Of a DNA stretch of 64,000 bases, positions 1-64,000 are shown one piece after another. The position numbers were made by a program, and so were the translations under genes. Below the pieces are notes generated by a model. That model saw nothing but the letters and a program-made list of their open reading frames with translations. It was not told the DNA's origin and made no database searches. The stretch covers positions 1,416,756 through 1,480,755 of the forward strand of contig NZ_LT629945.1 in assembly GCF_900104675.1 (NCBI RefSeq). Direction: 5' to 3'. How positions within the stretch are numbered: position 1 is the first letter of the stretch; every line of letters starts with the position of its first letter. Source of the stretch: Angelakisella massiliensis (lineage in GTDB: Bacteria; Bacillota; Clostridia; Oscillospirales; Ruminococcaceae).

Positions 1-67
1 GTGGACATGAAAATCATCCTTTCATAAGTTGTATTTTGTTTCTGTGTGTTGGAACAACGCCTTGCTG

Positions 68-1393
68 TCAGCACGCTCTTCCTGCCTGGAAGCACCGGCA
101 GCGTTTATACAGGAGAAATCCCACCAATGCCGCCAAAAATTCAGTGATGGGACAGGCCAGCCAAACCCCGGTCATACCCAAGGAGGCGGCCAGCAGGAAA
201 GCCATGGGAATAATCAGCACAAAGCCCCGCAGGATGGAGAGCAGCTGAGCGGGCAAAGGCAGTTCCACAGAGGCGAAAAAATTGGACAGGAGGGTATTGT
301 AAGCGGCAAAAACAGAGGAAAGAAAGTAGAGACGCAGTCCTCCCTCCGCCATTGTCTGCATGGGAGCCAGACCTTCGCTGTTGAAAACAGCTGTCACCGG
401 GGAGGCGAACACAAAAAGCAGCAGCTCTGTTGCGGCTGCGATCAGTACCGCCGTCACAACGCCATACCGCTGGACCTTTCTCGCCTGATGGTAATCTCCC
501 TGACCGTAGAAGCTGCTCAGCAGGGGCTGTACTCCCTGAGCCACCCCAGTATAAACTCCTGTGGCCACCAAAGCAATGTTGGCGATTACGCCGTAGGCGG
601 CCACGCCGATGTTTCCCTCCAGGCGGAGAATGAGAAAATTAAAGAGGATCATCACAATGCCGGAGGAGAGCTGTGCTACCAGAGAGGGGAAGCCCAAAGC
701 CATTGTCTGCAAAGCGGTTTGGGGGTCCGGTTTGGTGGGAAGGAAGCGGAGGGTATGGCCTTTGCTTCGCCAATGGGGAGCCATTGCGGCCATACTGATA
801 AGAGGGGAGAGCCCGGTGGCAAAAATGGCGCCGAAAATGCCCATTCCCAGTGGAAAAATGAACAGATAGTCCAGCAGGATATTGGAGAGGCTGCCGATGA
901 TCATGGCTGCCATGGAAAGCTGGGGTCCTCCATCGTTGCGGACAAAGCACAAGAGGATATTGTTGAAAATGAAGGCAGGAGAGAACAGCAGCAGCCACCG
1001 CAGGTAGGTGCAGGTGAGAGGCAGCACAGCCCCTTCTGCCCCCAACAGAACAGCCAGTTCCTCCGCCCGGAACAGGCCCGGCAAAAGGAAGAGCACCGAA
1101 AAAAGCCCTCCCAGATACAAGGTGTTGAGATAGATATGGTTTGCCTTTTCCTCATCGCCCTGACTTTTGCAGATGGAAAATTTGGTAGCGCCGCCCATCC
1201 CCAGCATTAGGCCGGCGCCGAAAATGAAGTTATATACCGGGATGGCCAGATTCAGAGCGGTAAGGCCGTCAGCCCCCAATCCTCTGGAAATAAAAAAGGT
1301 ATCCGCCAGGATATAGCAGGATACCCCCAGGGTTCCCAGTACGCTGAGGGATGTATAACGAGCAAATTTCCTCAGACAGGATGGCTGTTCCAT
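68..1393 (-). CDS. MATE family efflux transporter
   Basis: A 441-residue polytopic membrane protein with about twelve hydrophobic segments in two similar halves, the layout of MATE (multi-antimicrobial extrusion) cation antiporters that export drugs or metabolites across the cytoplasmic membrane. The N-terminal region contains ADTFFISRGLG and a long run of conserved Gly/Pro-containing helices typical of clostridial MATE proteins. I chose the ATG at 1393 (MEQPSC) rather than an in-frame start seven codons upstream because a GGAGG site sits six bases before it. Length is usual for the family. The stop lies 67 bases from the window start, so downstream partners are not visible. Substrate cannot be told from sequence. 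Confidence 0.9.
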   Translation of the reverse strand: MEQPSCLRKFARYTSLSVLGTLGVSCYILADTFFISRGLGADGLTALNLAIPVYNFIFGAGLMLGMGGATKFSICKSQGDEEKANHIYLNTLYLGGLFSVLFLLPGLFRAEELAVLLGAEGAVLPLTCTYLRWLLLFSPAFIFNNILLCFVRNDGGPQLSMAAMIIGSLSNILLDYLFIFPLGMGIFGAIFATGLSPLISMAAMAPHWRSKGHTLRFLPTKPDPQTALQTMALGFPSLVAQLSSGIVMILFNFLILRLEGNIGVAAYGVIANIALVATGVYTGVAQGVQPLLSSFYGQGDYHQARKVQRYGVVTAVLIAAATELLLFVFASPVTAVFNSEGLAPMQTMAEGGLRLYFLSSVFAAYNTLLSNFFASVELPLPAQLLSILRGFVLIIPMAFLLAASLGMTGVWLACPITEFLAALVGFLLYKRCRCFQAGRAC

Positions 1394-1854
1394 GTAATTC
1401 CTCCCAGATAACAAAAAAGCCAGTATTTTCTATCTTCAAAGGCCTACGATAGAAAAAACTGACGTGAAATTCCCTGCCCGGCGGCAGAAAACTGTCGTAA
1501 AGATTCTTTTGTGTGGCTGCTGGACCCATCATACCATGGACTGAAATGGAAATCAAGTCCGTGTCCTCACAAACATTTTCCGACAGAAGCTGCTTGGAAA
1601 GTATCTTTCCAGAAAAAAGCGGGCTATGCTGCAATGAAAAGACAAGCGGAAGAGAAAATCCTCTTTGCTTTCAGTGGGAAGAAACCGTGCTGTTATCACT
1701 TCCTGAAAAAAATAAAGTGCTGCCGGAAATTGAAGGGGGACAATGGTTTCAATACCTATGGCGTTTGCGATGTACCGGCGGTGGAGAAGCGGTATATCAT
1801 AGATATGCCTCTGTGGGACGGCAGATTTAGCTGATGTGTCAGCAATAAAAGAGA
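1394..1854. other. intergenic region, no supported gene
   Basis: Divergent/upstream spacer of the MATE gene. Open frames of about 100 codons occur on both strands (for example around 1511-1834), but they overlap each other, are rich in Cys/Trp/Arg in a way typical of chance translation, and have no convincing ribosome site. I see no RNA gene or clear promoter box here. Confidence 0.5.
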
Positions 1855-1911
1855 ACGGAACCATGCTCTGCCCATGCTGGAAATCCAGCGGCGGAGACGG
1901 TTCCGTTTTTT
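1855..1911 (-). terminator. bidirectional stem-loop terminator
   Basis: ACGGAACC at 1855-1862 pairs with GGTTCCGT at 1899-1906. On the plus strand it is followed by a run of T; on the minus strand the distal arm is followed by TCTCTTTTATT. It lies 26 bases past the stop of the small minus-strand gene ending at 1937, so its likely job is to end that transcript. Confidence 0.55.
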
Positions 1912-1936
1912 CATAAGAAGCCTGTGGGGGCAGAAA

Positions 1937-2098
1937 TCATTTTCTTCTTTCCACCGCTCTGAGAATAAAGCATCCCATTACGGCAATGGAAAGGATGACG
2001 CCAAGATATCCTTCCATATTCAGCGCCCCTCCCAGAAAAATGCCGGCGAGACCGGACAGAACAGTTGCGGCAAATGCTGTGAAAAGATTTGTTTTCAC
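1937..2098 (-). CDS. small membrane protein (53 aa)
   Basis: A short protein of unknown function. From a GTG start at 2098 it would begin with KTNLFTAFAATV and contain two hydrophobic helices separated by a short loop (GGALNMEGYLG), ending in a basic tail (RAVERRK), so it should be an integral membrane hairpin with the tail inside. The GTG is preferred over an ATG two codons upstream because GGAGGG ends seven bases before the GTG, whereas the ATG abuts it. A terminator follows directly. I do not recognise the family; the hydrophobic pattern and ribosome site make it more likely real than not. Confidence 0.5.
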   Translation of the reverse strand: MKTNLFTAFAATVLSGLAGIFLGGALNMEGYLGVILSIAVMGCFILRAVERRK

Positions 2099-2104
2099 CC
2101 TCAT

Positions 2105-2432
2105 ACCCTCCCCGCTCATTTCTGTAATGATTATACCAGACTCGGCGGCAAAAGGACAGAGGCCATGGCAGAGGTTTTCAGCACGGGGAATGCCATCATC
2201 CAAAATGGGGCTATATTCAAGCTTTCAGCCGATGGCAGATGGGAGGGGATATGGTCTTGGAAAGGAAAACATGGTGCCGGGGGATTTTCATATAGCTTTT
2301 GTCAGACAAGCTTGCGCGCAGCCAGGGGTAACTTTACCGTTCCATCACACAGCGGTCAGGGGACGAGGGGCATTTTTTACATTATCGTAACAAAGAGGCT
2401 GTCCAAAGCAGGTATAATCAGATTCAGAAGTG
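2105..2432. other. divergent intergenic region
   Basis: Spacer between the small minus-strand gene and the plus-strand peptidase gene. A TATAAT-like box occurs at 2413-2418 but no good -35 partner. No coding frame has a ribosome site. Confidence 0.4.
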
Positions 2433-2470
2433 AGGCGGGAGGAGAGTTTTCCGGTCCCGCCTTGCTTTTT
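2433..2470 (+). terminator. GC-rich stem-loop with T-run
   Basis: GGCGGGA at about 2434-2440 pairs with TCCCGCC at 2455-2461, followed by TTGCTTTTTT. It has the form of an intrinsic terminator on the plus strand, although no plus-strand gene precedes it. It may end a short leader or stray transcript before the peptidase promoter. Confidence 0.5.
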
Positions 2471-2490
2471 TCGTGAAAATCCGGTATAAT
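2463..2490 (+). promoter_or_regulatory. candidate sigma-A promoter of the M23 peptidase gene
   Basis: TTGCTT at 2463-2468 and TATAAT at 2485-2490 with a 16-base spacer, about 70 bases before the ATG at 2563. The -35 is imperfect and shares bases with the preceding T-run. Confidence 0.4.
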
Positions 2491-2562
2491 TCTAAAGATT
2501 GTAGAAGAATATTTCGGCTGGAAAATTCCGGCCATAGAAAATACCGTGAAAGGAGGCGGCAC

Positions 2563-4518
2563 ATGGAGAACAACCGCAGACCCAGCGACAAGGCGGTTTC
2601 TGAGGAAGAAAACGAGCGGGAAGCGCCGGAACAGCAGGCTCAGCAGCAGGTTGCCTCCGGTGAAGCCGGGGGAAAAAAGAAGAAAGTAAAATTTTCTTTT
2701 TCCCGTCTGGGCCGTTTGGCGCCCAAAGGGATTCCGTTTCGCAAAAAAGATATGCTTCCAACCAAGGAGGAGCAGAAGGAAGATACTTCCGGATTGTCCG
2801 GACGATATCTGGAGTGGGTCTATCACGAATGCTATTATATTGGAATGCAGCTGATCCGGGACGTCAATGATTTCAAGCGTCTGATTCAGAAAGCGTTTAT
2901 CTGGCTGTGGTATACCATTCCTCCCATACTGGAAAGCGCGCGGCGGCGGGTGGTTACCTTTTTTGACCGTATCGCAGGCGCGTGTCTGGCTCCTTTTGAT
3001 GATATCACCCTCAAAACAAAAACCTTGGGCAAAGATTTGCGCGCCGGAGCGTGGAAAAAGGAAGGGGAGAAAAAGCCAGGTCCTTTGCGGCTGATTGCGG
3101 GATATTTCCATTCTCTGGGACGGCCCCTCAATCAGATCGCCAACTTTATTGCTCCCATTATCGGATGTACCATTCTGGCGGCGGTGATCCTTTATTTTGA
3201 CGGCATCGACTATGCCCTGGAGGTGGAATACTCCGGTCAGAAGCTGGGATGCATCGCCAGTGAGAGCGACTTTTATGAGGCGCAGAACATGGTGCTGGAC
3301 CGTCTGCTGGAGGAGGAATACCTGGCCCCTGAGGACAGCAAACCATCCTTCCGGCTGGTCATTGCCAATGAGGACAGCCTGATTGATACCGACACCCTGG
3401 CCAACAAGATCCTTTCCGCCTCCCGCAACGAAGTGGAACAGGCCGACGGTATTTATATTGACGGCCAGTTTTTGGGCGCGGTGGAGGATGGCACCGAGTT
3501 TCTGTTTTATATCGATTCCATCCTGGAAAGCTACCGCACCGGTACTGAACATGAGCTGGTACAGTTTGTCAAGAAGGTGGCGCTGCGGGAGGGAGTCTAT
3601 CCTGTCAGCTCCATCAAATCTGTTTTTGAAATCAAGAACAGTTTGGAATCCAACAAGGATTATCAGATCGATTATCAGGTGCTCCCCGGCGATACGCTGG
3701 AATCGGTGGCTCAGGCCAACAATACCACAGTGGAAAGCCTGATGGAGCTTAATCCTCAGTTGGAAAGCAGGCTGGATGAGGACGCCGAAGAAGGACAGCT
3801 GCCCCGCCTTTGGACCGGCGAGACTTTGACGGTGGCCCGGTTCGACCTGAGCCTGGGAATCCAGGTCACACGGCGTGAAACCTATACCGAAGAGCTGGAT
3901 TACGAGATAGAGTATGTGGATGACAACCGGTATCCGGAGGGCTATGTGGAGACCATCAGCATGGGCGTGGCCGGAGAACAGACGGTTGTCTCGGATATCA
4001 CTTATATTGACGGAGAAAAGGTCGATGAAAATCGCATCAGCGTCACCGTTACAAAGGAGCCGGTCAATGCGCAGCAGCGCCGTGGTACTCTGCGGCCCAG
4101 CCAGTATCTGACCAGCAGCGATGATACCAGCGCCAACTTTATCTGGCCGGTGGACGGCGGCTATATGAGCGCCGGTCTGTACGGCTACTACGGCCATACC
4201 GGTATGGATATCGCCTGCAGCCAGGGTACTGCTATCCGGGCCTCCCGGGCAGGTTATGTCACCTACGCCAGCAACTATTCCAACGGTGCTTATGGTAAAC
4301 GTGTGGATATCAGCCATGGCAACGGTGTGATGACCCGTTATGCCCACTGCTCGCAGGTGCTGGTTGCGCCGGGCGATTATGTGGAGCAGGGCCAGCTGAT
4401 CGCGTTGGTGGGACGAACCGGAAACGCTACGGGCAATCACTGCCATTTTGAAATCCGTATCAACGGTCAGATCATGAACCCGGCAAACTATATCGGCACC
4501 TATTATCCCGGCAGATAA
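2563..4518 (+). CDS. membrane-anchored LysM-G5-M23 peptidoglycan hydrolase
   Basis: A 651-residue protein. Residues 1 to about 195 are charged, predicted cytoplasmic, and include a Lys-rich stretch; one transmembrane helix follows (near IIGCTILAAVILYF), so the rest is extracytoplasmic. A LysM domain (YQVLPGDTLESVAQ) is followed by a G5 domain (RRETYTEELDYEI) and a C-terminal M23 endopeptidase with the zinc motifs HTGMD and HCHFE. It should cleave peptide bonds in peptidoglycan at the cell surface. Start chosen at ATG 2563 because AGGAGG lies six bases upstream. A strong terminator follows. The long cytoplasmic N-terminus is unlike secreted M23 enzymes and may carry regulation; that is inference. 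Confidence 0.9.
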   Translation: MENNRRPSDKAVSEEENEREAPEQQAQQQVASGEAGGKKKKVKFSFSRLGRLAPKGIPFRKKDMLPTKEEQKEDTSGLSGRYLEWVYHECYYIGMQLIRDVNDFKRLIQKAFIWLWYTIPPILESARRRVVTFFDRIAGACLAPFDDITLKTKTLGKDLRAGAWKKEGEKKPGPLRLIAGYFHSLGRPLNQIANFIAPIIGCTILAAVILYFDGIDYALEVEYSGQKLGCIASESDFYEAQNMVLDRLLEEEYLAPEDSKPSFRLVIANEDSLIDTDTLANKILSASRNEVEQADGIYIDGQFLGAVEDGTEFLFYIDSILESYRTGTEHELVQFVKKVALREGVYPVSSIKSVFEIKNSLESNKDYQIDYQVLPGDTLESVAQANNTTVESLMELNPQLESRLDEDAEEGQLPRLWTGETLTVARFDLSLGIQVTRRETYTEELDYEIEYVDDNRYPEGYVETISMGVAGEQTVVSDITYIDGEKVDENRISVTVTKEPVNAQQRRGTLRPSQYLTSSDDTSANFIWPVDGGYMSAGLYGYYGHTGMDIACSQGTAIRASRAGYVTYASNYSNGAYGKRVDISHGNGVMTRYAHCSQVLVAPGDYVEQGQLIALVGRTGNATGNHCHFEIRINGQIMNPANYIGTYYPGR

Positions 4519-4542
4519 CCAGAGTTTTGGAATATCGAACTC

Positions 4543-4597
4543 ACAGGGAACACTTTCAGCGGTTTAAAACGCGGCGAAGGTGTTCCCTGTTTCTTTG
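4543..4597 (+). terminator. intrinsic terminator after the M23 peptidase gene
   Basis: ACAGGGAACAC at 4543-4553 pairs with GTGTTCCCTGT at 4580-4590, followed by TTCTTTGCTTT. Placed 24 bases past the stop codon. Confidence 0.75.
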
Positions 4598-4969
4598 CTT
4601 TCAGGAGCCTTAGGCATAGTGGCCTTAGATGAGAAAGCAGGTTCTGAAAGCTTTCAGGCGGGGCGCTTGGGGACCCAAAAACGTCTTTTCCGGCAGGTAA
4701 AGGAGCCTCTAAGGGTTCCAATATGCTTCATATGATGAGAAGACATACGCCTGCCCAGCATCGCCGGAATGGAGCAGACACTTTTGCCATAGAAAATCGG
4801 AGAACCGCTGCCTTTTGGGCATAGGTCCTCCGATTGAAATGCTGTTGTGAAATTGTGATTTTTTCTGCCGGAGAAAAAGGATGTCTCAAGCCATAAACCA
4901 ATACTTTTCCGGTCGGCTTTCCCAAAGGAGATTTGGCCTTTGGTTCATGCCCGTCAGGTGGAGAGCGGT
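4598..4969. other. convergent intergenic region
   Basis: Spacer between two convergent genes. I see no ribosome site with an open frame and no clear RNA gene. No obvious T-rich stem-loop serves the minus-strand gene that ends at 4970. Confidence 0.4.
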
Positions 4970-6736
4970 TCAGCCTTCTTCCGCATAGGCTCCGATGAAC
5001 AGATTCCAGCCGTTGGGATAATCATACCAGTTTATCAGCTGCTCCGCTGCCAGATACTGTTGACCATACCAGAACAGGGGGACCACAGCACGGTCCTTTT
5101 GCACCAACAGTTCCTCCGCCTGGTGCAGCAGCTGGATTTTGGAGGGCTGCTGTTTTTCCTCTTCCTCCTGCGAAGCGGCTTCGCTTTCTTCCTCGGATTG
5201 CTGCTGAGTATCGGGGGTGGAGGATTCCTCCGGGGTGGAAGAGCTTTCGTCGCTTTCCTCCCCCTCGGTGTCTTCCTCAGGCATACTCAGAACCTCAGCT
5301 CCATAGCCTCCGGCCACCAGCTGGTCAAATTCCTGGCTGCTGTAGCCGGTGACATTCTGGGCGCCATCGGTGATCCAGCCCAGGAGAAAGGTTCCGGGAT
5401 CGGTGCGCCCGGAAAGGAAGGCGCTGCGGGTAACGTCAAAATCTCCCTCTGTCAGGGCTTGCTGATAGTCATCCCAGCCCAAAGCCCGGATCTCTGTTTT
5501 CAGGCCCAGCTTTTGCTGCCAGACCCCGCAGACATATTCAGCTACACGGGTATGAAGAGCGCTGTCGTTGGTGAGATAAACCAGGGTGGGCAGCTTTGAT
5601 GGATCCTCCCATCCCGCTTCTTTCAGCAGCTCCAGAGCTGCCTGGGCGGAGTCCTCACCAAAGGTTTCCAGCAGGGAGCCCCCTTCTTTTCGGAAGTCCC
5701 CTTCCTCACCGGTGGTTCCTCCGGGAATCAAAGCCTCGGCGGCGGTGCTGCCATCCCGCAGCTGCGCTGCCAGCTCCTCCCGATCCAGTACCATGGACAA
5801 AGCCTGGCGTACCAGGGGATCGCCATATCCTTCCCGGCCATCCTTAAAAGCCAGGGAATAGGTGCCCAGCAGCGGCTGACGGCACAGCTGGGTGTCTCCC
5901 GCTTCTTCCAGCTCCAGCAGGGGCAGTGTTTTGGCAAAGAGGATCTTGCCGGACTTATAGGCTTCCGCTACAGCCTGCTCATCGTCGGAGAGCACGAAAT
6001 TAAGTGTTTGGGTAGCCGTTGCCTGAGGATTATGGTACTGCTCATTGGCGGTAAGGGTCAGACTTTGGTCGTGCAGCCACTCCTTGATCACATAGGGACC
6101 GTTACAGGGATATTTTTGCACATCGTTGGACCAGCCCTCAGGATTGGCGGAAACCACATCCTCCCGCAGGGGAGCAAAGACAGGGGAGGCCAGCCTGGTG
6201 AGAAAATCCGGGCAGTCCCAGCCAAGGGTCACCATCAGCGCGCCGTCCTCACTGGCAGAGACCCCCAGCTGGTCCGGCTCCATCGTCCCTTCCGCCACAG
6301 CCTGCGCGTTGAGGATGGGATAAAGCTCATAGGCAAGGGGAGAGGCGGTATCGGCAGAAAGGACCCTTTTCCATGCGTAGATAAAATCCTGAGGGGTGAC
6401 AGCTTGTCCGTCATTCCATTTGGCCTGAGGATTGAGCTGGAAGGTGTACACAGGAAGGCCCTCGTCATTAAAGCCCTTCTGCCAGCTTTCCGCTGCGCCG
6501 GGCATGGGCTCCATTGACTCCGAGAGGCTCACCAATCCTTCCAGAATATGAAGCAGATAGCTTTGCTCCGCAGTTGTTTGGGCAAAGGCAGGGTCCAGAG
6601 AATCCGGTTCCCCGCCCAGCTGGATGTTCAGGGCGCTTTCCACCACCGGAGCGGGAGTGACAGAGGTTTCTTCCTCACCGCAGCCGGTCAGCAGGATCAA
6701 TGCGCCGGCCAGCATCAGTGCAAAAATTTTTTTCAT
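4970..6736 (-). CDS. oligopeptide-type ABC transporter substrate-binding lipoprotein
   Basis: A 588-residue family 5 extracellular solute-binding protein (OppA/DppA type). It starts with a lipoprotein signal (MKKIFALMLAGALILLTGC), and the mature body carries family features such as the conserved KWNDGQAVTPQDFIYAWKRV block and GPYVIKEW. It would capture peptides outside the membrane for an ABC importer, but no permease or ATPase gene is adjacent. An acidic, Ser/Glu/Gln-rich insert of about 50 residues (roughly 484-533) interrupts the C-terminal lobe. Start chosen at 6736 because it begins the signal peptide; the ribosome site is weak (GGAATGGAAG). Peptide binding rather than another ligand is inferred from family. 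Confidence 0.9.
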   Translation of the reverse strand: MKKIFALMLAGALILLTGCGEEETSVTPAPVVESALNIQLGGEPDSLDPAFAQTTAEQSYLLHILEGLVSLSESMEPMPGAAESWQKGFNDEGLPVYTFQLNPQAKWNDGQAVTPQDFIYAWKRVLSADTASPLAYELYPILNAQAVAEGTMEPDQLGVSASEDGALMVTLGWDCPDFLTRLASPVFAPLREDVVSANPEGWSNDVQKYPCNGPYVIKEWLHDQSLTLTANEQYHNPQATATQTLNFVLSDDEQAVAEAYKSGKILFAKTLPLLELEEAGDTQLCRQPLLGTYSLAFKDGREGYGDPLVRQALSMVLDREELAAQLRDGSTAAEALIPGGTTGEEGDFRKEGGSLLETFGEDSAQAALELLKEAGWEDPSKLPTLVYLTNDSALHTRVAEYVCGVWQQKLGLKTEIRALGWDDYQQALTEGDFDVTRSAFLSGRTDPGTFLLGWITDGAQNVTGYSSQEFDQLVAGGYGAEVLSMPEEDTEGEESDESSSTPEESSTPDTQQQSEEESEAASQEEEEKQQPSKIQLLHQAEELLVQKDRAVVPLFWYGQQYLAAEQLINWYDYPNGWNLFIGAYAEEG

Positions 6737-7096
6737 AGTGCGTAGACTTCCATTCCGCCGACAGCGCGGCACAAATTTTTTTGAAAGGGACAATTTTTTG
6801 CTCCCCTCATTCGTTCTGTATTATCATACCCAAAAAAACGGAAAATGGAAAGAGGCTGGGAACATTTTTCCCTTTTTGTAAAGAAGAGGGTTTGGAGAGG
6901 CCTTTTATTGGAAAAAAACAGCTTCGGCGGTGGAATCACGATTTTGTAAGAGAAAAACTGTAAACAAATCATGAAAATTCACACAGAGAGCGGTTTTTAT
7001 GCTAAAATAAAATGTCATTGGTCTGTCCCCAGAGGGACAGAGGAAAGAACAGGGAGGCGGAGCTGTCAAAACCGCCTTTGGAAGGGAAGTAATCCA
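6737..7096. other. divergent intergenic region with small hairpins
   Basis: Between the minus-strand binding protein and plus-strand cysteine desulfurase. It holds CTGTCCC...GGGACAG and GGCGG...CCGCC small stem-loops just before the desulfurase ribosome site. A TAAAAT box lies near 7005-7010 with a TTCACA at nonstandard spacing. No gene or recognised riboswitch is visible. Confidence 0.4.
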
Positions 7097-8236
7097 GTGG
7101 AAACTTATCTGGACAACAGCGCCACCACCAGGGTATCGGATACGGTTGCCGCGCTGATACACCGCATGATGACCGAGGAATATGGCAATCCCTCTTCCCT
7201 GCACCGCAAAGGCTTTCTGGCGGAGCAGAGGATGACTGCCGCCAGGGAACAGATCGCGGCAGTGCTGGGGGTGCGGCGGGAGGAGATCGCCTTCACCTCC
7301 TGTGGCAGCGAGGCCAATAATTTAGCGGTGCTGGGAGCGGTCCGGGCCAATCGCCGGACAGGCAGCAAGGTGGTGACCACGGCGGTGGAGCATGATTCTC
7401 TGCTGGCGGCTGCAGCTCAGCTGGAAAAGGAAGGCTTTCAGGTAGTGCGGGTGGCCCCACGGTCCGACGGTTCTCTGGACCCTCAGGAGGTGGCGGCCCA
7501 GGTGGACGAAAATACCGTGCTGGTGTCGGTGATGCACGTCAACAGTGAAACCGGCGCCATCAACGATTTGCGGACCATTGCCCGGCTGGCCAAGCGGAAC
7601 AATCCCAAGGTTCTGGTTCATGGAGACTGTGTCCAGAGCTTCGGACGGCTGCCCATCGCCCCTGAAAGCTGGAAGCTGGATCTGGTGACCATGAGCGGCC
7701 ACAAGATCCATGGCCCAAAGGGGGTGGCGGCCCTTTATCACCGCAAGGGTGTGCGGGTACAGCCTCTTTATTATGGTTCCGCCCAGGAGTATGGATTTCA
7801 TCCTGGCACCGAGAATGTCCCGGGCATCTGCGGATTTGGCTTGGCGGCGGAGGAAATCTGGGCCGGCCAGAAGAAAAATATGGCTCTTTATACAGAGCTT
7901 AGGCAGCTTTTGCTGGAAAAATGCAGGGAAATCCCCGGGGTGTGCATCAATTCGCCCCTGGATGGAGCACCTTATATTACGAACCTGTCTGTTCCCGGTG
8001 TCCGTTCTGAGGTGATGATCCATTATCTGGAGCAGTTGGGCATTTATGTTTCCAGTGGCTCTGCCTGTTCCAAAGGAGCCCGAAGCCATGTCCTCACTGC
8101 CATGGCGCTGCCTCTGGAGCGGGTGGACAGCGCGGTACGGGTGAGCCTGTGCCGGGACAATACGCCGGAGGATATTGAATATTTCTGTGTCTGTCTGGCC
8201 AAGGGAGCCCGGGAGATCGCCCGGGTGAGATCCTGA
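7097..8236 (+). CDS. cysteine desulfurase (NifS/IscS-like), partner of ThiI
   Basis: A 379-residue PLP-dependent class V aminotransferase that removes sulfur from cysteine to give a persulfide. It starts with the family signature YLDNSATT, has the PLP-lysine block SGHKIHGPKG and the active-site cysteine in SGSACSKG. The GTG at 7097 is chosen because the conserved N-terminus begins there and GGAAGGGAAG precedes it; upstream in-frame codons are not conserved in style. The next gene, 49 bases on, encodes ThiI, and in Bacillus subtilis a dedicated desulfurase (NifZ) next to a short ThiI supplies sulfur for tRNA 4-thiouridine; the same role is inferred here. Confidence 0.92.
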   Translation: METYLDNSATTRVSDTVAALIHRMMTEEYGNPSSLHRKGFLAEQRMTAAREQIAAVLGVRREEIAFTSCGSEANNLAVLGAVRANRRTGSKVVTTAVEHDSLLAAAAQLEKEGFQVVRVAPRSDGSLDPQEVAAQVDENTVLVSVMHVNSETGAINDLRTIARLAKRNNPKVLVHGDCVQSFGRLPIAPESWKLDLVTMSGHKIHGPKGVAALYHRKGVRVQPLYYGSAQEYGFHPGTENVPGICGFGLAAEEIWAGQKKNMALYTELRQLLLEKCREIPGVCINSPLDGAPYITNLSVPGVRSEVMIHYLEQLGIYVSSGSACSKGARSHVLTAMALPLERVDSAVRVSLCRDNTPEDIEYFCVCLAKGAREIARVRS

Positions 8237-8285
8237 ACAATAAGAATGAATCCGCCTTTAGGGCGCTGCAGAGGAGAGAAAATAA

Positions 8286-9485
8286 ATGAAGGAACTGATC
8301 CTGCTTAAAAGCGGAGAGGTAGTCCTCAAGGGCCTCAACCGCCATAATTTTGAGGATGTGATGATCAAGAACATGAAGCGGCGCATTGAGGATCTGGGCG
8401 CGTTCCGCATCTGGAAAAAGCAGTCCACCCTTTATGTGGAGCCTCAGAGCGAGGACATTGACATGGATCTGTTGGTCAGCCGTCTGCAAACGGTATTCGG
8501 CATCGCCGCGCTGACCCGGGCCTGCATCGTGGAAAAGAATTTTGAGGACATCTGCGCCAAAAGCCGGGAATATCTGGCTGAGACGCTGGAGGAGGCCCGG
8601 ACCTTCAAGGTGGAGGCAAAGCGGGCGGATAAGCTGTTCCCCATGACCTCTCCGGAGATCTGCCGGGAGCTGGGCGGTCAGCTGCTGGAGGAGTTTCCCC
8701 ATCTGCGGGTGGATGTGGAGCATCCCGACGTCACTGTAACAGTGGAGATCCGTGAAACCGCGGCTTATGTACATACCAATCAGCTTCCTGGCGCCGGAGG
8801 CATGCCGGTGGGTACCTCCGGCAAGGCGGCGATGCTTCTCTCCGGCGGCATCGACAGCCCGGTGGCGGGCTATATGATGGCCAAACGGGGACTGGAGCTG
8901 ATCGCCATTCACTTTGCCAGCCCACCTTATACCAGCGACCGGGCCCGGCAGAAGGTGATTTCCCTGGGAGAAAAGCTGCTCCCCTATACCGGCAAGATCC
9001 GGCTGTTTGTGGTGCCCTTTACGGAGATCCAGGAGCAGCTGCGGCAGCGGGGTCCGGAGGACTATTTCACCCTGCTGATGCGCCGGGCCATGATGCGGGT
9101 TGCTGAAGCCATCGCCAAGCGGGAGGAGTGCGGCGGCCTGATCACCGGGGAGAGCCTGGCCCAGGTGGCCAGTCAGACCCTGCCGGCGCTGGCCTGTACC
9201 GATATGGTAACGGAACTGCCGGTGCTGCGGCCCCTCATCGGTATGGATAAGGAGGAGATCATCCGCATTGCCCGGAAGATCGACACCTTTGATACTTCCA
9301 TCCTCCCTTATGAGGATTGCTGCACTGTCTTTACCCCCCGCCATCCTAAAACCAAGCCCCGTCCGGCCGAGGTGGCCCGGATCGAAGAGGAGATGGCCCT
9401 GGAGCCGGAGCTGTTCCAGCGGGCGGTGGATGAGGCAGAGCTGGTGGTTTTGTCCCGCCGGCACAGTGGTTATCGCGAAGTCTGA
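8286..9485 (+). CDS. thiI: tRNA 4-thiouridine synthase ThiI (short form)
   Basis: A 399-residue enzyme that makes 4-thiouridine at tRNA position 8. The N-terminal ferredoxin-like and THUMP domains span roughly residues 1-165, followed by a PP-loop adenylation domain with SGGIDSPVAGYM. The protein stops after the PP-loop domain and lacks the C-terminal rhodanese domain of enterobacterial ThiI, so persulfide must come from the desulfurase encoded just upstream. The ATG at 8286 follows an AGGAGAG site. ThiI in some bacteria also serves thiamin thiazole synthesis, but the rhodanese needed for that is missing here. Confidence 0.95.
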   Translation: MKELILLKSGEVVLKGLNRHNFEDVMIKNMKRRIEDLGAFRIWKKQSTLYVEPQSEDIDMDLLVSRLQTVFGIAALTRACIVEKNFEDICAKSREYLAETLEEARTFKVEAKRADKLFPMTSPEICRELGGQLLEEFPHLRVDVEHPDVTVTVEIRETAAYVHTNQLPGAGGMPVGTSGKAAMLLSGGIDSPVAGYMMAKRGLELIAIHFASPPYTSDRARQKVISLGEKLLPYTGKIRLFVVPFTEIQEQLRQRGPEDYFTLLMRRAMMRVAEAIAKREECGGLITGESLAQVASQTLPALACTDMVTELPVLRPLIGMDKEEIIRIARKIDTFDTSILPYEDCCTVFTPRHPKTKPRPAEVARIEEEMALEPELFQRAVDEAELVVLSRRHSGYREV

Positions 9486-9515
9486 TCCCAAGGAACAAGG
9501 GAGGAAAAGGATTTG

Positions 9516-12500
9516 ATGAAAGCAGTTTTGCTGGCCGTGGGAGAAGCCGCGGTTTACAGCGACTTTTTCCAGGCCAGTATGACTTATCTCCGTCAAGCGC
9601 TGGAACGGCTGAAGATCCAGGCCGACCAGGCCGTGGCGTGTTCCGCCGATGAGGAGGAGCTTTTTGAACTGGTGCGGGAGTATTCCCATCAATCTCAGCT
9701 GGTGGTGCTGCTCACCGCACCCCAGCCGGAAGCGGCGGCAGCGGTCTGCCAGGTGGTGGCCCATGGGCTTCATCTGGAGACAAAGATCAATAAAACGGCC
9801 CTTTCCCTGGTGCAGGAGCATTTGCAGCGCACAGGGATGGAACTTTCCGGGGAGGAGCAGGAATGCTATGCCCGGATGCCTCAAAGCGCCCTGCTGCTGC
9901 CCAACAGCAGCGGTTTTGTCCAGGGCTATGTACTGGCCGCCAGACAGCAGATGCTGTTGGTATTGCCTGCCAGCCCCAGTGAGCTGCATCTGGTGTTTAA
10001 CCATGATGTGGAACAGCTGTTGGTGCGTTTTGGCAACCTCCTTCGGGACCGCCAGCGCCCGGCTCAGAACAGCGGCGGTCCTTCAGCGGTACGGATGACC
10101 CTGAAAGCGGCGGAGGTAGGCAGCAAGTCGGTGGCGCAGCTGCTGGAGCCTTTCCTGAAAGAAGAAGATCCACAGCTGAATTACCGCTATACAGCAGGGG
10201 ATTATGAGATCACCGCCGAAGCCACCGGCAGCACCCGTCAGGAAGCGGAAGAAAAGCTGGACAGTTTGTATGAAAAGCTGGCTCAGGCGTTGGGTCCTTG
10301 TCTGTACAGCAGCAAGCGGCAGTCCATGGCGGCTGCAGTCTGTGAGGCGCTTTCCTCAGCGGGGCTGACCATTGCGGTGGCGGAATCCGGTACCGGCGGG
10401 CTGCTCAGCCAAAAGATCCTGCGTCTTTCAGATACTCAGCGGGTTTTAGACGGGAATTCTGGGGTATTCTATAACAGAGCCAAATTGGAAACTCTGGACA
10501 TTTCCAAAAAACTCCTTTCCTCCTGTGGTACCATCAGCCGTCAGGCTGCCGCTGCTATGGCGCTGAAAGCCCGTCAGGCGGCTGGAACCTCGCTGGGTGT
10601 TTCCATCACCGCCTCGGTGGGAAAATCTTCCGATCCCACCAAGCCGTCAGGTGTGGTCTATCTGGCGATCACCAACGGCAAGCAGGTCTGGAGCCGCCAG
10701 CTGCGGCTGGGAGAGGGGGACGCCGATACTCAGCGGGAGATCGCGGCGCTTCATGCGCTGAATATGCTTCGCCTGTATGCAGTGCAGCAGGGGAATCTGC
10801 CGGGCGGCGTTCCCGCGGAAGAGGCGCTGCGCGCCAAAGCAGGCGGCGGCAAGGGAGTTTCTTTGTTCCAGGGGCTGTTCCATTCGGCCAAATCAGGTTC
10901 CCGTAGTAAAAAGAAGGGAACAAGTAAGGAGAAGGATGCCTCCAACATGGAACAACCAACCGAAAAAAGCAGCCTGATGCAGCGATTCCGGGCGGGTAAG
11001 CTCACCTCCAACGACAAGGTGCGGGTCATCGCGGTGGCAGTGTGTCTGGCGGTGTTCCTCAGCTGTCTGGTGTATATCGGCAGCGTTTATCTGGAGCGGT
11101 ACAATAACCGCAAGCTGTCCGATGCGCTCCGTGGCCTCATCAGCGACGACATCACCGCTTCCGACGCAGCTATGATCGATGGATATCCTGCCGCCTATCT
11201 GCCCAAGTTTGCCAACCTCTATGCTCAGAATGAGGACATCGCCGGCTGGATCAAGATCCCTGACACACAGGTGGATTATGCTGTGGTACAGACGGTGGAC
11301 AACAGCTATTACGAGCGGCGGGACTTCACCCGGGCCAGTAATAACCACGGTGTTCCCTTTGTGGATTTCCGGGTGGATCAGCGCGCCCCCAGTACCAATA
11401 CTGTTATTTATGCCCACAACATGAATGATGGTCAGATGTTCGGAGAACTGCTCAACTATAAGTCCATTGCTTATTACCGGGAACATCCCTTGGTACAGTA
11501 TGACAGCGTCTATTATCCGGGCACTTATAAAATTTTCGGAATCGTCGTATGCAAAAAGGACGACCCGGAATTCAACTATCACAACTTCATTGAAAAAGAC
11601 AGCGATGAGGATCTGATGAATTATGTCAATCAGATCAAGGAACGCAGCCTGATCAACACCACTGTGGACGTACTGCCCAGCGACCATCTGCTGACCCTGT
11701 CCACCTGTGATTATTCCTTCCGCAGCGCAAGCGGTGAACGGATTGCCCGCTTTGTGGTTTTTGCCCGGAAGGTACGGGATGGGGAACGCACAGAGGTGGA
11801 TACAGCAGGAGCAACCATCAACTACAATCCTGTGATGCCCGCCGAGTGGTATGCCGCCATTTCCAAGGCACAGGAGCAGGAGCGTCAGGCGGAAGAGCAA
11901 GCGGCAGCCTCCGCGGCGGCAAGCAGCGGCAAGTGGCTCACTGACGAGGAGAAGAGCGGTTTGTCCGCCGAAGAGCAGACAGCCCTTTCCGCTGAGCGTG
12001 CTCAAAACGCTCAGAAGTATCTGACCAGCGACGAGCAGTCCGAGCTGTCCCTGGACAGTATGCTTTATTTGATAGAGCAGCGTAAGGAAATGTTCCAGCT
12101 TTACCTGTCCAGCAGTGAGCAGGATCTTTCCCTTTCAAAGAAATTGGATCTGGCCCAGCAGCGGCAGGATCTGGCGGAACAGTGGCTGACGGACAGCGAA
12201 ATTTATTCTGCCGGACGCTGGAACAGGATCGAGGCTCTCATTGAAGAGCGGATGGAGGAGTACGGGGAACAAATGCCTTCCAGCTCCTCCGGTACATCAT
12301 CCTCCGGTTCTTCCCTGCCCTCCGCGGGGACTGAAGCGGAGCAGTACATCAAGGATAATCCCAAGTGGCTGGACAGCGGCGATAGCGGATTGTCTGTGCG
12401 GGATTTGAGAAACCTGGTGGAGGAACGCAAGGCTCTGGCCCGTGAGTGGGGAGTGGATTCCGACCGCTATGGTACCTGGGAGGAAATGAGCGCTGCCATT

Positions 12501-13058
12501 GATGACGCCCGGCGGGAGGATCTGTATCAGTCCAACCGGATGTGGCTCAATGAGAGTGAGCGGGGGATTTCCTACAGCAAGATGTCTTCTCTGATTGCGG
12601 AGCGGAAAAAGATTGTTTCTGACGCCGGTTTCTCCCAGGAGGATGTGTGGGATTCCCACAGCTGGGATGAGACGCAACAGATCATCCGTGAGCTTCAGCA
12701 GTCATCCTCAGGTGGTTCCCTGCCTTCCTCCAGCAGTTCCAGCACACCTCCCAGCAGCTCCAGCACACCTCCCAGCAGCTCCAGTACACCTCCCAGCAGC
12801 TCCAGTACGCCTCCAAGCAGTTCCAGCAGCTTGCCGGACAGCTCCGGCAGTTCAAGCAGTCAGGAGTCTCTGCCGGACAGCTCTGAAAGTAGTTCCGGCA
12901 GCTCCAGCTCTCAGCAGGAGAGCTCCGGTACATCATCCTCCGAGTCCTCGCAAGAATCTTTGCCGGAGGATCCGTCCAACAGTTCGTCCCAGTCCCCGGA
13001 AGCTTCCCCATCTTCTTCTCAGCAGCAGGAACAGCCGGAGTCGGGAGAACAAGCCTGA
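9516..13058 (+). CDS. degenerate CinA fused to a class B sortase with repeat tail
   Basis: One uninterrupted 1180-codon frame. Residues 1-170 follow CinA N-domain (MoCF-like) layout, 190-265 its central KH-like domain, and 270-425 its C-domain (AVAESGTGG, FYNRAKLETL, GTISRQAAAAM). Expected active-site motifs are altered: the GGLGPT-type loop is LTAPQPEAA and the TGIAGP-type loop is ITASVG. A basic linker and one membrane helix (about 502-526) precede a class B sortase domain with catalytic His634 (YAHNM), Cys731 (LSTCDYSF) and Arg745 (IARFVVF). Residues 806-1062 hold helical repeats, and 1063-1180 are Ser/Pro/Gln-rich. CinA would be cytoplasmic and sortase outside. The gene follows thiI by 30 bases; TTG at 9513 is an alternative start. 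Sortase attaches surface proteins to the wall; the role of the CinA part is unknown. Confidence 0.88.
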   Translation: MKAVLLAVGEAAVYSDFFQASMTYLRQALERLKIQADQAVACSADEEELFELVREYSHQSQLVVLLTAPQPEAAAAVCQVVAHGLHLETKINKTALSLVQEHLQRTGMELSGEEQECYARMPQSALLLPNSSGFVQGYVLAARQQMLLVLPASPSELHLVFNHDVEQLLVRFGNLLRDRQRPAQNSGGPSAVRMTLKAAEVGSKSVAQLLEPFLKEEDPQLNYRYTAGDYEITAEATGSTRQEAEEKLDSLYEKLAQALGPCLYSSKRQSMAAAVCEALSSAGLTIAVAESGTGGLLSQKILRLSDTQRVLDGNSGVFYNRAKLETLDISKKLLSSCGTISRQAAAAMALKARQAAGTSLGVSITASVGKSSDPTKPSGVVYLAITNGKQVWSRQLRLGEGDADTQREIAALHALNMLRLYAVQQGNLPGGVPAEEALRAKAGGGKGVSLFQGLFHSAKSGSRSKKKGTSKEKDASNMEQPTEKSSLMQRFRAGKLTSNDKVRVIAVAVCLAVFLSCLVYIGSVYLERYNNRKLSDALRGLISDDITASDAAMIDGYPAAYLPKFANLYAQNEDIAGWIKIPDTQVDYAVVQTVDNSYYERRDFTRASNNHGVPFVDFRVDQRAPSTNTVIYAHNMNDGQMFGELLNYKSIAYYREHPLVQYDSVYYPGTYKIFGIVVCKKDDPEFNYHNFIEKDSDEDLMNYVNQIKERSLINTTVDVLPSDHLLTLSTCDYSFRSASGERIARFVVFARKVRDGERTEVDTAGATINYNPVMPAEWYAAISKAQEQERQAEEQAAASAAASSGKWLTDEEKSGLSAEEQTALSAERAQNAQKYLTSDEQSELSLDSMLYLIEQRKEMFQLYLSSSEQDLSLSKKLDLAQQRQDLAEQWLTDSEIYSAGRWNRIEALIEERMEEYGEQMPSSSSGTSSSGSSLPSAGTEAEQYIKDNPKWLDSGDSGLSVRDLRNLVEERKALAREWGVDSDRYGTWEEMSAAIDDARREDLYQSNRMWLNESERGISYSKMSSLIAERKKIVSDAGFSQEDVWDSHSWDETQQIIRELQQSSSGGSLPSSSSSSTPPSSSSTPPSSSSTPPSSSSTPPSSSSSLPDSSGSSSSQESLPDSSESSSGSSSSQQESSGTSSSESSQESLPEDPSNSSSQSPEASPSSSQQQEQPESGEQA
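12731..12814 (+). repeat. 21-bp tandem repeat, four units
   Basis: Four consecutive 21-base units beginning CAGCAG(T/C)TCCAG(C/T)AC lie inside the sortase tail and encode a 7-residue SSSSTPP-type unit. Units differ at only a few positions, and a diverged fifth unit follows. Confidence 0.85.
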
Positions 13059-13094
13059 TCAAAATCAGCAGTCCTTTTTGACATACAGAAAATT

Positions 13095-13135
13095 GAGCCT
13101 CTTTGGAACGGCAGTTCCCGGGAGGCTCTTTTCTG
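13095..13135 (+). terminator. terminator after the CinA-sortase gene
   Basis: GAGCCTC at 13095-13101 pairs with GAGGCTC at 13122-13128, followed by TTTTCTGTTTT. It lies 36 bases past the stop codon. Confidence 0.7.
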
Positions 13136-13410
13136 TTTTCCGGCCTGTATGAAAAGAATAACAGCTGCTGGGAGGGGTAAAAATTGGGGAAGGACAGCCT
13201 AGCCGGGAGCCTGCGGAATGATGCTTCCTGCCCTTCATTTGGATGCTTGGGCAGTTTTCGTTGACGGTTCCAAAGAAAAAGTGTACAATAAAACAGACAA
13301 CTGTTTTTCAGTACGGGAAAGAATCTCAGGACTTTGGACGGCACACACCCATGAGTGAGGAATGTGTATGATTCAAAGCATTTCTGCATTTGGGAGAAAG
13401 GGGCGGGACA

Positions 13411-14169
13411 ATGTCTGCGGACCATCGTTTTGCGGTACTCATTGATGCCGACAACGTTTCGGAAAAATATATCAAATTCATTCTGGACGAGCTGGCTACC
13501 GAGGGCACTATCACCTATAAAAGAATTTACGGGGACTGGACCAAACCTTCCCTGGGCTCCTGGAAAGGAGTGCTTCTGGACCATTCCATAACGCCCATTC
13601 AGCAGTACAGCTATACAGTGGGTAAAAACGCTACCGATTCCGCCATGATCATCGATGCCATGGACATTCTGTATACTGGCAATGTGGAGGGATTCTGCAT
13701 TGTTTCCAGTGACAGTGATTTTACCCGCCTGGCTTCACGTTTGCGGGAAGCGGGGAAATACGTTATTGGTATGGGGGAGAAAAAGACCCCCAGTCCCTTT
13801 GTGGCTGCCTGCAACAAGTTTACCTATCTGGAGGTATTGGGGCGGGAGAATGCCCCTGCCGCCGGGGAAACCTCTCAGGCGCCGGTGGAGGAAGTACAGG
13901 TCCGCATTCCTGTAAAGGATCTGTCCAAGGTGATCCGGAATATTGTGGACGAAACCTCTGATGACGACGGCTGGGCCACCGTCAGCGACATCGGCAATAT
14001 TCTCATCAAGCGTTATCCTGATTTCGATGTGCGCAACTACGGATTTAAAAAGCTGACCCGGCTGATCAATTCCCTGAACACCTTTGAAATCAAAACAGTA
14101 GGACGGCAGGACGGCGGCGGCAAGACCATCTATGTCCGCGAAAAAGTACAGAAGAAAGGAAAAAACTAA
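13411..14169 (+). CDS. NYN domain protein with C-terminal OST-HTH/LOTUS domain
   Basis: A 252-residue protein. Residues 1-140 form a NYN (PIN-like) nuclease domain with acidic residues in VLIDADNVS, DSAMIIDAMD and SSDSDFTRLASRLRE, the metal-binding set of LabA/MARF1-type RNases. The C-terminal part (about 165-245, KVIRNIVDE...VSDIGNILIKRYPDF) resembles an OST-HTH/LOTUS RNA-binding domain. Such proteins are thought to bind or cut RNA; the target is unknown. ATG 13411 is chosen because it begins the conserved NYN strand with an AAGGGGCGGG site before it; a TTG 21 bases upstream is also in frame. It seems monocistronic, flanked by terminators. Confidence 0.85.
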   Translation: MSADHRFAVLIDADNVSEKYIKFILDELATEGTITYKRIYGDWTKPSLGSWKGVLLDHSITPIQQYSYTVGKNATDSAMIIDAMDILYTGNVEGFCIVSSDSDFTRLASRLREAGKYVIGMGEKKTPSPFVAACNKFTYLEVLGRENAPAAGETSQAPVEEVQVRIPVKDLSKVIRNIVDETSDDDGWATVSDIGNILIKRYPDFDVRNYGFKKLTRLINSLNTFEIKTVGRQDGGGKTIYVREKVQKKGKN

Positions 14170-14273
14170 GATTCCGGGGAGTTTGTAACATATGGGAATA
14201 GACACAGAAAAGGGCTGCGGAGCGGGATGACAGATCCCCGGCAGCCTGGTGGAGCGCCGGAGATACCATTTCA

Positions 14274-14414
14274 ATGGAATGGCGCTATCCGGAAATGGCT
14301 TTCTGTGATTTTCTCACGCTGCGTTTTTCCGGGGACCAATTGTGGGTAGACCGCCGGGTCAACGTCAACAGCCAGGTCACCAGCCGTCCAACGGTGGTGG
14401 GAAAGCTGGAGTGA
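14274..14414 (+). CDS. possible small protein (46 aa), unknown
   Basis: A short frame beginning MEWRYPEMAFCDF with GGAG about ten bases upstream, in a stretch with no other gene. The translation is of ordinary composition and ends 37 bases before an inverted repeat. I recognise no family, no signal peptide and no membrane helix, and the frame is short enough to be chance, so this is a weak call. Confidence 0.25.
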   Translation: MEWRYPEMAFCDFLTLRFSGDQLWVDRRVNVNSQVTSRPTVVGKLE

Positions 14415-14451
14415 ACAGCAGGCATTTGAAAATGATCCATAAAAGAACTGC

Positions 14452-14487
14452 CAGGCATCCCCTGAGTTTTTTCTCGGGGGATGCCTG
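14452..14487. terminator. perfect inverted repeat, terminator-like
   Basis: CAGGCATCCCC pairs with GGGGATGCCTG around a T-rich loop. The T-run after the stem is short, so it could end transcription in either direction or be an RNA processing structure. It separates the NYN gene from the redox operon. Confidence 0.55.
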
Positions 14488-14682
14488 ATTTATGGCTGAA
14501 TCTTCGTCCCTGGCAAGGGCGAAAACCACCATCCCCCGTAAAACAAAGGTCAAAAAGGCTTGACAGCGGCAGACACTGATCCAGGAGACGATGGCGGTAA
14601 AGAAACGCTGTCAAACGACACAGCAGCCGCTTGTTTTCCAGGGTGCTTTCAGTCAGGCGGATCCTTTTTCCAGATTTCTCTC

Positions 14683-14712
14683 TTGACAGAACCTCCTTTT
14701 TCCTGGTATGAT
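14683..14712 (+). promoter_or_regulatory. sigma-A promoter of the redox operon
   Basis: TTGACA at 14683-14688 and TATGAT at 14707-14712 with an 18-base spacer, about 55 bases before the first small gene of the operon. It is the best promoter match in this part of the window. The Rrf2 regulator encoded at the end of the operon is a candidate for control here, but no clear operator palindrome overlaps the boxes. Confidence 0.75.
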
Positions 14713-14767
14713 GACAGCACAAACTGGAACAATAAAAGTTACAGTGAGAAAAGGAGAGGTGCCTTCC

Positions 14768-14866
14768 ATGAAATACGATTTTCTCCGAAGCCTGGCCATG
14801 CTGCTGACCATAGGACTTTTGCTGTTGGCAGCGTTGTGGGGCGGCAGCAGCGTATGCGGGCTTTAA
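14768..14866 (+). CDS. hydrophobic micropeptide (32 aa) at the head of the redox operon
   Basis: A 32-residue frame starting MKYDFLRSLAMLL, with one hydrophobic helix, a GGSS segment and a single Cys third from the end. AAAGGAG lies eleven bases upstream and a strong promoter precedes it, so translation is likely. The thioredoxin lipoprotein gene begins 78 bases downstream. Its size and position resemble the CXXC microprotein later in the operon, but there is only one Cys. Family not recognised; it may be a membrane micropeptide or a leader peptide. Confidence 0.5.
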   Translation: MKYDFLRSLAMLLTIGLLLLAALWGGSSVCGL

Positions 14867-14944
14867 AAGGCAGCCTTTTCTGATTGAATGGGTCCAGTTT
14901 CGATTCTGTAAAAAATTCGATGACAAAACAGGAGGTTCTGACTG

Positions 14945-15604
14945 ATGAAAAACCATAGACACAGACTGTCTTTTGTGGCCGTGGCCATGGCTCTGGCGCT
15001 GATGCTGGGAGCCTGCGGCGGACAAACCGCTTCTTCCTCCAGCCAGCAGTCCGATGCACAAAGCACTTCTCCCAGCGCGCCCTCTCAGGAAGCGTCTGAG
15101 GAGAGCGGCTCCCAGGAGGAGAGTTCTGTTGCCGAAGTTACTCCGGTGTTTGGGGAGACCTTTACCAGCGAGGATCTGGAAGGCAATGCGGTGGACCAGA
15201 CCATCTTTGAAGGACATGACCTGACCATGGTGAATATCTGGGCTACTTTCTGCGGCCCCTGCCTTGATGAGATGCCGGACCTGGGAGAGCTTAACACCCA
15301 ATATGCCGATCAAAACTTTCAGATCGTAGGAATAGTTGTGGATGTTCTCAACCAGGACCTGACCTATAATGAGGAGCAGGTGGCATTGGCAAAGGAAGTG
15401 GTGGAAAAGACCGGCGCCTCCTATACCCACCTTCTTCCGTCTACGGATCTGCTGATGAACAAGCTGATCTATGTTACCGGTGTTCCGGAGACGGTTTTTG
15501 TGGACAGCGAGGGCAATCAGGTGGGAGAATCTTATCTGGGTGCCCGCAGCAAGGAAGAATGGTCCGAGATCATTGAGGAGCTGCTGGCGGAGGTTCAGGG
15601 ATGA
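14945..15604 (+). CDS. TlpA/ResA-like thioredoxin lipoprotein
   Basis: A 219-residue exported thiol-disulfide protein. The N-terminus is a lipoprotein signal ending in LMLGACGG, then a Ser/Gln/Glu-rich linker to about residue 55, then a thioredoxin fold with active site WATFCGPC (Cys103 and Cys106) and a cis-proline region at TGVPETVFVD. It would act on the outer face of the membrane, probably reducing disulfides. AGGAGG lies nine bases before the ATG. Its stop overlaps the next gene by four bases (ATGA), so the two are translationally coupled. The operon supplies a membrane iron-sulfur protein that may feed it electrons; that link is inferred from context. Confidence 0.92.
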   Translation: MKNHRHRLSFVAVAMALALMLGACGGQTASSSSQQSDAQSTSPSAPSQEASEESGSQEESSVAEVTPVFGETFTSEDLEGNAVDQTIFEGHDLTMVNIWATFCGPCLDEMPDLGELNTQYADQNFQIVGIVVDVLNQDLTYNEEQVALAKEVVEKTGASYTHLLPSTDLLMNKLIYVTGVPETVFVDSEGNQVGESYLGARSKEEWSEIIEELLAEVQG

Positions 15605-15747
15605 CCCCCCTGCGCCGGAACCTGCCTGCGCTGGTGGTCTTTGCGTGCGGGCTGGTCTTTTTTCTCATCGGCATTGCCCGGGGTGAAGCGGATACAGTGC
15701 TGACCAAAGCAATCAATTTGTGTCTGGAGTGTATCGGTGTTGGGTAA
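15601..15747 (+). CDS. CD1871A-family CXXC microprotein (48 aa)
   Basis: A 48-residue membrane protein too short for many gene finders. It has a basic start (MTPLRRN), one hydrophobic helix, a GEADTVL segment and a C-terminal CLECIG motif (Cys41, Cys44). The pattern fits the clostridial CD1871A family of CXXC proteins that accompany a thioredoxin and a 4Fe-4S membrane protein, as here. ATG overlaps the upstream stop by four bases, and its own stop overlaps the next gene by eleven bases, so the three proteins are probably made in fixed ratio. A thiol relay across the membrane is a reasonable guess but not shown. Confidence 0.85.
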   Translation: MTPLRRNLPALVVFACGLVFFLIGIARGEADTVLTKAINLCLECIGVG

Positions 15748-16618
15748 AGTGTTTTCCTCTGCCGGAAAGCGGCTGCGGCTGTGGGTTCAGGTGTGCTTCA
15801 CCGCACTGACCAACGGCTACGCCGCGGGATTTTTCAAAGGGAAAATTTATACCGGCTCTACCAAGGCCATCTGTGTGCCGGGGCTTAACTGCTATTCCTG
15901 TCCCGGCGCGCTGGGCTCCTGCCCCATCGGTTCCCTGCAGGCGGTGCTGGGCAGCCGTAATTACAAGTTCTCTTTTTACATTCTGGGATTTTTGATGATG
16001 GTGGGGGCGGTGTTTGGCCGCTTTGTTTGCGGCTGGCTGTGTCCCTTTGGCCTGGTGCAGGATCTGCTCCATAAGATCCCCTTTCCCAAAAAGCTGCGGA
16101 AGCTTCCGGGGGATCGGTGGCTGCGCTGGCTGAAAGTGGTATTGCTGGCGCTGTTTGTTATCCTGCTGCCGCTGTTTGTGGTGGATATCATCGGTCAGGG
16201 AGACCCTTGGTTCTGCAAGTATGTTTGTCCTTCCGGAACCCTCACCGCCGGTCTGCCCCTGGTGGCGACCAATCCTGCTTTGCAGGCAGCCGTGGGATGG
16301 CTTTTTGCCTGGAAAGGTCTGATTCTGGCAGTGGTGGTGCTGTTGTCCATTGTGGTGTACCGTCCTTTCTGCCGGTATCTCTGCCCCCTGGGAGTGATTT
16401 ACGGCCTGTTCAATCCCATCGCTTTTTACCGGCTGCGGGTGGATGAGGAGAAATGCACCTCCTGCGGCGCTTGTCAGCGGGCCTGCAAGCTGGATATCCC
16501 TGTATGGCGCAAGCCCAATTCCATGGAGTGCATCCGCTGCGGAGATTGCCGGAGAGCTTGTCCCCACGGCGCCATCTGCTCCACCTTTTCCTGCCCTTCA
16601 AAGGAGAAAGAGAAATGA
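15737..16618 (+). CDS. membrane 4Fe-4S polyferredoxin (NapH/CcoG-like)
   Basis: A 293-residue membrane protein with about five helices and many cysteines. Two CxxxCP-type motifs near helices (CGWLCPFG and CRYLCPLG) and YVCPSG are typical of NapH/NosR/RdxA-type electron carriers, and the C-terminus holds two classic 4Fe-4S sites (CTSCGACQRAC and CIRCGDCRRAC). It probably passes electrons across the membrane. GTG at 15737 is used with GGAG eight bases upstream, overlapping the CXXC gene; TTG at 15740 is an alternative. With the TlpA-like lipoprotein it may do the job of CcdA/DsbD, which I do not see in the window. Confidence 0.88.
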   Translation: MLGKVFSSAGKRLRLWVQVCFTALTNGYAAGFFKGKIYTGSTKAICVPGLNCYSCPGALGSCPIGSLQAVLGSRNYKFSFYILGFLMMVGAVFGRFVCGWLCPFGLVQDLLHKIPFPKKLRKLPGDRWLRWLKVVLLALFVILLPLFVVDIIGQGDPWFCKYVCPSGTLTAGLPLVATNPALQAAVGWLFAWKGLILAVVVLLSIVVYRPFCRYLCPLGVIYGLFNPIAFYRLRVDEEKCTSCGACQRACKLDIPVWRKPNSMECIRCGDCRRACPHGAICSTFSCPSKEKEK

Positions 16619-16935
16619 ACAGCTATTTTCTTTTGTCCACAATACTTTCATTTTTGGGGCTGGCAGCTGCCGCGGCAGTGCTGCTGCTCAATCTGTTCCG
16701 CCTGCACCGCCACGGCTTCCGGTGGGATGTGGGCGGCTATCTGGCCATCTCGCTCTTTTACGGATGGCGGCTGATCCTCAGCCTGCGGCAGCAGTTTACC
16801 GGCATCGCCTGCGCGCTGACGCCGGAGCGCACGCTGCTTGTTTATGGAGGACTTTTGCTGCTGCATATAGGATTTGCGTGGGATTCCTGGCGGTCTCTGG
16901 TATGTGAGAAAGGGGAGAAGAAAGATGACCAGTGA
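16615..16935 (+). CDS. three-helix membrane protein of the redox operon, unknown
   Basis: A 106-residue protein with three hydrophobic helices (starting MNSYFLLSTILSFLG) and a charged C-terminal tail. ATG overlaps the polyferredoxin stop (ATGA), with AAGGAG upstream, and its end overlaps the Rrf2 gene start by eleven bases, so it is firmly part of this operon. It has two single cysteines but no CXXC motif. I do not recognise a family. Its position suggests a structural or regulatory subunit of the membrane redox assembly. Confidence 0.7.
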   Translation: MNSYFLLSTILSFLGLAAAAAVLLLNLFRLHRHGFRWDVGGYLAISLFYGWRLILSLRQQFTGIACALTPERTLLVYGGLLLLHIGFAWDSWRSLVCEKGEKKDDQ

Positions 16936-17392
16936 ATTTGCCATTGCGGTTCACAGTCTGGTCTATCTGCACCATCGGGGGGAGATGGTCTCCAGCGAGG
17001 TGTTGGCGCAGAATGTCTGCACCAATCCGGCCCGGGTGCGGAAGGTGCTGTCCTGCCTGAAAAAAGCGGGACTGGTAGCCACCCGGGAAGGAAATGTGGG
17101 AGGATACCGTTTGTGCTGTCCGGCGGAGAAGATCAACCTGCGCCAGGTAGATGAAGCGGTACAGGGAAGGTTGGTTTCCGCCTCCTGGCGTTCCGGACGG
17201 CAGGATCAGCCCTGTATGATTTCCTCCGGGATGGCGGAGGTGATGGATGACATCTACAATGACCTGGACGCCCTGTGCCGCCGCCGGCTGGAGGAGACGA
17301 CCATACTGGATGTCTATAAAAAAATCCTTCACCGGCTTCCTGAAGGGGCTTCCCCCTGCGGTGGGATGATGGCAAAGAAGACGAAGGAATGA
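16925..17392 (+). CDS. Rrf2 family transcriptional regulator
   Basis: A 155-residue regulator with the N-terminal winged helix of the Rrf2 family (MTSEFAIAVHSLVYLHH, then NPARVRKVLSCLKKAGLV and the wing EGNVGGYRL). Rrf2 proteins such as IscR and NsrR often sense through an iron-sulfur cluster; here cysteines lie in RLCCP, QPCM and DLCRR, but they do not match the usual spacing closely. The gene overlaps the preceding one and ends the operon, so autoregulation of the redox genes by redox or iron state is likely but inferred. Confidence 0.88.
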   Translation: MTSEFAIAVHSLVYLHHRGEMVSSEVLAQNVCTNPARVRKVLSCLKKAGLVATREGNVGGYRLCCPAEKINLRQVDEAVQGRLVSASWRSGRQDQPCMISSGMAEVMDDIYNDLDALCRRRLEETTILDVYKKILHRLPEGASPCGGMMAKKTKE

Positions 17393-17457
17393 AAGGCGAG
17401 GGGAAGATCTTCATTCCCTTTTGATTTCCTTTATTGGTCTGAAAAAATGAAAAGCAA

Positions 17458-17504
17458 AAAGCCCTCTTTCCGGTGGAAAAGCTCCAACCAGGAAAGAGGG
17501 CTTT
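17458..17504. terminator. bidirectional terminator, redox operon and flavodoxin gene
   Basis: AAAGCCCTCTTTCC at 17458-17471 pairs with GGAAAGAGGGCTTT at 17491-17504. On the minus strand the stem is followed by TTGCTTTTCATTTTTTC. It sits between two convergent transcription units. Confidence 0.8.
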
Positions 17505-17665
17505 CAGTTGTTTCAGGATACCTGCTGACAAGGTGTATGCCGCTTTGCAAAAATCAAACAGTGGGCTTTTTACTTTATCCGATATTCAGCCAATATTTTT
17601 AAGAGACTAAGATCTTCCGTGCAAAAACAGAAAGGCTCTCATGAAATTGGAGAGGATTGCGGTAA

Positions 17666-18097
17666 TCAGAAGGAAGCAAGTTCCCGGCCAAAAGCCTGGC
17701 AGTCAGCCAATCCCTGGTCATCAGGGGTTTCATTGATCATCAGCCCTTCCCCCCGGAACAGCTGTGCTCCGCAAGCGGAGGTTCGTTCCTGCCAGTCCCG
17801 CATCCACTGACCGTCACCCCAGCCATAAGAGCCGAACAGCGCCACCTTTTTCCCGGACAGATTTCCTTCCAGCTGGGTGAAGAAGGGCTCAAAGACATCC
17901 TCCTCCAGTACCTCTGCTCCCATGGCCGGGCAGCCCAGAGCCAGTACGTCAAAGGCAAGAGCCTGCTCCGGGGTGGTCTCTTCCACCGTCAGCAGGGAAA
18001 CATCAGCTCCAGCATCTGTTGCGCCCTGAGCGATGGCCTGGGCCATTGCCTCGGTGTTGCCGGTCTGGGACCAGTAAATGACAGCGATTTTACTCAT
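17666..18097 (-). CDS. flavodoxin
   Basis: A 143-residue short-chain flavodoxin, an FMN electron carrier that commonly replaces ferredoxin under iron shortage. It begins with the phosphate-binding loop YWSQTGNTEAMA; the flavin-contact loops ALGCPAMGAE and SYGWGDGQWM follow. Start at 18097 is supported by GGGAGG eight bases upstream. It lies 20 bases after the DUF3793 gene and probably shares its transcript. The palindromes found upstream of this cluster suggest iron or manganese control, which would suit a flavodoxin; that link is inference. Confidence 0.93.
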   Translation of the reverse strand: MSKIAVIYWSQTGNTEAMAQAIAQGATDAGADVSLLTVEETTPEQALAFDVLALGCPAMGAEVLEEDVFEPFFTQLEGNLSGKKVALFGSYGWGDGQWMRDWQERTSACGAQLFRGEGLMINETPDDQGLADCQAFGRELASF

Positions 18098-18117
18098 AAA
18101 AAGTACCTCCCGTTTTT

Positions 18118-18684
18118 TTATGCCGCCTGGAACAGCTGCGAGATGGACATACCCAAGGCCACCCGCCTGCACAATGCGTCCCTGCATTTGTCATAACGCC
18201 GGAACAACTCACGGGCTTGTTCGGGATGGGCGTATACCTTCCAATGACCGCACAGCAGGCAATTTTTGCCGCCATGACGCAGAAATCCGGTCACATCCTC
18301 TGGGGGATAGCCCAAAAACAGCCCGATCTCATGGGGAAAGCCTTCTTTCTGTTCCGCCAGGCGGCGGCCCAGACGCTCCAGCTGTGCTGCCAGGGGACAT
18401 CCAGTGGGATATCCCGCCTCACTGAGCAGCTGGGCGATTTCGGGACGTTCCAGCTGGGCGGAAAGCTGGCGGCGGCGATAAACCAGCAGCAGATAGCTTC
18501 TCTCCAGCTGGGACAGGACCTGGAAATAGATATCACGGCTGTTGAGCGCCTGATTATACTCCTCCACCAATGCGGCAAAGTTGGGACAATCGGCTTTGGC
18601 GCAGGAAATCAGGTTGGCGGGCTTGATTCCGGCCAGGGCGGGGGCGCAGTGGAAGGCGAGACCTTCCTCCAGATGACGGCACAT
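18118..18684 (-). CDS. DUF3793 family protein
   Basis: A 188-residue protein of the DUF3793 family, found in anaerobic Firmicutes and often near iron-transport and flavodoxin genes. Seen here are LAFHCAPALAGIKPANLISC near the start, a helical middle, and the conserved block HEIGLFLGYPPEDVTGFL followed by CLLCGHWKVY. The family has no settled function; the HEIGLFLGYP block and cysteines may form a ligand or metal site. AGGAGG precedes the ATG by six bases. One of two related 16-bp palindromes lies about 105 bases upstream, overlapping the end of the preceding gene. Confidence 0.85.
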   Translation of the reverse strand: MCRHLEEGLAFHCAPALAGIKPANLISCAKADCPNFAALVEEYNQALNSRDIYFQVLSQLERSYLLLVYRRRQLSAQLERPEIAQLLSEAGYPTGCPLAAQLERLGRRLAEQKEGFPHEIGLFLGYPPEDVTGFLRHGGKNCLLCGHWKVYAHPEQARELFRRYDKCRDALCRRVALGMSISQLFQAA

Positions 18685-18787
18685 AAAGGACCTCCTGTAG
18701 AAATGACAGTGAAAAACAATGGGAAGGCAATGAATAAAACCGGTGCTTTTTCCTGTAGGACGCGGGAGGATAAAAAATCACTCTTTA

Positions 18788-18803
18788 GTTAGTTATTGCT
18801 AAC
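18788..18803. promoter_or_regulatory. TTAGC-type palindromic operator, copy 2
   Basis: GTTAGT TATT GCTAAC, one mismatch from a perfect 16-bp palindrome and the same design as the copy at 19142. It overlaps the last codons and stop of the DUF2325 gene, upstream of DUF3793-flavodoxin. No strong promoter box is visible next to it. Confidence 0.5.
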
Positions 18804-19121
18804 TTGTGGGCAGCAGGAACAACCTTCACAGGATGGGCACTGGGAACAATGACAGTGGAGCAGTTCCCGCAGAGCGCAGGCGCTGCTGCTGTGGCACCGG
18901 GCGATGGGACAGTTTTGTCGGGTGGCTTCCTGCACCGCACTGCCTACCATTTTGTGTGAAACGGTATTGGTGAACAGCACCACCAGATCGGGGCGGCCAA
19001 TTTGCTTTTTGAAATCAGCAGGCATTTTGGTAAAAACCTTGGCCTTGTATCCGAATTGTTTGCAGATTTGCCGGTATTGACACTCCATACGTTCATTACC
19101 GCCGACGATGACAACGCTCAT
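18789..19121 (-). CDS. DUF2325 domain protein, cysteine-rich C-terminus
   Basis: A 110-residue protein. The N-terminal 90 residues match DUF2325 (MSVVIVGGNERMECQY, then DLVVLFTNTVSHKM and a final HSSSACALRELL), a Rossmann-like small domain of unknown function. The tail holds many cysteines and histidines (HCHCSQCPSCEGCSCC), which look suited to bind iron, zinc or another metal. AAAGGAGG lies six bases before the ATG. A TTGACA/TAAAAT promoter with a palindrome directly after the -10 box controls it. The metal-binding idea is inferred from the Cys pattern and context. Confidence 0.85.
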   Translation of the reverse strand: MSVVIVGGNERMECQYRQICKQFGYKAKVFTKMPADFKKQIGRPDLVVLFTNTVSHKMVGSAVQEATRQNCPIARCHSSSACALRELLHCHCSQCPSCEGCSCCPQVSNN

Positions 19122-19141
19122 GGGAACCTCCTTTTGTATCG

Positions 19142-19157
19142 GTTAGCTTATGCTAAC
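19142..19157. promoter_or_regulatory. TTAGC-type palindromic operator, copy 1
   Basis: GTTAGC TTAT GCTAAC is a perfect 16-bp inverted repeat placed three bases downstream of the -10 box of the DUF2325 promoter, so a bound repressor would block initiation. Half-sites of TTAG...CTAA type recall DtxR/IdeR/MntR-family operators. Confidence 0.7.
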
Positions 19158-19160
19158 TTG

Positions 19161-19189
19161 ATTTTATCATAGAACAACCAGCTTGTCAA
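19161..19189 (-). promoter_or_regulatory. sigma-A promoter of the DUF2325 gene
   Basis: On the minus strand TTGACA (19189-19184) and TAAAAT (19166-19161) with a 17-base spacer, followed immediately by the palindrome at 19157-19142 and the AAAGGAGG ribosome site. Confidence 0.8.
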
Positions 19190-19645
19190 GCACTGGCATC
19201 AAAATTTGCCTGCTCCCTTTATCCTGGAAGAAAACAGGAGGTGAAAAAGTCAGCTTGCCGTATTTAAATTGCAAGCCCTGTAAGTGAAAAAGGATTTCCC
19301 CCAAAATTGCCGCACACCTTTTGGATAGGTGCTTTCAAGCAAGGAGGCTATTTGATTTTCATGCAGCGGATCTTTCTTTGACAGGAAGGTTTTCCTTCTG
19401 TTTGAGGAAGAAAAGCTGGACCGTCAGTTTTCCGGCAAGCTCCATGGGGAGAAAGCAGCAGGAAACAGAACGCGAGTGCAAAGAATGGATGGCCAAGTTC
19501 ACAGAATGTAAACCCTGAGATGTGTACCAGGGAAATGGCAGCAACGGTATTGCTTTCTCAGCCGATTTTGGAGCATCCGGCAAATGATACATATTCCCGG
19601 CGGGACCATGCCGAAAGAATTGGAAAGCCGCTTTGTCGGCTGGAA
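19190..19645. other. divergent/terminal intergenic region
   Basis: Between the DUF2325 promoter and the terminator of the kinase gene. Frames on both strands are short and lack ribosome sites. Nothing recognisable is seen. Confidence 0.4.
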
Positions 19646-19678
19646 CAAGAAAAGGGGAGAGACACACGGCCTCTCCCC
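19646..19678 (-). terminator. terminator of the sugar kinase gene
   Basis: On the minus strand GGGGAGAG pairs with CTCTCCCC (19678-19654) and is followed by TTTTCTTG. It lies about 70 bases past the kinase stop. Confidence 0.75.
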
Positions 19679-19747
19679 TCATGTTTTTCCTGATGATGAT
19701 TTTGAGCCCTTGAAGGGTTACTCCACGAAAGAAATTCTGCTTTGCTG

Positions 19748-20704
19748 TCAGCGGGTGGCCAGCAGTTCCGCTACCGCCTCCGGAGAAGGAACGCTGGGAA
19801 TTCCTCCGAAAACAGTGGTGGAAAGGGCGGCGGAGGCACAAGCAAAACGAACCACCTGCTCCAGCTCTTCTCCTGTCAGATCTTTGGGATGTTTGCCCAG
19901 CCGCAGCACCTGGGACAGTGCGGAGCCGCCGAAAATATCTCCAGCACCGGTGGTATCCACGGTGTTCATCACAAATCCCGGTACCTTTCCCTGAGCCTGA
20001 GCATTGGCGTAGTAGCAGCCGTCAGCTCCCAGAGTGACAAACACCAGAGAAACGCCGAACTGCTCCAGAATATGCCGGGCGCCTGCCACCTCATCCAGAT
20101 CAAAAAGGAAGCGGACCTCTTCCTCGCTGATTTTAACGATATCTGCCTGAGCAAGGCCGTAAAGCATCTGCTCTTTGGCTTCCTCCAGATCTGCCCAGAG
20201 GGGAGGACGAAGGTTGGGGTCAAAGGTAATCAGGGCTCCATGCTCCTTGCTGTAGGCAATGGCCCGGCGGGTGGCATCCCGGGCAGGCTCATTGGTCAGG
20301 GAAAGAGAACCAAAGTGAACAAAGCGGCTTTCCCCCAGCAGCTGTTGATCGATCTCTTCCCAGCGCAAACAGGTATCCGCGCCCGGTTTGCGGGCGAAAG
20401 CGAATTTCCGGTCGCCGGTGGAATCCAGAGTAACAAAGGCGAGGGTGGTAAAAACATCGGGGTCGATCAGGACATTGCGGGTGTCGATGCCGCATCCGGC
20501 AGCTGTTTGCTCAAGCAGGTGGCCGAAGGTATCATCTCCCACCTTTGCGATGAGGGCGGTACGGGCGCCGAACCTGGATAAGGCTGCCAAAAAATTACAG
20601 GGAGCCCCGCCTGGATGGGCTTCCAGAACAGGGTATCCGTCGGTTCCGGTGGTCCTGGCAGTAAGGTCCACCAACAGCTCGCCGATAGCAGTAACATCCA
20701 TCAT
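19748..20704 (-). CDS. PfkB family carbohydrate kinase, fructokinase-like
   Basis: A 318-residue ribokinase/PfkB-fold sugar kinase. The N-terminus (MMDVTAIGELLVDL) and the first signature HPGGAPCNFLAALSRFGA are followed by the ATP/anion-hole signature VDTTGAGDIFGGSAL with the catalytic Asp. Residue pattern around GGAPCN is like clostridial and plant fructokinases, so fructose is the likely substrate, but this is a family-level guess. The ATG at 20704 is preferred over the longer frame upstream because the conserved domain begins there and GGAAGGAA precedes it. No sugar transporter is adjacent, so the gene seems monocistronic. Confidence 0.9.
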   Translation of the reverse strand: MMDVTAIGELLVDLTARTTGTDGYPVLEAHPGGAPCNFLAALSRFGARTALIAKVGDDTFGHLLEQTAAGCGIDTRNVLIDPDVFTTLAFVTLDSTGDRKFAFARKPGADTCLRWEEIDQQLLGESRFVHFGSLSLTNEPARDATRRAIAYSKEHGALITFDPNLRPPLWADLEEAKEQMLYGLAQADIVKISEEEVRFLFDLDEVAGARHILEQFGVSLVFVTLGADGCYYANAQAQGKVPGFVMNTVDTTGAGDIFGGSALSQVLRLGKHPKDLTGEELEQVVRFACASAALSTTVFGGIPSVPSPEAVAELLATR

Positions 20705-20993
20705 AATATGGATTCCTTCCTTTCGATGGTTCTTTTCTTTCATTTTACCGGGGGGAACGGCAGATGTAAAGCCCCAAAAGCAACCTTTAACAGCTTTTGG
20801 GCGGTCCAAAACGGACGGGAGACAAGCCAAAGTTGTTCCCGGCATTGGTTTGTAAAACGGAACGCTTTTTTCAGTAGGATGACCCTGAAACCGAAGAAAA
20901 ATGTTTCGGCCGCGCCGGCGGGCAGAAAAAGGAAAGAAAAGGTTTTTCCGAAAGGTCCTCCCCACGTATCTCTTGGAATCCGTCGGGTGGTTC
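20705..20993. other. upstream region between divergent genes
   Basis: Just under 300 bases of noncoding sequence before the GNAT promoter. No gene with a ribosome site, no clear palindrome and no convincing promoter for the minus-strand kinase was found. Confidence 0.35.
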
Positions 20994-21022
20994 TTGTATG
21001 GGAAAAAGGAGCGTGCTATAAT
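20994..21022 (+). promoter_or_regulatory. sigma-A promoter upstream of the GNAT gene
   Basis: TTGTAT at 20994-20999 and a perfect TATAAT at 21017-21022 with a 17-base spacer. The start codon is about 250 bases downstream, leaving a long leader in which I see no recognised riboswitch. Confidence 0.6.
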
Positions 21023-21278
21023 GATGCAGTTGTGGATTTCAAAAAGCCATTTACCCTCTGTGACCAAACGGGTAGGCGCTGGACAAGGTAAAAACAGATG
21101 ATGCCTGGAGTTTAGCTTCAGACAGGTGCTATCCTGCTTTCATTTTGCAGACTTGGCAGTCCATTTTTGGCCTTTGCATGGGGGATAGAAGAGAATAGCG
21201 GCCCAACAGGTGCGGATGCGCTTTCAGCGTCCTTTTTGCGCGTCGCTGCGATATTTGATCCGGGAGGAGAACGTTTTT

Positions 21279-21800
21279 ATGATCCGTTTCGGCAGAGAAG
21301 AGGATATCGAGGCCCTGCGCCTCATTTATAATGATGAAGTGGAGCATTCCGTTGCCACCTTTGACCTGGATCCCCGCACCCCCGAGGAAATGGAGGCGTG
21401 GTTCCGGGCCCATCACGGAATCCATCGTCTGCTGGTGTGGGAGGAGGCGGGAGAGGCGGTGGCCTATGCCACTCTGTCCCCTTATCGCCAGAGAAAAGCC
21501 TTTGACGCCACGGTGGAGCTTTCGGTTTATGTCCGGCAGGATCAGCGAGGAAAGGGAATCGGCCGGGCGCTGATGGAGAAGCTGCTGGAAGAAGCGCGCC
21601 GGGACCCAGGCATTCATACAGTGATATCGGTAATTACCTCGGAGAATACCGGCAGTATCCGTCTTCATCAGCGGCTGGGCTTTACCTTCTGCGGCAGGAT
21701 CCAGGAGGCGGGATTCAAATTCGGGCGCTGGCTGGGCATCGACCACTATCAGATCATGGTGGATGAGCCGGAGGACATGGCTGAAAAAGGAAAAAGCTGA
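21279..21800 (+). CDS. GNAT family N-acetyltransferase, phosphinothricin acetyltransferase-like
   Basis: A 173-residue acetyl-CoA-dependent N-acetyltransferase. Motif V1 (MIRFGREEDIEALRLIYNDEV) opens the protein, and the acetyl-CoA binding loop reads VRQDQRGKGIGRALMEKL; the C-terminal LGFTFCGRIQEAGFKFGRW is close to Pat/YncA-type enzymes that acetylate amino-acid analogues such as methionine sulfone or phosphinothricin. The start at 21279 follows GGGAGGAG and begins the conserved domain; upstream in-frame codons are not like the family. Flanked by a promoter and a strong terminator, it appears to stand alone. Confidence 0.88.
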   Translation: MIRFGREEDIEALRLIYNDEVEHSVATFDLDPRTPEEMEAWFRAHHGIHRLLVWEEAGEAVAYATLSPYRQRKAFDATVELSVYVRQDQRGKGIGRALMEKLLEEARRDPGIHTVISVITSENTGSIRLHQRLGFTFCGRIQEAGFKFGRWLGIDHYQIMVDEPEDMAEKGKS

Positions 21801-21889
21801 AGCGGTCCCATTTTTCAGCAGGGAAGAAAGGCGGGTGCGCCGGAGGTCAACCTGTATGGGAAATCCTCCCCTTGTTTTATATTTTTAGG

Positions 21890-21934
21890 AAAACAACCCC
21901 TGCAAGGCTGTCATTACCTTGCAGGGGTTGTTTT
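21890..21934. terminator. bidirectional terminator
   Basis: A perfect 18-bp stem: AAAACAACCCCTGCAAGG at 21890-21907 with CCTTGCAGGGGTTGTTTT at 21917-21934. It lies between the GNAT gene and the minus-strand patatin gene. Confidence 0.85.
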
Positions 21935-22007
21935 GACTGTTTTCCGCCAATCCAATTTTGTATCGCTTTCCGGTCTATGGGAAAATCCAGGGGGAATATC
22001 TGATGAT

Positions 22008-22037
22008 AAAAGCCTGTTCACTCAGGGACAGGCTTTT
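22008..22037 (-). terminator. terminator of the patatin gene
   Basis: AAAAGCCTGT and ACAGGCTTTT form a ten-base-pair stem 31 bases past the patatin stop, giving a second, closer terminator on the minus strand. Confidence 0.65.
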
Positions 22038-22067
22038 GGGTACTGTATGGCTGGTCCGGCCTTCTTT

Positions 22068-23375
22068 TTATGTCAACAGGATCAGATACAGTGCCGCCAG
22101 GTATTCCCGGGGAAAAGCGGCGGCCAGCCACGGAAGCCGGTTCTTCTCCTTTTCCTCCGACAGCCCCCGGCGCAGCAGGGCCTCCACTGTCAGCAGCAGC
22201 TGTTCCTTTCCCTGACCCTCCAACGCCTTTTTCAGCCGGGCCGGACCAATTTCCGACAATGCAGGAACCCCATCCCCCGGCTCCAGCTGCTGGCGGCGCT
22301 CCAATACAGCCTGTTCAAACTCCTCTGCAGTATACACCGGCAGTGGGTCCACCCCCAGCAATTCAGCGGCCAGTTCGCAGGAAGCCAGAAGAATATCTGT
22401 GGGCTGCTGCTCCTTGGGAGATTCTCCCGCGGCATCCAACAGCCGTTCCGCTGTCAGCCTTCCCAGCAGCTTGTTTCCCTCCTCGGGCAGTGCTTTGTCC
22501 AGGGCCGTCATCAGCAGCGAGGACATTCCCATCAGTCTGCTTTCAGCCATCCGCTTCAGCTGTCCCCCGGAGAAGGTATAAGCGTGTCCCTCCAGGCGCC
22601 CCATAGCCTTCATCATATCCTGATAACCCAGGCGAATGTTCCGGCGGCTGCGGCCGCTGTCAAAAATCAGCAGATCCCCCAGGTCCCAATGGCAGCGGAT
22701 GGTGCGCAGCGGGATATGAGTATGGACACGCCGCACCAGTCCGATTCCTTCCACATCCACGGCAATGATCTCTTCTGGTGTCTGTCTGGCCCGCAGAGCA
22801 AGATTGATGGGAATATTGTTGGTGTAGCCCCCGTCCACGAAGGTAGCTCCGCCGATCTCCTTACTTTGCAGAAAAGGAAAACAGGCGGCGGAGGCCAGCA
22901 GATAATCCGCCAGATGTCCCTGTGGGATTTCCGGCAGGAACAACTCCAATGCCCGTCTGGCGCTGACGTCCACTGTAACGATTCCCAGCTCCCGGGAAGA
23001 ACGGCGCAGCTGCTGTTCATCCACCAACTGCTTTACCAGCCGGGCCAGGGGAGAGGTATCTACGCCTCCCTCCCGCATGACCTGGCGAAAAAAGCTCCGG
23101 TAAATTTCAAGACGGCTGTTTTTGTCCGCTGTCAGATCGGGCATATTTTTCATTACATCGCTGTTGTCCAGGTGGTTCCACAAATGCAGTGCGCCCTCCA
23201 GATTCTGCTGAACCATCAGCGCGCCGTTGAGCGCTCCCACTGAGGTGCCGGTAACCACCTGATAATCCATCCCCAGTTCGGCCATGGCTTGCCAGACGCC
23301 CACTTCATAAGCTCCCCGGGCGCCGCCGCCGCCCAGCACCACTGCCCGTACCGGCTGCCGCTGTATGTTTTCCAT
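22068..23375 (-). CDS. patatin-like phospholipase
   Basis: A 435-residue protein with a patatin lipid acyl hydrolase domain in its first 200 residues: oxyanion-hole loop GGGGARGAYEVG, nucleophile elbow GTSVGALNG and catalytic Asp in DGGYTNN. The Ser-Asp dyad suggests phospholipase A or related acylhydrolase activity. Residues after about 210 form a helical C-terminal region of no known domain. Start at 23375 is chosen because the domain begins there, with AGGGGG upstream; the longer frame to 23678 is not supported. There is no signal peptide, so it is likely cytoplasmic or peripheral. It appears to be a single-gene unit. Confidence 0.9.
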   Translation of the reverse strand: MENIQRQPVRAVVLGGGGARGAYEVGVWQAMAELGMDYQVVTGTSVGALNGALMVQQNLEGALHLWNHLDNSDVMKNMPDLTADKNSRLEIYRSFFRQVMREGGVDTSPLARLVKQLVDEQQLRRSSRELGIVTVDVSARRALELFLPEIPQGHLADYLLASAACFPFLQSKEIGGATFVDGGYTNNIPINLALRARQTPEEIIAVDVEGIGLVRRVHTHIPLRTIRCHWDLGDLLIFDSGRSRRNIRLGYQDMMKAMGRLEGHAYTFSGGQLKRMAESRLMGMSSLLMTALDKALPEEGNKLLGRLTAERLLDAAGESPKEQQPTDILLASCELAAELLGVDPLPVYTAEEFEQAVLERRQQLEPGDGVPALSEIGPARLKKALEGQGKEQLLLTVEALLRRGLSEEKEKNRLPWLAAAFPREYLAALYLILLT

Positions 23376-23780
23376 CGGATGCCCCCTGTCTCCTTCCGCT
23401 CCGTAACAGATTTTACGGGGAAAGGGGTCTTTTTTACTATTATATCTCCCGGGCCAATTGGATACAACCTCAGAGATGGAAAAGGGGAAGGCTGTGGGAT
23501 GGATGTGCAGATTGTTCTGCATTCTCCTTGGGACATTTTTCCGGATTGCCTGGAAAACCGGTTTGAAAAAGAGAGAAAATGGCATATGGCGGCAGGAACC
23601 AGCCGACGGCGTTATCCGGCGGATCTGCCACAGAACGGTATGACCTGTTGGCAACAAAAACGAAATGGGATTGATCATTTCCCTTGAAACAAAAAGAACC
23701 GGATCGCACAGCGCCGCACCGTGTACAGGAGAAGCAAGATCATGTTTTGATCAAAAGCTTCATTGGGCGGGGCCTTCTAT
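23376..23780. other. intergenic region
   Basis: Upstream of the patatin gene. No coding frame with a ribosome site, no RNA gene and no strong promoter match was found. Confidence 0.35.
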
Positions 23781-23819
23781 GTATCCCTTTTTTAGTTGCT
23801 GGTAAAAAAAGAGGGATAC
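23781..23819 (-). terminator. terminator of the polysaccharide deacetylase gene
   Basis: GTATCCC at 23781-23787 pairs with GGGATAC at 23813-23819, and the arms extend through A/T runs. It begins 20 bases past the stop of the minus-strand gene. Confidence 0.65.
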
Positions 23820-23838
23820 GGTTTCTGAAAAGCGGGCG

Positions 23839-24705
23839 TTAACCCAAAGCCTTGGTGATGATCTGCTCCGCTGTCACTCCCCAGGGGCGGTTGTATCTGG
23901 GAATACGGTAGAGGCAGCTTTCGTTGCCCTGTATGACCTTGTAAACCTTTCCCTGAGCATCCAGTGAGGCAGAGAAGCCCAGTTCCAACACCACGGCATA
24001 GCTGTCCTCGCTGACCCTGCCAAAGGGATAGGTGAAAGCGGTGGGCATATGGCCTGTCATTTCCTGAAAGCGCTGCTGCAGCTGTCCCAGGTCCTCCCGG
24101 AGTACCTGGCGGTATTCCTCCGTGCCTTCTCCCTGCTTTTTGGAAGCTCCCTGCCTGGCGCCGTTCAGACCGTGCAGATCATAGCTGTGGTTCTGGAATT
24201 CCACCAGACCGGAAGCCTCCATCTCCTTAATTTGATCCCAGGTGAGATGGGAGTAATTTTCTTTGTTCTCATCCAGCTGGGAATATCGGTCTGTCTCCCG
24301 GCCGATGATGGAGATGACTGCTTTGGCCCCATATTCCTGGAGCAGCGGAAAGGCGTTGAGATAATTATTATAATAACCGTCGTCAAAGGTGAGCATTACC
24401 GGCTTTTCGGGCAGGTCCCCTGTACCCCGTACATAGGCAACCAGCTGGGAAACGGTGATGGTCTCATATCCTTCCCGCTGCAAAAACTCCAGATCCTGCC
24501 GCAGCGCATCCGGCGTAATCACATAATCGCCTGCTTTATTGGGATTGGAATGGATGGAGTGATACATCAGTACCACCATTTCCACCGGTTCAGTCTGGTC
24601 CAGGGGCAAAAAGGCTTCCAACGCCGGGTGGGACAACAGCACTGATCCAATGAGCGTTATCGCTGCCGCCGCCAGTCCGCAGCGGATTCGCTTTCCATAA
24701 TCCAT
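23839..24705 (-). CDS. polysaccharide deacetylase (NodB homology)
   Basis: A 288-residue protein with an N-terminal signal anchor (about residues 10-32) and a NodB-type carbohydrate esterase 4 domain outside the membrane. The metal and base motif TFDDGYYNN is present, followed by EFQNHSYDLH with the second metal histidines and later FTYPFGR. These enzymes remove N-acetyl groups from peptidoglycan or other aminosugar polymers. The ATG at 24705 follows AGGAGG by seven bases. It is flanked by its own terminator; no glycosyltransferase lies beside it, so the exact polymer is not known. Confidence 0.92.
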   Translation of the reverse strand: MDYGKRIRCGLAAAAITLIGSVLLSHPALEAFLPLDQTEPVEMVVLMYHSIHSNPNKAGDYVITPDALRQDLEFLQREGYETITVSQLVAYVRGTGDLPEKPVMLTFDDGYYNNYLNAFPLLQEYGAKAVISIIGRETDRYSQLDENKENYSHLTWDQIKEMEASGLVEFQNHSYDLHGLNGARQGASKKQGEGTEEYRQVLREDLGQLQQRFQEMTGHMPTAFTYPFGRVSEDSYAVVLELGFSASLDAQGKVYKVIQGNESCLYRIPRYNRPWGVTAEQIITKALG

Positions 24706-25009
24706 GACGCGTCCTCCTTTCTCCTCTCCTGCTATTTTACGAGGGGAAAGGGTGATTCATGACCATCCGCTGACGACAAGGAGCAGAAGTTGATTCATTC
24801 CTGTATGACCAGCGAACAGCGAGTCTGCGGGCTGTCCAAACGACCGTTATTGGCAGGCAGGACGGACGAAGGGTGCTGATGGATCTTGTAAAAGAGATAT
24901 ACATGAATATTCGCATAAATATTTACTTAAAAATTCATTTTTATACTTATTTCACAGTTTTGTCCGATGAAATACCAGTAGTTTTTCTGCTAAAGCAGGA
25001 AAAAAGCCC
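24706..25009. other. divergent intergenic region
   Basis: AT-rich toward its right end (around 24900-24960). No gene or clear regulatory palindrome is seen before the ABC-transporter promoter at 25010. Confidence 0.35.
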
Positions 25010-25038
25010 TTTACAACCGCTCTTTTGTGTTGTATAAT
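25010..25038 (+). promoter_or_regulatory. sigma-A promoter of the amino acid ABC transporter operon
   Basis: TTTACA at 25010-25015 and TATAAT at 25033-25038 with a 17-base spacer. It precedes the leader ORF and the binding-protein gene. Confidence 0.8.
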
Positions 25039-25051
25039 CATACACATCAAC

Positions 25052-25068
25052 CGGATAAAAATTATCCG
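25052..25068. promoter_or_regulatory. 17-bp palindrome near the transcription start
   Basis: CGGATAA AAA TTATCCG, perfect seven-base arms, lying about 13 bases downstream of the -10 box. It could be a repressor operator or a short RNA hairpin just before the leader ribosome site. Confidence 0.55.
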
Positions 25069-25087
25069 AAGCAAAGGAGTGGACGTT

Positions 25088-25129
25088 ATGTCTCCCCTCT
25101 ATCACCTGGAACTGCGACGAAGCCGATGA
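25088..25129 (+). CDS. 13-codon upstream ORF / leader peptide
   Basis: ATG with AAAGGAG seven bases upstream opens a short frame encoding MSPLYHLELRRSR and a TGA stop, between the operon promoter and the binding-protein gene. Three of its last four sense codons are CGA (Arg), a codon rarely used by the neighbouring genes. The layout fits a leader peptide whose translation speed or ribosome stalling sets expression downstream; that function is inferred. Confidence 0.55.
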   Translation: MSPLYHLELRRSR

Positions 25130-25203
25130 TGCTTTGCCGGTTCTGTGATCGTTCTGTTAAACAACACCTTTGAAAAGAAGAAAGAATAAAGGAGAAACAT
25201 ACC

Positions 25204-26190
25204 ATGAAAAAGTTCTGGAGCATTTTGCTCGCTTCCATGATGATCCTGTCCATGACTGCCTGCGGCGGCAGCGAAACTCCCGCCTCCTCCTCTTCCAGCG
25301 AGGCTGCTCCCGCTTCCAGCAGTGAGGCTGCTTCCAGCGAAGCCGCTTCCGCTTCCAGTGAGGCTGCTTCCAGCGAGGCCTCCGCGGAGACTGCCGATGT
25401 GCCCACCATGCCTGATGTTTCCAATGTGGATATGGCTGCGCTGGACGCTCAGATTGACGAGTTGGCCGCCAAAGTCACTCTGGCCAATGAGGGCAAGCTG
25501 GTTATGGGCACCTCCGCTGATTTTGCTCCCTATGAGTTCCACATCCTGGACAATGGGGTGGATAAGATCGTAGGCTTTGATGTGGCGCTGGGCCAGGCCA
25601 TTGCTGATGAGCTGGGCGTGGAGTTTGAGGTAAAGGACATCTCCTTCGATTCCATCCTGATGGAGCTCAACGCCGGTACCATTGATCTGGGTATTGCCGG
25701 CTTCTCTCCCACACCTGAGAGAATGGCTGCTGTTGATATGTCCTGCCTGTATTACACCGGTGGTCAGTCCCTGATGATCCGGAAGGCGGATGCTGATAAG
25801 TACACCGGTCTTTCCGACTTCGGCGCCGGTAAGTCCGTAGGCGCTCAGACTGGTTCCATCCAGGAAGGCTTGGCCAAGGAGCAGACCCCTGAAGCGGCTC
25901 TGGTTTCCCTCCAGACTGTTCCCTCCATCATCATGGAGCTGAAGTCCAACAAGATCGACGCGGCCTATATCGAAACTGTGGTGGCCGAAGGCTACGTCAA
26001 GACTCAGGATGACCTGATGATCCTCTGTGAGGTTCCCTTTGACGCGGAAGGTTCCTCTGTCGCTGTCAAGAAGGGCAACACCGAGATGCTGGATTTTGTC
26101 AATGCTGTCATCACCAAGGTGGTAGCCAATGGTGATATGGCCAAGTTTGTGGAAGAGGCCAATGAGCTTTCCACCCAGGCGGCAGGCTGA
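25204..26190 (+). CDS. polar amino acid ABC transporter substrate-binding lipoprotein
   Basis: A 328-residue family 3 extracellular solute-binding protein. The lipoprotein signal ends ILSMTACGG; a Ser/Ala/Glu-rich linker of about 45 residues follows, then the binding domain (GKLVMGTSADFAPYEF, IVGFDVALGQAIADELG, GTIDLGIAGFSPTPERM) typical of glutamine, arginine or other polar amino acid binding proteins. It is anchored outside the membrane and hands ligand to the permease encoded downstream. AAAGGAG precedes the ATG. A stem-loop separates it from the permease gene and probably keeps binding protein in excess. Exact ligand is not readable from sequence. Confidence 0.93.
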   Translation: MKKFWSILLASMMILSMTACGGSETPASSSSSEAAPASSSEAASSEAASASSEAASSEASAETADVPTMPDVSNVDMAALDAQIDELAAKVTLANEGKLVMGTSADFAPYEFHILDNGVDKIVGFDVALGQAIADELGVEFEVKDISFDSILMELNAGTIDLGIAGFSPTPERMAAVDMSCLYYTGGQSLMIRKADADKYTGLSDFGAGKSVGAQTGSIQEGLAKEQTPEAALVSLQTVPSIIMELKSNKIDAAYIETVVAEGYVKTQDDLMILCEVPFDAEGSSVAVKKGNTEMLDFVNAVITKVVANGDMAKFVEEANELSTQAAG

Positions 26191-26214
26191 ACAAAAGCCG
26201 GGTAAATGTCAGTC

Positions 26215-26258
26215 GGTCCATTCCTCCCTCAGAAAAGGGGGAATGGACCCGCTTTTCA
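26215..26258 (+). terminator. intercistronic stem-loop / partial terminator
   Basis: GGTCCATTC at 26215-26223 pairs with GAATGGACC at 26241-26249, with further CCTCCC/GGGGG pairing, followed by CGCTTTTC. Such elements after a binding-protein gene commonly reduce read-through into permease and ATPase genes. Confidence 0.7.
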
Positions 26259-26295
26259 TGTGTCCCCCTGGGAAAGAAAGGAGAACCTGAAAGAG

Positions 26296-27024
26296 ATGAG
26301 TTTGAATTTTGCGGCTATGGAAAAATACGCCATCTACTTCCAGCAGGGCGTATTGTACACAGTGGTGCTGTCCTTCTTTACGGTGGCCTTCGGTTTTGTC
26401 ATCGCTCTGGTGCTGGCTCTTATCCGTATTGCCAAACCGGGCCGCAGCACCGGCAGCAAGATCGTGGTGGGCATTCTGCAAACCTTTGCCAAGCTGTATG
26501 TGGAGTTTATCCGGGGCACCCCTATGCTGGTACAGCTGTACCTGATGTTCTATGTGGTTTTTGGTACCATGGGACTGAAAGCTCCTCAGTTTACCCTGTT
26601 CGGCTTTGTGCAGGGAGACCGGCTGATCCCCGGTATTATCGCGCTGTCTCTCAACAGCGGCGCTTATGTTTCCGAGATCATCCGGGCTGGTATTCAGGGT
26701 ATCGATTACGGCCAGACGGAAGCTGCCCGCTCCTTGGGTATGACCGCGGCCCAGAATATGCGGTATATCGTGCTGCCTCAGGCGATCAAGAATATTCTGC
26801 CTGCCATTGCCAATGAATTTGTTACCATCATCAAGGAATCCTCCATCTGCTCGGTGCTGGGAATGCAGGAGCTGATGTACAACGCCAAGCTGGTGCAGGG
26901 CGCGTCCTTCCTGCCGGCAGAGCCGCTGGTGATCGTCACCATTCTGTATCTCTGCCTGACTGTGCCTACATCCAAAGTCATTCAGTATTTCGAGAGGAGG
27001 ATGAGCCGTGGCGACAAGCGGTAA
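26296..27024 (+). CDS. polar amino acid ABC transporter permease
   Basis: A 242-residue HisM/GlnP-type membrane permease with about five helices. It carries [16 protein letters not shown] and the cytoplasmic EAA loop ([21 protein letters not shown]), which docks onto the ATPase. Start at ATG 26296 with AAGGAG upstream gives the usual family N-terminus. It overlaps the ATPase gene by 17 bases, so the two are translationally coupled. A single permease gene implies a homodimer in the membrane. It imports the amino acid captured by the lipoprotein encoded just upstream. Confidence 0.93.
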
Positions 27025-27754
27025 TCTCATCGAGGTCAAAAATCTTTGCAAGTCCTTTGCCGGCAACAAGATCCATGCTCTCAACGATGTCAGTCTGGAT
27101 ATCCATAAAGGGGATGTGGTGGTCATCGTCGGTCCTTCCGGTTCCGGCAAATCCACCTTTCTGCGGAGCCTGAATATGTTGGAAGAGCCCACTTCCGGTC
27201 ATGTGATCGTGGAAGGGGTGGACATCGCCGGCAAAAAGGTGAATCTGAATCGGCACCGCCAGAAGATGGGCATGGTGTTTCAGCATTTTAATTTGTTCCC
27301 TCACCTGACCATCCTGGAGAATATGGTGCTGGCTCCCATGAAGGTGAAAAAAATGCCCCGGCAGGAGGCGGAGGAGCTTGCTCTCCGGCTGTTGGACCGG
27401 GTAGGGCTGAAGGATCGGGCCAACGCTTATCCCATTCAGCTCTCCGGCGGACAGAAGCAGCGTATCGCCATTGTCCGGGCTTTGTGTATGCAGCCGGAAG
27501 TGATGCTTTTTGATGAGCCTACCTCTGCCCTGGACCCTGAAATGGTGGGTGAAGTGCTGGAAGTTATGCGGAGCCTGGCCAAGGAAGGAATGACCATGGT
27601 GGTGGTTACCCATGAGATGGGATTTGCCAGAGAGGTGGCTACACGGGTAATCTTTATGGATGCGGGAAAAATTGTGGAGGAAAATAACCCTCAGGAATTT
27701 TTTACCCATCCCAAGAGCGAACGCCTCAAAGATTTTCTGGCCAAGGTGCTGTAA
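27008..27754 (+). CDS. polar amino acid ABC transporter ATP-binding protein
   Basis: A 248-residue GlnQ/HisP-type ATPase that powers the transporter. Walker A is GPSGSGKST, the Q-loop is [13 protein letters not shown], the signature motif is LSGGQKQR, Walker B is [13 protein letters not shown] and the switch His lies in [10 protein letters not shown]. All catalytic residues are present. GTG at 27008 follows AGGAGG by seven bases and lies inside the end of the permease gene. A good terminator follows. Together with the upstream lipoprotein and permease it forms a complete importer. Confidence 0.95.
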
Positions 27755-27771
27755 AGTTTGTTGTTTTGCTG

Positions 27772-27822
27772 GTGCCCCCGGCGGAGAGATCATCTTTCCG
27801 TCGGGGGCGCTGTTGTTTTTTT
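27772..27822 (+). terminator. terminator of the ABC transporter operon
   Basis: GTGCCCCCG at 27772-27780 pairs with CGGGGGCGC at 27802-27810, followed by TGTTGTTTTTTT. Confidence 0.85.
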
Positions 27823-27986
27823 ATAAAGGAACCGGGAATTCCAGAAGCTGGAATATTGCCGGAGCTTTATAAAACAATATTACTTGAAAAGATAAAATTG
27901 TAACGTGTATAGTAACATTATTTTTATTTTACGTTGTCGTATTTGACGAAAAAATTCCATAAGCTATATCCATGGAGGAATCGCTT

Positions 27987-28211
27987 ATGGAACGCAAGCA
28001 CTTTGAAGAATACAAAAAACTTGGCCTGAATATCGCTTATTACAGAAAAGAGCGAGGGCTGTCTCAGATGCAGCTGGCAGATCGGATCGATATCAGCCGT
28101 ACCCATATGTCACGAATAGAAAACAATGACTGCGCCGTATCATTGGACGTCATTTTCAGCATCGCCAAAGCATTGGAGATTCCTGTGGCAAAGCTGTTTG
28201 AATTTCGATGA
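27987..28211 (+). CDS. XRE family helix-turn-helix regulator (74 aa)
   Basis: A small Cro/CI-type DNA-binding protein made up of little more than the HTH: NIAYYRKERGLSQMQLADRIDISRTHMSRIENNDCAVSLDV contains the usual helix pair (shown here in parts: LSQMQLADRIDIS, THMSRIE). The ATG at 27987 is preferred over one 15 bases upstream because GGAGG lies eight bases before it. Its stop overlaps the ATG of the comF gene (ATGA). Coupling to comF suggests it controls that gene or itself; targets are unknown. An AT-rich upstream region with TATAGT-like boxes probably holds its promoter. Confidence 0.88.
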   Translation: MERKHFEEYKKLGLNIAYYRKERGLSQMQLADRIDISRTHMSRIENNDCAVSLDVIFSIAKALEIPVAKLFEFR

Positions 28212-28924
28212 AAAGCATGGCTTGCCTTAAAGTGAAAGATTCGCCCAGAGGGGAAAGGGGGAGCGGCTTGACTTGGATGGAGTGGCTGGGGGATCTGTTT
28301 TTCCCGCCCCGGTGTCTGTTGTGCGGACAGGTGGTGGAGACAGGACGAAAACTATGTACCCGGTGCCATGAAAAATATCGTTTGTCTCCAGAAAAACAGG
28401 AATTTACACTGGGGACTATTACCGTGATATCACTGTTTCGGGACAGTGAGGAGAGCCGGCGCGGTGTGAACAAAGTGAAGTTTCAAGGGGATCCCAAGAC
28501 GCTGGAATACTTTGGCCTGGAAATGGCAAAGATGTTAAGAGACTGCTGTCCGGATCCTCTTTTTGATGGAGTGACCTTTGTCCCCATGCCCACAGAGAGG
28601 CAGAAGAACAGAGGCTATAATCAGGCGGAGGTACTGGCCCGTGTGGTGGCCAGGGAACTTGGTGTGCCGCTGATTTCCAATTTGCTGGAAAAGCAGGATA
28701 TTCTCACTCAACATAATCTGTCCGGCAGTATGCGGAGAAAAAGGGGAAGTGGATGCCGTCTGATTCCAGGTGTACGGCTGCAGGGTGAGCGCTTGCTACT
28801 GGTGGATGATATTTGTACGACAGGGACCACGCTGCAGGAGTGCGGATTGCTGCTGCGGCAGGCAGGAGCGTCAGAGGTAGCGGGCATCGTTTTGCTGCGC
28901 CGGCAAAAGGATAAGGAATTTTAA
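28208..28924 (+). CDS. comF: ComF family phosphoribosyltransferase-like protein
   Basis: A 238-residue ComF/GntX-type protein, needed for DNA uptake in naturally transformable bacteria and widespread in others. It has an N-terminal zinc site (CLLCG and CTRCH), a middle helical part, and a C-terminal phosphoribosyltransferase motif LLLVDDICTTGTT. The frame starts with ATGA overlap to the XRE gene, but the first 20 residues are not like the family; a TTG at 28268 or ATG at 28277, preceded by GGGGGAG, may be the true start. No other competence gene is nearby. Confidence 0.88.
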   Translation: MKSMACLKVKDSPRGERGSGLTWMEWLGDLFFPPRCLLCGQVVETGRKLCTRCHEKYRLSPEKQEFTLGTITVISLFRDSEESRRGVNKVKFQGDPKTLEYFGLEMAKMLRDCCPDPLFDGVTFVPMPTERQKNRGYNQAEVLARVVARELGVPLISNLLEKQDILTQHNLSGSMRRKRGSGCRLIPGVRLQGERLLLVDDICTTGTTLQECGLLLRQAGASEVAGIVLLRRQKDKEF

Positions 28925-29190
28925 GGGGAAGAATCCGTATGCCCAGTATCAGTCTGCTTACAGCAGGAGGAAGACGGTGGAGGTATACTGGCCGAACCCA
29001 AGGTTTATGGCTGCTGCAAGGCCGAAAAAGGAAAAGCATCGTAATTTTGCCGCAGGCTGTGGCGGCAGTTTGAATGCTTTTGCCCCTTGCAGGAATGCAG
29101 GCGCTCAAAATGAGCCAAAAAGATTCACAAATTAGTCATAATATTCCCTCAAAGCTGCCTTGAAAGCTGGTATTTCCCCGTGATTTGCTT
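28925..29190. other. intergenic region
   Basis: Between comF and the mreB promoter. A 44-codon frame starts at 28939 after AGGGGA (beginning MPSISLLTAGG) but its basic, Trp/Arg-rich composition makes it doubtful. No terminator with a good T-run is seen after comF. Confidence 0.35.
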
Positions 29191-29220
29191 TTGACAAAGA
29201 CGCCCGATTCATGGTACAAT
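29191..29220 (+). promoter_or_regulatory. sigma-A promoter of mreB
   Basis: TTGACA at 29191-29196 and TACAAT at 29215-29220 with an 18-base spacer, about 118 bases before the GTG start. Confidence 0.75.
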
Positions 29221-29258
29221 TTACAGGAATCACAGGCAGAAACAAAGAAATTGTCGGA

Positions 29259-29280
29259 CCGGGAACCCTTTTGTTCCCGG
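29259..29280 (+). promoter_or_regulatory. stem-loop in the mreB leader
   Basis: CCGGGAAC pairs perfectly with GTTCCCGG across a six-base loop in the 5' leader. There is no T-run, so an mRNA stability or regulatory role is more likely than termination. Confidence 0.45.
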
Positions 29281-29337
29281 CCTCGGAAGGGCCTTGGGCC
29301 TATATAGTTTCAAATCCAAAATGAAGGGGTAATCATC

Positions 29338-30357
29338 GTGTTCAGTAACGATATTGGTATTGATCTGGGAACCGCCACCACGATCATTTATGTCAACGGC
29401 AAGGGCATTGTTCTGAAGGAGCCTTCCATCGTGGCTCTGGACAGCAGCAACAAGGTGCTGGCGGTGGGCGACGCTGCCTGCCAGATGCTGGGCAAAACTT
29501 CCGACCGTATTCGGGTGGTCCGGCCTTTGGAGGAAGGGGTCATTTCCGACTATGAGGTTACTGAGCAGATGCTCAAGGAGTTTTTCAAGAAAATCAATCC
29601 CAGCAAATTCTTCAAGCCCCGGGTTTGTGTCTGCGTTCCCTCTGCCATTACTGAGGTGGAATCCCGGGCTGTCATTGATACAATGATCTCCGCCGGCGCC
29701 CGGAATGTATTCCTCATTGAGGAGCCGGTGGCAGCGGCTATCGGCGCTGGAGTGGATATCACGGTTCCCGGCGGCGTGGCCATTCTGGATATTGGCGGCG
29801 GCACCAGCGATATTGCGGTGCTCTCCCTCAACGGCATCGTGTGCAAAACCTCCCTGAAGATGGCGGGAAACAAGCTCAATTCCACCATCATCAAGCATAT
29901 CCGCAGCACCTACAATGTTCTGATTGGCGATAATACCGCTGACCGCATCAAGAGAGATATCGCCACTGTCTGGATGGACGGGGTGGAGCCGGTGGAGTAT
30001 GAGGTGAAGGGACGCAACCTGGTTACCGGCCTGCCTCAGAGAATTACCATCACCAATACGGAGTTGGTGGAACCCTTGCGGGCGGATGTGGAACACATCA
30101 TCCTGGCTCTTCAGTCGGTGCTGGAGCAGACCCCGCCGGAGCTGGTGGCGGATATCCAGCAAAACGGTCTGATCATGACCGGCGGCGGAGCCATGCTTGG
30201 CGGTTTGGACAAGCTCATCAGCAGCCGTATCCGTATCACCGCCCGTCTGGCGGAGAATCCAGTGGAAGCGGTGGCTGTGGGTACAGGTGAATCCTTTGCC
30301 TATCTGGGCAAGCTGTACGACGGCTTTGTTACCTATACCCGTTATTCCAGCAAATAA
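29338..30357 (+). CDS. mreB: rod shape-determining protein MreB/Mbl
   Basis: A 339-residue bacterial actin that polymerises under the membrane and directs lateral wall synthesis. Nucleotide-binding motifs are IGIDLGTATTIIYV (phosphate 1), LDIGGGTSDIAVLS (phosphate 2) and GLIMTGGGAMLGGLD (adenosine). GTG at 29338 is used, with AAGGGG upstream; length is normal. No mreC or mreD follows, so this may be the separate Mbl- or MreBH-type copy of a Firmicute rather than the mreBCD one; sequence alone does not settle this. Transcribed from its own promoter. Confidence 0.93.
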   Translation: MFSNDIGIDLGTATTIIYVNGKGIVLKEPSIVALDSSNKVLAVGDAACQMLGKTSDRIRVVRPLEEGVISDYEVTEQMLKEFFKKINPSKFFKPRVCVCVPSAITEVESRAVIDTMISAGARNVFLIEEPVAAAIGAGVDITVPGGVAILDIGGGTSDIAVLSLNGIVCKTSLKMAGNKLNSTIIKHIRSTYNVLIGDNTADRIKRDIATVWMDGVEPVEYEVKGRNLVTGLPQRITITNTELVEPLRADVEHIILALQSVLEQTPPELVADIQQNGLIMTGGGAMLGGLDKLISSRIRITARLAENPVEAVAVGTGESFAYLGKLYDGFVTYTRYSSK

Positions 30358-30431
30358 AACAGTTGATCATCAGGGGGCGGCCCGCGCCGTCCCCTTTGTG
30401 CGTTTCATGATGGATCAGGAGGAAAGAAATC

Positions 30432-31160
30432 ATGGCGTTTTCCCAAAGGACATTGGAGTTTTTGGTAGAAAACAGGCTGCAAAACAGCAAGGCTTGGTTT
30501 GACGAACATAAAGAGGAGTACCGCTTGCTGGTGCTGGAACCGATGATCCAGCTGACGGCGGCGCTGGGTCCTACGGTTCTGGATATTGATCCACAGCTGA
30601 TTGTGGATCCCCGCCAGGGACGGAGTATCAGCCGGGTGCGTCGGGATAACCGTTTTACCCACGATAAATCCCTGTACCGGGAAGTGATGTGGTGCGTGTT
30701 CCTGCGGGACAAAAAGCTGTGGGAAGGGCCTCCCGCCTTTTATTTTGAGATCCGCCCGGACCGGTTCGATTTCGGTTGTGGTTATTATCAGGCAGGAGCC
30801 AACACCATGGCGGCCATACGGGAGATGATTCTCCGGAATGATCCGGTTTATCTGGAGGCCAGAAAAGCCTGGAAGGAAGGCGGCTTCCAGCTGGAGGGGG
30901 ATAGCTACAAACGGAGCAAATATCCCGCCCAACCGGAGGAAAAACGGAACTGGCTGGACCGAAAGACTATGAGCTTCAATAAGGACTGCTTTGATTTCCA
31001 GCTGCTGTTTTCTGACCGTCTTGCGGATTATGTGGCCCAGGGTTTTCGGCAGTTGGCGCCGGTGTACCGGTTCTTCCTTCAGGCGGAGGCACGGGGACCG
31101 GTAGTGGAGGAGCAGCCTCAGCCTCAGGTTATTCCCCAGCGTCCTGCGGAAATGTGGTAA
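30432..31160 (+). CDS. DUF2461 family protein
   Basis: A 242-residue protein of the DUF2461 family (TIGR02453 type), whose function is not known. Seen are the usual N-terminus (FSQRTLEFLVENRLQNSKAWFDEHKEEY), the RVRRDNRFTHDKSLYR block and FYFEIRPDRFDFGCGYYQ. No signal peptide or membrane helix, so it should be cytoplasmic. GAGGAAAG precedes the ATG. It lies 74 bases after mreB, so it may share the mreB transcript, and a good terminator follows. Function cannot be inferred from context. Confidence 0.88.
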   Translation: MAFSQRTLEFLVENRLQNSKAWFDEHKEEYRLLVLEPMIQLTAALGPTVLDIDPQLIVDPRQGRSISRVRRDNRFTHDKSLYREVMWCVFLRDKKLWEGPPAFYFEIRPDRFDFGCGYYQAGANTMAAIREMILRNDPVYLEARKAWKEGGFQLEGDSYKRSKYPAQPEEKRNWLDRKTMSFNKDCFDFQLLFSDRLADYVAQGFRQLAPVYRFFLQAEARGPVVEEQPQPQVIPQRPAEMW

Positions 31161-31261
31161 GCTTTATGATGCCCGCAAGACAGGCGGAATAAATGCAGGA
31201 CCGCTTCCTGCTTTATTAAAATGAAATTCCCGCATCCTTGAAGATGACGGGATAACGCTGC

Positions 31262-31303
31262 AAGAGCTTAGAAACCGTGGGGCATCTAAGCTCTTTCTCT
31301 TTC
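31262..31303 (+). terminator. terminator after DUF2461 gene
   Basis: AAGAGCTTAGA at 31262-31272 pairs with TCTAAGCTCTT at 31285-31295, followed by TCTCTTTC. Confidence 0.8.
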
Positions 31304-31424
31304 AGGGGGCAGAAGCAGGGTACAAGGTGGGGGAAGGCTGCCGGTACAGATCATGCAGGTGGATTTTACAGGGAGCGGTCTGCTTCTCCACTGATTTTAC
31401 CGCCGCCATATGCAAAAAAATTTT

Positions 31425-31450
31425 TGTAACCGGAAGGATTTTTTTCCGTC
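31425..31450 (+). promoter_or_regulatory. ECF-type promoter, probably autoregulated
   Basis: TGTAAC at 31425-31430, 16 bases, then CGTC at 31447-31450, with an A/T tract just upstream of the -35. This matches the AAC/CGTC form recognised by Bacillus ECF sigma factors (SigX, SigM, SigV, SigW types). It ends 26 bases before the GTG of a sigma-factor gene. Confidence 0.7.
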
Positions 31451-31476
31451 TTATAAACAAAGAAGGGGGTGCGGAT

Positions 31477-32037
31477 GTGGAGGATCATGAGATCGTGACG
31501 CTGTACTGGGGACGGGACCCCAGGGCTTTGCTGGAAAGCCAGCGGCAGTACGGCGGATATTGCTATCGGATTGCCTGGAATGTGCTGGAAAATCAAGAGG
31601 ACAGTGACGAGTGTGTAAACGATACCTGGCTGCGGGCCTGGAACGCCATGCCCCCGCAGCGGCCTTCCCGGCTGTCTCTGTTTCTGGGCAGGATCACCCG
31701 AAATCTGGCTTTGGACCGATGGCGGGAAAAACGGGCGGAGCGCCGGGGCGGGGGCAGGGTGTCTTTGGCCCTGGAAGAATTGTCTGAGTGCGTTACCAAA
31801 GGGGACAGTACCAGTGAGCAGGTGGAAGCCCACCAGTTGACGGAAGCGATAGGGCATTTTCTGGAAACGCTTCCCCGGGAGGACCGCCAGTTGTTCTTGG
31901 GGCGGTACTGGTACTGCCGGACCATAGGGGAACTGGGAATCGTATTTTCTTTGAAAGAGAACGCTGTCAAAACCCGGCTGTTCCGCATTCGGGGAAAGCT
32001 CCGGGAGTTTCTGGAAAAGGAGGGGATCGCGGTATGA
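31477..32037 (+). CDS. ECF-type RNA polymerase sigma factor
   Basis: A 186-residue sigma-70 family protein with region 2 (YGGYCYRIAWNVLENQEDSDECVNDTWLRAWN, given here in part: DSDECVNDTWLRAWN) and region 4 (LPREDRQLFLGRYWYC...LKENAVKTRLFRIRGKL). GTG at 31477 is chosen because the conserved region begins there and GGGGG precedes it; the longer frame upstream would contain the promoter. An ECF-type promoter sits 26 bases upstream, so the sigma factor likely drives its own gene. Its stop overlaps the ATG of the membrane protein that follows, the usual sigma/anti-sigma layout. Confidence 0.88.
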   Translation: MEDHEIVTLYWGRDPRALLESQRQYGGYCYRIAWNVLENQEDSDECVNDTWLRAWNAMPPQRPSRLSLFLGRITRNLALDRWREKRAERRGGGRVSLALEELSECVTKGDSTSEQVEAHQLTEAIGHFLETLPREDRQLFLGRYWYCRTIGELGIVFSLKENAVKTRLFRIRGKLREFLEKEGIAV

Positions 32038-33056
32038 CGGGAGAGGAACGGCTGTTTTATGCCATTGGAGGAGTGGAGGACCGGCTCTTGAAGGACTGCG
32101 AGGAACTGTTTTCCCGTCCTGTAACGGTTCGCCGAAAGAAATGGCCGCTTCTGCCGGCGGCTTGCCTTTGCGCTGCATTGGCGGCGGGGCTTCTGCTGCG
32201 TTTTTATCAGCCCTTTTGGATGGAGAATGATTTGGAGGGAATTGCTCAGGATGAAGCGGCAGGCAGTGCTTGCAGCAGTTCCAGTATTGGAGGCAGCTCT
32301 TATAATGAGGGGGACTGTCCAGTGATTCCCTGGGAAGAGTTGTCTATAGCGGAACAATATACCACCCTGACGATAGAGGGACAGGAATATACTACCAGGC
32401 GTACGGAAATCTCCCAAAAGCAGCTGGGTCTGCCGCTGGGGGAGGAGCCCCTCACTGGCTGGGACCCTGTAACCTTTGAAGAGCACAGCACCTTGGCGAA
32501 GATCTATACCCTTAAGGACATCAACCTGGCCTGTGGAGTGGCAGTGGAGTTTTCTCAGGAGCCTGGACGATATTGGGTATACGGCGCTTTGGATTACCAT
32601 CCGGAATCCTTGGGACAGCTGATGGAAAATATGGATCTGGAGCGACAGATGACTTTCGGCGTCCTGCGATATGAGGAGAAGCTCCCATTGGGGCAGACAC
32701 GCACGGTAGAAGTGGAGTGCCCAGACAATGATTTGATATGGGATCTTCTGCGGCAGCAGGCAGATGCTCCGGCCATCACAAACTATGACCAGTGGATTCT
32801 CAGACGGGGCGGACAGGATATTGGGATGGAGATTTCTGTGGATCTCCCACTGTTTGGAGTGGAAAATCTCAGCATGACTTTCACCCGGGACGGCTGGCTG
32901 ACCACCAATATTTTGGGCCATGGCACTGCCTTCTATCTGGGGGAAATCCGGATGGAGGAGCTGCTGGAGCAGATAAAAGGCCTGGAGGGGAGCATGGAAT
33001 CCTCCTTCACAGAGCAGGACGGAGAAGCCGTACCATCACGCCCTCCTCAAAGATAG
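32034..33056 (+). CDS. putative anti-sigma factor, single-pass membrane protein
   Basis: A 340-residue protein with a short cytoplasmic N-terminus (about 45 residues), one transmembrane helix (LLPAACLCAALAAGLLL), a Ser-rich linker and a large extracytoplasmic domain. The ATG overlaps the sigma-factor stop, so the two are co-translated. That order and topology fit an anti-sigma factor that holds the sigma factor at the membrane and senses an external signal. No zinc-binding HxxxCxxC motif is present, and I do not recognise the outer domain, so the role rests on context. Confidence 0.7.
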   Translation: MTGEERLFYAIGGVEDRLLKDCEELFSRPVTVRRKKWPLLPAACLCAALAAGLLLRFYQPFWMENDLEGIAQDEAAGSACSSSSIGGSSYNEGDCPVIPWEELSIAEQYTTLTIEGQEYTTRRTEISQKQLGLPLGEEPLTGWDPVTFEEHSTLAKIYTLKDINLACGVAVEFSQEPGRYWVYGALDYHPESLGQLMENMDLERQMTFGVLRYEEKLPLGQTRTVEVECPDNDLIWDLLRQQADAPAITNYDQWILRRGGQDIGMEISVDLPLFGVENLSMTFTRDGWLTTNILGHGTAFYLGEIRMEELLEQIKGLEGSMESSFTEQDGEAVPSRPPQR

Positions 33057-33328
33057 ACAGCGCAAGAGGCTGAACATCCGGTCATAGCTAAGCCGGTGGC
33101 TGGAAGCAGTCCGATAAGGGCCTGATACCGGTACGCGTTTCAAGGCACACTGAATTTCATTTTTTCCTCATCACTAGCCCCACAAACTGTAAATGGGAAC
33201 TGCTGTTCTGACGAAGGCTTTTTATCGGTGATCACTTTCTGCTGGCAGCTGGCTTCACTTGATGCTTAAAAAGAAAGCTTTTTGCGGGCACCTTCACTAT
33301 CAGAGCCGATGGTTTTCCATTTCAATCA
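33057..33328. other. intergenic region
   Basis: After the anti-sigma gene. No open frame with a ribosome site and no RNA gene recognised before the terminator at 33329. Confidence 0.35.
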
Positions 33329-33383
33329 AAAAGACCGGCATTCCCTGCTTGGGCACAGGAATGCCGGTCTTTTCACTTTTTCT
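33329..33383. terminator. bidirectional terminator
   Basis: AAAAGACCGGCATTCC at 33329-33344 pairs perfectly with GGAATGCCGGTCTTTT at 33358-33373, followed by CACTTTTTC. It serves the sigma/anti-sigma unit and the minus-strand genes on the other side. Confidence 0.85.
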
Positions 33384-33483
33384 GCAGGACATGGTGCCTG
33401 CTATGCCGAAAATACCAGATATCAAAGCAGGATACCTGAGTTTTTCCTGCAGCTCTTTACACCCTGGGAAAAATCCTCACGTT

Positions 33484-33717
33484 TCATTGCTGCTGGTCAT
33501 ACCGGGAAGGCGAAGCGTCATTTTTCTCCCGCAGCCTGCGCCTATATCGTTTGGCATTGAGTACTCCGGCGCCAAAGTAAAGGATGATATTGAGAAACTG
33601 TACCGTCAGCAGCCAATCGGGGCTTCCTCCATCCAGAAAGTTTTTCAGAAAGGTCAGCGCCCATATTCCACAGCCCACAAACCAGAGCAGATACCAACGG
33701 GTCTCCTTTTTCTTCAT
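33484..33717 (-). CDS. small membrane protein (77 aa), unknown
   Basis: A 77-residue protein with two hydrophobic helices (WYLLWFVGCGIWALTFL and LLTVQFLNIILYFGAGVL) and charged ends. AAAGGAGGG is placed well before its ATG, so it is surely translated. It lies 40 bases after the larger minus-strand membrane protein gene and may be in its operon. The two-helix pattern is common among unnamed clostridial membrane proteins; I cannot give a function. Confidence 0.7.
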   Translation of the reverse strand: MKKKETRWYLLWFVGCGIWALTFLKNFLDGGSPDWLLTVQFLNIILYFGAGVLNAKRYRRRLREKNDASPSRYDQQQ

Positions 33718-33757
33718 AGGAATCCCTCCTTTGACGCGTCAGAGCAATTTTCACAGT

Positions 33758-34243
33758 TTACAGGATAATCCCCACTGCGCCCAGCAGACCGAAAGAGACC
33801 ACTCCCATGATCAGTCCGGCGGTCAGCACCCCTCCGGTAATGACCAGGAATGCGGGAATGAGCCGCAGCCGCAGTACAGCGGCAATGAGACTGCCGGTCC
33901 ACGCGCCGGTGCCGGGAGCGGGAACAGCTACAAAGAGAAACAATCCCAGCAGCTCATATTTTCCCAGCTTCCGGGCCTTTTCGTCCGCCTTATCAATGAG
34001 CCGCTGAAAAAAGCCGCCGCACACCCCTTTTTTAGCCAGGAAGGTGACCACCTGCTTGGAAAAAAGAATAAGAAAAGGTACCGGCAGAATATTCCCCAGC
34101 ACCGAGATGGGATAAACCTGCCAGAAGTCCAGCCCCATGGCTACGCCTGCAGGGATGCCGCCCCGCAGCTCCACAATGGGCAGCATGGAGATAAAGAAAA
34201 CATAAAGATACTTGTTTTTCAGTAAATTCATTAAAAAGTTCAT
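33758..34243 (-). CDS. COG2426 family membrane protein (small multidrug export-like)
   Basis: A 161-residue membrane protein with about four helices and the conserved motif MLPIVELRGGIPAGVAMG, followed by PGTGAWTGSLIA. This matches the COG2426 family, annotated as putative small multidrug export proteins but without firm biochemical proof. AAAGGAGCG precedes the ATG. A second small membrane protein gene follows on the same strand. Substrate and function are open. Confidence 0.85.
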   Translation of the reverse strand: MNFLMNLLKNKYLYVFFISMLPIVELRGGIPAGVAMGLDFWQVYPISVLGNILPVPFLILFSKQVVTFLAKKGVCGGFFQRLIDKADEKARKLGKYELLGLFLFVAVPAPGTGAWTGSLIAAVLRLRLIPAFLVITGGVLTAGLIMGVVSFGLLGAVGIIL

Positions 34244-34774
34244 AAGCCGCTCCTTTGTACTTCTGGTTGGACCTGAAGAAAATGGCTTTTGATATGATCA
34301 GCTTGGTAGTTTAGGTTTAAAAAAGGAGATGTCAGAAGGAAAAATGCCGGACCCCTGTCCTTTCCCAAGGGGACGACCGATGTTTTCAGGCGCTTCCTCC
34401 TTTGGGGAGTTTTCCTCCTGTGGGAAATATGAAGAAACTTCTGGAAATAAGTGGAATTCTGAAGGCTGAAGGGCATAAAACAAAGGTCCCATCGCCTGGT
34501 GAAGGGATGTTTCCATGACAGCGCCGTTTTTGTCCGATGCTTTGACCCCTTGTTCGTCGAGGAGATGTTCCTTGTTTGCTGCAAGTATAACTGTTTTCAA
34601 CCTCCGGGAAAGACTTGGGAATGCTGAAACAGGCATTTGACCTTATTGTATCGGGTTTTTTGAAAAAAGACAATGGCAGGGCAATATTTTTTCTGTTCTT
34701 GCGGCGTGGAAAAGAGAAATTCGCACTCACCGGGGACGAGTGTCAAAAAAGTTGTAAATTAATTATGAAGTCTC
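34244..34774. other. divergent intergenic region
   Basis: Between the COG2426 gene and the hrcA promoter. Minus-strand frames near 34240-34730 overlap in three phases without a ribosome site. Nothing else recognised. Confidence 0.4.
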
Positions 34775-34802
34775 TTGACAACGGCTGAAAATGATGTAAA
34801 AT
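34775..34802 (+). promoter_or_regulatory. sigma-A promoter of the heat-shock operon
   Basis: TTGACA at 34775-34780 and TAAAAT at 34797-34802 with a 16-base spacer, followed eight bases later by the CIRCE operator. Confidence 0.75.
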
Positions 34803-34810
34803 AATAATCG

Positions 34811-34837
34811 TTAGCACTCGAGATAAATGAGTGCTAA
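34811..34837. promoter_or_regulatory. CIRCE element (HrcA operator)
   Basis: TTAGCACTC, nine bases, GAGTGCTAA: a perfect match to the CIRCE consensus. It lies directly after the -10 box and before hrcA, so HrcA represses its own operon and heat shock relieves it. Confidence 0.97.
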
Positions 34838-34858
34838 AAATGAAAGGGGCGACAAGTG

Positions 34859-35902
34859 ATGGAACTGGATGAAAGAAAACTGAAAATCCTTGCAGCCATC
34901 ACGGAAACATATCTTAAAACCGGTGAGCCGGTGGGCTCCAAACTGATCGCGGCGCTTTTGGGCGGCAGGGTTTCCCCCGCCACGGTGCGCAACGATATGG
35001 CGGTGCTTTTTGATCTGGGACTGCTGGAACAGCCTCATACCTCCGCGGGACGGGTGCCTTCCCATCTGGGTCTGCGGCTGTATATCGATCAGCTGATGCC
35101 AACGCAGCCCTTGACGCTGGAAGAGCGGCAGGAGATCGAGGCGCTTTTCAACCGGCGCAATCCGGACCCGGATAAACTGCTGGAGGATTCCGCACGGGCT
35201 CTGGCGAAATATACCAACTGCGCGGCCATTTCCACCACAATGTATAAGCAGAACGCTACAGTTCGTAAAATTGAACTGATTCCGGCCACTGCCCATACAG
35301 TAGTGATCCTGCTCATCGCCTCCAACGGTATGATCAAAAATAAGGTCTGCCGTGTGGATTTCCGCCTGACACCCAAGATCGTGGATTTCTTCACCAGCTT
35401 TGCCAACTCCAGGCTGGCCGGCAGAGGGATCAACGAAATCACCCGCAATTACATCAACTCCATCTCCTTCTCTCTGGGGGAGTACACCGATATCTTCTCT
35501 CCGCTGCTGACGGCAATTTATGATCTGTGCCGGGAAGCAAGCGACGGCAGGATCTATCGCAGCGGCACTTCCAATCTGCTGGAATATGGAGAGCTGCGGC
35601 AGATCGCCAATCAGTTGTTCCGGGTCATCAATTCCCGGGAAGAGCTGATGGACCTGATTGACCGGGATGAGAATGGTGTCCGGGTGAGCATCGGCAGGGA
35701 AAATCAGAAGCTGGAGCTGGCGGATTCCACCGTTATTATTTCCAAGTATAAAATCGGCGAAGACAGCATGGGGGCTGTGGGGCTGATCGGTCCTATCCGG
35801 ATGGATTATGCCCGGCTGCTGCCCCACATTGAGTATTTTTCCCAGATGCTCGGCAAACTATTGAACGAGACCCTGGAGGATCAGGATGATCCCGGGGCGT
35901 AA
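34859..35902 (+). CDS. hrcA: heat-inducible transcription repressor HrcA
   Basis: A 347-residue repressor that binds CIRCE. The N-terminal winged helix (RKLKILAAITETYLKTGEPVGS and SPATVRNDMAVL) and the GLLEQPHTSAGRVPSHLGLRLYID segment are typical, followed by the GAF-like dimer domain. ATG 34859 is used; a GTG directly before it is also possible with the same AAAGGGG site. It is the first gene of hrcA-grpE-dnaK-dnaJ, 22 bases after the CIRCE element. GroE proteins often help HrcA fold, but groESL is not in the window. Confidence 0.96.
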   Translation: MELDERKLKILAAITETYLKTGEPVGSKLIAALLGGRVSPATVRNDMAVLFDLGLLEQPHTSAGRVPSHLGLRLYIDQLMPTQPLTLEERQEIEALFNRRNPDPDKLLEDSARALAKYTNCAAISTTMYKQNATVRKIELIPATAHTVVILLIASNGMIKNKVCRVDFRLTPKIVDFFTSFANSRLAGRGINEITRNYINSISFSLGEYTDIFSPLLTAIYDLCREASDGRIYRSGTSNLLEYGELRQIANQLFRVINSREELMDLIDRDENGVRVSIGRENQKLELADSTVIISKYKIGEDSMGAVGLIGPIRMDYARLLPHIEYFSQMLGKLLNETLEDQDDPGA

Positions 35903-35922
35903 TACAGAAAGGGGAAAGCGTC

Positions 35923-36498
35923 TTGTCCAGAAAAGACAGCGAAAAGAAACCAGCGGAGGCTGTGGAGGAAGCAGTGGAAACTGCAGAGAATACGGAAACC
36001 GTTGGCTCTGAAGAGACAGCGCAGCAACAAACTCAGCAGCAGGAACCTTCTCCCCAGGAAAAGGAGCTGGAGCAGCTTCGGGGCCAGGTAACGGAAGAAA
36101 AAGACCGCTATCTGCGGCTGATGGCAGAATTTGAAAACTATCGCCGCCGTACCACCAAGGAAAAGGAAGCTGCATATCCCGAGGCTGTGGCCAACATTGT
36201 CAAAGAGCTGCTGCCGGTGGTGGATAACTTCCAGCGGGCTCTGGAAGCCCCCTGCAGTGATGAAGGTTACCGCAAGGGTGTGGAAATGACCTATGACGGC
36301 CTGATGGGAGTGCTGCGTACCATGGGGCTGGAGGAGTTCGGCGAAGTGGGAGAAACCTTTGACGCCAACCTCCACAATGCGGTTATGCACGTTGAAGATG
36401 AGAATCTGGGAAAAAATGTGATCTCCCAGGTGTTCCAGAAAGGCTACCGCATCGGCGAACGGATTTTGCGCTACGCCATGGTGCAGACCGCCAATTAA
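35923..36498 (+). CDS. grpE: nucleotide exchange factor GrpE
   Basis: A 191-residue GrpE, which speeds ADP release from DnaK. An acidic, Gln-rich N-terminus (to about residue 50) is followed by the long coiled coil (EKDRYLRLMAEFENYRRR) and the C-terminal beta domain (EVGETFDANLHNAV, QVFQKGYRIGERILRYAMV). The start is TTG at 35923 with AAAGGGG upstream; it lies 20 bases after hrcA. Between grpE and dnaK there are two small hairpins (36511-36526 and 36565-36579), perhaps mRNA processing or stability signals. Confidence 0.96.
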   Translation: MSRKDSEKKPAEAVEEAVETAENTETVGSEETAQQQTQQQEPSPQEKELEQLRGQVTEEKDRYLRLMAEFENYRRRTTKEKEAAYPEAVANIVKELLPVVDNFQRALEAPCSDEGYRKGVEMTYDGLMGVLRTMGLEEFGEVGETFDANLHNAVMHVEDENLGKNVISQVFQKGYRIGERILRYAMVQTAN

Positions 36499-36597
36499 GC
36501 AAGTGATCAACCGTCCGGAGGGACGGATTTCATAAAAACAGAACCAAAAATCAAATTTTAAATAGGCGCATTGGGCGCCAATAGGAGGAAACAGATT

Positions 36598-38424
36598 ATG
36601 AGTAAGATTATCGGCATCGACCTTGGTACAACCAATTCCTGTGTCGCGGTGCTGGAGGGCGGCGAGGCCGTCGTCATCCCCAACCCCGAGGGCGGCAGAA
36701 CTACTCCTTCCGTGGTTGCCTTTAAGGATAATGAGAGAATGGTGGGCCAGATTGCAAAGCGTCAGGCCATCACCAATCCTGACCGGACCGTCTCTTCCAT
36801 CAAACGGCATATGGGCAGCGACTACAAGGTGAATATCGACGGCAAGAGCTACACCCCCCAAGAGATTTCCGCTATGATCCTGCAAAAGCTGAAGAGCGAC
36901 GCGGAGGCTTATCTGGGTGAGAAGGTCACCGAGGCGGTCATCACCGTCCCTGCATACTTCACTGACGCTCAGCGTCAGGCCACCAAGGACGCGGGCAAGA
37001 TCGCCGGTCTGGATGTCAAGAGAATCATCAACGAGCCCACTGCCGCTGCTCTGGCTTACGGCATTGATAAGGAAAATGACCAGAAGATCATGGTCTACGA
37101 CCTGGGCGGCGGTACCTTCGATGTTTCCGTCATCGAGATGGGCGAAGGCGTACAGGAAGTTCTGGCTACCGCCGGTAACAACCACCTGGGCGGCGATGAC
37201 TTCGATGAGCGGGTGCTCAACTATATGCTCAGCGATTTCAAGGCCAATAACGGCATTGATCTGCGCAACGACAAGATGGCTCTCCAGCGTCTCCGTGAGG
37301 CTGCTGAAAAGGCAAAATGCGACCTGTCCGGCATGACCAGCACTCAGGTGAACCTGCCCTATATCACTGCTGACGCCACCGGCCCCAAGCACTTTGAGAT
37401 GACCATTACCCGGGCGAAGTTCAATGAGCTGACCCACGACCTGGTGGAATCCACCATGGGTCCTGTCCGTCAGGCTCTGTCCGATGCCGGCCTGAAGCCC
37501 TCTGATATCAACAAGGTGCTGCTGGTGGGCGGCTCCACCCGTATTCCTGCTGTTCAGGAAGCGGTCAAGGAGTTTATGGGCAAGGATCCCTTCAAGGGCA
37601 TCAATCCCGATGAATGTGTGGCTGTGGGCGCTGCTCTCCAGGGCGGTGTTCTCACCGGTGATGTCAAGGGCCTGCTGCTGCTGGATGTTACCCCCCTGTC
37701 CCTGGGCGTTGAGACCCTGGGCGGCGTGATGACCAAGATCATCGAGCGCAACACCACCATCCCCACCAAGAAGAGCCAGATCTTCACCACCCCTGCTGAC
37801 AATCAGACCACTGTTGAGGTCCATGTCCTTCAGGGTGAGCGTGAGATGGCTGCTGACAACAAGACCCTGGGCAACTTCAAGCTGACCGATATTCCTGCTG
37901 CCCCCAGAGGTGTGCCGCAGATCGAAGTGACCTTTGATATCGATGCCAACGGTATCGTTCATGTTTCCGCCAAGGATCTGACCTCCGGTAAGGAGACCGG
38001 TATCACCATCACCTCCTCCACCAATATGTCCAAGGACGATGTGGAGAAGGCTGTCAAGGATGCTGAGCGGTATGCCGAAGAGGATAAGAAGCGCCGTGAG
38101 GCTATCGATCTGCGCAACAATGCCGATCAGCTGGTGTTCAATGTAGAGAAGTCCATGAGCGAAATGGGCGACAAGCTGCCCGCCGATGACAAGGCTGCCA
38201 TTGAAGAGCGGATTAATGCGCTGAAAGAAGCGCTGAAGGGTGACAACCTGGATGAGATCCGCAATAAGATGAATGATGTCCAGGCAAAATTTGCTGACCT
38301 TGCTCAGAAGGCCCAGGCCGCCGCTCAGGCTGCTGGAGCTGCCGGCGCTCAGCCCGGTGCGGAGCCGCCCAAGAATGATGACGGTTATGTGGATGCCGAT
38401 TACAGATCGGTAGATAACAACTGA
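36598..38424 (+). CDS. dnaK: molecular chaperone DnaK (Hsp70)
   Basis: A 608-residue Hsp70 with all ATPase motifs: [45 protein letters not shown] and [14 protein letters not shown], followed by the linker [12 protein letters not shown] and the substrate-binding domain; the C-terminal tail is Ala/Gln-rich. AGGAGG lies before the ATG. Codon use is strongly biased as expected of a highly expressed gene. A very long antisense frame overlapping it is a by-product of that bias. Confidence 0.98.
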
Positions 38425-38446
38425 TAAGGCCCCCTGACGGGGCGTT

Positions 38447-38479
38447 GCGGGCAGGGCGGCGGTGCCGTCCTGCCCCCGC
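38447..38479 (+). promoter_or_regulatory. GC-rich stem-loop between dnaK and dnaJ
   Basis: GCGGGCAGG pairs with CCTGCCC(CC)GC around a GC-rich loop; a smaller GGCCCC/GGGGC hairpin precedes it. No T-run follows, so a role in lowering dnaJ relative to dnaK by mRNA processing is more likely than full termination. Confidence 0.5.
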
Positions 38480-38564
38480 CTGTGTTCACAGGCCAATGGA
38501 CAGAATCTAGTGAAAGGGTCCGTATTGCGGGAGCAATGCCCCTTGCGGAATGAGGGTGAACATT

Positions 38565-39737
38565 TTGCCGGAAAAAAGAGATTATTATGAGGTACTGGGG
38601 GTCTCTAAAGGCTGCAGCGAGGATGAACTGAAAAAGGCCTACCGAAAACTGGCCAAAAAGTACCATCCCGACCTGAATCCCGGTGATAAAGAGGCGGAAG
38701 CAAAATTCAAAGAGGTCAATGAGGCTTACGAGATCCTGTCTGATAAAGATAAACGGGCCCGTTACGATCAGTTCGGCCATGCGGGGGTAGATCCCAACTA
38801 TGGTGCGGGCGCTCCCGGAGGAGCCGGCGGATTCGGCGGATTCAGCGGCGGCTTTGGGGATTTGGGAGATATTTTTGGAGACCTGTTTGGCAGCGGTTTT
38901 GGTTTTGGCGGCAGCACCAGGACCCGGGACCCCAATGGTCCGGTCCGGGGCAGCGATGTGGGCTGCCAGGTGGTGCTCAGCTTTATGGAAGCGGTCAAGG
39001 GCTGCAAAAAGCAGATCACCTTCCAGCGGCTGGAAAACTGCAGTGACTGCGGCGGCAGCGGCGCTTCTGCCGGCAGCAAGCCGGAGACCTGCCCCAACTG
39101 TCACGGCAGCGGCCAGGTGCGGACAGTTCGCTCCATCCCCGGTTTGGGCAGTGTCCAGACCACCAGCGCATGCCCCCGCTGCGGCGGCAAAGGAAAGATC
39201 ATCAGCAATCCCTGTAAGAAATGCGGCGGCAAGGGTCGTGTCCGGGTCACCAAGACCCTGGAGGTCAGTATCCCCGCTGGTATTGATGATGATCAGACCT
39301 TCGCAGTGCGGGGACAGGGCGATCAGGGAATCAACGGCGGTCCTTCCGGCGATGTCCATGTGACAGTGTCGGTGCGGCCTGATCCCCTCTTCAACCGGGA
39401 CGGTTTCAACATCTGGTGCGATATTCCCATTACCTATACACAGGCTGTGCTGGGTGACGATATCGTGGTGCCCACGGTGGATGGCCGGGTGGAATATCAT
39501 GTTCCCGAAGGTACCCAGAACGGTGCGGTATTCCGTCTGCGGGATAAGGGTGTGCCTTCCCCCAGCGGCCGCGGCAGAGGCGACCAGTATGTTCGGGTGA
39601 ACATTGAAGTACCCAAGGGCCTGACCAAAAACCAGAAGGATAAGCTTCGGGAGTTTGAGGCAAGCCTCAGCGACAAGAACTATAATAAACGCCAGGGCTT
39701 CTTTGACAAGCTCCGGGAAAAATTTGAAAATAAATAA
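38565..39737 (+). CDS. dnaJ: chaperone protein DnaJ
   Basis: A 390-residue type I J-protein, co-chaperone of DnaK. The J domain ([11 protein letters not shown]...[10 protein letters not shown], with the HPD triad) is followed by a Gly/Phe-rich region, the zinc centre with four CxxCxGxG repeats ([32 protein letters not shown]) and two C-terminal substrate domains. I chose the TTG at 38565 because AGGGTG lies six bases before it and the usual N-terminus starts there; ATG at 38550 is the alternative. Last gene of the operon, with a terminator after it. Confidence 0.96.
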
Positions 39738-39748
39738 AGCAGCCTTTT

Positions 39749-39787
39749 AAATAAGCTGCCGGGATTCGTTCCGGCGGCTTATTTTTG
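39749..39787 (+). terminator. terminator of the heat-shock operon
   Basis: AATAAGCTGCCGG and CCGGCGGCTTATT form the stem (one mismatch), followed by TTTG. It starts eleven bases past the dnaJ stop. Confidence 0.8.
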
Positions 39788-40160
39788 TTATGAGTGGAAA
39801 CCAACGGCTTTGCCGGCGAAGGCATCATGTAAAAAGCTTTATTTTGGGGCATCGGGCAAAGCAAGAGATAAACAGGTGATCGCTGTCCATAAAAGCTTTC
39901 TCAAAACAGGGGCTGCCTGTTTGGGGGCCGTGGGGCAAGTGATGCAAGCAAAATAAAATTCAGTATTCTTTGAGACATATGCAGGAAACGGCCCTTCAGA
40001 GCTTGAGCAAACCATCCGCTCAGCGGGCAGTTTTAACTGCGGGCTTTGCGGGGCGGCGGGCAATACGCTGAAAGCTGCTCTCTGGCAACAGATAAAGGCA
40101 GTGGGCCGATGTTTTGCCCCGGTTTTTTTCCCTGTGCAGCGGCGCAGAACCATCAGTTAC
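39788..40160. other. convergent intergenic region
   Basis: Between the heat-shock operon terminator and the terminator of the minus-strand transporter. No supported gene or RNA. Confidence 0.35.
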
Positions 40161-40196
40161 AAAAAACGCCCCCCTGCTTTTAACGGCAGAGGGGCG
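40161..40196 (-). terminator. terminator downstream of the NSS transporter
   Basis: On the minus strand CGCCCCTCTGC pairs with GCAGGGGGGCG and is followed by TTTTTTG. It lies about 150 bases beyond the transporter stop. Confidence 0.7.
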
Positions 40197-40344
40197 GTAT
40201 GCTTGGGATCAGAATGAATATTTTCCAATTTGGATTGCAGCCAATTACAGCACGCAGCCTGATCAATGACTTGTTTCATCTTTGAGAAAGTCACATTGCA
40301 GCGAAGTAAGGAAAACCGCAGAAAAGGCAGATGAAGGATACCGC

Positions 40345-41703
40345 TCAGATTACCAGCAGACCCAGCGCATCCAGAACCGAACTGACCAGAACAGCAATAA
40401 TAAAGATGGGCGCGATATAGCGGATCATAACAATAAACAGCTTCTCCCGGTGGAAATGGGAAGAGTGCTTTACTTCGCTCAAAATAGAATCCACGCCGAT
40501 ACCTTTGGAAACAAAAATACAGGTGCAGAAAGCAGCCACAGGCATCATCACGGAATTGCTGATAAAATCCAGAGAATCCAGGATGTTTTTCCCAAGGAAG
40601 GTGATTGCCGACCAGGGACCATGTCCCAGGGAAGAGGGGATACCAAGCGCAAGGCATATGACCAGCACCGCCATGCAGGCCTGGGGACGGGAAATGTGGA
40701 ACTGATCCAGGAAAATGGATACAATGGCTTCCATCAGCGAGATGGTGGAGGTAATGGCTGCAAAAAGGACCAGCAGGAAGAAGATCGCTCCTATGATCCC
40801 GCCCATATTCATGCTGGCAAACACCTTGGGAATGGTGATGAACATCAGCCCCGCGCCGGCATTGAGAGCATCAGCGTCCCCGCCGGAGTAGGCAAAAACA
40901 GCGGGAATGATGATCAGACCGGCCAAAAAGGCGATGCCGGTGTCAAAGATTTCGATCTGTCCCACGCAATGGGCAAGGTCGGTATCCTTTTTCATATAGG
41001 AACCGTAAGTGATCATGATGCCCATAGCCAGCGACATGGAATAGAACATCTGCCCCATAGCGGCCACTACCGTCATCACCGAAAAGCGGGAGGGATCGGG
41101 AAGGATGTAATACAGCACCCCTTCCCAGGCTCCAGGCCGGGTAATGGAGAAGATAGCGATGATGACAGACAGAATCACCAGAAAAGGCATGAGGATTTTG
41201 CTGCATTTTTCGATGCCCTTTTCAACGCCCATCATCACCACAGCAAAAGTGGCCAGCAGACACAGCAGAAACCAGAAAATCGGCGACCAGGTGCTGCGGA
41301 TAAAAGCGGAAAAATAACCATCGGCTGCGGCTTGCTGTCCGCCTCCGGTGAGGTAAGTGAACAGGTATTTGGCAACCCAGCCGCTGATGACCGTGTAATA
41401 GGGGAGAATGATCATTGGCACCAGCGAGGAGAGAATTCCTACAAAACCGAATCTTTTGTCCAGTGCGCGATAGGCTCCAACAGCGCTCAATCCGGTTTTC
41501 CGGCCGATGGCGATTTCAGCGGTCATCAGTGTAAAGCCGAAGGTGACAGCCAGGATGATATAGACCAGCAAAAAGATGCCGCCTCCATATTTGGCGGCCA
41601 GATAGGGAAATCTCCAGATATTGCCCAGGCCGACTGCGGAACCGGCAGCGGCCAATACGAACCCGATCCGACTGGTAAAACTGCTTCTGGCGGATGATTC
41701 CAT
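40345..41703 (-). CDS. neurotransmitter:sodium symporter family transporter
   Basis: A 452-residue membrane protein of the NSS (SLC6/LeuT-like) family, which imports amino acids or related amines with sodium. The N-terminal signature GSAVGLGNIWRFPYLAAKYGGG includes the sodium and substrate-binding unwound helix 1; about eleven helices follow, as in many bacterial members. The ATG at 41703 is used, preceded by GAGGG. It appears monocistronic and ends before a terminator. The exact amino acid cannot be read from sequence. Confidence 0.93.
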   Translation of the reverse strand: MESSARSSFTSRIGFVLAAAGSAVGLGNIWRFPYLAAKYGGGIFLLVYIILAVTFGFTLMTAEIAIGRKTGLSAVGAYRALDKRFGFVGILSSLVPMIILPYYTVISGWVAKYLFTYLTGGGQQAAADGYFSAFIRSTWSPIFWFLLCLLATFAVVMMGVEKGIEKCSKILMPFLVILSVIIAIFSITRPGAWEGVLYYILPDPSRFSVMTVVAAMGQMFYSMSLAMGIMITYGSYMKKDTDLAHCVGQIEIFDTGIAFLAGLIIIPAVFAYSGGDADALNAGAGLMFITIPKVFASMNMGGIIGAIFFLLVLFAAITSTISLMEAIVSIFLDQFHISRPQACMAVLVICLALGIPSSLGHGPWSAITFLGKNILDSLDFISNSVMMPVAAFCTCIFVSKGIGVDSILSEVKHSSHFHREKLFIVMIRYIAPIFIIAVLVSSVLDALGLLVI

Positions 41704-42004
41704 AAAAACCCTCTTTCCGCTGCCGGATAAATTTTGAAAAAGAAAGGGCAGCCGGTATATTATGACATAAATACCTTTCATTTTCAATGTTACAGGGAAG
41801 GTTGAATGGAGTTTTTGGGTTCTTTTCTCCGCTTTTGAGAAAAGGAAGGGCCTTTATCGTGAAAAAGGACGAATTTTATTTCCCCGATACCTCATCTCAG
41901 GATAAACAATTTCCCTGAACTGTCAAAAAGGCCCCATCATCCACAGGGGAGTTGGGAAGCCTCTGGGGATAATGGAGCCTGTGAAAATAACAATGGCTGC
42001 TGAT
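41704..42004. other. intergenic region
   Basis: Just over 300 bases upstream of the NSS transporter and downstream of the EamA gene. No terminator, operator or gene recognised. Confidence 0.3.
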
Positions 42005-42898
42005 TTATTGTGCGGTTCCGGTCTGCCGGAGGTTGTGACGGAACAGCAGGACAGCAGTGCCGATAATGATGACATATCCCACCAGGCTCCAGCCATCCGG
42101 CAGCTGGTCGAAGATGAAGAAGCCCAAAACGGCGGAAAACAGAACCTGGGAGTAGTCGAATACGGAGATCTCCTTCGCAGGGGCAAAGCCATAGGCAGCG
42201 GTGACGCCAAATTGTCCCACAGAAGCCGCGCATCCCGCCAGAATCAGAATACCCAACTGTTCCAAGGTCATGGGGACATAGTGGAAAGCGATCCAGGGCA
42301 GCACCGCCAGGCAGGAGAAGAGGGAAAAGAAAAGCACGATAGCGGCTCCAGGTTCACCTCGCTGGGTCAGTCCCCGGACGCAGGTATAAGCCGCGCCGGA
42401 AAAACAAGCACCCAACAATCCGATGATGGAAGGAAATACCGCGGAAAAGTCCAGGGAGGGGTGGACAATAAACAGACAGCCGCAAAAGGCTGCCGCCACA
42501 GCCAGCTTCTGAATATTGTCTGCCCGTTCCCGCAGAAACAGCGCGGAGAAGATGATAACAAAGAAAGGAGTGAGCTTGTTGATGATGGAGGCGTCGGAAA
42601 GAATCAGGTGGTCCACCGCGTAATAATTGCACAGCAACCCGGCTGTTCCCAGGGAAGCCCTCAGTATCAGCAGAGGAAGATTAGGACGCTGCCAGTACCG
42701 TGTGGGCAGTTTGCTGCGCCACAGCATCCAGCCGGCCACCACCGCGGCCACCACATTACGGAAGAAGGCTTTCTGCACCGAAGGCAGGTCGCCCGCCAGC
42801 TTGACAAACACGTTCATCAGCGCGAAACCCAGGGCGGACAGCAGGATGCAGCAGATTCCCCGGGCGGTGGGGCTGAGGGAAGAAAAGAAGCGCTTCAT
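42005..42898 (-). CDS. DMT superfamily EamA transporter
   Basis: A 297-residue membrane protein with ten helices arranged as two EamA repeats (first begins ILLSALGFALMNVFVKLAG; second begins SIIGLLGACFSGAAYTCVR). EamA carriers export or import small metabolites such as amino acids or nucleosides. The ATG overlaps the stop of the preceding HD gene (ATGA on the minus strand), so the pair is co-translated. Substrate is unknown, and the link with the HD protein may be only genomic. Confidence 0.9.
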   Translation of the reverse strand: MKRFFSSLSPTARGICCILLSALGFALMNVFVKLAGDLPSVQKAFFRNVVAAVVAGWMLWRSKLPTRYWQRPNLPLLILRASLGTAGLLCNYYAVDHLILSDASIINKLTPFFVIIFSALFLRERADNIQKLAVAAAFCGCLFIVHPSLDFSAVFPSIIGLLGACFSGAAYTCVRGLTQRGEPGAAIVLFFSLFSCLAVLPWIAFHYVPMTLEQLGILILAGCAASVGQFGVTAAYGFAPAKEISVFDYSQVLFSAVLGFFIFDQLPDGWSLVGYVIIIGTAVLLFRHNLRQTGTAQ

Positions 42899-43494
42899 GT
42901 CCGCTGTACCTCCGAGGTCCCTTTTTCCCGCAGGTAGGTGGATTCCAGGTCCGCAAGGTGCAGCTTGACTGCCAGAGGATATTTATCGTAGGCCAGGCTG
43001 ATGGCAAAGCTGCCGCCCCGACAGGCTTCGTCAAAGCCCCCCATATGCCAGCGGATGGCAGTGGCCTCCGCCGGTTTGAGCCGGACGAACCGCTCGATGA
43101 GAAAGACACTTTTTTCCCCGTGACCGTAGGGGAAGGAATCCTCCACTACATAATAGGGCTTTTTCTCCCACTGGCCGGTCTGTTCGTTTTTCACATTCCG
43201 GGTGGAGACCTTATAGAACTGGGCTTTGCACAGATCGTGGAGAAGGGCGCACAGAGCGAAGCTTTCGGGGTTATCTTCGCCCTCCACAAAGTGTTTTTCC
43301 ATCATCGTCTCATACACGCTCACCGAATGCATCACCAGTCCTCCCGCGCAGGCGCAATGAAAGCGGGTGCTGGCGGGGGCGGTGAAAAAATCGGTCCCCT
43401 GGAGCCATTTCAGCAGCTCCTGGGCCCCTTCACGATGAATATTCTGCTCATAAATGTCCAAAAAACGCTGTTTGTAATCGAGGTTCAGGTCCAT
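42895..43494 (-). CDS. HD domain hydrolase
   Basis: A 199-residue HD-superfamily phosphohydrolase-like protein. Metal ligands are expected at the His in CAGGLVMHSVSVY, the doublet in ALLHDLCKAQFY, later YGHGEKSV and the final Asp in LHLADLES. Proteins of this size and type often appear as HD family hydrolases in clostridia with unknown substrate, likely nucleotide-related. AAAGGAG precedes the ATG. It overlaps the EamA gene downstream by four bases. The insert between HD and YGHGEKS (VSTRNVKNEQTGQWEKKPYY) is variable and may bind substrate. Confidence 0.85.
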   Translation of the reverse strand: MDLNLDYKQRFLDIYEQNIHREGAQELLKWLQGTDFFTAPASTRFHCACAGGLVMHSVSVYETMMEKHFVEGEDNPESFALCALLHDLCKAQFYKVSTRNVKNEQTGQWEKKPYYVVEDSFPYGHGEKSVFLIERFVRLKPAEATAIRWHMGGFDEACRGGSFAISLAYDKYPLAVKLHLADLESTYLREKGTSEVQRT

Positions 43495-43659
43495 AATGGT
43501 CGGTTCTCCTTTTTGGATATTACGGCGGAAAAGAACGTTTTTCTCCTTCTATGTATTGGAAGCGGAGGAGAAACGGATACTTTCCCAAGGCTTACCAGAG
43601 GCATTATAGCATATTTTCTCCGGTTATGGTAAGATAAAGGAAAAAAGGAGGCGGTTTGT

Positions 43660-43767
43660 ATGAAAAAGGCGTTTGCGGTTACGGGATTTATTCTGGGGAT
43701 TGTTGGAGTAGTGTCCGGGGCGGCTGCGGTGGTTTTCAGCAGCATCAGCCTGGGAAGCAGAAAATAA
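43660..43767 (+). CDS. membrane micropeptide (35 aa)
   Basis: A 35-codon frame beginning MKKAFAVTGFILGIVG with one hydrophobic helix and a basic tail ending SLGSRK. AAAGGAGG sits seven bases before the ATG, the best possible ribosome site, so translation is very likely. It is divergent from the HD gene and lies about 90 bases before tRNA-Val. It could be a signal-peptide-like or single-span membrane peptide; I recognise no family. Confidence 0.65.
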   Translation: MKKAFAVTGFILGIVGVVSGAAAVVFSSISLGSRK

Positions 43768-43814
43768 GTTTTTTGGGTGTCCGGAAGAAAAAATGGAAAA
43801 AGAAAAATTACCCC

Positions 43815-43843
43815 TTGATTTTCCGGACAAGGTGTTGTATAAT
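43815..43843 (+). promoter_or_regulatory. promoter of tRNA-Val
   Basis: TTGATT at 43815-43820 and TATAAT at 43838-43843 with a 17-base spacer, ending 15 bases before the mature tRNA 5' end. Confidence 0.85.
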
Positions 43844-43858
43844 AGCAAAGCACCCAAC

Positions 43859-43935
43859 GGAGGCGTAGCTCAGCTGGTCAGAGTGCCTGCTTCACACGCA
43901 GGAGGTCCACGGTTCGAGCCCGTGCGTCTCCACCA
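43859..43935 (+). tRNA. tRNA-Val (anticodon CAC)
   Basis: A complete 77-base cloverleaf. The acceptor arms GGAGGCG and CGTCTCC pair with one G-T; the D-arm is GCTCAGCTGGTCAGAGT; the anticodon arm CCTGC-TTCACAC-GCAGG gives CAC at 43893-43895 (valine, codon GUG); the T-arm carries GGTTCGAGCC. The 3' CCA is encoded. It has its own promoter and a strong terminator, so it is a single-gene unit. Confidence 0.97.
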
Positions 43936-43942
43936 AAGAAAT

Positions 43943-43983
43943 AAATCCGAACCTGTTTTATGAGGTTCGGATTTATTTTTTTC
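43943..43983. terminator. terminator of tRNA-Val and of the facing gene
   Basis: AAATCCGAACCT pairs with AGGTTCGGATTT, followed by ATTTTTTTC. It starts eight bases past the tRNA and ends three bases before the stop of the minus-strand gene. Confidence 0.9.
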
Positions 43984-43985
43984 TA

Positions 43986-44543
43986 TCAGAAGTTAGTACC
44001 TTGCGATGAATTGGCAGGAGCTCCCTGCAAAGTATGTTGGACCAACTGCTTCACCGAAAAATGCTTCGGGTTCAGGTATGGTCTGCCTTCCTCAATGAGG
44101 TCGAACAGGTGAAAATCAAAGGGCAGCCTTTCATCGCTGAGAAAATCATCGTTGATCCAAAGGATGGAGGAAAACTCCTCTGGTAAATGATCGGTACAGG
44201 TACAAAAAAGGACTTCCTCATCCAGGGAAGGAACACCGATGCAGCTCAGGCTGTACTCCAAAGTGTCCCCCAGAAATTTTTCCCGGTATCGCTCCAGGAT
44301 GAAGGCCCACCGTTCCTTTCGATCCACATATCCAATGAGGTTTTCCGGTATGGTCTTCACACCGTCCCTTTCCCATTGCCCGGAAGGATCAAAATACAGC
44401 GAGTTCCACAGTCCCCGAAAAACTCCGCAGGTTACTTCACTGAGAAAATATCCCCCTACGATGGCCTCCAGTTTCCCGAACAGAGAGATGGAAACAGGAG
44501 GCTTCTCCTTTGGGGTGGCGAACAGATTTCCGAGCTCAATCAT
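43986..44543 (-). CDS. hypothetical protein (185 aa)
   Basis: A 185-residue protein I cannot place in a family. It is mixed alpha/beta in composition with no signal peptide or membrane helix, so it should be cytoplasmic; notable segments are VGGYFLSEVTCGVFRGLWNS and a LFCTCTD motif. The ATG at 44543 is preferred over one twelve codons upstream because GAAAGGAAGG lies before it. It runs convergent to tRNA-Val and shares its terminator. The phrase pattern resembles small immunity or SMI1-like proteins only vaguely; no function is claimed. Confidence 0.65.
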   Translation of the reverse strand: MIELGNLFATPKEKPPVSISLFGKLEAIVGGYFLSEVTCGVFRGLWNSLYFDPSGQWERDGVKTIPENLIGYVDRKERWAFILERYREKFLGDTLEYSLSCIGVPSLDEEVLFCTCTDHLPEEFSSILWINDDFLSDERLPFDFHLFDLIEEGRPYLNPKHFSVKQLVQHTLQGAPANSSQGTNF

Positions 44544-44680
44544 TCTGCGCACCTTCCTTTCTTTTAAACAGTATATCATACCACCAGATTTTTCCTCAAC
44601 ACAGTTATATCAGGGAAGCGAAAGTGATTGAAAAAAGCTTTTGTGTTGGAAATCTGCCGAATTTTTAAGAAAAATGTGCC

Positions 44681-44710
44681 TTGCCTCTGCTTTTCTCTCC
44701 ATGTTACAAT
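44681..44710 (+). promoter_or_regulatory. candidate promoter of the moxR operon
   Basis: TTGCCT at 44681-44686 and TACAAT at 44705-44710 with an 18-base spacer, about 135 bases before the moxR ATG. Confidence 0.5.
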
Positions 44711-44844
44711 AAAGCACAAAGTAAAAGAACAGGAGCCACATCTTTTGCCGGAACGGAACCAAGCTTTTCTTTTTCCAGAACCGGTCATGAGAACAGTGGT
44801 TCCATTTTTTCGGATGGGAAGACCTCAAAAAGGGAGGAAGCAAT

Positions 44845-45798
44845 ATGGAGGAAATCAAAAAACTGGCGGACCGCATGACGGCGGAAACGGAAAAGATCAT
44901 TGTGGGCAAGACCCATCAGATCCGTCTGATCTTGATGGCGGTGCTCAGCGAAGGCCATGTGCTGCTGGATGATCTGCCTGGGGTGGGTAAAACCACGCTG
45001 GTCAAAACTCTTTCCAAGGTGCTGGGCTGCGACAGCCGAAGGGTGCAGTTTACCCCGGACCTGCTGCCGTCGGATATTGTGGGTATGAGGATCTACGATC
45101 AGCAGCGGGGACAGTTCCAGCTGATGGAGGGCCCTGTGATGACCAATCTGCTGCTGGCGGATGAAATCAACCGGGCAATTCCCCGCACCCAGTCCGCCCT
45201 GCTGGAATCCATGGAGGAGCGTCAGGTGACCATCGACGGTCAAACTCACCCACTGCCCCAGCCCTTCCTAGTGATGGCCACCCAGAATCCGGTGGAATCG
45301 GAGAGCACCTTCCGGCTGCCGGCAGCACAGATGGACCGCTTTCTCATCCGCCTTTCCCTGGGCTATCCCCAGCAGAAGGAGGAGGAGGCGATGCTGGCCA
45401 ATCTGGGTAACGGTATCCCGATGGACAAGGTGGGACGGGTGGCGAATCCGGAGCTGCTGTGCCGCCTCCAGAAAGAGGCGCTGGAGGTACAGGTGGCCCC
45501 CAACGTTACCGCTTATATGGTTTCCATTACTCAGGCCACCCGCAGCCATCCTCAGCTGAAGCTGGGAGCCAGTCCCCGTGGTTCACGGGCGCTGTACCGG
45601 GCTTCCAAGGCGTGGGCGGCAATGGCGGGCCGGGATTTTGTAACGCCGGATGATGTACAGACACTGGTGGAGCCGGTATTGGCCCATCGCCTGCTGCCCA
45701 CCAATGAGGCTCGGGTGGCGGGAGCCACAGCAGGGTCTGTTTTGCAGGAGATCCTCACTGCCGTACCGGTGCCCCCTGGACGGGAGGAGCGCTTCTGA
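44845..45798 (+). CDS. MoxR family AAA+ ATPase
   Basis: A 317-residue MoxR-type AAA+ chaperone. Walker A is DLPGVGKTTLVKTL, Walker B is LLLADEINRAIPRTQSALL, and sensor/arginine-finger residues follow in ATQNPVESES and FRLPAAQMDRFLI. MoxR ATPases work with DUF58 proteins to assemble or activate partner complexes, and a DUF58 gene follows directly here (stop and start overlap by one base). AAAGGGAGG precedes the ATG. The client of this system is not known; it may relate to envelope or sporulation functions. Confidence 0.93.
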   Translation: MEEIKKLADRMTAETEKIIVGKTHQIRLILMAVLSEGHVLLDDLPGVGKTTLVKTLSKVLGCDSRRVQFTPDLLPSDIVGMRIYDQQRGQFQLMEGPVMTNLLLADEINRAIPRTQSALLESMEERQVTIDGQTHPLPQPFLVMATQNPVESESTFRLPAAQMDRFLIRLSLGYPQQKEEEAMLANLGNGIPMDKVGRVANPELLCRLQKEALEVQVAPNVTAYMVSITQATRSHPQLKLGASPRGSRALYRASKAWAAMAGRDFVTPDDVQTLVEPVLAHRLLPTNEARVAGATAGSVLQEILTAVPVPPGREERF

Positions 45799-47144
45799 TG
45801 GCTGTCAAAAAGATGGGCGGTCATATTGATCCCTATGGCAGCAGTCTGCTCATCGGCCCTGTGGCTCTGGCGGTATGGGGAGTGCTGCTGATTGCGGCGA
45901 TCCTCACAGGACAGACGCTTTTTTCCCTGCTGTTGCTGGGAGCTCTGCTGACCGCTCTTTTGGCCCGGCTGTGGGGCCTCGGTTCCCTTAAAAATGTAAG
46001 GGTAGGACTGCGGGCCGATACCACCCGGGTCTACGCCGGAGACCGGCTGACGCTGACCTACCAGGTGGAGAACGGAAAATTTCTCCCCCTCATCTGGCTG
46101 GAGGTCCTCCAGCGCCTGCCCAAGGATGGGTGCATGGAACCGGAGGACCAGGAGCTGTTGGGGGAAATGCCTCTGCCGGAGGAGGAGCTGGAACAGGTAC
46201 GCAGCCGGTATGCCCAAGCGGTGCGGGAAGCGGAAAAGAATCCGGACCAGGGGAAGAAGCTGGGACCGCTGGTGGAGACCTGTCCGGCGCTGCGAAGCAA
46301 ATTTTCCTTTGTGCTGTGGTATCAGCAGCTGGAATGGGACTGTGTCTGGCTGGCAAAAAAGCGGGGACTGTGGCATCCCAAGGAGCTGCTCCTGCGGTCA
46401 GGAGATGGGTTCGGTCTGGCTCAGGCGGAGCAGTTGTGTCCTGTGGAGAAAAAGCCCCTTCTGGTGGTCTATCCCAAGCTGGTGCCGGTAAACGCGGCTC
46501 CTCTCCTGGGTAATTTATGGGAAGCGCAGACCGGTTCCGCCGGTACCTACGAGGATTGTACCATCCTTCGGGGAGAGCGGGATTACCAATGGGGAGACCC
46601 CTGGAAACGGATCGACTGGCGGGTGGCAGCCCGGGGCGGCGGCTTGCAGGTGAAGCTCTATGAGACCATCCAGCCCAAATCCATCCATTTCCTTTTGGAC
46701 GGCGCCTCTTTTCTGGGACGCAGCGAAGACAACCGGGAGCTGGAGGAGGCTATCAGTATTGTGGCCTCCCTGATGGTGAACTTATCCGCCGCTCAGGTCC
46801 ACTGCGGGCTGAGTTTGCCCAGGACTCCCTCCATGGCCTCTGCGGACCTGTTTCCGGGGGAGGAGACCACCGCTGACGATCTGCTTTTGTATCTGGCAGG
46901 CTTCCGCTGCATGGGCGATGTGACACGGCTGGATGGCCTGCGGCTGGCAGGACTGCGGGAGCGGATGGGGCAGGTGTATCTGGTTACCTGGAAGGACAGC
47001 GACGCTGGAAATCAGATCCTGCTGGAATCAATGGGCAGCGGCGGCGTCACCATCCTCACCTGGGAGACACCCCAGGAACAAGGAGCGGGAGAATACCGGG
47101 TTCTGCCGCTCCGTTCCCTGAAAGGAGGTGCGCCCCATGGATGA
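45798..47144 (+). CDS. DUF58 domain membrane protein
   Basis: A 448-residue protein with two N-terminal membrane helices, an extracytoplasmic beta-sandwich-like region, and a C-terminal DUF58/vWA-like part with the family motif RDYQWGDPWKRIDWRVAARGG, shown in part: DPWKRIDWRVAARGG. DUF58 proteins accompany MoxR ATPases, and the vWA-like domain probably binds metal and partner protein. The start overlaps the moxR stop by one base, and the next gene overlaps its end by eight bases, so the three genes form one translational unit. Confidence 0.92.
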   Translation: MAVKKMGGHIDPYGSSLLIGPVALAVWGVLLIAAILTGQTLFSLLLLGALLTALLARLWGLGSLKNVRVGLRADTTRVYAGDRLTLTYQVENGKFLPLIWLEVLQRLPKDGCMEPEDQELLGEMPLPEEELEQVRSRYAQAVREAEKNPDQGKKLGPLVETCPALRSKFSFVLWYQQLEWDCVWLAKKRGLWHPKELLLRSGDGFGLAQAEQLCPVEKKPLLVVYPKLVPVNAAPLLGNLWEAQTGSAGTYEDCTILRGERDYQWGDPWKRIDWRVAARGGGLQVKLYETIQPKSIHFLLDGASFLGRSEDNRELEEAISIVASLMVNLSAAQVHCGLSLPRTPSMASADLFPGEETTADDLLLYLAGFRCMGDVTRLDGLRLAGLRERMGQVYLVTWKDSDAGNQILLESMGSGGVTILTWETPQEQGAGEYRVLPLRSLKGGAPHG

Positions 47145-48423
47145 ACAGCGGTATTTTACCCGCTTCTGCACCCTGTTTACCGAAGGAATGTTCCTTTGCT
47201 GTCTTTTCGCCATGATCGGCGGCATCAACTCCCAGCCCCCTCAAAGTCTGGAGGCGCTTCCTTATACGCTGTGGTGCGGTATAGCAGGGTTAGTGATGAC
47301 CTGGTTTTTGGGAAAGGAACGGACGGTTCCTCAGCTGGCTTTGTTTGGTACGGCGCTGTGGGCGCTGGGTTCCGGGGTGGTCCTGGCCCTTTCCTCCCTG
47401 GATGGGGTGACCGGATATGCCTTCGGGCTGTTGTTTGTGGCTGAGCCGCTGCTGCGGAGCGTCCAAATAGAGCTGAAACCGGCAGGAAAACGTCAGGCAC
47501 TGAATCTGTTGGAGCTTTCAGTCCTGGGAACAGCGCTGATGCTGCTGGCAGGAGCGGGAGGTTTTTCTCTGCCTCCTATGGGCCGGGAACTGCTGGTGCT
47601 GACCATTCCCCTCAATCTCTTCCATTTAGTCCGCAGCCGTGTTGCGGGAGGAAAAACAGCCGCTCAGGTTTCGGGACGGTTTGTGGGGATGTTGGGAGCG
47701 GTTCTTACAGCAGGAGCCATTGCGCTGCTGACAATGGTGATGATAGCTGCCGCTTCCCAACCGGCCAGAAAGCTGCTGTCCGCTTTTTTCGGGGGTATCG
47801 TAGCCGGATTTACCTGGATCGGAGATCTCCTCAGCCGGGGTATCATGTGGCTCATTCTGCTGCTGCCCCCAGCTGACGAAGGCTACTGGGCAGAGATGCA
47901 GCAGGCAGCCCTGGAAAAGACGCCCCAGGCCCAGGAAGCCCTGGTCAATACTCTGCCCCCCTGGGCGGCGGGAATAGCGCTGCTGGTGATTCTGATACTG
48001 GCTGTGGCTGCTGCTGCCGCTTTGCTGCGCGGCGTCCGGGTGGGCCGTATCGGGGGCAAAAGGGTGAAAGCAAAAGCCAAGGTCCGTCGTCCCGGATTAT
48101 GGAGCGCTTTGAGACGCTGGGGCAGCGGTACCATGGAGCGGTTCCGCTTTTGGCTGAGATCGGTGCGTTTCCGCCATACTCCCCAGGGTCTGCTGATTCG
48201 TTTGGAGCGATGGGCCATCCTCCACCGCTGCCCCAGAAAACCGGGGGAAACCTGTCGGGCTTTTCTGGAACGCATAGGGAGCCAGCCTCGTTTTCAAAGT
48301 GGAAGAGAAGAGCTTTCCCTGATGGCGGAGGCGCTGGATCGGATTTACTACAAGGGAGAAAAAATTGCGTTGGAGCGAAATGTGACCCAACGTTTGGAGC
48401 GGCTGCTGGAGGGAAAGGAATAA
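47137..48423 (+). CDS. membrane protein of MoxR-DUF58 operon (DUF4129-like C-terminus)
   Basis: A 428-residue polytopic protein. The first 235 residues have about six to seven helices, another helix lies near residue 285 (GIALLVILILAVAAAAALL), and the charged C-terminal 100 residues (RHTPQGLLIRLERWAILH...GETCRAFLERI) resemble the DUF4129 end of transglutaminase-associated membrane proteins. In many bacteria the third gene of this operon carries a transglutaminase domain between these parts; none is seen here. ATG 47137 follows AAAGGAGGT. Function unknown, likely a membrane partner of the MoxR system. Confidence 0.75.
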   Translation: MDEQRYFTRFCTLFTEGMFLCCLFAMIGGINSQPPQSLEALPYTLWCGIAGLVMTWFLGKERTVPQLALFGTALWALGSGVVLALSSLDGVTGYAFGLLFVAEPLLRSVQIELKPAGKRQALNLLELSVLGTALMLLAGAGGFSLPPMGRELLVLTIPLNLFHLVRSRVAGGKTAAQVSGRFVGMLGAVLTAGAIALLTMVMIAAASQPARKLLSAFFGGIVAGFTWIGDLLSRGIMWLILLLPPADEGYWAEMQQAALEKTPQAQEALVNTLPPWAAGIALLVILILAVAAAAALLRGVRVGRIGGKRVKAKAKVRRPGLWSALRRWGSGTMERFRFWLRSVRFRHTPQGLLIRLERWAILHRCPRKPGETCRAFLERIGSQPRFQSGREELSLMAEALDRIYYKGEKIALERNVTQRLERLLEGKE

Positions 48424-48724
48424 CTAGCGGCAGCGAAAATGGATAGGACCGGACACTTCCAGGGGGACCCAGTCCCCCTGGATACGCCGCATGGTTCCTG
48501 ACGAAACCAGCGGCGATACCCCCGGTTTTGCGCCCCAGTGGGCGTGGGTCGAGGTATAAAAATCAGGCATTTATGATTTTGAATTTTGTTTGCTCTTTAA
48601 AACAGGCTTTTCTGCAGTTTGAGGCGGCGGGGTTTATCCCCGCCGCCTCGCAGTTTGCCGGCAACCTTATTTTTATAAAGAAGTAAAGACAAAAACTTGT
48701 TTTGGCGGCAGGCAGCCAGCGTTT
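48424..48724. other. intergenic region with two strong hairpins
   Basis: Two perfect inverted repeats lie here: CCAGGGGGAC/GTCCCCCTGG at 48459-48481 and GAGGCGGCGGGG/CCCCGCCGCCTC at 48621-48649, the second flanked on both sides by GCAGTTTG-like sequence. Neither is followed by a convincing T-run on the plus strand. They could be weak terminators of the MoxR operon and the facing gene, or structured RNA. No coding frame is supported. Confidence 0.5.
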
Positions 48725-49567
48725 TTATCCCTCTGCCTCGGTTCCTGCCCCACAGATATAAAAAGCGTAGCTGGCAGTTCCGCCATAGCCGTGTTCCGGC
48801 TTCCACCGGGCCTGAACCTCATAGACAAAGGCTCCTGGTTTCAGGGTGATCTCCATTCCATTGAATGAGACCTCTTCACTGTCCGTTTCAGGCTGGGACC
48901 AGTACCGGTCGCTCCAACAGCGGACCCACAGAATTTCATCCGGTTCCACCTGAAAGCGGAGAAGGGCCGTTTGTTCGGTCGTTTCCAGCAGTGTCAGCAT
49001 TTCTTTGCAGTCCAATGGATGGAGACTGTCTGCGATGATGAAATCATCGGTGCCGTCGTGATTTTTCTTCTGCCAGGAGTAACCGCCTCTCAGGGCTTCA
49101 ACACAGGTGCTGTCGCTGACAACACTAAGCGTCGGGGGCTGCTCCAGGATAACAGGAGCGTCGCCGCTGTCAAGGAGCTGGTTGCCGTAGGCGTTGAGGG
49201 CGTTACAGGGATCGTGGGCAGTGCGGTACCCGATCCCGTCGATGACCAGAAAGGGAGAATAGGCCAAAACAGTCCTTTCCCGCCCATCATCCATTACCAG
49301 GGTGAACAGCACCCCTTGTCCCGCGTACTGGGTATAGGAATCATCCCGATCATAAATCACAGTGTCCCGCAGCAGCTCCGCCAGCTTCTGGTGATCGGTG
49401 ACCTCCAGGGTGATATCCGGCGGCGTCAGAGTGACGGAGGCAAAGAGAATGTCCTGCGGGTCCAGTCCTTTAAAAGGTCTTTTTGCCCCGCCTTCGCCCA
49501 ACAGCACAAGGGTTCCCAACAATATTACAGCCACAAGAGCTGACAAAAAAATCTTTTTTCTGCTCAT
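48725..49567 (-). CDS. membrane-anchored hypothetical protein (280 aa)
   Basis: A 280-residue protein with one N-terminal membrane anchor or signal (KKIFLSALVAVILLGTLVLL) and a large extracytoplasmic part rich in Asp/Glu and beta-type sequence. It contains two similar-sounding stretches about ligand-free domains but no motif I recognise. GGGAGG before the ATG at 49567 supports this start over the longer frame. It faces the MoxR operon and seems to be a single gene. It may be a surface or sensor protein; no function is claimed. Confidence 0.65.
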   Translation of the reverse strand: MSRKKIFLSALVAVILLGTLVLLGEGGAKRPFKGLDPQDILFASVTLTPPDITLEVTDHQKLAELLRDTVIYDRDDSYTQYAGQGVLFTLVMDDGRERTVLAYSPFLVIDGIGYRTAHDPCNALNAYGNQLLDSGDAPVILEQPPTLSVVSDSTCVEALRGGYSWQKKNHDGTDDFIIADSLHPLDCKEMLTLLETTEQTALLRFQVEPDEILWVRCWSDRYWSQPETDSEEVSFNGMEITLKPGAFVYEVQARWKPEHGYGGTASYAFYICGAGTEAEG

Positions 49568-49757
49568 AAAAACGCCTCCCTTTTTGGATGCCTTTGTATT
49601 GTTTCTTTCATCCATAACAGACGAAAAAAGTGCTCAAAGGTTACATCTTTCCAAATTCTAGGGGCGATGGAGAAAAAACTTTTCGCTGTAAAAGGGGAGA
49701 AAGACAGAAGAAGGCTGAAAAAGATGGATTTTTGAGAAAAGGTGTAAAGGAAAAACC

Positions 49758-49786
49758 TTGACAACACCCCGGAAAGCCGCTATAAT
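49758..49786 (+). promoter_or_regulatory. sigma-A promoter of the ylxM-ffh operon
   Basis: TTGACA at 49758-49763 and TATAAT at 49781-49786 with a 17-base spacer: a consensus promoter, fitting a highly expressed housekeeping operon. Confidence 0.9.
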
Positions 49787-49839
49787 AGCAAAGGTTGAAT
49801 GAATGTAAAGTAATTTTCTTTACAAGAGGGGGCGTTGGT

Positions 49840-50208
49840 GTGGCCAAAAACCTGGAAATCTCCATCCTGCTGGATTTCTATGGCAGTATGCTCACCGACA
49901 AACAGCGGGATGTGGTGGAGCTTTATTACAATGAGGATCTTTCCCTGGCGGAGATCGCCGCCCACAGCGGCATCACCAGGCAGGGGGTCCGGGATTCCAT
50001 CAAGCGGGCGGAAGCACAGCTGACGGAATATGAAGAGCGGCTCCATCTGGCGGCCAGGTTCCGGGATATTCAGGAATCTTTGGAGGAGATCATCTTTCAG
50101 GCAAAAGAGATCCAGGATTTCAACCGGCGGTTCGGGGCTCATAATGAAATTTTCGACCGAACCCAGCGGATCATCCAGCTGGCCAACCATATTGATGAAG
50201 AAGAATAA
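49840..50208 (+). CDS. ylxM: YlxM family DNA-binding protein, SRP-associated
   Basis: A 122-residue protein with a sigma-70 region 4-like HTH (LTDKQRDVVELYYNEDLSLAEIAAHSGITRQGVRDSIKRAE, in part: LSLAEIAAHSGITRQGV) and a C-terminal coiled part. YlxM is encoded next to ffh in Firmicutes and has been linked to the signal recognition particle in streptococci. GTG at 49840 is used because AGAGGGGG precedes it and the conserved start follows; the longer frame from 49795 would begin at the promoter. It lies 21 bases before ffh. Confidence 0.9.
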   Translation: MAKNLEISILLDFYGSMLTDKQRDVVELYYNEDLSLAEIAAHSGITRQGVRDSIKRAEAQLTEYEERLHLAARFRDIQESLEEIIFQAKEIQDFNRRFGAHNEIFDRTQRIIQLANHIDEEE

Positions 50209-50229
50209 GGAAAGCGGGGAGAACGCCTC

Positions 50230-51573
50230 ATGGCCTTTGAGGGATTGACCGAAAAGCTTACAGCAACTTTCAAAAAACTGAAAAACCGCGGCAAGCTCAG
50301 CGAATCCGACGTCAAGGAAGCCATGCGGGAAGTTCGTCTGGCCCTGCTGGAAGCGGACGTCAACTATAAGGTGGCCAAAGAGTTTGTGGCCAACGTCACC
50401 GCCAAGGCGGTGGGCGAGGAAGTGCTGAGCAGCATGACCCCCGCCCAGCAGGTCATCAAGATCGTCAATGAGGAACTGACCGCGCTGATGGGTTCCACCA
50501 ACGAGCGGCTGAACCTTACTTCCCGCATTCCCAACGTCATCCTTATGTGCGGCCTTCAGGGTTCCGGTAAAACCACCCATTCTGCCAAGCTGGCTTATCA
50601 CTTCCGCAGTCAGGGCAAACGTCCTCTGCTGGTGGCGGCGGATGTTTACCGTCCCGCGGCTATTGATCAGCTGAAAGTAGTGGGCGAAAAGGCTGGTGTT
50701 CCGGTCTTTGAAATGGGTCAGACCGATCCCGTGGAGATCGTCAACAAGGCCCTCCGCCAGGCAAAGGATTACGGCAATGATATTGTGATCATCGATACCG
50801 CCGGACGCCTTCATATTGATGAGGCGCTGATGGATGAACTCAAACGGGTCAAGGAAGCCTCCCAGCCTCAGGAGATCCTGCTGGTCATCGATGCTATGAC
50901 CGGTCAGGATGCGGTGAATGTGGCAACCAGCTTCGACCAGGCGCTGGGCATCACCGGTGTGATCCTCACCAAGCTGGACGGCGATACCCGCGGCGGCGCG
51001 GCCCTCTCTGTGCGGGCGGCAACGGGAAAGCCGATCAAATTTGCCGGTACCGGCGAAAAAATCGGGGACCTGGAGCCCTTTTATCCGGACCGGATGGCCT
51101 CCCGTATTTTGGGAATGGGAGATGTTCTCAGCCTCATTGAGAAGGCGGCCGGACAGGTGGATGAGAAAAAGGCCGTCCAGATGGCCAAGAAGCTCAAGGA
51201 TGGCCTCGATTTCAACGACCTGCTGGAGCAGATGGGCCAGATGAAAAAGATGGGTTCGCTCAGCAAGCTGGTGGAGATGATCCCCGGCGCCAATAAAGTA
51301 AGCGATGAGGAGCTGGCCAAGGGTGAGGAACAGATGAAGCGCACCGAAGCCATCATCCTGTCCATGACCCCGGAGGAGCGCGCGAAGCCCGCCCTCATCA
51401 CCCCGCCCAGAAAGCGGCGCATCGCCGCCGGCAGCGGTACCAAGGTGGAGGACGTCAACCGTCTGCTGCGCCAGCTGGAGGAAACCCAGAAGATGGTGAA
51501 AAAGCTGGGCGGCTTAAAGAAGAAAAAAGGCCGTCTGCCCTTTGGCGGGATGCCGCCGATGCCGGGAGTATGA
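50230..51573 (+). CDS. ffh: signal recognition particle protein Ffh
   Basis: A 447-residue SRP54-type GTPase that binds signal peptides on ribosomes and delivers them to FtsY. The N-domain is followed by the G-domain (LQGSGKTTHSAKLA, DTAGRLHID, LTKLDGDTRGGAALS) and the Met-rich M-domain (MGQMKKMGSLSKLVEMIPG, MKRTEAIILSMTPEER) ending in a Gly/Pro/Met tail. All GTPase motifs are intact. It works with 4.5S RNA, which is not in the window. The next gene, rpsP, starts 78 bases downstream. Confidence 0.97.
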   Translation: MAFEGLTEKLTATFKKLKNRGKLSESDVKEAMREVRLALLEADVNYKVAKEFVANVTAKAVGEEVLSSMTPAQQVIKIVNEELTALMGSTNERLNLTSRIPNVILMCGLQGSGKTTHSAKLAYHFRSQGKRPLLVAADVYRPAAIDQLKVVGEKAGVPVFEMGQTDPVEIVNKALRQAKDYGNDIVIIDTAGRLHIDEALMDELKRVKEASQPQEILLVIDAMTGQDAVNVATSFDQALGITGVILTKLDGDTRGGAALSVRAATGKPIKFAGTGEKIGDLEPFYPDRMASRILGMGDVLSLIEKAAGQVDEKKAVQMAKKLKDGLDFNDLLEQMGQMKKMGSLSKLVEMIPGANKVSDEELAKGEEQMKRTEAIILSMTPEERAKPALITPPRKRRIAAGSGTKVEDVNRLLRQLEETQKMVKKLGGLKKKKGRLPFGGMPPMPGV

Positions 51574-51651
51574 TCCCAGCGGAATTTTAAGAAGGATTCT
51601 CCCGGTGACCGCCGGTTGAATAGAAAATATTTTATTTTGGAGGAAAAATAA

Positions 51652-51894
51652 ATGGCTGTTAAAATCAGACTGCGCCGCATGGGCGCCAAGAAAGCTCCCT
51701 TCTATCGTATCGTTGTTGCGGATTCCCGCTATCCCAGAAACGGCCGCTTCATTGAGGAAGTGGGCTACTATGATCCCACCAAGGAGCCCTCTGTGGTCAA
51801 GGTAGACGCTGAGAAGACCAAGAAGTGGATCGCCAACGGCGCTCAGCCCACCGACACTGTCAAGAACATTCTGAAGAACGAGGGCATCCTGTAA
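51652..51894 (+). CDS. rpsP: 30S ribosomal protein S16
   Basis: An 80-residue S16 with the family start [20 protein letters not shown] and core [21 protein letters not shown]. It is essential for small-subunit assembly. GGAGG lies before the ATG; codon use is strongly biased. Position between ffh and khpA/rimM/trmD is the common Firmicute order. Confidence 0.97.
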
Positions 51895-52005
51895 AAAGGC
51901 TTTGGAGAGCGTCCGAAATCCTTCAGACGCCATCTTTAAGCCCTCCGGCGGGAGAAAATCAAGCTCCTTTCCGCCTGCGGGACCCCTCATCGGAGGAGGA
52001 GAATT

Positions 52006-52239
52006 ATGGAAAACCTGATCGTAGCGATTGCCAGAGGTCTTGTGGACGACAAGGACGCTGTTACCGTTACCGCCGACGCGCCTTTGGAGGATGGCACCAT
52101 TGTGTATCATCTTCATGTGGGCCCTGACGATATGGGCCGCGTCATCGGCAAGCAGGGACGGATCGCCAAGGCGATCCGTACAGTAGTTCGCGCCGCTGCC
52201 AGCAAGGTGGATCAAAAGGCAGCAGTGGAGATCGACTGA
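52006..52239 (+). CDS. khpA: KH domain RNA-binding protein KhpA
   Basis: A 77-residue protein made of a single KH domain with the GRVIGKQGRIAKAIRTVV loop that grips RNA. KhpA (YlqC) pairs with KhpB in Firmicutes and affects cell division and wall synthesis. GGAGGAGAATT precedes the ATG. It sits between rpsP and rimM, the usual place in this operon. Confidence 0.93.
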   Translation: MENLIVAIARGLVDDKDAVTVTADAPLEDGTIVYHLHVGPDDMGRVIGKQGRIAKAIRTVVRAAASKVDQKAAVEID

Positions 52240-52317
52240 CGGCAGAGCAGGATTGGATCGGAACGGGACCGTGGAACATACGGCCCCGTCCTTTTTTCAG
52301 TGGGAGGAAGGAAGCCG

Positions 52318-52839
52318 ATGAAAAAAGAATTTTTGGAATGCGGCAAAATCGTATCGGTTCATGGCCTTCGGGGAGATGTGCGGGTACAGCCTTGGGGAGA
52401 TTCTCCCGAGGACCTGTGTGCCTTGAAGACCCTTTACCTGGACGGCGGAAAAACTGCTGTGGAGGTGGAACGGGCACGGGTACAGAAAAACATGGTGCTT
52501 CTCAAGCTTCGGGGCTGTGATACCCCGGAGGCGGCCCAGGCCCTGCGCAACAAGGTGCTTTATATCCATCGCAGCCAGGAAAGTCTGGAGGAAGGGCAGT
52601 ACTATCTTCAGGACCTGCTGGGGATGCAGGTGTACGATGCCGATACCGGTAAACTTTACGGAGAATTGTGTGACTGGTCGGAAACCGGGGCGAATGATGT
52701 TTATCATATCCGCTTTGCCGACGGCAAAGAGCGGCTGATTCCCGCAATCCCTCAGGTGATCGTCAAGGTGGACGTGGAGGGAGAGCGGATGGAGATCCGG
52801 CCCCTGAAAGGACTTTTTGACGATGAGCCTGAGAATTGA
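52318..52839 (+). CDS. rimM: 16S rRNA processing protein RimM
   Basis: A 173-residue RimM, which helps mature the 3' domain of the 30S subunit with S19 nearby. The N-terminal domain ([21 protein letters not shown]) and the PRC-barrel C-terminus ([35 protein letters not shown]) are both complete. ATG 52318 is used, with GGGAGGAAGG upstream. It overlaps trmD by 17 bases. Confidence 0.94.
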
Positions 52840-53614
52840 TATCGCCACCCTTTTTCCCGATATGTGCCGCCGGGTCACAGAGGAGAGCATTATTGGCCGG
52901 GCGGTGAAGGCCGGGAAGCTGGATATTCGGGTGCACAACATCCGGGAATACGCTTTCAACAAATGGAACCGGGTGGATGACACTACCTATGGCGGCGGGA
53001 TGGGGATGCTGATGCAGGCGGAGCCCATCTATCTCTGCTGGCAGGATGTGGCGGTGGATCTGCCGAAGAATCCTCATGTGATCTATATGAGCCCCCAGGG
53101 AAAGCCGCTGACCCAGCAAAGGGCCCTGGAGCTGTCCAAAATGGAATCGCTGTTCATCCTCTGCGGTCACTATGAAGGGGTGGATCAGCGGGTGCTGGAT
53201 GAGATTGTGGATGAGGAGATTTCCATTGGCGATTATGTGCTCACCGGTGGGGAGCTGGGAGCGCTGGTGCTGGTGGATTGTGTGGGGCGTCTCTGTCCCG
53301 GAGTGCTGTCCAACGATCTCTGTTTTGAGGAAGAAAGCCATTATAACGGTCTGCTGGAGTATCCCCAGTATACCAAGCCGGCGGTATGGCGGGGCAGAGA
53401 GGTGCCGGAAATTTTGCTCAGCGGTGACCATGGCCGCATCCGGGATTGGCGGAGGGAGCAGTCCCTTCTCAACACCCTGCACAAACGGCCGGATCTGCTG
53501 GAAAAGGCGCCTTTGACCGACCGTGACAAAGTGTTTTTGGCTAAAACGCGTCAGCAGGAGGAGCCAAGCTCCCGGGACACTGAAGCCGCGGAAAACGACA
53601 AATGCGACATATAA
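52823..53614 (+). CDS. trmD: tRNA (guanine-37-N1)-methyltransferase TrmD
   Basis: A 263-residue SPOUT methyltransferase that makes m1G37 in tRNAs reading CNN codons and prevents frameshifts. The knot region [24 protein letters not shown] and [16 protein letters not shown] are conserved. The extra C-terminal tail (about 30 residues, [14 protein letters not shown]) is unusual but short. ATG 52823 begins the conserved start; it overlaps rimM. In most Firmicutes rplS follows, but here the next gene is an HPr-like gene behind its own promoter. Confidence 0.95.
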
Positions 53615-53785
53615 GCTTGCTTGTGTCAGCTAAAAAGTTGCTTTTCCACCTAGTAAAGTGTACAATATGCTGGTGTTGTTGAAAACTTTGTAGTGACAAC
53701 GCACAAATAAGAACCTTTGAATGGGGCAATATATAGAAAACAGGCAGAAAATGCCTTCGAAAGGCCAGTTTCGGGAAATTTACCG

Positions 53786-53815
53786 TTGACTGATAAAAGC
53801 AAATTGTTTTATAAT
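53786..53815 (+). promoter_or_regulatory. sigma-A promoter of the HPr gene
   Basis: TTGACT at 53786-53791 and TATAAT at 53810-53815 with an 18-base spacer, 52 bases before the ATG. Confidence 0.8.
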
Positions 53816-53866
53816 TTAGCATGAACCTGGCCAAACTGAAATTTGCTGCATAGGAGAGATCGAATT

Positions 53867-54130
53867 ATGTATGTAAAAGAAGTAACCGTCCAGAACCACG
53901 TTGGCCTGCACGCTCGTCCCGCTACCTTCTTTATCCAGAAGGCGAATGAGTTCAAGTCCTCCATTTGGGTGGAGAAAGAGGAGCGCAGAGTGAATGCCAA
54001 GAGCCTGTTGGGCGTTTTGTCCCTGGGCATTGTTGGCGGCACCACCATCAAGATCATCGCGGATGGCTCTGATGAGCAGCAGTCCGTAGAGGCGCTGGTA
54101 AAGCTGATTGATTCTGGTTTTGCCGAGTAA
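53867..54130 (+). CDS. ptsH: HPr phosphocarrier protein
   Basis: An 87-residue HPr. His15 in NHVGLHARPATFF is the phosphotransfer residue and Ser46 in NAKSLLGVLSLGI is the site used by HPr kinase for catabolite control, so it should act both in sugar uptake and in regulation. Having His15 argues against Crh. TAGGAGAG precedes the ATG. It has its own promoter and terminator and is not next to ptsI, so it is a solitary unit, as seen in some clostridia. Confidence 0.93.
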   Translation: MYVKEVTVQNHVGLHARPATFFIQKANEFKSSIWVEKEERRVNAKSLLGVLSLGIVGGTTIKIIADGSDEQQSVEALVKLIDSGFAE

Positions 54131-54154
54131 TCAAAGCTGAACAAAAGTTACTGG

Positions 54155-54190
54155 AAGGTGCGTAGTCAGACCGCTGGCCACGCACCTTTT
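54155..54190 (+). terminator. terminator of the HPr gene
   Basis: AAGGTGCGT at 54155-54163 pairs with ACGCACCTT at 54180-54188, followed by TT and GCCC. Confidence 0.7.
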
Positions 54191-54224
54191 GCCCGTTTGA
54201 AGGTGTTTGGGGGGAGGTGGAAGA

Positions 54225-56069
54225 ATGGATGAGCAGCGTCTGGCGCAGCTGCGGAAAAAAACGCTGCTGCTGCCTCAGGAGCCTGGGGTCTATCTGATGA
54301 AGGACAAGAGCGGGACCATCATCTATGTGGGCAAAGCCAAGTCCCTGAAAAATCGGGTCTCCTCTTACTTTCGCTCGGTGGAAAAGCACCTGCCCAAGGT
54401 GTATAAAATGGTGGAGCATGTCCAGGATTTTGATTATATCGTCACCGACAGCGAATTTGAGGCGCTGGTGCTGGAATGCAGTCTCATCAAACTTCACAAC
54501 CCCAAATATAACATCCTGCTGAAGGATGACAAGGGCTATCATTACATCCGGGTTTCCAAGGGCCCTTACAGCCGCATCACGGCGGAAAAGCAGAGGACCG
54601 ACCCGGATTCCACCTATCTGGGGCCCTATGTTTCCAGTATGGTGGTCAATGAAACGGTGGACGAGGTGGTGAAGGTTTTCCGTTTGCCCACCTGCAACCG
54701 CCGTTTTCCCGAAGATTTCAGAAAGGCGCGTCCCTGCCTGAACTATCATATCAAGCAGTGCATGGGAGTTTGTACCGGCAAAGTATCGCTGGAGACCTAT
54801 CAGGAAGCTCTCCAGGAGGCGCTGGAGTTTATTAAAAAGGGCGGCAGCCAATCGGTGGAAAGCCTGACCAAAAAGATGGAGCAGGCCGCCGAGGAGCTGG
54901 ACTTTGAGCGGGCGGCCCGGCTGCGGGACAGGCTCCGGGCTATTGACCGGGTCACCCAGCAGCAGAAGGTGATTGCGTACAACCACGCCAGCCTGGACGT
55001 TATCGCCGTGGTGCAGCATGAGGAAACGGTGTACCTGGCGGTGCTGGTGTTCCGGGAGGGACGCCTGCGGGATAAAAAGAGCTTTGCTGTGGACTATTTT
55101 GAGTCGGTGGACCATGTGCTGCTGGAATTTATCCTCAGTTATTACCAGCCGGGAGATGATATTCCCGCCGAGGTGTTTGTGGACCGGGACTTTGAGGACC
55201 GGGAAATGGCGGCCCAGGTAGTTTCCGGCAGAAGCAGCCGCAAGCTGGTCATCACTGTTCCCCAGCGAGGGCAGCCCCTTCAGCTGGTGGAAATGGCCCG
55301 CAACAACGCCGCCCAGGAGCTGGCCAGAAAGACCAGCCGCACAGGCCGGGAGCTGACCGCTGTGGACGAGCTGGGGCAGCTGCTGGGGATGGACCGTCCG
55401 CCTGCCTATCTGGAGGCCTATGATATTTCCAATATCGGCGGACAGACCATTGTAGGCGGAATGGTGGTGTTCGAGAATGGACGCCCCCAGAAAAAATACT
55501 ATAAACGTTTCACCATCCGGGACCAGGACGGCCCCGACGACTATGCCGCCATGGACCAGATGCTTTCCCGGAGACTGGAACGGTATCTTCATCACGAGGG
55601 AGCTGCCGATGGCTTTGAACGCCTGCCTGACTTGTGGCTCATCGACGGCGGCGCGGGTCATGTCCATGTGGCCCGGACAGTGCTGGAGCGGTATGGAGTG
55701 CAGATCCCGGTGTTCGGCATGGTGAAGGATTCCCGGCACCGCACCAGGGCCATCACCGCGGATGACCGGGAGATCTCCATCAGCCAGAGCCGCAGGGTAT
55801 TTGCGCTGGTAACAGCGGTGCAGGATGAGGTACACCGCTATTCCATTGAATTTTCCCGGAAAAGCCATCAGAAAAGCGGCATGACTACCCGCCTGGTATC
55901 GGTGGAAGGAATCGGAGAGGGAAGGGCGGCGGCATTATTCCGTCACTTCAAAACCTATAAGGCATTGTGCGAGGCAACACAGGAGCAGCTGGCCCAGGTG
56001 AAGGGAATGAACCGGACCGCAGCAGCCAATTTGTACCAATTCCTTCACCAAAATGATGAAAAAGATTGA
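54225..56069 (+). CDS. uvrC: excinuclease ABC subunit C (UvrC)
   Basis: A 614-residue nucleotide-excision repair nuclease that cuts on both sides of damage with UvrAB. The GIY-YIG domain (PGVYLMKDKSGTIIYVGKAKSL, in part: GTIIYVGKAK) is followed by the UVR motif (ELDFERAARLRDRL), the RNase H-like domain (AYDISNIGGQTIVGGMVVFENG, in part: DISNIGGQ) and a C-terminal helix-hairpin-helix (VEGIGEGRAAALFRHF). ATG 54225 follows GGGGAGG. It appears to be monocistronic or head of the rsmD/coaD group, which starts 120 bases later. Confidence 0.96.
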   Translation: MDEQRLAQLRKKTLLLPQEPGVYLMKDKSGTIIYVGKAKSLKNRVSSYFRSVEKHLPKVYKMVEHVQDFDYIVTDSEFEALVLECSLIKLHNPKYNILLKDDKGYHYIRVSKGPYSRITAEKQRTDPDSTYLGPYVSSMVVNETVDEVVKVFRLPTCNRRFPEDFRKARPCLNYHIKQCMGVCTGKVSLETYQEALQEALEFIKKGGSQSVESLTKKMEQAAEELDFERAARLRDRLRAIDRVTQQQKVIAYNHASLDVIAVVQHEETVYLAVLVFREGRLRDKKSFAVDYFESVDHVLLEFILSYYQPGDDIPAEVFVDRDFEDREMAAQVVSGRSSRKLVITVPQRGQPLQLVEMARNNAAQELARKTSRTGRELTAVDELGQLLGMDRPPAYLEAYDISNIGGQTIVGGMVVFENGRPQKKYYKRFTIRDQDGPDDYAAMDQMLSRRLERYLHHEGAADGFERLPDLWLIDGGAGHVHVARTVLERYGVQIPVFGMVKDSRHRTRAITADDREISISQSRRVFALVTAVQDEVHRYSIEFSRKSHQKSGMTTRLVSVEGIGEGRAAALFRHFKTYKALCEATQEQLAQVKGMNRTAAANLYQFLHQNDEKD

Positions 56070-56189
56070 CACCGAAGCTCAGGTTTAATAAGATAGTAGA
56101 AGAACACCCTTGGATTATGCAGCGGGGTCTGTAAAAGTCTGATGATGTCAGCTGGAATTTTTGCTTTCCGGCGGAAATGGAGTATACCT

Positions 56190-56744
56190 TTGAGAGTCAT
56201 TACCGGTACAGCAAGAGGAAGAAAACTTGTAACTTTAGAGGGAATGGATGTCCGCCCCACCACCGATATGGTCAAGGAGGCCATGTTCAGCATCCTCCAG
56301 TTTGAAGTGGAAGGGGCCAGCGTTGCCGATTTGTTTTGCGGCTCCGGCCAGCTGGGCATTGAGGCCCTCAGCCGCGGGGCGCGGTATTGCGTGTTTGTGG
56401 ACCAGTCCCGGGATTCCCAGAATATCACCCGCCAGAATTTGCAGTCCACCGGTCTGGCGCAAAATTCCAAAGTGGCGGCGATGGACTGCCTCTCCTTTCT
56501 GCGCACCACCTCCGGCGGCTTTGACATCGTGCTGATGGATCCGCCCTACGGCAAGGGGCTGGCGGCAGCGGCGCTTCCCCTGGCGGCTGAAAAAATGTCT
56601 CCCGGAGGCGTGATTCTTTGCGAAACAGGCAAAGAGGAAGAATTGCCGGAACAGGCGGGGGACTTTGTCCTTTACAGAACCTATCGCTATGGCAAGATCA
56701 AGCTGTGGGTCTATCGCCGCGGACAGGAGGAGGAAAACGCATGA
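56190..56744 (+). CDS. rsmD: 16S rRNA (guanine-966-N2)-methyltransferase RsmD
   Basis: A 184-residue SAM-dependent methyltransferase of the RsmD family. It opens RVITGTARGRKLVTLEG, the SAM loop is ADLFCGSGQLGIEALSRG, and the catalytic motif IV is VLMDPPYGKG. TTG at 56190 is chosen because the conserved start follows and GGAG lies seven bases before it. Its stop overlaps the ATG of coaD, a pairing typical of Firmicutes. Confidence 0.93.
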   Translation: MRVITGTARGRKLVTLEGMDVRPTTDMVKEAMFSILQFEVEGASVADLFCGSGQLGIEALSRGARYCVFVDQSRDSQNITRQNLQSTGLAQNSKVAAMDCLSFLRTTSGGFDIVLMDPPYGKGLAAAALPLAAEKMSPGGVILCETGKEEELPEQAGDFVLYRTYRYGKIKLWVYRRGQEEENA

Positions 56745-57250
56745 AAACAGTGGTATGCCCCGGCAGCTTTGACCCTGTGACCAACGGTCATATGGATATT
56801 ATCCGCCGGGCCAGCGGTTTGTTTGACCGGGTGGTGGTGCTGGTAGCCGCCAATCAGGAAAAGCGCAATCATTTTACTCCCGTGGAGCGGAAAGCCATGA
56901 TCGAAAAGGTTCTGGCGCAGGACCCGTCCATGAGCAACGTGGTGGTGGATCTGTTTGACGGACTGCTGGTGGATTATATTGCCGCCTGCGGCGCCAGCGC
57001 CATTGTCAAGGGCCTCCGGGCTGTGTCGGACTTTGAATATGAGTTCCAGATGGCCATGACCAATCATAAGCTGCTGCCCCAGTGTGAGACCATCTTTTTT
57101 ACCCCCAGCCCTCAGAATATGTATCTCAGCTCCAGCATTGTCCGACAGGTGGGAGGCTTAGGCGGCGATATTTCCAGCTTTGTTCCCTCCTGCATTCATG
57201 ATGAGATCCGGGCGAAGCTTCTGGAGGAGCACCAGAATATGAGCCGGTAA
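56741..57250 (+). CDS. coaD: phosphopantetheine adenylyltransferase CoaD
   Basis: A 169-residue nucleotidyltransferase of coenzyme A synthesis that turns 4'-phosphopantetheine and ATP into dephospho-CoA. The HxGH-type motif is in PGSFDPVTNGHMDIIRRA; GLRAVSDFEYEFQMA and TPSPQNMYLSSSIVRQV are further family marks. AGGAGGAGG lies before the ATG, which overlaps the rsmD stop. Complete and of normal length. Confidence 0.97.
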   Translation: MKTVVCPGSFDPVTNGHMDIIRRASGLFDRVVVLVAANQEKRNHFTPVERKAMIEKVLAQDPSMSNVVVDLFDGLLVDYIAACGASAIVKGLRAVSDFEYEFQMAMTNHKLLPQCETIFFTPSPQNMYLSSSIVRQVGGLGGDISSFVPSCIHDEIRAKLLEEHQNMSR

Positions 57251-57356
57251 AAAGCGCGGCACTTCGCTGCCTGTATCGGCGGAGGGTTCCGCTTGATACC
57301 ACAGGTCCGGGAATGGCCGGTATGCCGGCAGCTTTCCCAAAAGGGAGGATTTACGA

Positions 57357-57968
57357 ATGGCTAACATCGACGTATTACTCAATAATCTGGACGAAGTGCT
57401 GGAGAATTCCATGAATCTCCCGCTCTCCGGCGGCAGATGCATTGTGGACGCGGACAAGGTCCGGGATATTATCGATGAGATCCGTCTGAATATGCCCACC
57501 GAGATCAAGCAGGCCAAAGCGGTGGTGGCGGACCGCAATGAGATTTTGTCCATGGCCAGAAAGGAAGCGGAGGGGCTGATCCGCAAAGCGGAGGAGCGGG
57601 CCAAGGCTCTGGTAGATCAGGCGGCCATCACCCGCCAGGCCAACGCAAAGGCGCTGGCAATGCTCAACGAGGCCAATCAGAAGGCCACTGAGATCATGAC
57701 CCAGGCCACCACCAAGGCTTCCGATCTCACCAGCCAGACCACCAGCAAGGCCACCGATACGCTGACTCAGGCAAATCTTCGTTCCAGAGAGATGAAGCAG
57801 GCGGCTTATGATTTTTCCGAAAACGCTCTGCGGGCTACGGAGGAATCACTGGCCAAGGCCCTGGCAGAGGTGCGGGCTACCCGTCAGGCGCTGAAAACCA
57901 CTGCGGTGGAGTCCATGAGGGGCGCCCAAGGGGCTGGTCAAAGCGGCGTGCCCGGTCAAAAGGGCTGA
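57357..57968 (+). CDS. ATP synthase b/DivIVA-like coiled-coil protein
   Basis: A 203-residue protein, mostly alpha-helical. It starts ANIDVLLNNLDEVLENSM, then a long Ala/Lys/Glu-rich coiled coil (EILSMARKEAEGLIRKAEERAKALVDQA) leads into a Thr/Ser/Ala-rich stretch (about residues 115-145) with short repeats such as ATTKASDLTSQTTSKATD. No membrane helix. Similar proteins are encoded after coaD in clostridia and are often called ATPase or V-type subunit H-like without evidence. GGGAGG precedes the ATG. A structural or DivIVA-like role is possible. Confidence 0.75.
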   Translation: MANIDVLLNNLDEVLENSMNLPLSGGRCIVDADKVRDIIDEIRLNMPTEIKQAKAVVADRNEILSMARKEAEGLIRKAEERAKALVDQAAITRQANAKALAMLNEANQKATEIMTQATTKASDLTSQTTSKATDTLTQANLRSREMKQAAYDFSENALRATEESLAKALAEVRATRQALKTTAVESMRGAQGAGQSGVPGQKG

Positions 57969-57992
57969 CAAAACAGAATTTTTACGGTGAAG

Positions 57993-58043
57993 AACGCTGT
58001 GTCTTCCGTTTCTTTCAAGAGGCGGCAGACACAGCGTTTTTTT
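57993..58043 (+). terminator. terminator after the coiled-coil protein gene
   Basis: AACGCTGTGTC pairs with GACACAGCGTT, with extra CCG/CGG pairing, followed by TTTTTATT. Confidence 0.85.
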
Positions 58044-58183
58044 ATTGCTCGTAAACAGGATGGGAATTGGGAAAAGACGGTTTTTGACAGACTAAAAAAT
58101 TCAATGGAGATGAAATGGTGGTACCCAATAAAAATTTAAAGAACTTTTTTCTCTGTGATTTTATGAAGAAAAGGAGAACAGGA

Positions 58184-58220
58184 TGGTGCGGGGTGTTCAC
58201 CACCATTCACCACCACACCA
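58184..58220. promoter_or_regulatory. inverted CCACC/GGTGG cluster upstream of mraZ
   Basis: TGGTG and GGGTG on the plus strand are followed by CCA pairs at 58200/58203, 58210/58213 and 58218, spaced ten bases apart. Together with the array at 58475-58536 this looks like extra binding sites for MraZ in the opposite orientation. Confidence 0.4.
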
Positions 58221-58436
58221 TTCAAAACCGGATGTTAAGAGTGGTGAAAAGCTTCCTCTGCAATCACTTTCAACCAATTTTCCACTGATTTTTCTCCTTT
58301 CATCACCACCAGTGAATAAATCCTCCTTTACAGCGCCCTCTTGTTTTTGTGTAGAGAAGGTGTCGAAGATTGGCGAAAATACAGCATTTATCACGACTTT
58401 TCCAGAAAAAACCACCACCTTTGCAAATCCACCCTC

Positions 58437-58465
58437 TTGCGCTAAATGGTGGTTTGTATTATAAT
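58437..58465 (+). promoter_or_regulatory. sigma-A promoter of mraZ / division cluster
   Basis: TTGCGC at 58437-58442 and TATAAT at 58460-58465 with a 17-base spacer. A GGTGGTTT arm lies in the spacer and can pair with AAACCACC at 58409-58416. Confidence 0.65.
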
Positions 58466-58474
58466 TTTGGTACA

Positions 58475-58536
58475 TGGTGGTGAAAAGCGGTTAATTTATG
58501 GTGCTCAGTGGTTAAAAACTTCTGAAAAGGTGGTGG
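58475..58536 (+). promoter_or_regulatory. phased TGG/GGTGG array, probable MraZ operator
   Basis: TGG or CGG cores begin at 58475/58478, 58488, 58499, 58509 and 58531/58534, so most lie 10-11 bases apart on one face of the helix. They start just after the -10 box and run into the mraZ ribosome site. Known MraZ operators are short G-rich repeats at ten-base spacing in the same place. Confidence 0.6.
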
Positions 58537-58541
58537 GAAGG

Positions 58542-58964
58542 ATGCTCATAGGACAATACGAACACAGTATTGACGCCAAGGGCAGAATGAACTTTCCCGC
58601 CAAATTTCGGGAGGACCTGGGGGATAGTTTTATCATCACCAAGGGTCTGAAGCCCTGCGTGGCGGTTTATTCCATGGAGGGCTGGAAGGCGTTTGAAGAA
58701 AAGGTGAATCGACAGCCGGAAGCCAAGGCCATGGAACTGAGGCACTTTTATTTTGCCAGCGCCACCGAGGTGGAGCCGGACCGCCAGGGAAGGATCGTCA
58801 TCCCCAGCCATCTGCGGGAGTATGCCAACCTGGAAAAGGAAGTGCTGGTCATTGGTACCGCTCCTTTGGCGGAGATCTGGAACAAGTCCGCCTGGAAGGA
58901 ATATAACGCCACCCTCACCGCCCAGCGGATGATGGAGACGCTGGATTCCCTCAATGATTTTTAA
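58542..58964 (+). CDS. mraZ: transcriptional regulator MraZ
   Basis: A 140-residue DNA-binding protein made of two SpoVT/AbrB-like halves, with DxxGRxxxPxxxR motifs in DAKGRMNFPAKFRE and DRQGRIVIPSHLRE. MraZ forms rings and controls its own promoter and the division and cell wall cluster. ATG 58542 follows GGTGGTGGGAAGG, so a bound regulator could also hide the ribosome site. First gene of the dcw cluster; rsmH follows after 17 bases. Confidence 0.96.
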   Translation: MLIGQYEHSIDAKGRMNFPAKFREDLGDSFIITKGLKPCVAVYSMEGWKAFEEKVNRQPEAKAMELRHFYFASATEVEPDRQGRIVIPSHLREYANLEKEVLVIGTAPLAEIWNKSAWKEYNATLTAQRMMETLDSLNDF

Positions 58965-58981
58965 CGGGAGGCAACAGGCTG

Positions 58982-59914
58982 ATGGAATTTTCCCACAAGT
59001 CGGTGCTGCTTGAGGAGTGCATCGATGGACTTCATATACAGCCCGATGGGATTTATGTGGACGGCACTGCCGGCGGAGCAGGTCATTCCCGGGAAATCGC
59101 CCGGCGTCTGACCACAGGGCGGCTGTTTGCTTTGGACAAGGACCCCACGGCGGTGGCAGTGGCCACCGAAAGGCTGGCCTCCTTTCCCACGGCGAAGGTG
59201 ATTCACACCGATTTTGCCGATATGCCGGCGGTACTGGCTGAACAGGGGATCGTCCCCGGCACGGTCAACGGCATTTTGCTGGATCTGGGGGTTTCCTCCT
59301 ACCAGCTGGATACAGCGGAACGGGGCTTTTCTTATATGCAGGACGCGCCTCTGGACATGAGAATGAGCCAGGAAGGACTGAGCGCCTGGGATATCGTCAA
59401 TACTTATGATGTCAGCTCTCTGGCCCGGATCATCCGGGAGTTTGGAGAGGAACATTACGCCCTGCCCATCGCCAAGAAGATCGCCCGGGCAAGGCAGGAC
59501 CATCCCATCGACACCACAGGGCAGCTGGTGGAGCTGATTCGTCAGGCCATTCCTCCCAAAGCCCGCAGCGAGGGAGGACATCCGGCCAAGCGTACCTTTC
59601 AGGCCATCCGTATCGCCGTCAACAGCGAGTTGGACAGCCTCTCCCGGTGCCTGGATACCGCCTTTGAGCTGCTGGCCCCCGGCGGCCGGTTTGTGATTAT
59701 CACTTTTCATTCCCTGGAGGACCGGATGGTCAAGCAAAAATTTGCCGCGCTGTGCCGTGGCTGCACCTGTCCGCCGGATTTTCCCGTGTGCGTCTGCGGC
59801 AACAAGCCACGGGCAAAGCTGATCAACCGTAAGCCCATTGAGGCGGGAGAAGAGGAGCTTGCGGAAAACAGCCGCAGCAAATCAGCAAAGCTGAGGATTT
59901 TGGAAAAGCTGTAA
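58982..59914 (+). CDS. rsmH: 16S rRNA (cytosine-1402-N4)-methyltransferase RsmH
   Basis: A 310-residue SAM-dependent methyltransferase (MraW) acting on 16S rRNA C1402. It begins FSHKSVLLEECIDGL, the SAM loop is VDGTAGGAGHSREIARRL, and LLDLGVSSYQLDTAERGFSY and VITFHSLEDRMVKQKF are family blocks. GGGAGG precedes the ATG. Position after mraZ is the standard order. Complete and of normal length. Confidence 0.97.
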   Translation: MEFSHKSVLLEECIDGLHIQPDGIYVDGTAGGAGHSREIARRLTTGRLFALDKDPTAVAVATERLASFPTAKVIHTDFADMPAVLAEQGIVPGTVNGILLDLGVSSYQLDTAERGFSYMQDAPLDMRMSQEGLSAWDIVNTYDVSSLARIIREFGEEHYALPIAKKIARARQDHPIDTTGQLVELIRQAIPPKARSEGGHPAKRTFQAIRIAVNSELDSLSRCLDTAFELLAPGGRFVIITFHSLEDRMVKQKFAALCRGCTCPPDFPVCVCGNKPRAKLINRKPIEAGEEELAENSRSKSAKLRILEKL

Positions 59915-59972
59915 GCTTTCACAAAAAAAGAGTTAAAAGCAAACAAAAGGAAGAAGAAAGGAGCGAACCGTC

Positions 59973-60482
59973 ATGCGAAACAGTGCGGCGCCCAAATATT
60001 TGGCCGGGACAACCAGCACAGCCAAGGATTACGATTTGTCCCGTTATGAAGAAGAGCAGCGGGAAGTACAGCCGGAACTGACGGTCCGTTCCGGCAAGGA
60101 GATGAAGCCCACCGTCAACAAGCTGCGCCTGTTTGTATGCGCGGTGCTGGTGGTGGCGCTGGTTTCTCTGAGTATCTGCAACAACGTTATGATGATCGAG
60201 CTGGGAGACCAGTTAGAAACTTATAACGCTCAGCTGGCGGAGCTTCAGGAGGAAACCCTCCGCCTTCAGTCCAAGCTGGAGGGAACCACATCCCTTTCTG
60301 ATGTACAGCAGTATGCTTCCTCCAACCTGGCTATGGGGCCGGTGGAGAGCTATCAGATCACCTATGTGAACCTGGGAGTGGAAGACAGCGTGGAGCGCAC
60401 AGAAAACACACCGGACAATACCCCGGTTTACATTCTGATGCAAACCCTTGGTGGATTGCTGGAATACCTGCACATTGGTTAA
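59973..60482 (+). CDS. ftsL: FtsL-like cell division protein
   Basis: A 169-residue single-pass membrane protein: about 48 residues inside, a helix (LFVCAVLVVALVSLSICNNV), then a Leu-rich coiled coil outside (DQLETYNAQLAELQEETLRLQSKLE, in part: LAELQEETLRLQSKLEG). That topology and its place between rsmH and a class B penicillin-binding protein fit FtsL, which joins DivIB/DivIC in the division complex. Sequence identity in this family is always low, so the name rests on position and form. AAAGGAGCG precedes the ATG. A stem-loop follows. Confidence 0.8.
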   Translation: MRNSAAPKYLAGTTSTAKDYDLSRYEEEQREVQPELTVRSGKEMKPTVNKLRLFVCAVLVVALVSLSICNNVMMIELGDQLETYNAQLAELQEETLRLQSKLEGTTSLSDVQQYASSNLAMGPVESYQITYVNLGVEDSVERTENTPDNTPVYILMQTLGGLLEYLHIG

Positions 60483-60499
60483 AATAAATATAGAACAAC

Positions 60500-60545
60500 A
60501 AACTAAGAGGTAAGCGAACAAGATTCCTTAGCTCTTAGTTTTTAT
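60500..60545 (+). terminator. intercistronic stem-loop with T-run
   Basis: AACTAAGAG at 60501-60509 pairs with CTCTTAGTT at 60532-60540, followed by TTTATT. It lies inside the cluster between ftsL and the penicillin-binding protein gene, so it is probably a partial terminator setting relative expression. Confidence 0.65.
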
Positions 60546-60587
60546 TCGGAGGTTTTTTCGGCCCCCGGCAGCAAGGAGAGTGATGGA

Positions 60588-62837
60588 ATGATGTTCAAAC
60601 TGTCAGGAAACAGCACACGTTTTCGGCTGATCGTGGTGGGAGTGCTGCTGACAGTGGTGGGCTTTGGATGGGTGATACGGAATCTGTATCAGATTCAGTT
60701 GGTCAACGGTGATTTTTATCAGCAGCGGGCGGTGGCCCAGCAGCTGCGCACCACCTCCATCAACGCCAACCGGGGAGCCATTTACGACACCAATATGAAT
60801 AAGCTGGCGGTATCCGCCACTGTATGGACAGTCCTCTTTTCTCCCGCCGACATCACCGACGCGGAAGCGGAGGTGCTGGCCGATGGTATGAGCGAGATCC
60901 TGGGTGTGGACCGGGAGTTTATTATTGAAAAGGCCAAGAACAAAAAGAACTATTACCAGGTGGTCAAGCGGAAGGTGGATAAGGAGGTGGCCGATCAGGT
61001 CATCGAATTCGCCAGCAAAAACGGCATCAAGGGCGTTTCCCTGGAGGAGGATACCAAGAGGTATTATCCTTACGGTTCTTTGGCTTCTACGGTGCTGGGC
61101 TTTGTCAATGGTGAAAACCAGGGCGCTTACGGCCTGGAGGCTTACTACAACAACACCCTCAGCGGAACTCCCGGGCGGGTGGTATCCGCCAAAAACGCCT
61201 GGGGCAACGATATGTCGTTCCAATACCAGGATATGTACCAGCCCCAGGATGGCAACAGCATTGTGCTGACCATTGATCAAACGGTCCAGTCAGTGATGGA
61301 GCGGCATCTGCGCACCGCGGTCATTGAGCACGGGGTCCGCAACCGGGCTGCCGCGATCTTTATGGACGTCAATACCGGGGCGATTTTGGGTATGGTGACC
61401 ATGCCGGATTTCGATCCAAACAATCCAAATGAAATCGCCGATGCCGCTACCAAAGCGGAGCTGGATGCCATGGACCAGGATTCTGAGGAATACCAGCAGC
61501 GGCTCTTTGAAGCCCAGACGGAGCAGTGGAACAACAAATGTATTTCCGAGCCCAACGAGCCTGGTTCGGTTTTCAAGATCATCACCCTGTCCTCAGCGCT
61601 GGAGACTGGTTCGGTGGAGCCGGAGGATCATTTCTATTGCCCCGGCTACCATATGGTGGGCAGCATCCGCAAAAGCTGCTGGAAGACAGCGGGGCATGGG
61701 GATCAAACCCTGACCCAGGCGGTGGAGAATTCCTGCAACCCTGCCTTCATGATGATCGGTCAGGCGCTGGGCGCCCACAATTTCTACCAATATTTCGCCA
61801 GCTTTGGCCTGACCCAGCCTACCGGTATTTCTTTGCCCGGTGAGGCGGGGAGCATCTACCACAGTGAGGAAGCTTTGGCCAATCCCCTGGATTACGAAAA
61901 CTCTCTGACCAGCTGTTCCTTCGGTCAGACCTTCAAGGTCACTCCCATCCAGCTGATCACCGCGGTGTCCGCGGCGGTCAACGGCGGCTATCTCTACCAG
62001 CCCTACCTGGTCAAACAGGTGCTGGACAGCCAGGGAAACGTGGTGGAGAACATTGAGCCCCAGATGAAGCGCCAGGTCATCTCTGAGGAGACCTCCGCCG
62101 AGGTGGCCAAAATGCTGGAAAGCGTCGTGGTCAACGGTTCCGGCCGCAACGCCTACATCCCCGGCTACCGCATCGGCGGCAAGACCGGTACTTCTGAAAA
62201 AATCGACCTTTACAACCAGACCGGTGAGATGCGCTACATCCTTTCCTTCACCGGTGTGGCGCCCATGGACGATCCCCAGTACGCCTGCCTGGTGCTGCTG
62301 GATGAGCCGGACCTGGACAGCGCCAATGCTTACGGTTCCACCATCGCCGCCCCCATTGTGGGCTCCATCTTCTCTGAGGTGCTGCCTTATCTGGGTGTAG
62401 AGAAGGTCTACAACGAGCGGGAATTGGAGCAGGCAGACGTTTATCTGGATAATCAGGTGGGCAAAGGCCCTCACGCTGCCCAGAGTGCCCTGACTCAAAA
62501 GGGGCTGAACAGTGAAATTCTGGGTGCGGGCGGTACAGTGGTGGCTCAGGTCCCTGAGGCCGGTACCAAGGTTCCTCCCGGCAGTACGGTGATGCTCTTT
62601 ACCGACGAGGCTTCCCAGTCCGAGCAGGTGGTGGTTCCCGACGTTCGGGGCAAGAGCGGTCTGGCGGCAAATCAAATGATCCTCAATGCCGGGCTGAACA
62701 TCCGGGTCACGGGAGTGGGAGTGGAAAACCAGTACGCCGTGGCCGCAAAACAGGATATCGCCGGCGGTACCAAAGTACCCCGGGGAACAGTGATCACCGT
62801 GGACTTTGCCAATTCCTCCATGCAAAATATTTACTGA
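60588..62837 (+). CDS. class B penicillin-binding protein with PASTA domains (FtsI/SpoVD-like)
   Basis: A 749-residue transpeptidase. One membrane helix near the N-terminus (residues 15-35) is followed by the PBP dimerisation domain (ANRGAIYDTNMNKLAVSA, in part: NRGAIYDTNMNKLA) and the transpeptidase domain with Ser327 in EPGSVFKI, SxN at 382-384 (ENSCNP) and KTG at 532-534 (GGKTGTSEK). Two PASTA domains end the protein. It crosslinks septal or spore-cortex peptidoglycan. In Firmicutes this slot holds ftsI (pbpB) and/or spoVD; only one such gene is seen here. AAGGAG precedes the ATG. Confidence 0.93.
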   Translation: MMFKLSGNSTRFRLIVVGVLLTVVGFGWVIRNLYQIQLVNGDFYQQRAVAQQLRTTSINANRGAIYDTNMNKLAVSATVWTVLFSPADITDAEAEVLADGMSEILGVDREFIIEKAKNKKNYYQVVKRKVDKEVADQVIEFASKNGIKGVSLEEDTKRYYPYGSLASTVLGFVNGENQGAYGLEAYYNNTLSGTPGRVVSAKNAWGNDMSFQYQDMYQPQDGNSIVLTIDQTVQSVMERHLRTAVIEHGVRNRAAAIFMDVNTGAILGMVTMPDFDPNNPNEIADAATKAELDAMDQDSEEYQQRLFEAQTEQWNNKCISEPNEPGSVFKIITLSSALETGSVEPEDHFYCPGYHMVGSIRKSCWKTAGHGDQTLTQAVENSCNPAFMMIGQALGAHNFYQYFASFGLTQPTGISLPGEAGSIYHSEEALANPLDYENSLTSCSFGQTFKVTPIQLITAVSAAVNGGYLYQPYLVKQVLDSQGNVVENIEPQMKRQVISEETSAEVAKMLESVVVNGSGRNAYIPGYRIGGKTGTSEKIDLYNQTGEMRYILSFTGVAPMDDPQYACLVLLDEPDLDSANAYGSTIAAPIVGSIFSEVLPYLGVEKVYNERELEQADVYLDNQVGKGPHAAQSALTQKGLNSEILGAGGTVVAQVPEAGTKVPPGSTVMLFTDEASQSEQVVVPDVRGKSGLAANQMILNAGLNIRVTGVGVENQYAVAAKQDIAGGTKVPRGTVITVDFANSSMQNIY

Positions 62838-62886
62838 CAGTGAAACTCCCATGGCCGCTGCCGGGGAGGAAAGGAGCGTGGGCCTT

Positions 62887-64000
62887 ATGACCCTGGATCA
62901 GTATCTTTTGGATCTATCCTATCGTACAAATCTGCAGCATCCGCAGCAGACAGAGATTACCGCCCTCACCAGTGATTCCCGTCAGATCCGTCCCGGCTGC
63001 ATCTTTGTCTGCATCAAAGGGGGAAAATTCGACGGTCATACCGCTGCTCCTCAGGCGCTTGCGGAGGGAGCCGCCGCTGTGGTGACAGAGCGGGATCTGG
63101 GCCTTGAAAAGCAGATTGTGGTAGAAAACACCCGCAGCGCCTACGCTTTGCTGTGTGCCGCCCATTTCGGTCATCCCTCCCGGCGGCTGAAGCTCATCGG
63201 CGTCACCGGTACCAATGGCAAAACCACCGTGACCTATCTGCTCAAAAGCATTCTCACTGCCTGCGGCAAAAAAACAGGATTGCTGGGCACCATCCATAAT
63301 GAGATCCTGGATATGGTCTTGCCTGCCAAATACACCACTCCCGACCCCTATCAGCTCCATGCCATGCTTGCCAGAATGGTGGAAGCGGGCTGTGAATATG
63401 TGGTGATGGAAACCTCCTCCCACGCCCTGGACCAGCATCGCCTGGATGGCTGCTCCTTTGAGGCTGGCATCTTTACCAACCTCACCCAGGACCACCTGGA
63501 TTATCATGGAACGATGGAAAACTACTTCCAGGCCAAGGCAAAGCTGTTCGGGCTGGCCAAAAGGGCTGTGGTCAACGGGGATGACCCCTATGGACGCAGG
63601 CTGAAAGAGAGCCTGGGGGCCGGATGTGTCACCTGGTCCCTGGAAGGGGATGAGGCTGATTACGCTGCCAGGGAGATCACCTTCGGAGCGGATGGAAGCC
63701 GGTTTCTTTTCACCAATAAAGGAGGATTGTCTCTGCGGGTATCCATCCCCATGCCGGGACGTTTTTCCGTCTCCAACGCTATGGCGGCAGCGGTGACCGC
63801 TGTGGAGCTGGGCTTTGCCCCGGAGGATGTGGCAAAAGGGTTGGCTGCCTGCACCGGCGTTACCGGCCGTGCGGAAGTGATCCCCACCGGGCGGAATTTC
63901 ACGGTGATACGGGATTATGCCCATACCCCCGATGGCCTGGAGAAGATCACCAGCACTCTGCGGGAGTTTGCCACCGGACGGATCATGACGCTGTTCGGCT
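62887..64000 (+). CDS. murE: UDP-MurNAc-tripeptide synthetase MurE, cut by window end
   Basis: The first 371 codons of a Mur ligase that adds the third amino acid to the peptidoglycan stem. The N-domain (ITALTSDSRQIRPGCIFVCI) is followed by the ATP loop GVTGTNGKTTVTYLL, the carbamylated-lysine region and ETSSHALDQHRLDG, and the start of the C-domain (VIRDYAHTPDGLEKI). The DNPR-type motif that shows meso-diaminopimelate versus lysine choice lies beyond the window. ATG 62887 has AAGGAG ten bases upstream. It is 49 bases after the penicillin-binding protein gene, continuing the division cluster. Confidence 0.95.
   Translation, partial: MTLDQYLLDLSYRTNLQHPQQTEITALTSDSRQIRPGCIFVCIKGGKFDGHTAAPQALAEGAAAVVTERDLGLEKQIVVENTRSAYALLCAAHFGHPSRRLKLIGVTGTNGKTTVTYLLKSILTACGKKTGLLGTIHNEILDMVLPAKYTTPDPYQLHAMLARMVEAGCEYVVMETSSHALDQHRLDGCSFEAGIFTNLTQDHLDYHGTMENYFQAKAKLFGLAKRAVVNGDDPYGRRLKESLGAGCVTWSLEGDEADYAAREITFGADGSRFLFTNKGGLSLRVSIPMPGRFSVSNAMAAAVTAVELGFAPEDVAKGLAACTGVTGRAEVIPTGRNFTVIRDYAHTPDGLEKITSTLREFATGRIMTLFG

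Follow-up and report, generated by a model that had tools for sequence, protein, structure and literature searches.

The window, a stretch of 64,000 nucleotides of the gut bacterium Angelakisella massiliensis, carries on its forward strand a single open reading frame that runs from the ATG at 9516 to 13058 and encodes 1180 amino acids. The product begins with a CinA-like part, continues through a hydrophobic helix into a class B sortase, and ends in helical repeats followed by a Ser/Pro tail; all features given here lie on the forward strand. CinA is an enzyme of NAD recycling, and class B sortases are membrane enzymes that attach proteins to the cell wall. A ribosome binding site, GGGAGG (9499–9504; duplex energy -10.4), precedes the ATG, which is separated by 30 bases from the stop codon of the upstream neighbour thiI (8286–9485; tRNA uracil 4-sulfurtransferase, NCBIfam TIGR00342 at 391.7 bits). 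The component parts of this CinA-sortase fusion are known and its architecture is new: like the sequence-only reading, which knew of no such protein, we found no published description of one in the literature searched.

The CinA-like part has the same three domains, in the same order (COG1058-KH-PncC), as CinA of T. thermophilus (4ct8) and S. mutans (6mr3). The COG1058 region (MoCF-like, ADP-ribose pyrophosphatase; residues 1–180, 9516–10055) matches 3kbq with a Z of 20.9 over residues 1–171 and has lost its metal-site residues. In the KH-type domain (residues 195–264, 10098–10307), to which Pfam CinA_KH matches with an E of 0.0008, under its cut-off, EVGSK stands in place of the GIGES loop. 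The PncC (NMN deamidase) region (residues 269–419, 10320–10772) is matched over the same residues by Pfam CinA (PF02464; E 1.5e-29) and by 5kvk with a Z of 25.4; its Ser/Lys pair is present and its phosphate-binding Tyr and Arg are replaced. The full-length CinA model NF001813 covers residues 1–420 at 175.5 bits, far below its cut-off of 379. An AlphaFold2 model of residues 1–807 (mean pLDDT 84.6) shows a CinA fold and a sortase B fold within a single chain and superposes on 4ct8 chain B over 375 residues (Z 28.8, rmsd 9.7), in agreement with the earlier proposal that the CinA fold is retained. Unlike CinA, however, the fusion has lost the pyrophosphatase residues, has its deamidase phosphate-binding residues replaced, and has a sortase attached. 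Behind the CinA-like part is a junction motif, LPGGVP (residues 428–433, 10797–10814), whose PGG occurs in nine rows of the window's genus and in L015, and is missing from the four rows compared whose deamidase site is intact (L052, L054, L061, L066). The hydrophobic helix, a presumed membrane span, follows at residues 501–523 in the sequence (11016–11084) and at 498–541 in the model.

Sortase, C-terminal region and candidate substrates

The class B sortase domain (residues 561–755, 11196–11780) was correctly assigned by the sequence-only reading, including the triad His634, Cys731 and Arg745. Pfam Sortase matches residues 579–753 (E 1.2e-10), the NCBIfam srtB model TIGR03064 scores 158.8 bits over residues 505–735, above its cut-off of 153.75, and the predicted model shows the sortase B fold of 2oqw (Z 27.8, rmsd 2.2, 208 residues). 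All three triad residues are present in 31 of 33 distinct fused rows; in the fusions L056 and L071 the sortase His and Cys have been lost. The fold, the triad and the preceding hydrophobic helix are shared with class B sortases of the TIGR03064 type, such as C. difficile SrtB, S. aureus SrtB (4lfd) and B. anthracis SrtB (2oqw). In C. difficile SrtB the membrane anchor lies at the extreme N-terminus, at residues 2–25, according to the part of PMC4155245 that describes it, whereas about 500 residues precede the hydrophobic helix of the fusion. The fusion also differs from known class B sortases in its long C-terminal repeats and Ser/Pro tail.

These helical repeats, which the sequence-only reading did not mention, are of the WLTxxE type (residues 805–1062, 11928–12701) and presumably lie outside the membrane. 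A Foldseek comparison of the repeat fold with the PDB gave 18 matches, none below an E of 1, which is no proof of a new fold. The Ser/Pro/Glu-rich tail (12702–13055) contains 21-base tandem repeats at 12730–12828 and no recognised sorting signal. Sorting signals were also looked for elsewhere, as had been proposed from the sequence. In the window's genome the srtB-target model gave no match at E up to 1, and scanning C-termini in the window and the locus set for motifs gave three matches, none in the window. The anchor model produced 11 matches in the genome at E up to 10, of which LPQTG alone was above the cut-off. C-termini with NPQTG and NPDTG were picked out by eye as candidate signals below that cut-off; at least five further sortases are encoded in the genome and could serve them.

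Distribution of the fusion among related bacteria

A single stop-free frame containing CinA and sortase is present in nine of ten genomes of the genus, the window's own counted. In the tenth (G007) the match begins at base 2 of a contig, inside the sortase, and in G005 the fusion gene runs off the end of its contig within the tail. The fused CinA part is kept down to 41% protein identity, and in all nine genus genomes in which that part of the gene is present. These nine stop-free frames, with a low dN/dS between the window and L020, rule out an assembly or sequencing artefact; the sequence-only reading's view of one gene in one frame thus stands, and the sequencing error that it named as a possible refuter was not borne out.

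Nor is the fusion a lone oddity of one genome, since it recurs in the family and order samples. Among genomes holding a close relative of the window's sortase, cinA was fused to or beside that relative in 18 of 19 in the family sample and in 15 of 29 in the order sample; in other orders, with 1.5-kb flanks examined, it was found there in none of 22. This confirms that the fusion is real and recurrent among related bacteria, many of which place an entire metabolic enzyme before a presumed sortase anchor. Of the 18 genomes of the family sample in which cinA is at srtB, 16 have thiI upstream, and the other two loci stop short of it. CinA-SrtB and CinA-SrtB-SpoIID fusions of relatives (L051–L054, L057, L058, L061, L066, L071, L115, L120 and others) have the same domain order as the window's and, wherever the locus extends that far, thiI upstream. 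They differ in that some have intact CinA sites and in that a SpoIID/LytB domain takes the place of the window's repeats at the end of some. In five cases scanned, the Pfam SpoIID model confirmed this domain in L052, L059 and L060 and did not confirm it in L057 and L071, in which the assignment is based on phmmer with the L062 gene.

The sequence-only reading had also suggested that separate genes in close relatives would speak against a fusion. None were seen in the genus; separate cinA and srtB genes do occupy the locus in L062, L063 and L065 of the family sample and in six order-sample genomes, and in these distant relatives they indicate a possible origin of the fusion rather than its falsity. 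In these nine pairs, the first candidate srtB start overlaps cinA (L117, L139), lies 14 to 26 bases behind it (L062, L063, L065, L116) or lies about 70 bases behind it (L122, L124); no candidate start was assignable in L114. The two genes of L062 are in the same reading frame. The best sortase tree contains six changes between the fused and adjacent states, just one or two of which are forced by well-supported branches. At the other end of the range, the sortase is retained in L057 and L060 with an incomplete CinA part, and in L059 with no CinA part detected.

Residues and selection in the CinA part

Both CinA catalytic loops of the window protein are altered, as had been noticed from the sequence, and read TAPQPEAAAA at 67 and SITASVG at 363. 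The positions of the pyrophosphatase residues E12, D45 and D76 are all occupied by A and that of the KH residue E187 by S. D76 and D45 are each missing from all nine genus rows, and the equivalent of E156 (LPxxPxEL) is retained in all nine. The deamidase pair S291 and K323 (S31 and K63 of AtCinA), not noted by the sequence-only reading, and T365 are kept in the window protein, in which F318 and A403 occupy the positions of AtCinA Tyr58 and Arg145, and G and K those of C32 and P110. Across the genus, the Ser of the pair is found in five of nine rows and the Lys in nine of nine; the E30 and T33 positions are kept in eight of nine, and G35 and K63 in all. Since these last four positions are mostly kept, leftover ligand binding is possible. 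Judged by such residues, the window's genus no longer has the pyrophosphatase site, and its deamidase site is lost in large part.

The CinA part is under purifying selection (dN/dS 0.11, one pair measured). Between the window and L020 (genome G009), dN/dS was 0.108 for CinA, 0.065 for KH, 0.296 for the linker and 0.017 for the sortase. Pocket conservation was assessed in 31 columns picked by us from two CinA papers plus loop neighbours, with L020, a near copy of the window, excluded from the genus entropies and included in the residue tallies. Pocket entropies in the genus were 1.28 and 1.29, against 1.22 for the average CinA column, and 64% and 66% of random column sets had entropies as low; in the reference CinAs, none of 10000 random draws was as low as the pocket. 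COG1058 pocket residues are kept in 17% of cells, compared with 45% for other conserved columns, and the deamidase pocket has decayed no faster than the rest of its domain (52% versus 45% kept). Several positions invariant in 21 reference CinAs carry a new residue shared by the genus, namely T66L, A135V and P136Q (9/9) and N114E and C292G (8/9). W392 was ruled out as a mark of the degenerate clade, as W also occurs in L061, L054 and L052, which have an intact deamidase site.

The description of the fused domain as a pseudoenzyme fits the window protein, but not all of its relatives, some of which keep every catalytic residue that was checked. Both sites are intact in the fused CinAs of L061, L066, L078, L115, L120, L121, L123, L125 and L126, and the deamidase site alone in L064, L089, L113 and L133. 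The window's genome also has a standalone canonical CinA outside the fusion locus. Such a second CinA was found in none of eight genomes whose srtB-linked deamidase site is intact and in 15 of 17 in which that site is degenerate (Fisher p 4e-5). G006 and G040 are exceptions; G007, in which the fused gene is cut, and G061, whose sortase has no CinA next to it, were counted in neither group. This pattern comprises one supported independent contrast, or three on all branches, too few for a test. The CinA tree was built from 57 of 59 rows, L057 and L060 being left out, and its 'FUSok' label was the default for order genomes, in which the deamidase residues held on a later check. Several degenerate rows lie on long branches, which makes the 86% split in this tree soft.

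Possible roles of the CinA part

The explanation that we favour, at a probability of roughly 0.55, is that a working class B sortase, presumably membrane-bound, carries on its cytoplasmic side a pseudoenzyme descended from CinA, which would act as a scaffold or partner-binding domain. Its starting point would be the arrangement seen in the order, in which cinA and srtB are often neighbours in a thiI-linked cluster, in most cases overlapping or no more than about 30 bases apart. The two genes may then have been joined by stop loss or frameshift, or the join undone, more than once; the pattern is observed, and its cause and direction we infer. Fused CinA catalytic residues are kept in some lineages, with many lost in the window's, which has its standalone CinA elsewhere. 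The CinA fold, as modelled, persists under purifying selection with pockets of no special conservation. Given what it has lost, the CinA part could act as a scaffold on the cytoplasmic face of the membrane, where it would most likely keep the sortase dimeric, which is proposed because the two CinA enzymes studied are dimers in the parts of PMC4246079 and PMC5384747 that address this. Alternatively, it might bind a partner through the newly conserved positions. On the outside, the protein would fix secreted proteins, perhaps ones bearing NPxTG-type signals, with its repeats and tail extending into the wall.

Of the competing explanations, the one that seems to us least improbable, though still rather unlikely, is that the fused CinA is a passive fossil of the gene joining that only folds and does not harm the sortase. 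The incomplete CinA part of L057 and L060 and the lack of any detected in L059, each with a retained sortase, agree with this, as does the faster evolution of CinA than of the sortase. However, about 420 residues have been kept in all nine genus genomes, with a dN/dS close to 0.1 for the single pair in which it was measured, and the new shared residues and the PGG motif also argue against it. A sensor of nucleotide or NAD state signalling through the membrane helix to the sortase, close to what the sequence-only reading envisaged, is unlikely. The E156 equivalent, G35, K63 and, in eight of nine rows, E30 are kept, and relatives fuse intact-site enzymes to the same sortase; yet D76 and D45 are gone throughout the genus, and the linker (residues 422–500) is fast-evolving, with pLDDT below 50 at 442–485, and would make a poor signal path. 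Since pocket columns in the genus vary as much as the average CinA column, nucleotide binding and signalling are not supported.

Still less probable is a leftover, weak NMN deamidase at the membrane. S291, K323 and T365 would suit such an enzyme, but the Tyr58 and Arg145 counterparts are F and A, and in the portion of PMC5384747 that reports AtCinA mutants, Y58F cost the enzyme 99.7% of its efficiency, and R145A abolished activity and strongly lowered the melting point. The G and K at the C32 and P110 positions, the missing Ser in four of nine genus rows and the canonical CinA elsewhere in the genome weigh against it as well. We consider it equally doubtful that there are two products, an internal start at the ATG of residue 478 or at the relatives' MNLIQKI-type Met yielding free sortase. 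The in-frame ATG at residue 478 (10947–10949), before the hydrophobic helix, is possibly a relic of the srtB start or an internal start, and in eight of nine genus rows an in-frame ATG lies a short way ahead of the helix, near the expected separate srtB start. Against this, L027 has none, the ribosome-binding sites of these ATGs are weak (-4.4 to -6.6, and -6.0 at residue 478, versus -10.4 at the window's gene start), and they rank 2nd to 9th among internal ATGs.

Beyond the scaffold reading, it is conceivable, if improbable, that this order links NAD recycling to wall anchoring through a trans-envelope protein of active tethered CinA and sortase, with or without SpoIID, and that in the window's genus the CinA part has become a non-catalytic regulator acting through a new conserved surface and not the old pocket. 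Relatives range over separate genes, fused enzyme, fused pseudoenzyme and near-loss, a series that makes directly testable both the change from enzyme to scaffold and whether CinA regulates, dimerises or merely accompanies the sortase. The link between CinA and sortase would probably be masked by automatic annotation under a single name.

A single gene for a CinA-like protein and a class B sortase

The gene at 9516-13058 (+) is one uninterrupted frame from its ATG at 9516 to the stop at 13058, encodes 1180 amino acids, and begins 30 bases after thiI with a good ribosome-binding site before the start. In the product, the NCBIfam matches are of CinA type at residues 1-420 and of class B sortase at 505-735; the Pfam CinA and Sortase matches cover 269-419 and 579-753, respectively. 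As the sequence-only reading had claimed, the single frame is open throughout and the class B triad (His634, Cys731 and Arg745) is intact. An AlphaFold2 model of residues 1-807, based on 20 aligned sequences, has a mean pLDDT of 84.6 and a pTM of 0.42; pLDDT drops below 50 over 442-485, and 498-541 forms a long helix. The domain order is CinA-like part, hydrophobic helix, sortase, helical repeats (model pLDDT 83.3) and Ser/Pro tail. In VIA-align 2, the modelling against Thermus CinA that the same reading had proposed gave a match of residues 1-420 with chain B of 4ct8, the T. thermophilus CinA (Z 28.8, 375 residues), the rmsd of 9.7 being as expected if the CinA domains are placed differently; residues 524-755 aligned with sortase B 2oqw (Z 27.8, rmsd 2.2).

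A sequencing error joining two genes had been named as the alternative. CinA and sortase share one stop-free frame in nine of ten genus genomes, the window genome included, which rules out an assembly or sequencing artefact; identity to the window protein is 41-85% in the other eight, and the one genus exception is G007, where the match begins at a contig edge. In G005, one of the nine, the contig stops inside the tail. Between the window and G009, the genome with a near copy, dN/dS rises from 0.017 in the sortase through 0.105 in the repeats and 0.108 in the CinA part to 0.296 in the linker and 0.438 in the tail; the adjoining thiI has 0.063. The CinA part remains under purifying selection. 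In named public records the genes were fused in 9 of 11 loci found (L008-L016), under titles of Angelakisella, uncultured Oscillospiraceae, Oscillospiraceae bacterium or Candidatus Heteroruminococcus. Among the openly licensed papers listed, titles and abstract openings yielded no description of a CinA-sortase fusion, in agreement with the sequence-only reading, which knew of none. The fusion is genuine and recurs in relatives, no description of it turned up in these searches, and it joins two known families in a new architecture.

Occurrence and genomic setting of the fusion

Of the 61 genomes in the family sample, 19 had a sortase match at E 1e-45 or better; CinA and sortase lay in one frame in 15, were separate neighbours in three (G022, G053, G018) and were neither in one (G061). 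The order sample of 79 genomes gave 29 matches to the sortase profile, with nine fused (window included), six adjacent and 14 having no CinA match within the ~1.5 kb read on either side of the sortase. In the class sample 25 of 118 genomes matched; 22 of these are outside the order, and none of the 26 loci read from them showed a CinA next to the sortase. The chosen E-value threshold and the shortness of the flanking sequence limit all of these counts. Relatives keeping two genes, which the sequence-only reading had held against a true fusion, do not occur in the genus, but three family and six order genomes have separate or adjacent genes.

The best sortase tree contains six changes between the fused and adjacent states, only one or two of them forced by well-supported branches. 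The genes of the nine separate pairs overlap or lie at most 26 bases apart in six and ~70 bases apart in two, the start being unassigned in one. Since only the pair at L062 has both genes in one frame, losing a stop codon would not be enough for most joins. Upstream, thiI is found in 16 of the 18 genomes of the family sample where cinA lies at srtB, the remaining two loci stopping short of its position, and nifS precedes thiI in the window and in seven longer loci (L008-L010, L012-L015).

A SpoIID/LytB gene follows separately at loci such as L015, L054, L061, L062, L066 and L116, and at L051-L053, L057-L060 and L071 this wall-hydrolase domain is fused to the sortase C-terminus in proteins of ~960-1300 amino acids, mostly with a CinA part in front. 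Pfam supported the fused domain in three of five scanned, and nothing on SpoIID with a class B sortase was found in the openly licensed literature. The tails of L015, L024, L026 and L068 resemble bacterial Ig-like domains (Big_2 by Pfam in L068, the others by eye), suggesting that the outer tail is swapped while the remainder stays. Directly behind the fusion at L016 is a second, closely related sortase gene (L016:9323-11389, a 689-aa frame), which is the fusion's closest neighbour in the sortase tree and probably arose when the sortase part was duplicated. The fused sortases of L056 and L071 are without the catalytic His and Cys, and that of L056 also without the Arg; judging from these residues, the sortase part can become a pseudoenzyme too.

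Decay or a changed role of the CinA part

Reference residues are E12, D45, D76, E156 and E187 with R377, Y296, K301 and T340 in TtCinA (PMC4246079), and S31, K63, Y58, T105 and R145 in AtCinA (PMC5384747). The window protein has A, A, A and S at E12, D45, D76 and E187, and in its deamidase site S31, K63 and T105 are kept while G, F, K and A stand in place of C32, Y58, P110 and R145. The earlier claim of a degenerate CinA thus holds for this protein, but not for all fused relatives: the checked residues of both sites are kept in L061, L066, L078 (the gene of L054), L115, L120, L121, L123, L125 and L126, with K211 an Arg in the last four, and those of the deamidase site alone in L064, L089, L113 and L133. 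Over the nine genus sequences with the CinA part, E156 and K63 are kept in nine, T105 in seven, E187 and S31 in five, R145 in two, E12 and Y58 in one, and D45 and D76 in none. The window member fails the residue tests for both CinA activities and has the score, triad and predicted fold of a class B sortase; it is classed as a class B sortase whose CinA-derived part is, on its residues, a pseudoenzyme.

Mean entropy in the genus is 1.28 for the COG1058/KH pocket and 1.29 for the deamidase pocket versus 1.22 for all 405 columns, and 64% and 66% of randomly drawn column sets had entropies as low. The pockets have 0.14 and 0.10 versus 1.35 in the 21 reference CinAs, which are standalone or adjacent copies and fused ones with intact sites, and there none of 10000 draws was as low. 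At reference-conserved columns the reference residue survives in the genus in 17% of cells in the COG1058 pocket, 52% in the deamidase pocket and 45% elsewhere, indicating faster decay of the pyrophosphatase pocket than of the remainder of the domain, and decay of the deamidase pocket at the pace of that remainder. In fifty columns the residue conserved in the genus differs from the reference consensus; most of these columns vary in the references too, but T66L, A135V, P136Q, N114E and C292G replace reference-invariant residues. A PGG motif follows the CinA domain in all nine genus sequences and in L015. These shared new residues and the motif favour a changed role of the CinA part over simple decay, without pointing to a particular one. 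The CinA part would lie inside the cell, probably as a dimer scaffold or partner-binding domain, and the sortase outside.

The srtB-linked CinA is the only copy seen in all eight genomes where its deamidase site is intact; of 17 genomes whose fused copy is degenerate, 15 have another CinA (exceptions G006 and G040; Fisher p 4e-5, with several assemblies incomplete and related genomes not independent). In the CinA tree the standalone copies group on a single branch (SH-aLRT 99), and a branch with 86, by a quick method and with long branches, sets the degenerate fused copies apart. The pattern fits a simple history in which the presence of a further CinA allowed the fused copy to lose its catalytic function; as there is only one supported independent contrast, the pattern may reflect a single event.

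Candidate sortase substrates and other features

According to PMC4155245, class B sortases often lie in operons with their substrates, and C. difficile SrtB, anchored in the membrane by residues 2-25, cleaves (S/P)PXTG peptides. No substrate was found beside the window fusion gene, whose sortase may act on NPxTG-type signals. The proposed search elsewhere in the genome gave two C-termini, NPQTG at C6:23699 (L169, 346-aa frame) and NPDTG at C2:8927 (L172, 359-aa frame), neither of which reaches the cut-off of the anchor model; a hydrophobic stretch and then basic residues follow each motif, making the two frames candidate class B sortase substrates. The genome has at least five other sortases, one on the same contig as NPDTG, which could serve these candidates instead.

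Directly downstream of the fusion, at 13411-14169, is a gene with an NYN nuclease domain and a LOTUS/OST-HTH domain. Among the loci compared, several of which end earlier, it occurs only in the window genome (L019) and in the relative closest to it (L008/L020). Short tandem repeats occur in the window at 25288-25380 (units of 15-36 bases) and at 57681-57757 (unit of 33 bases).
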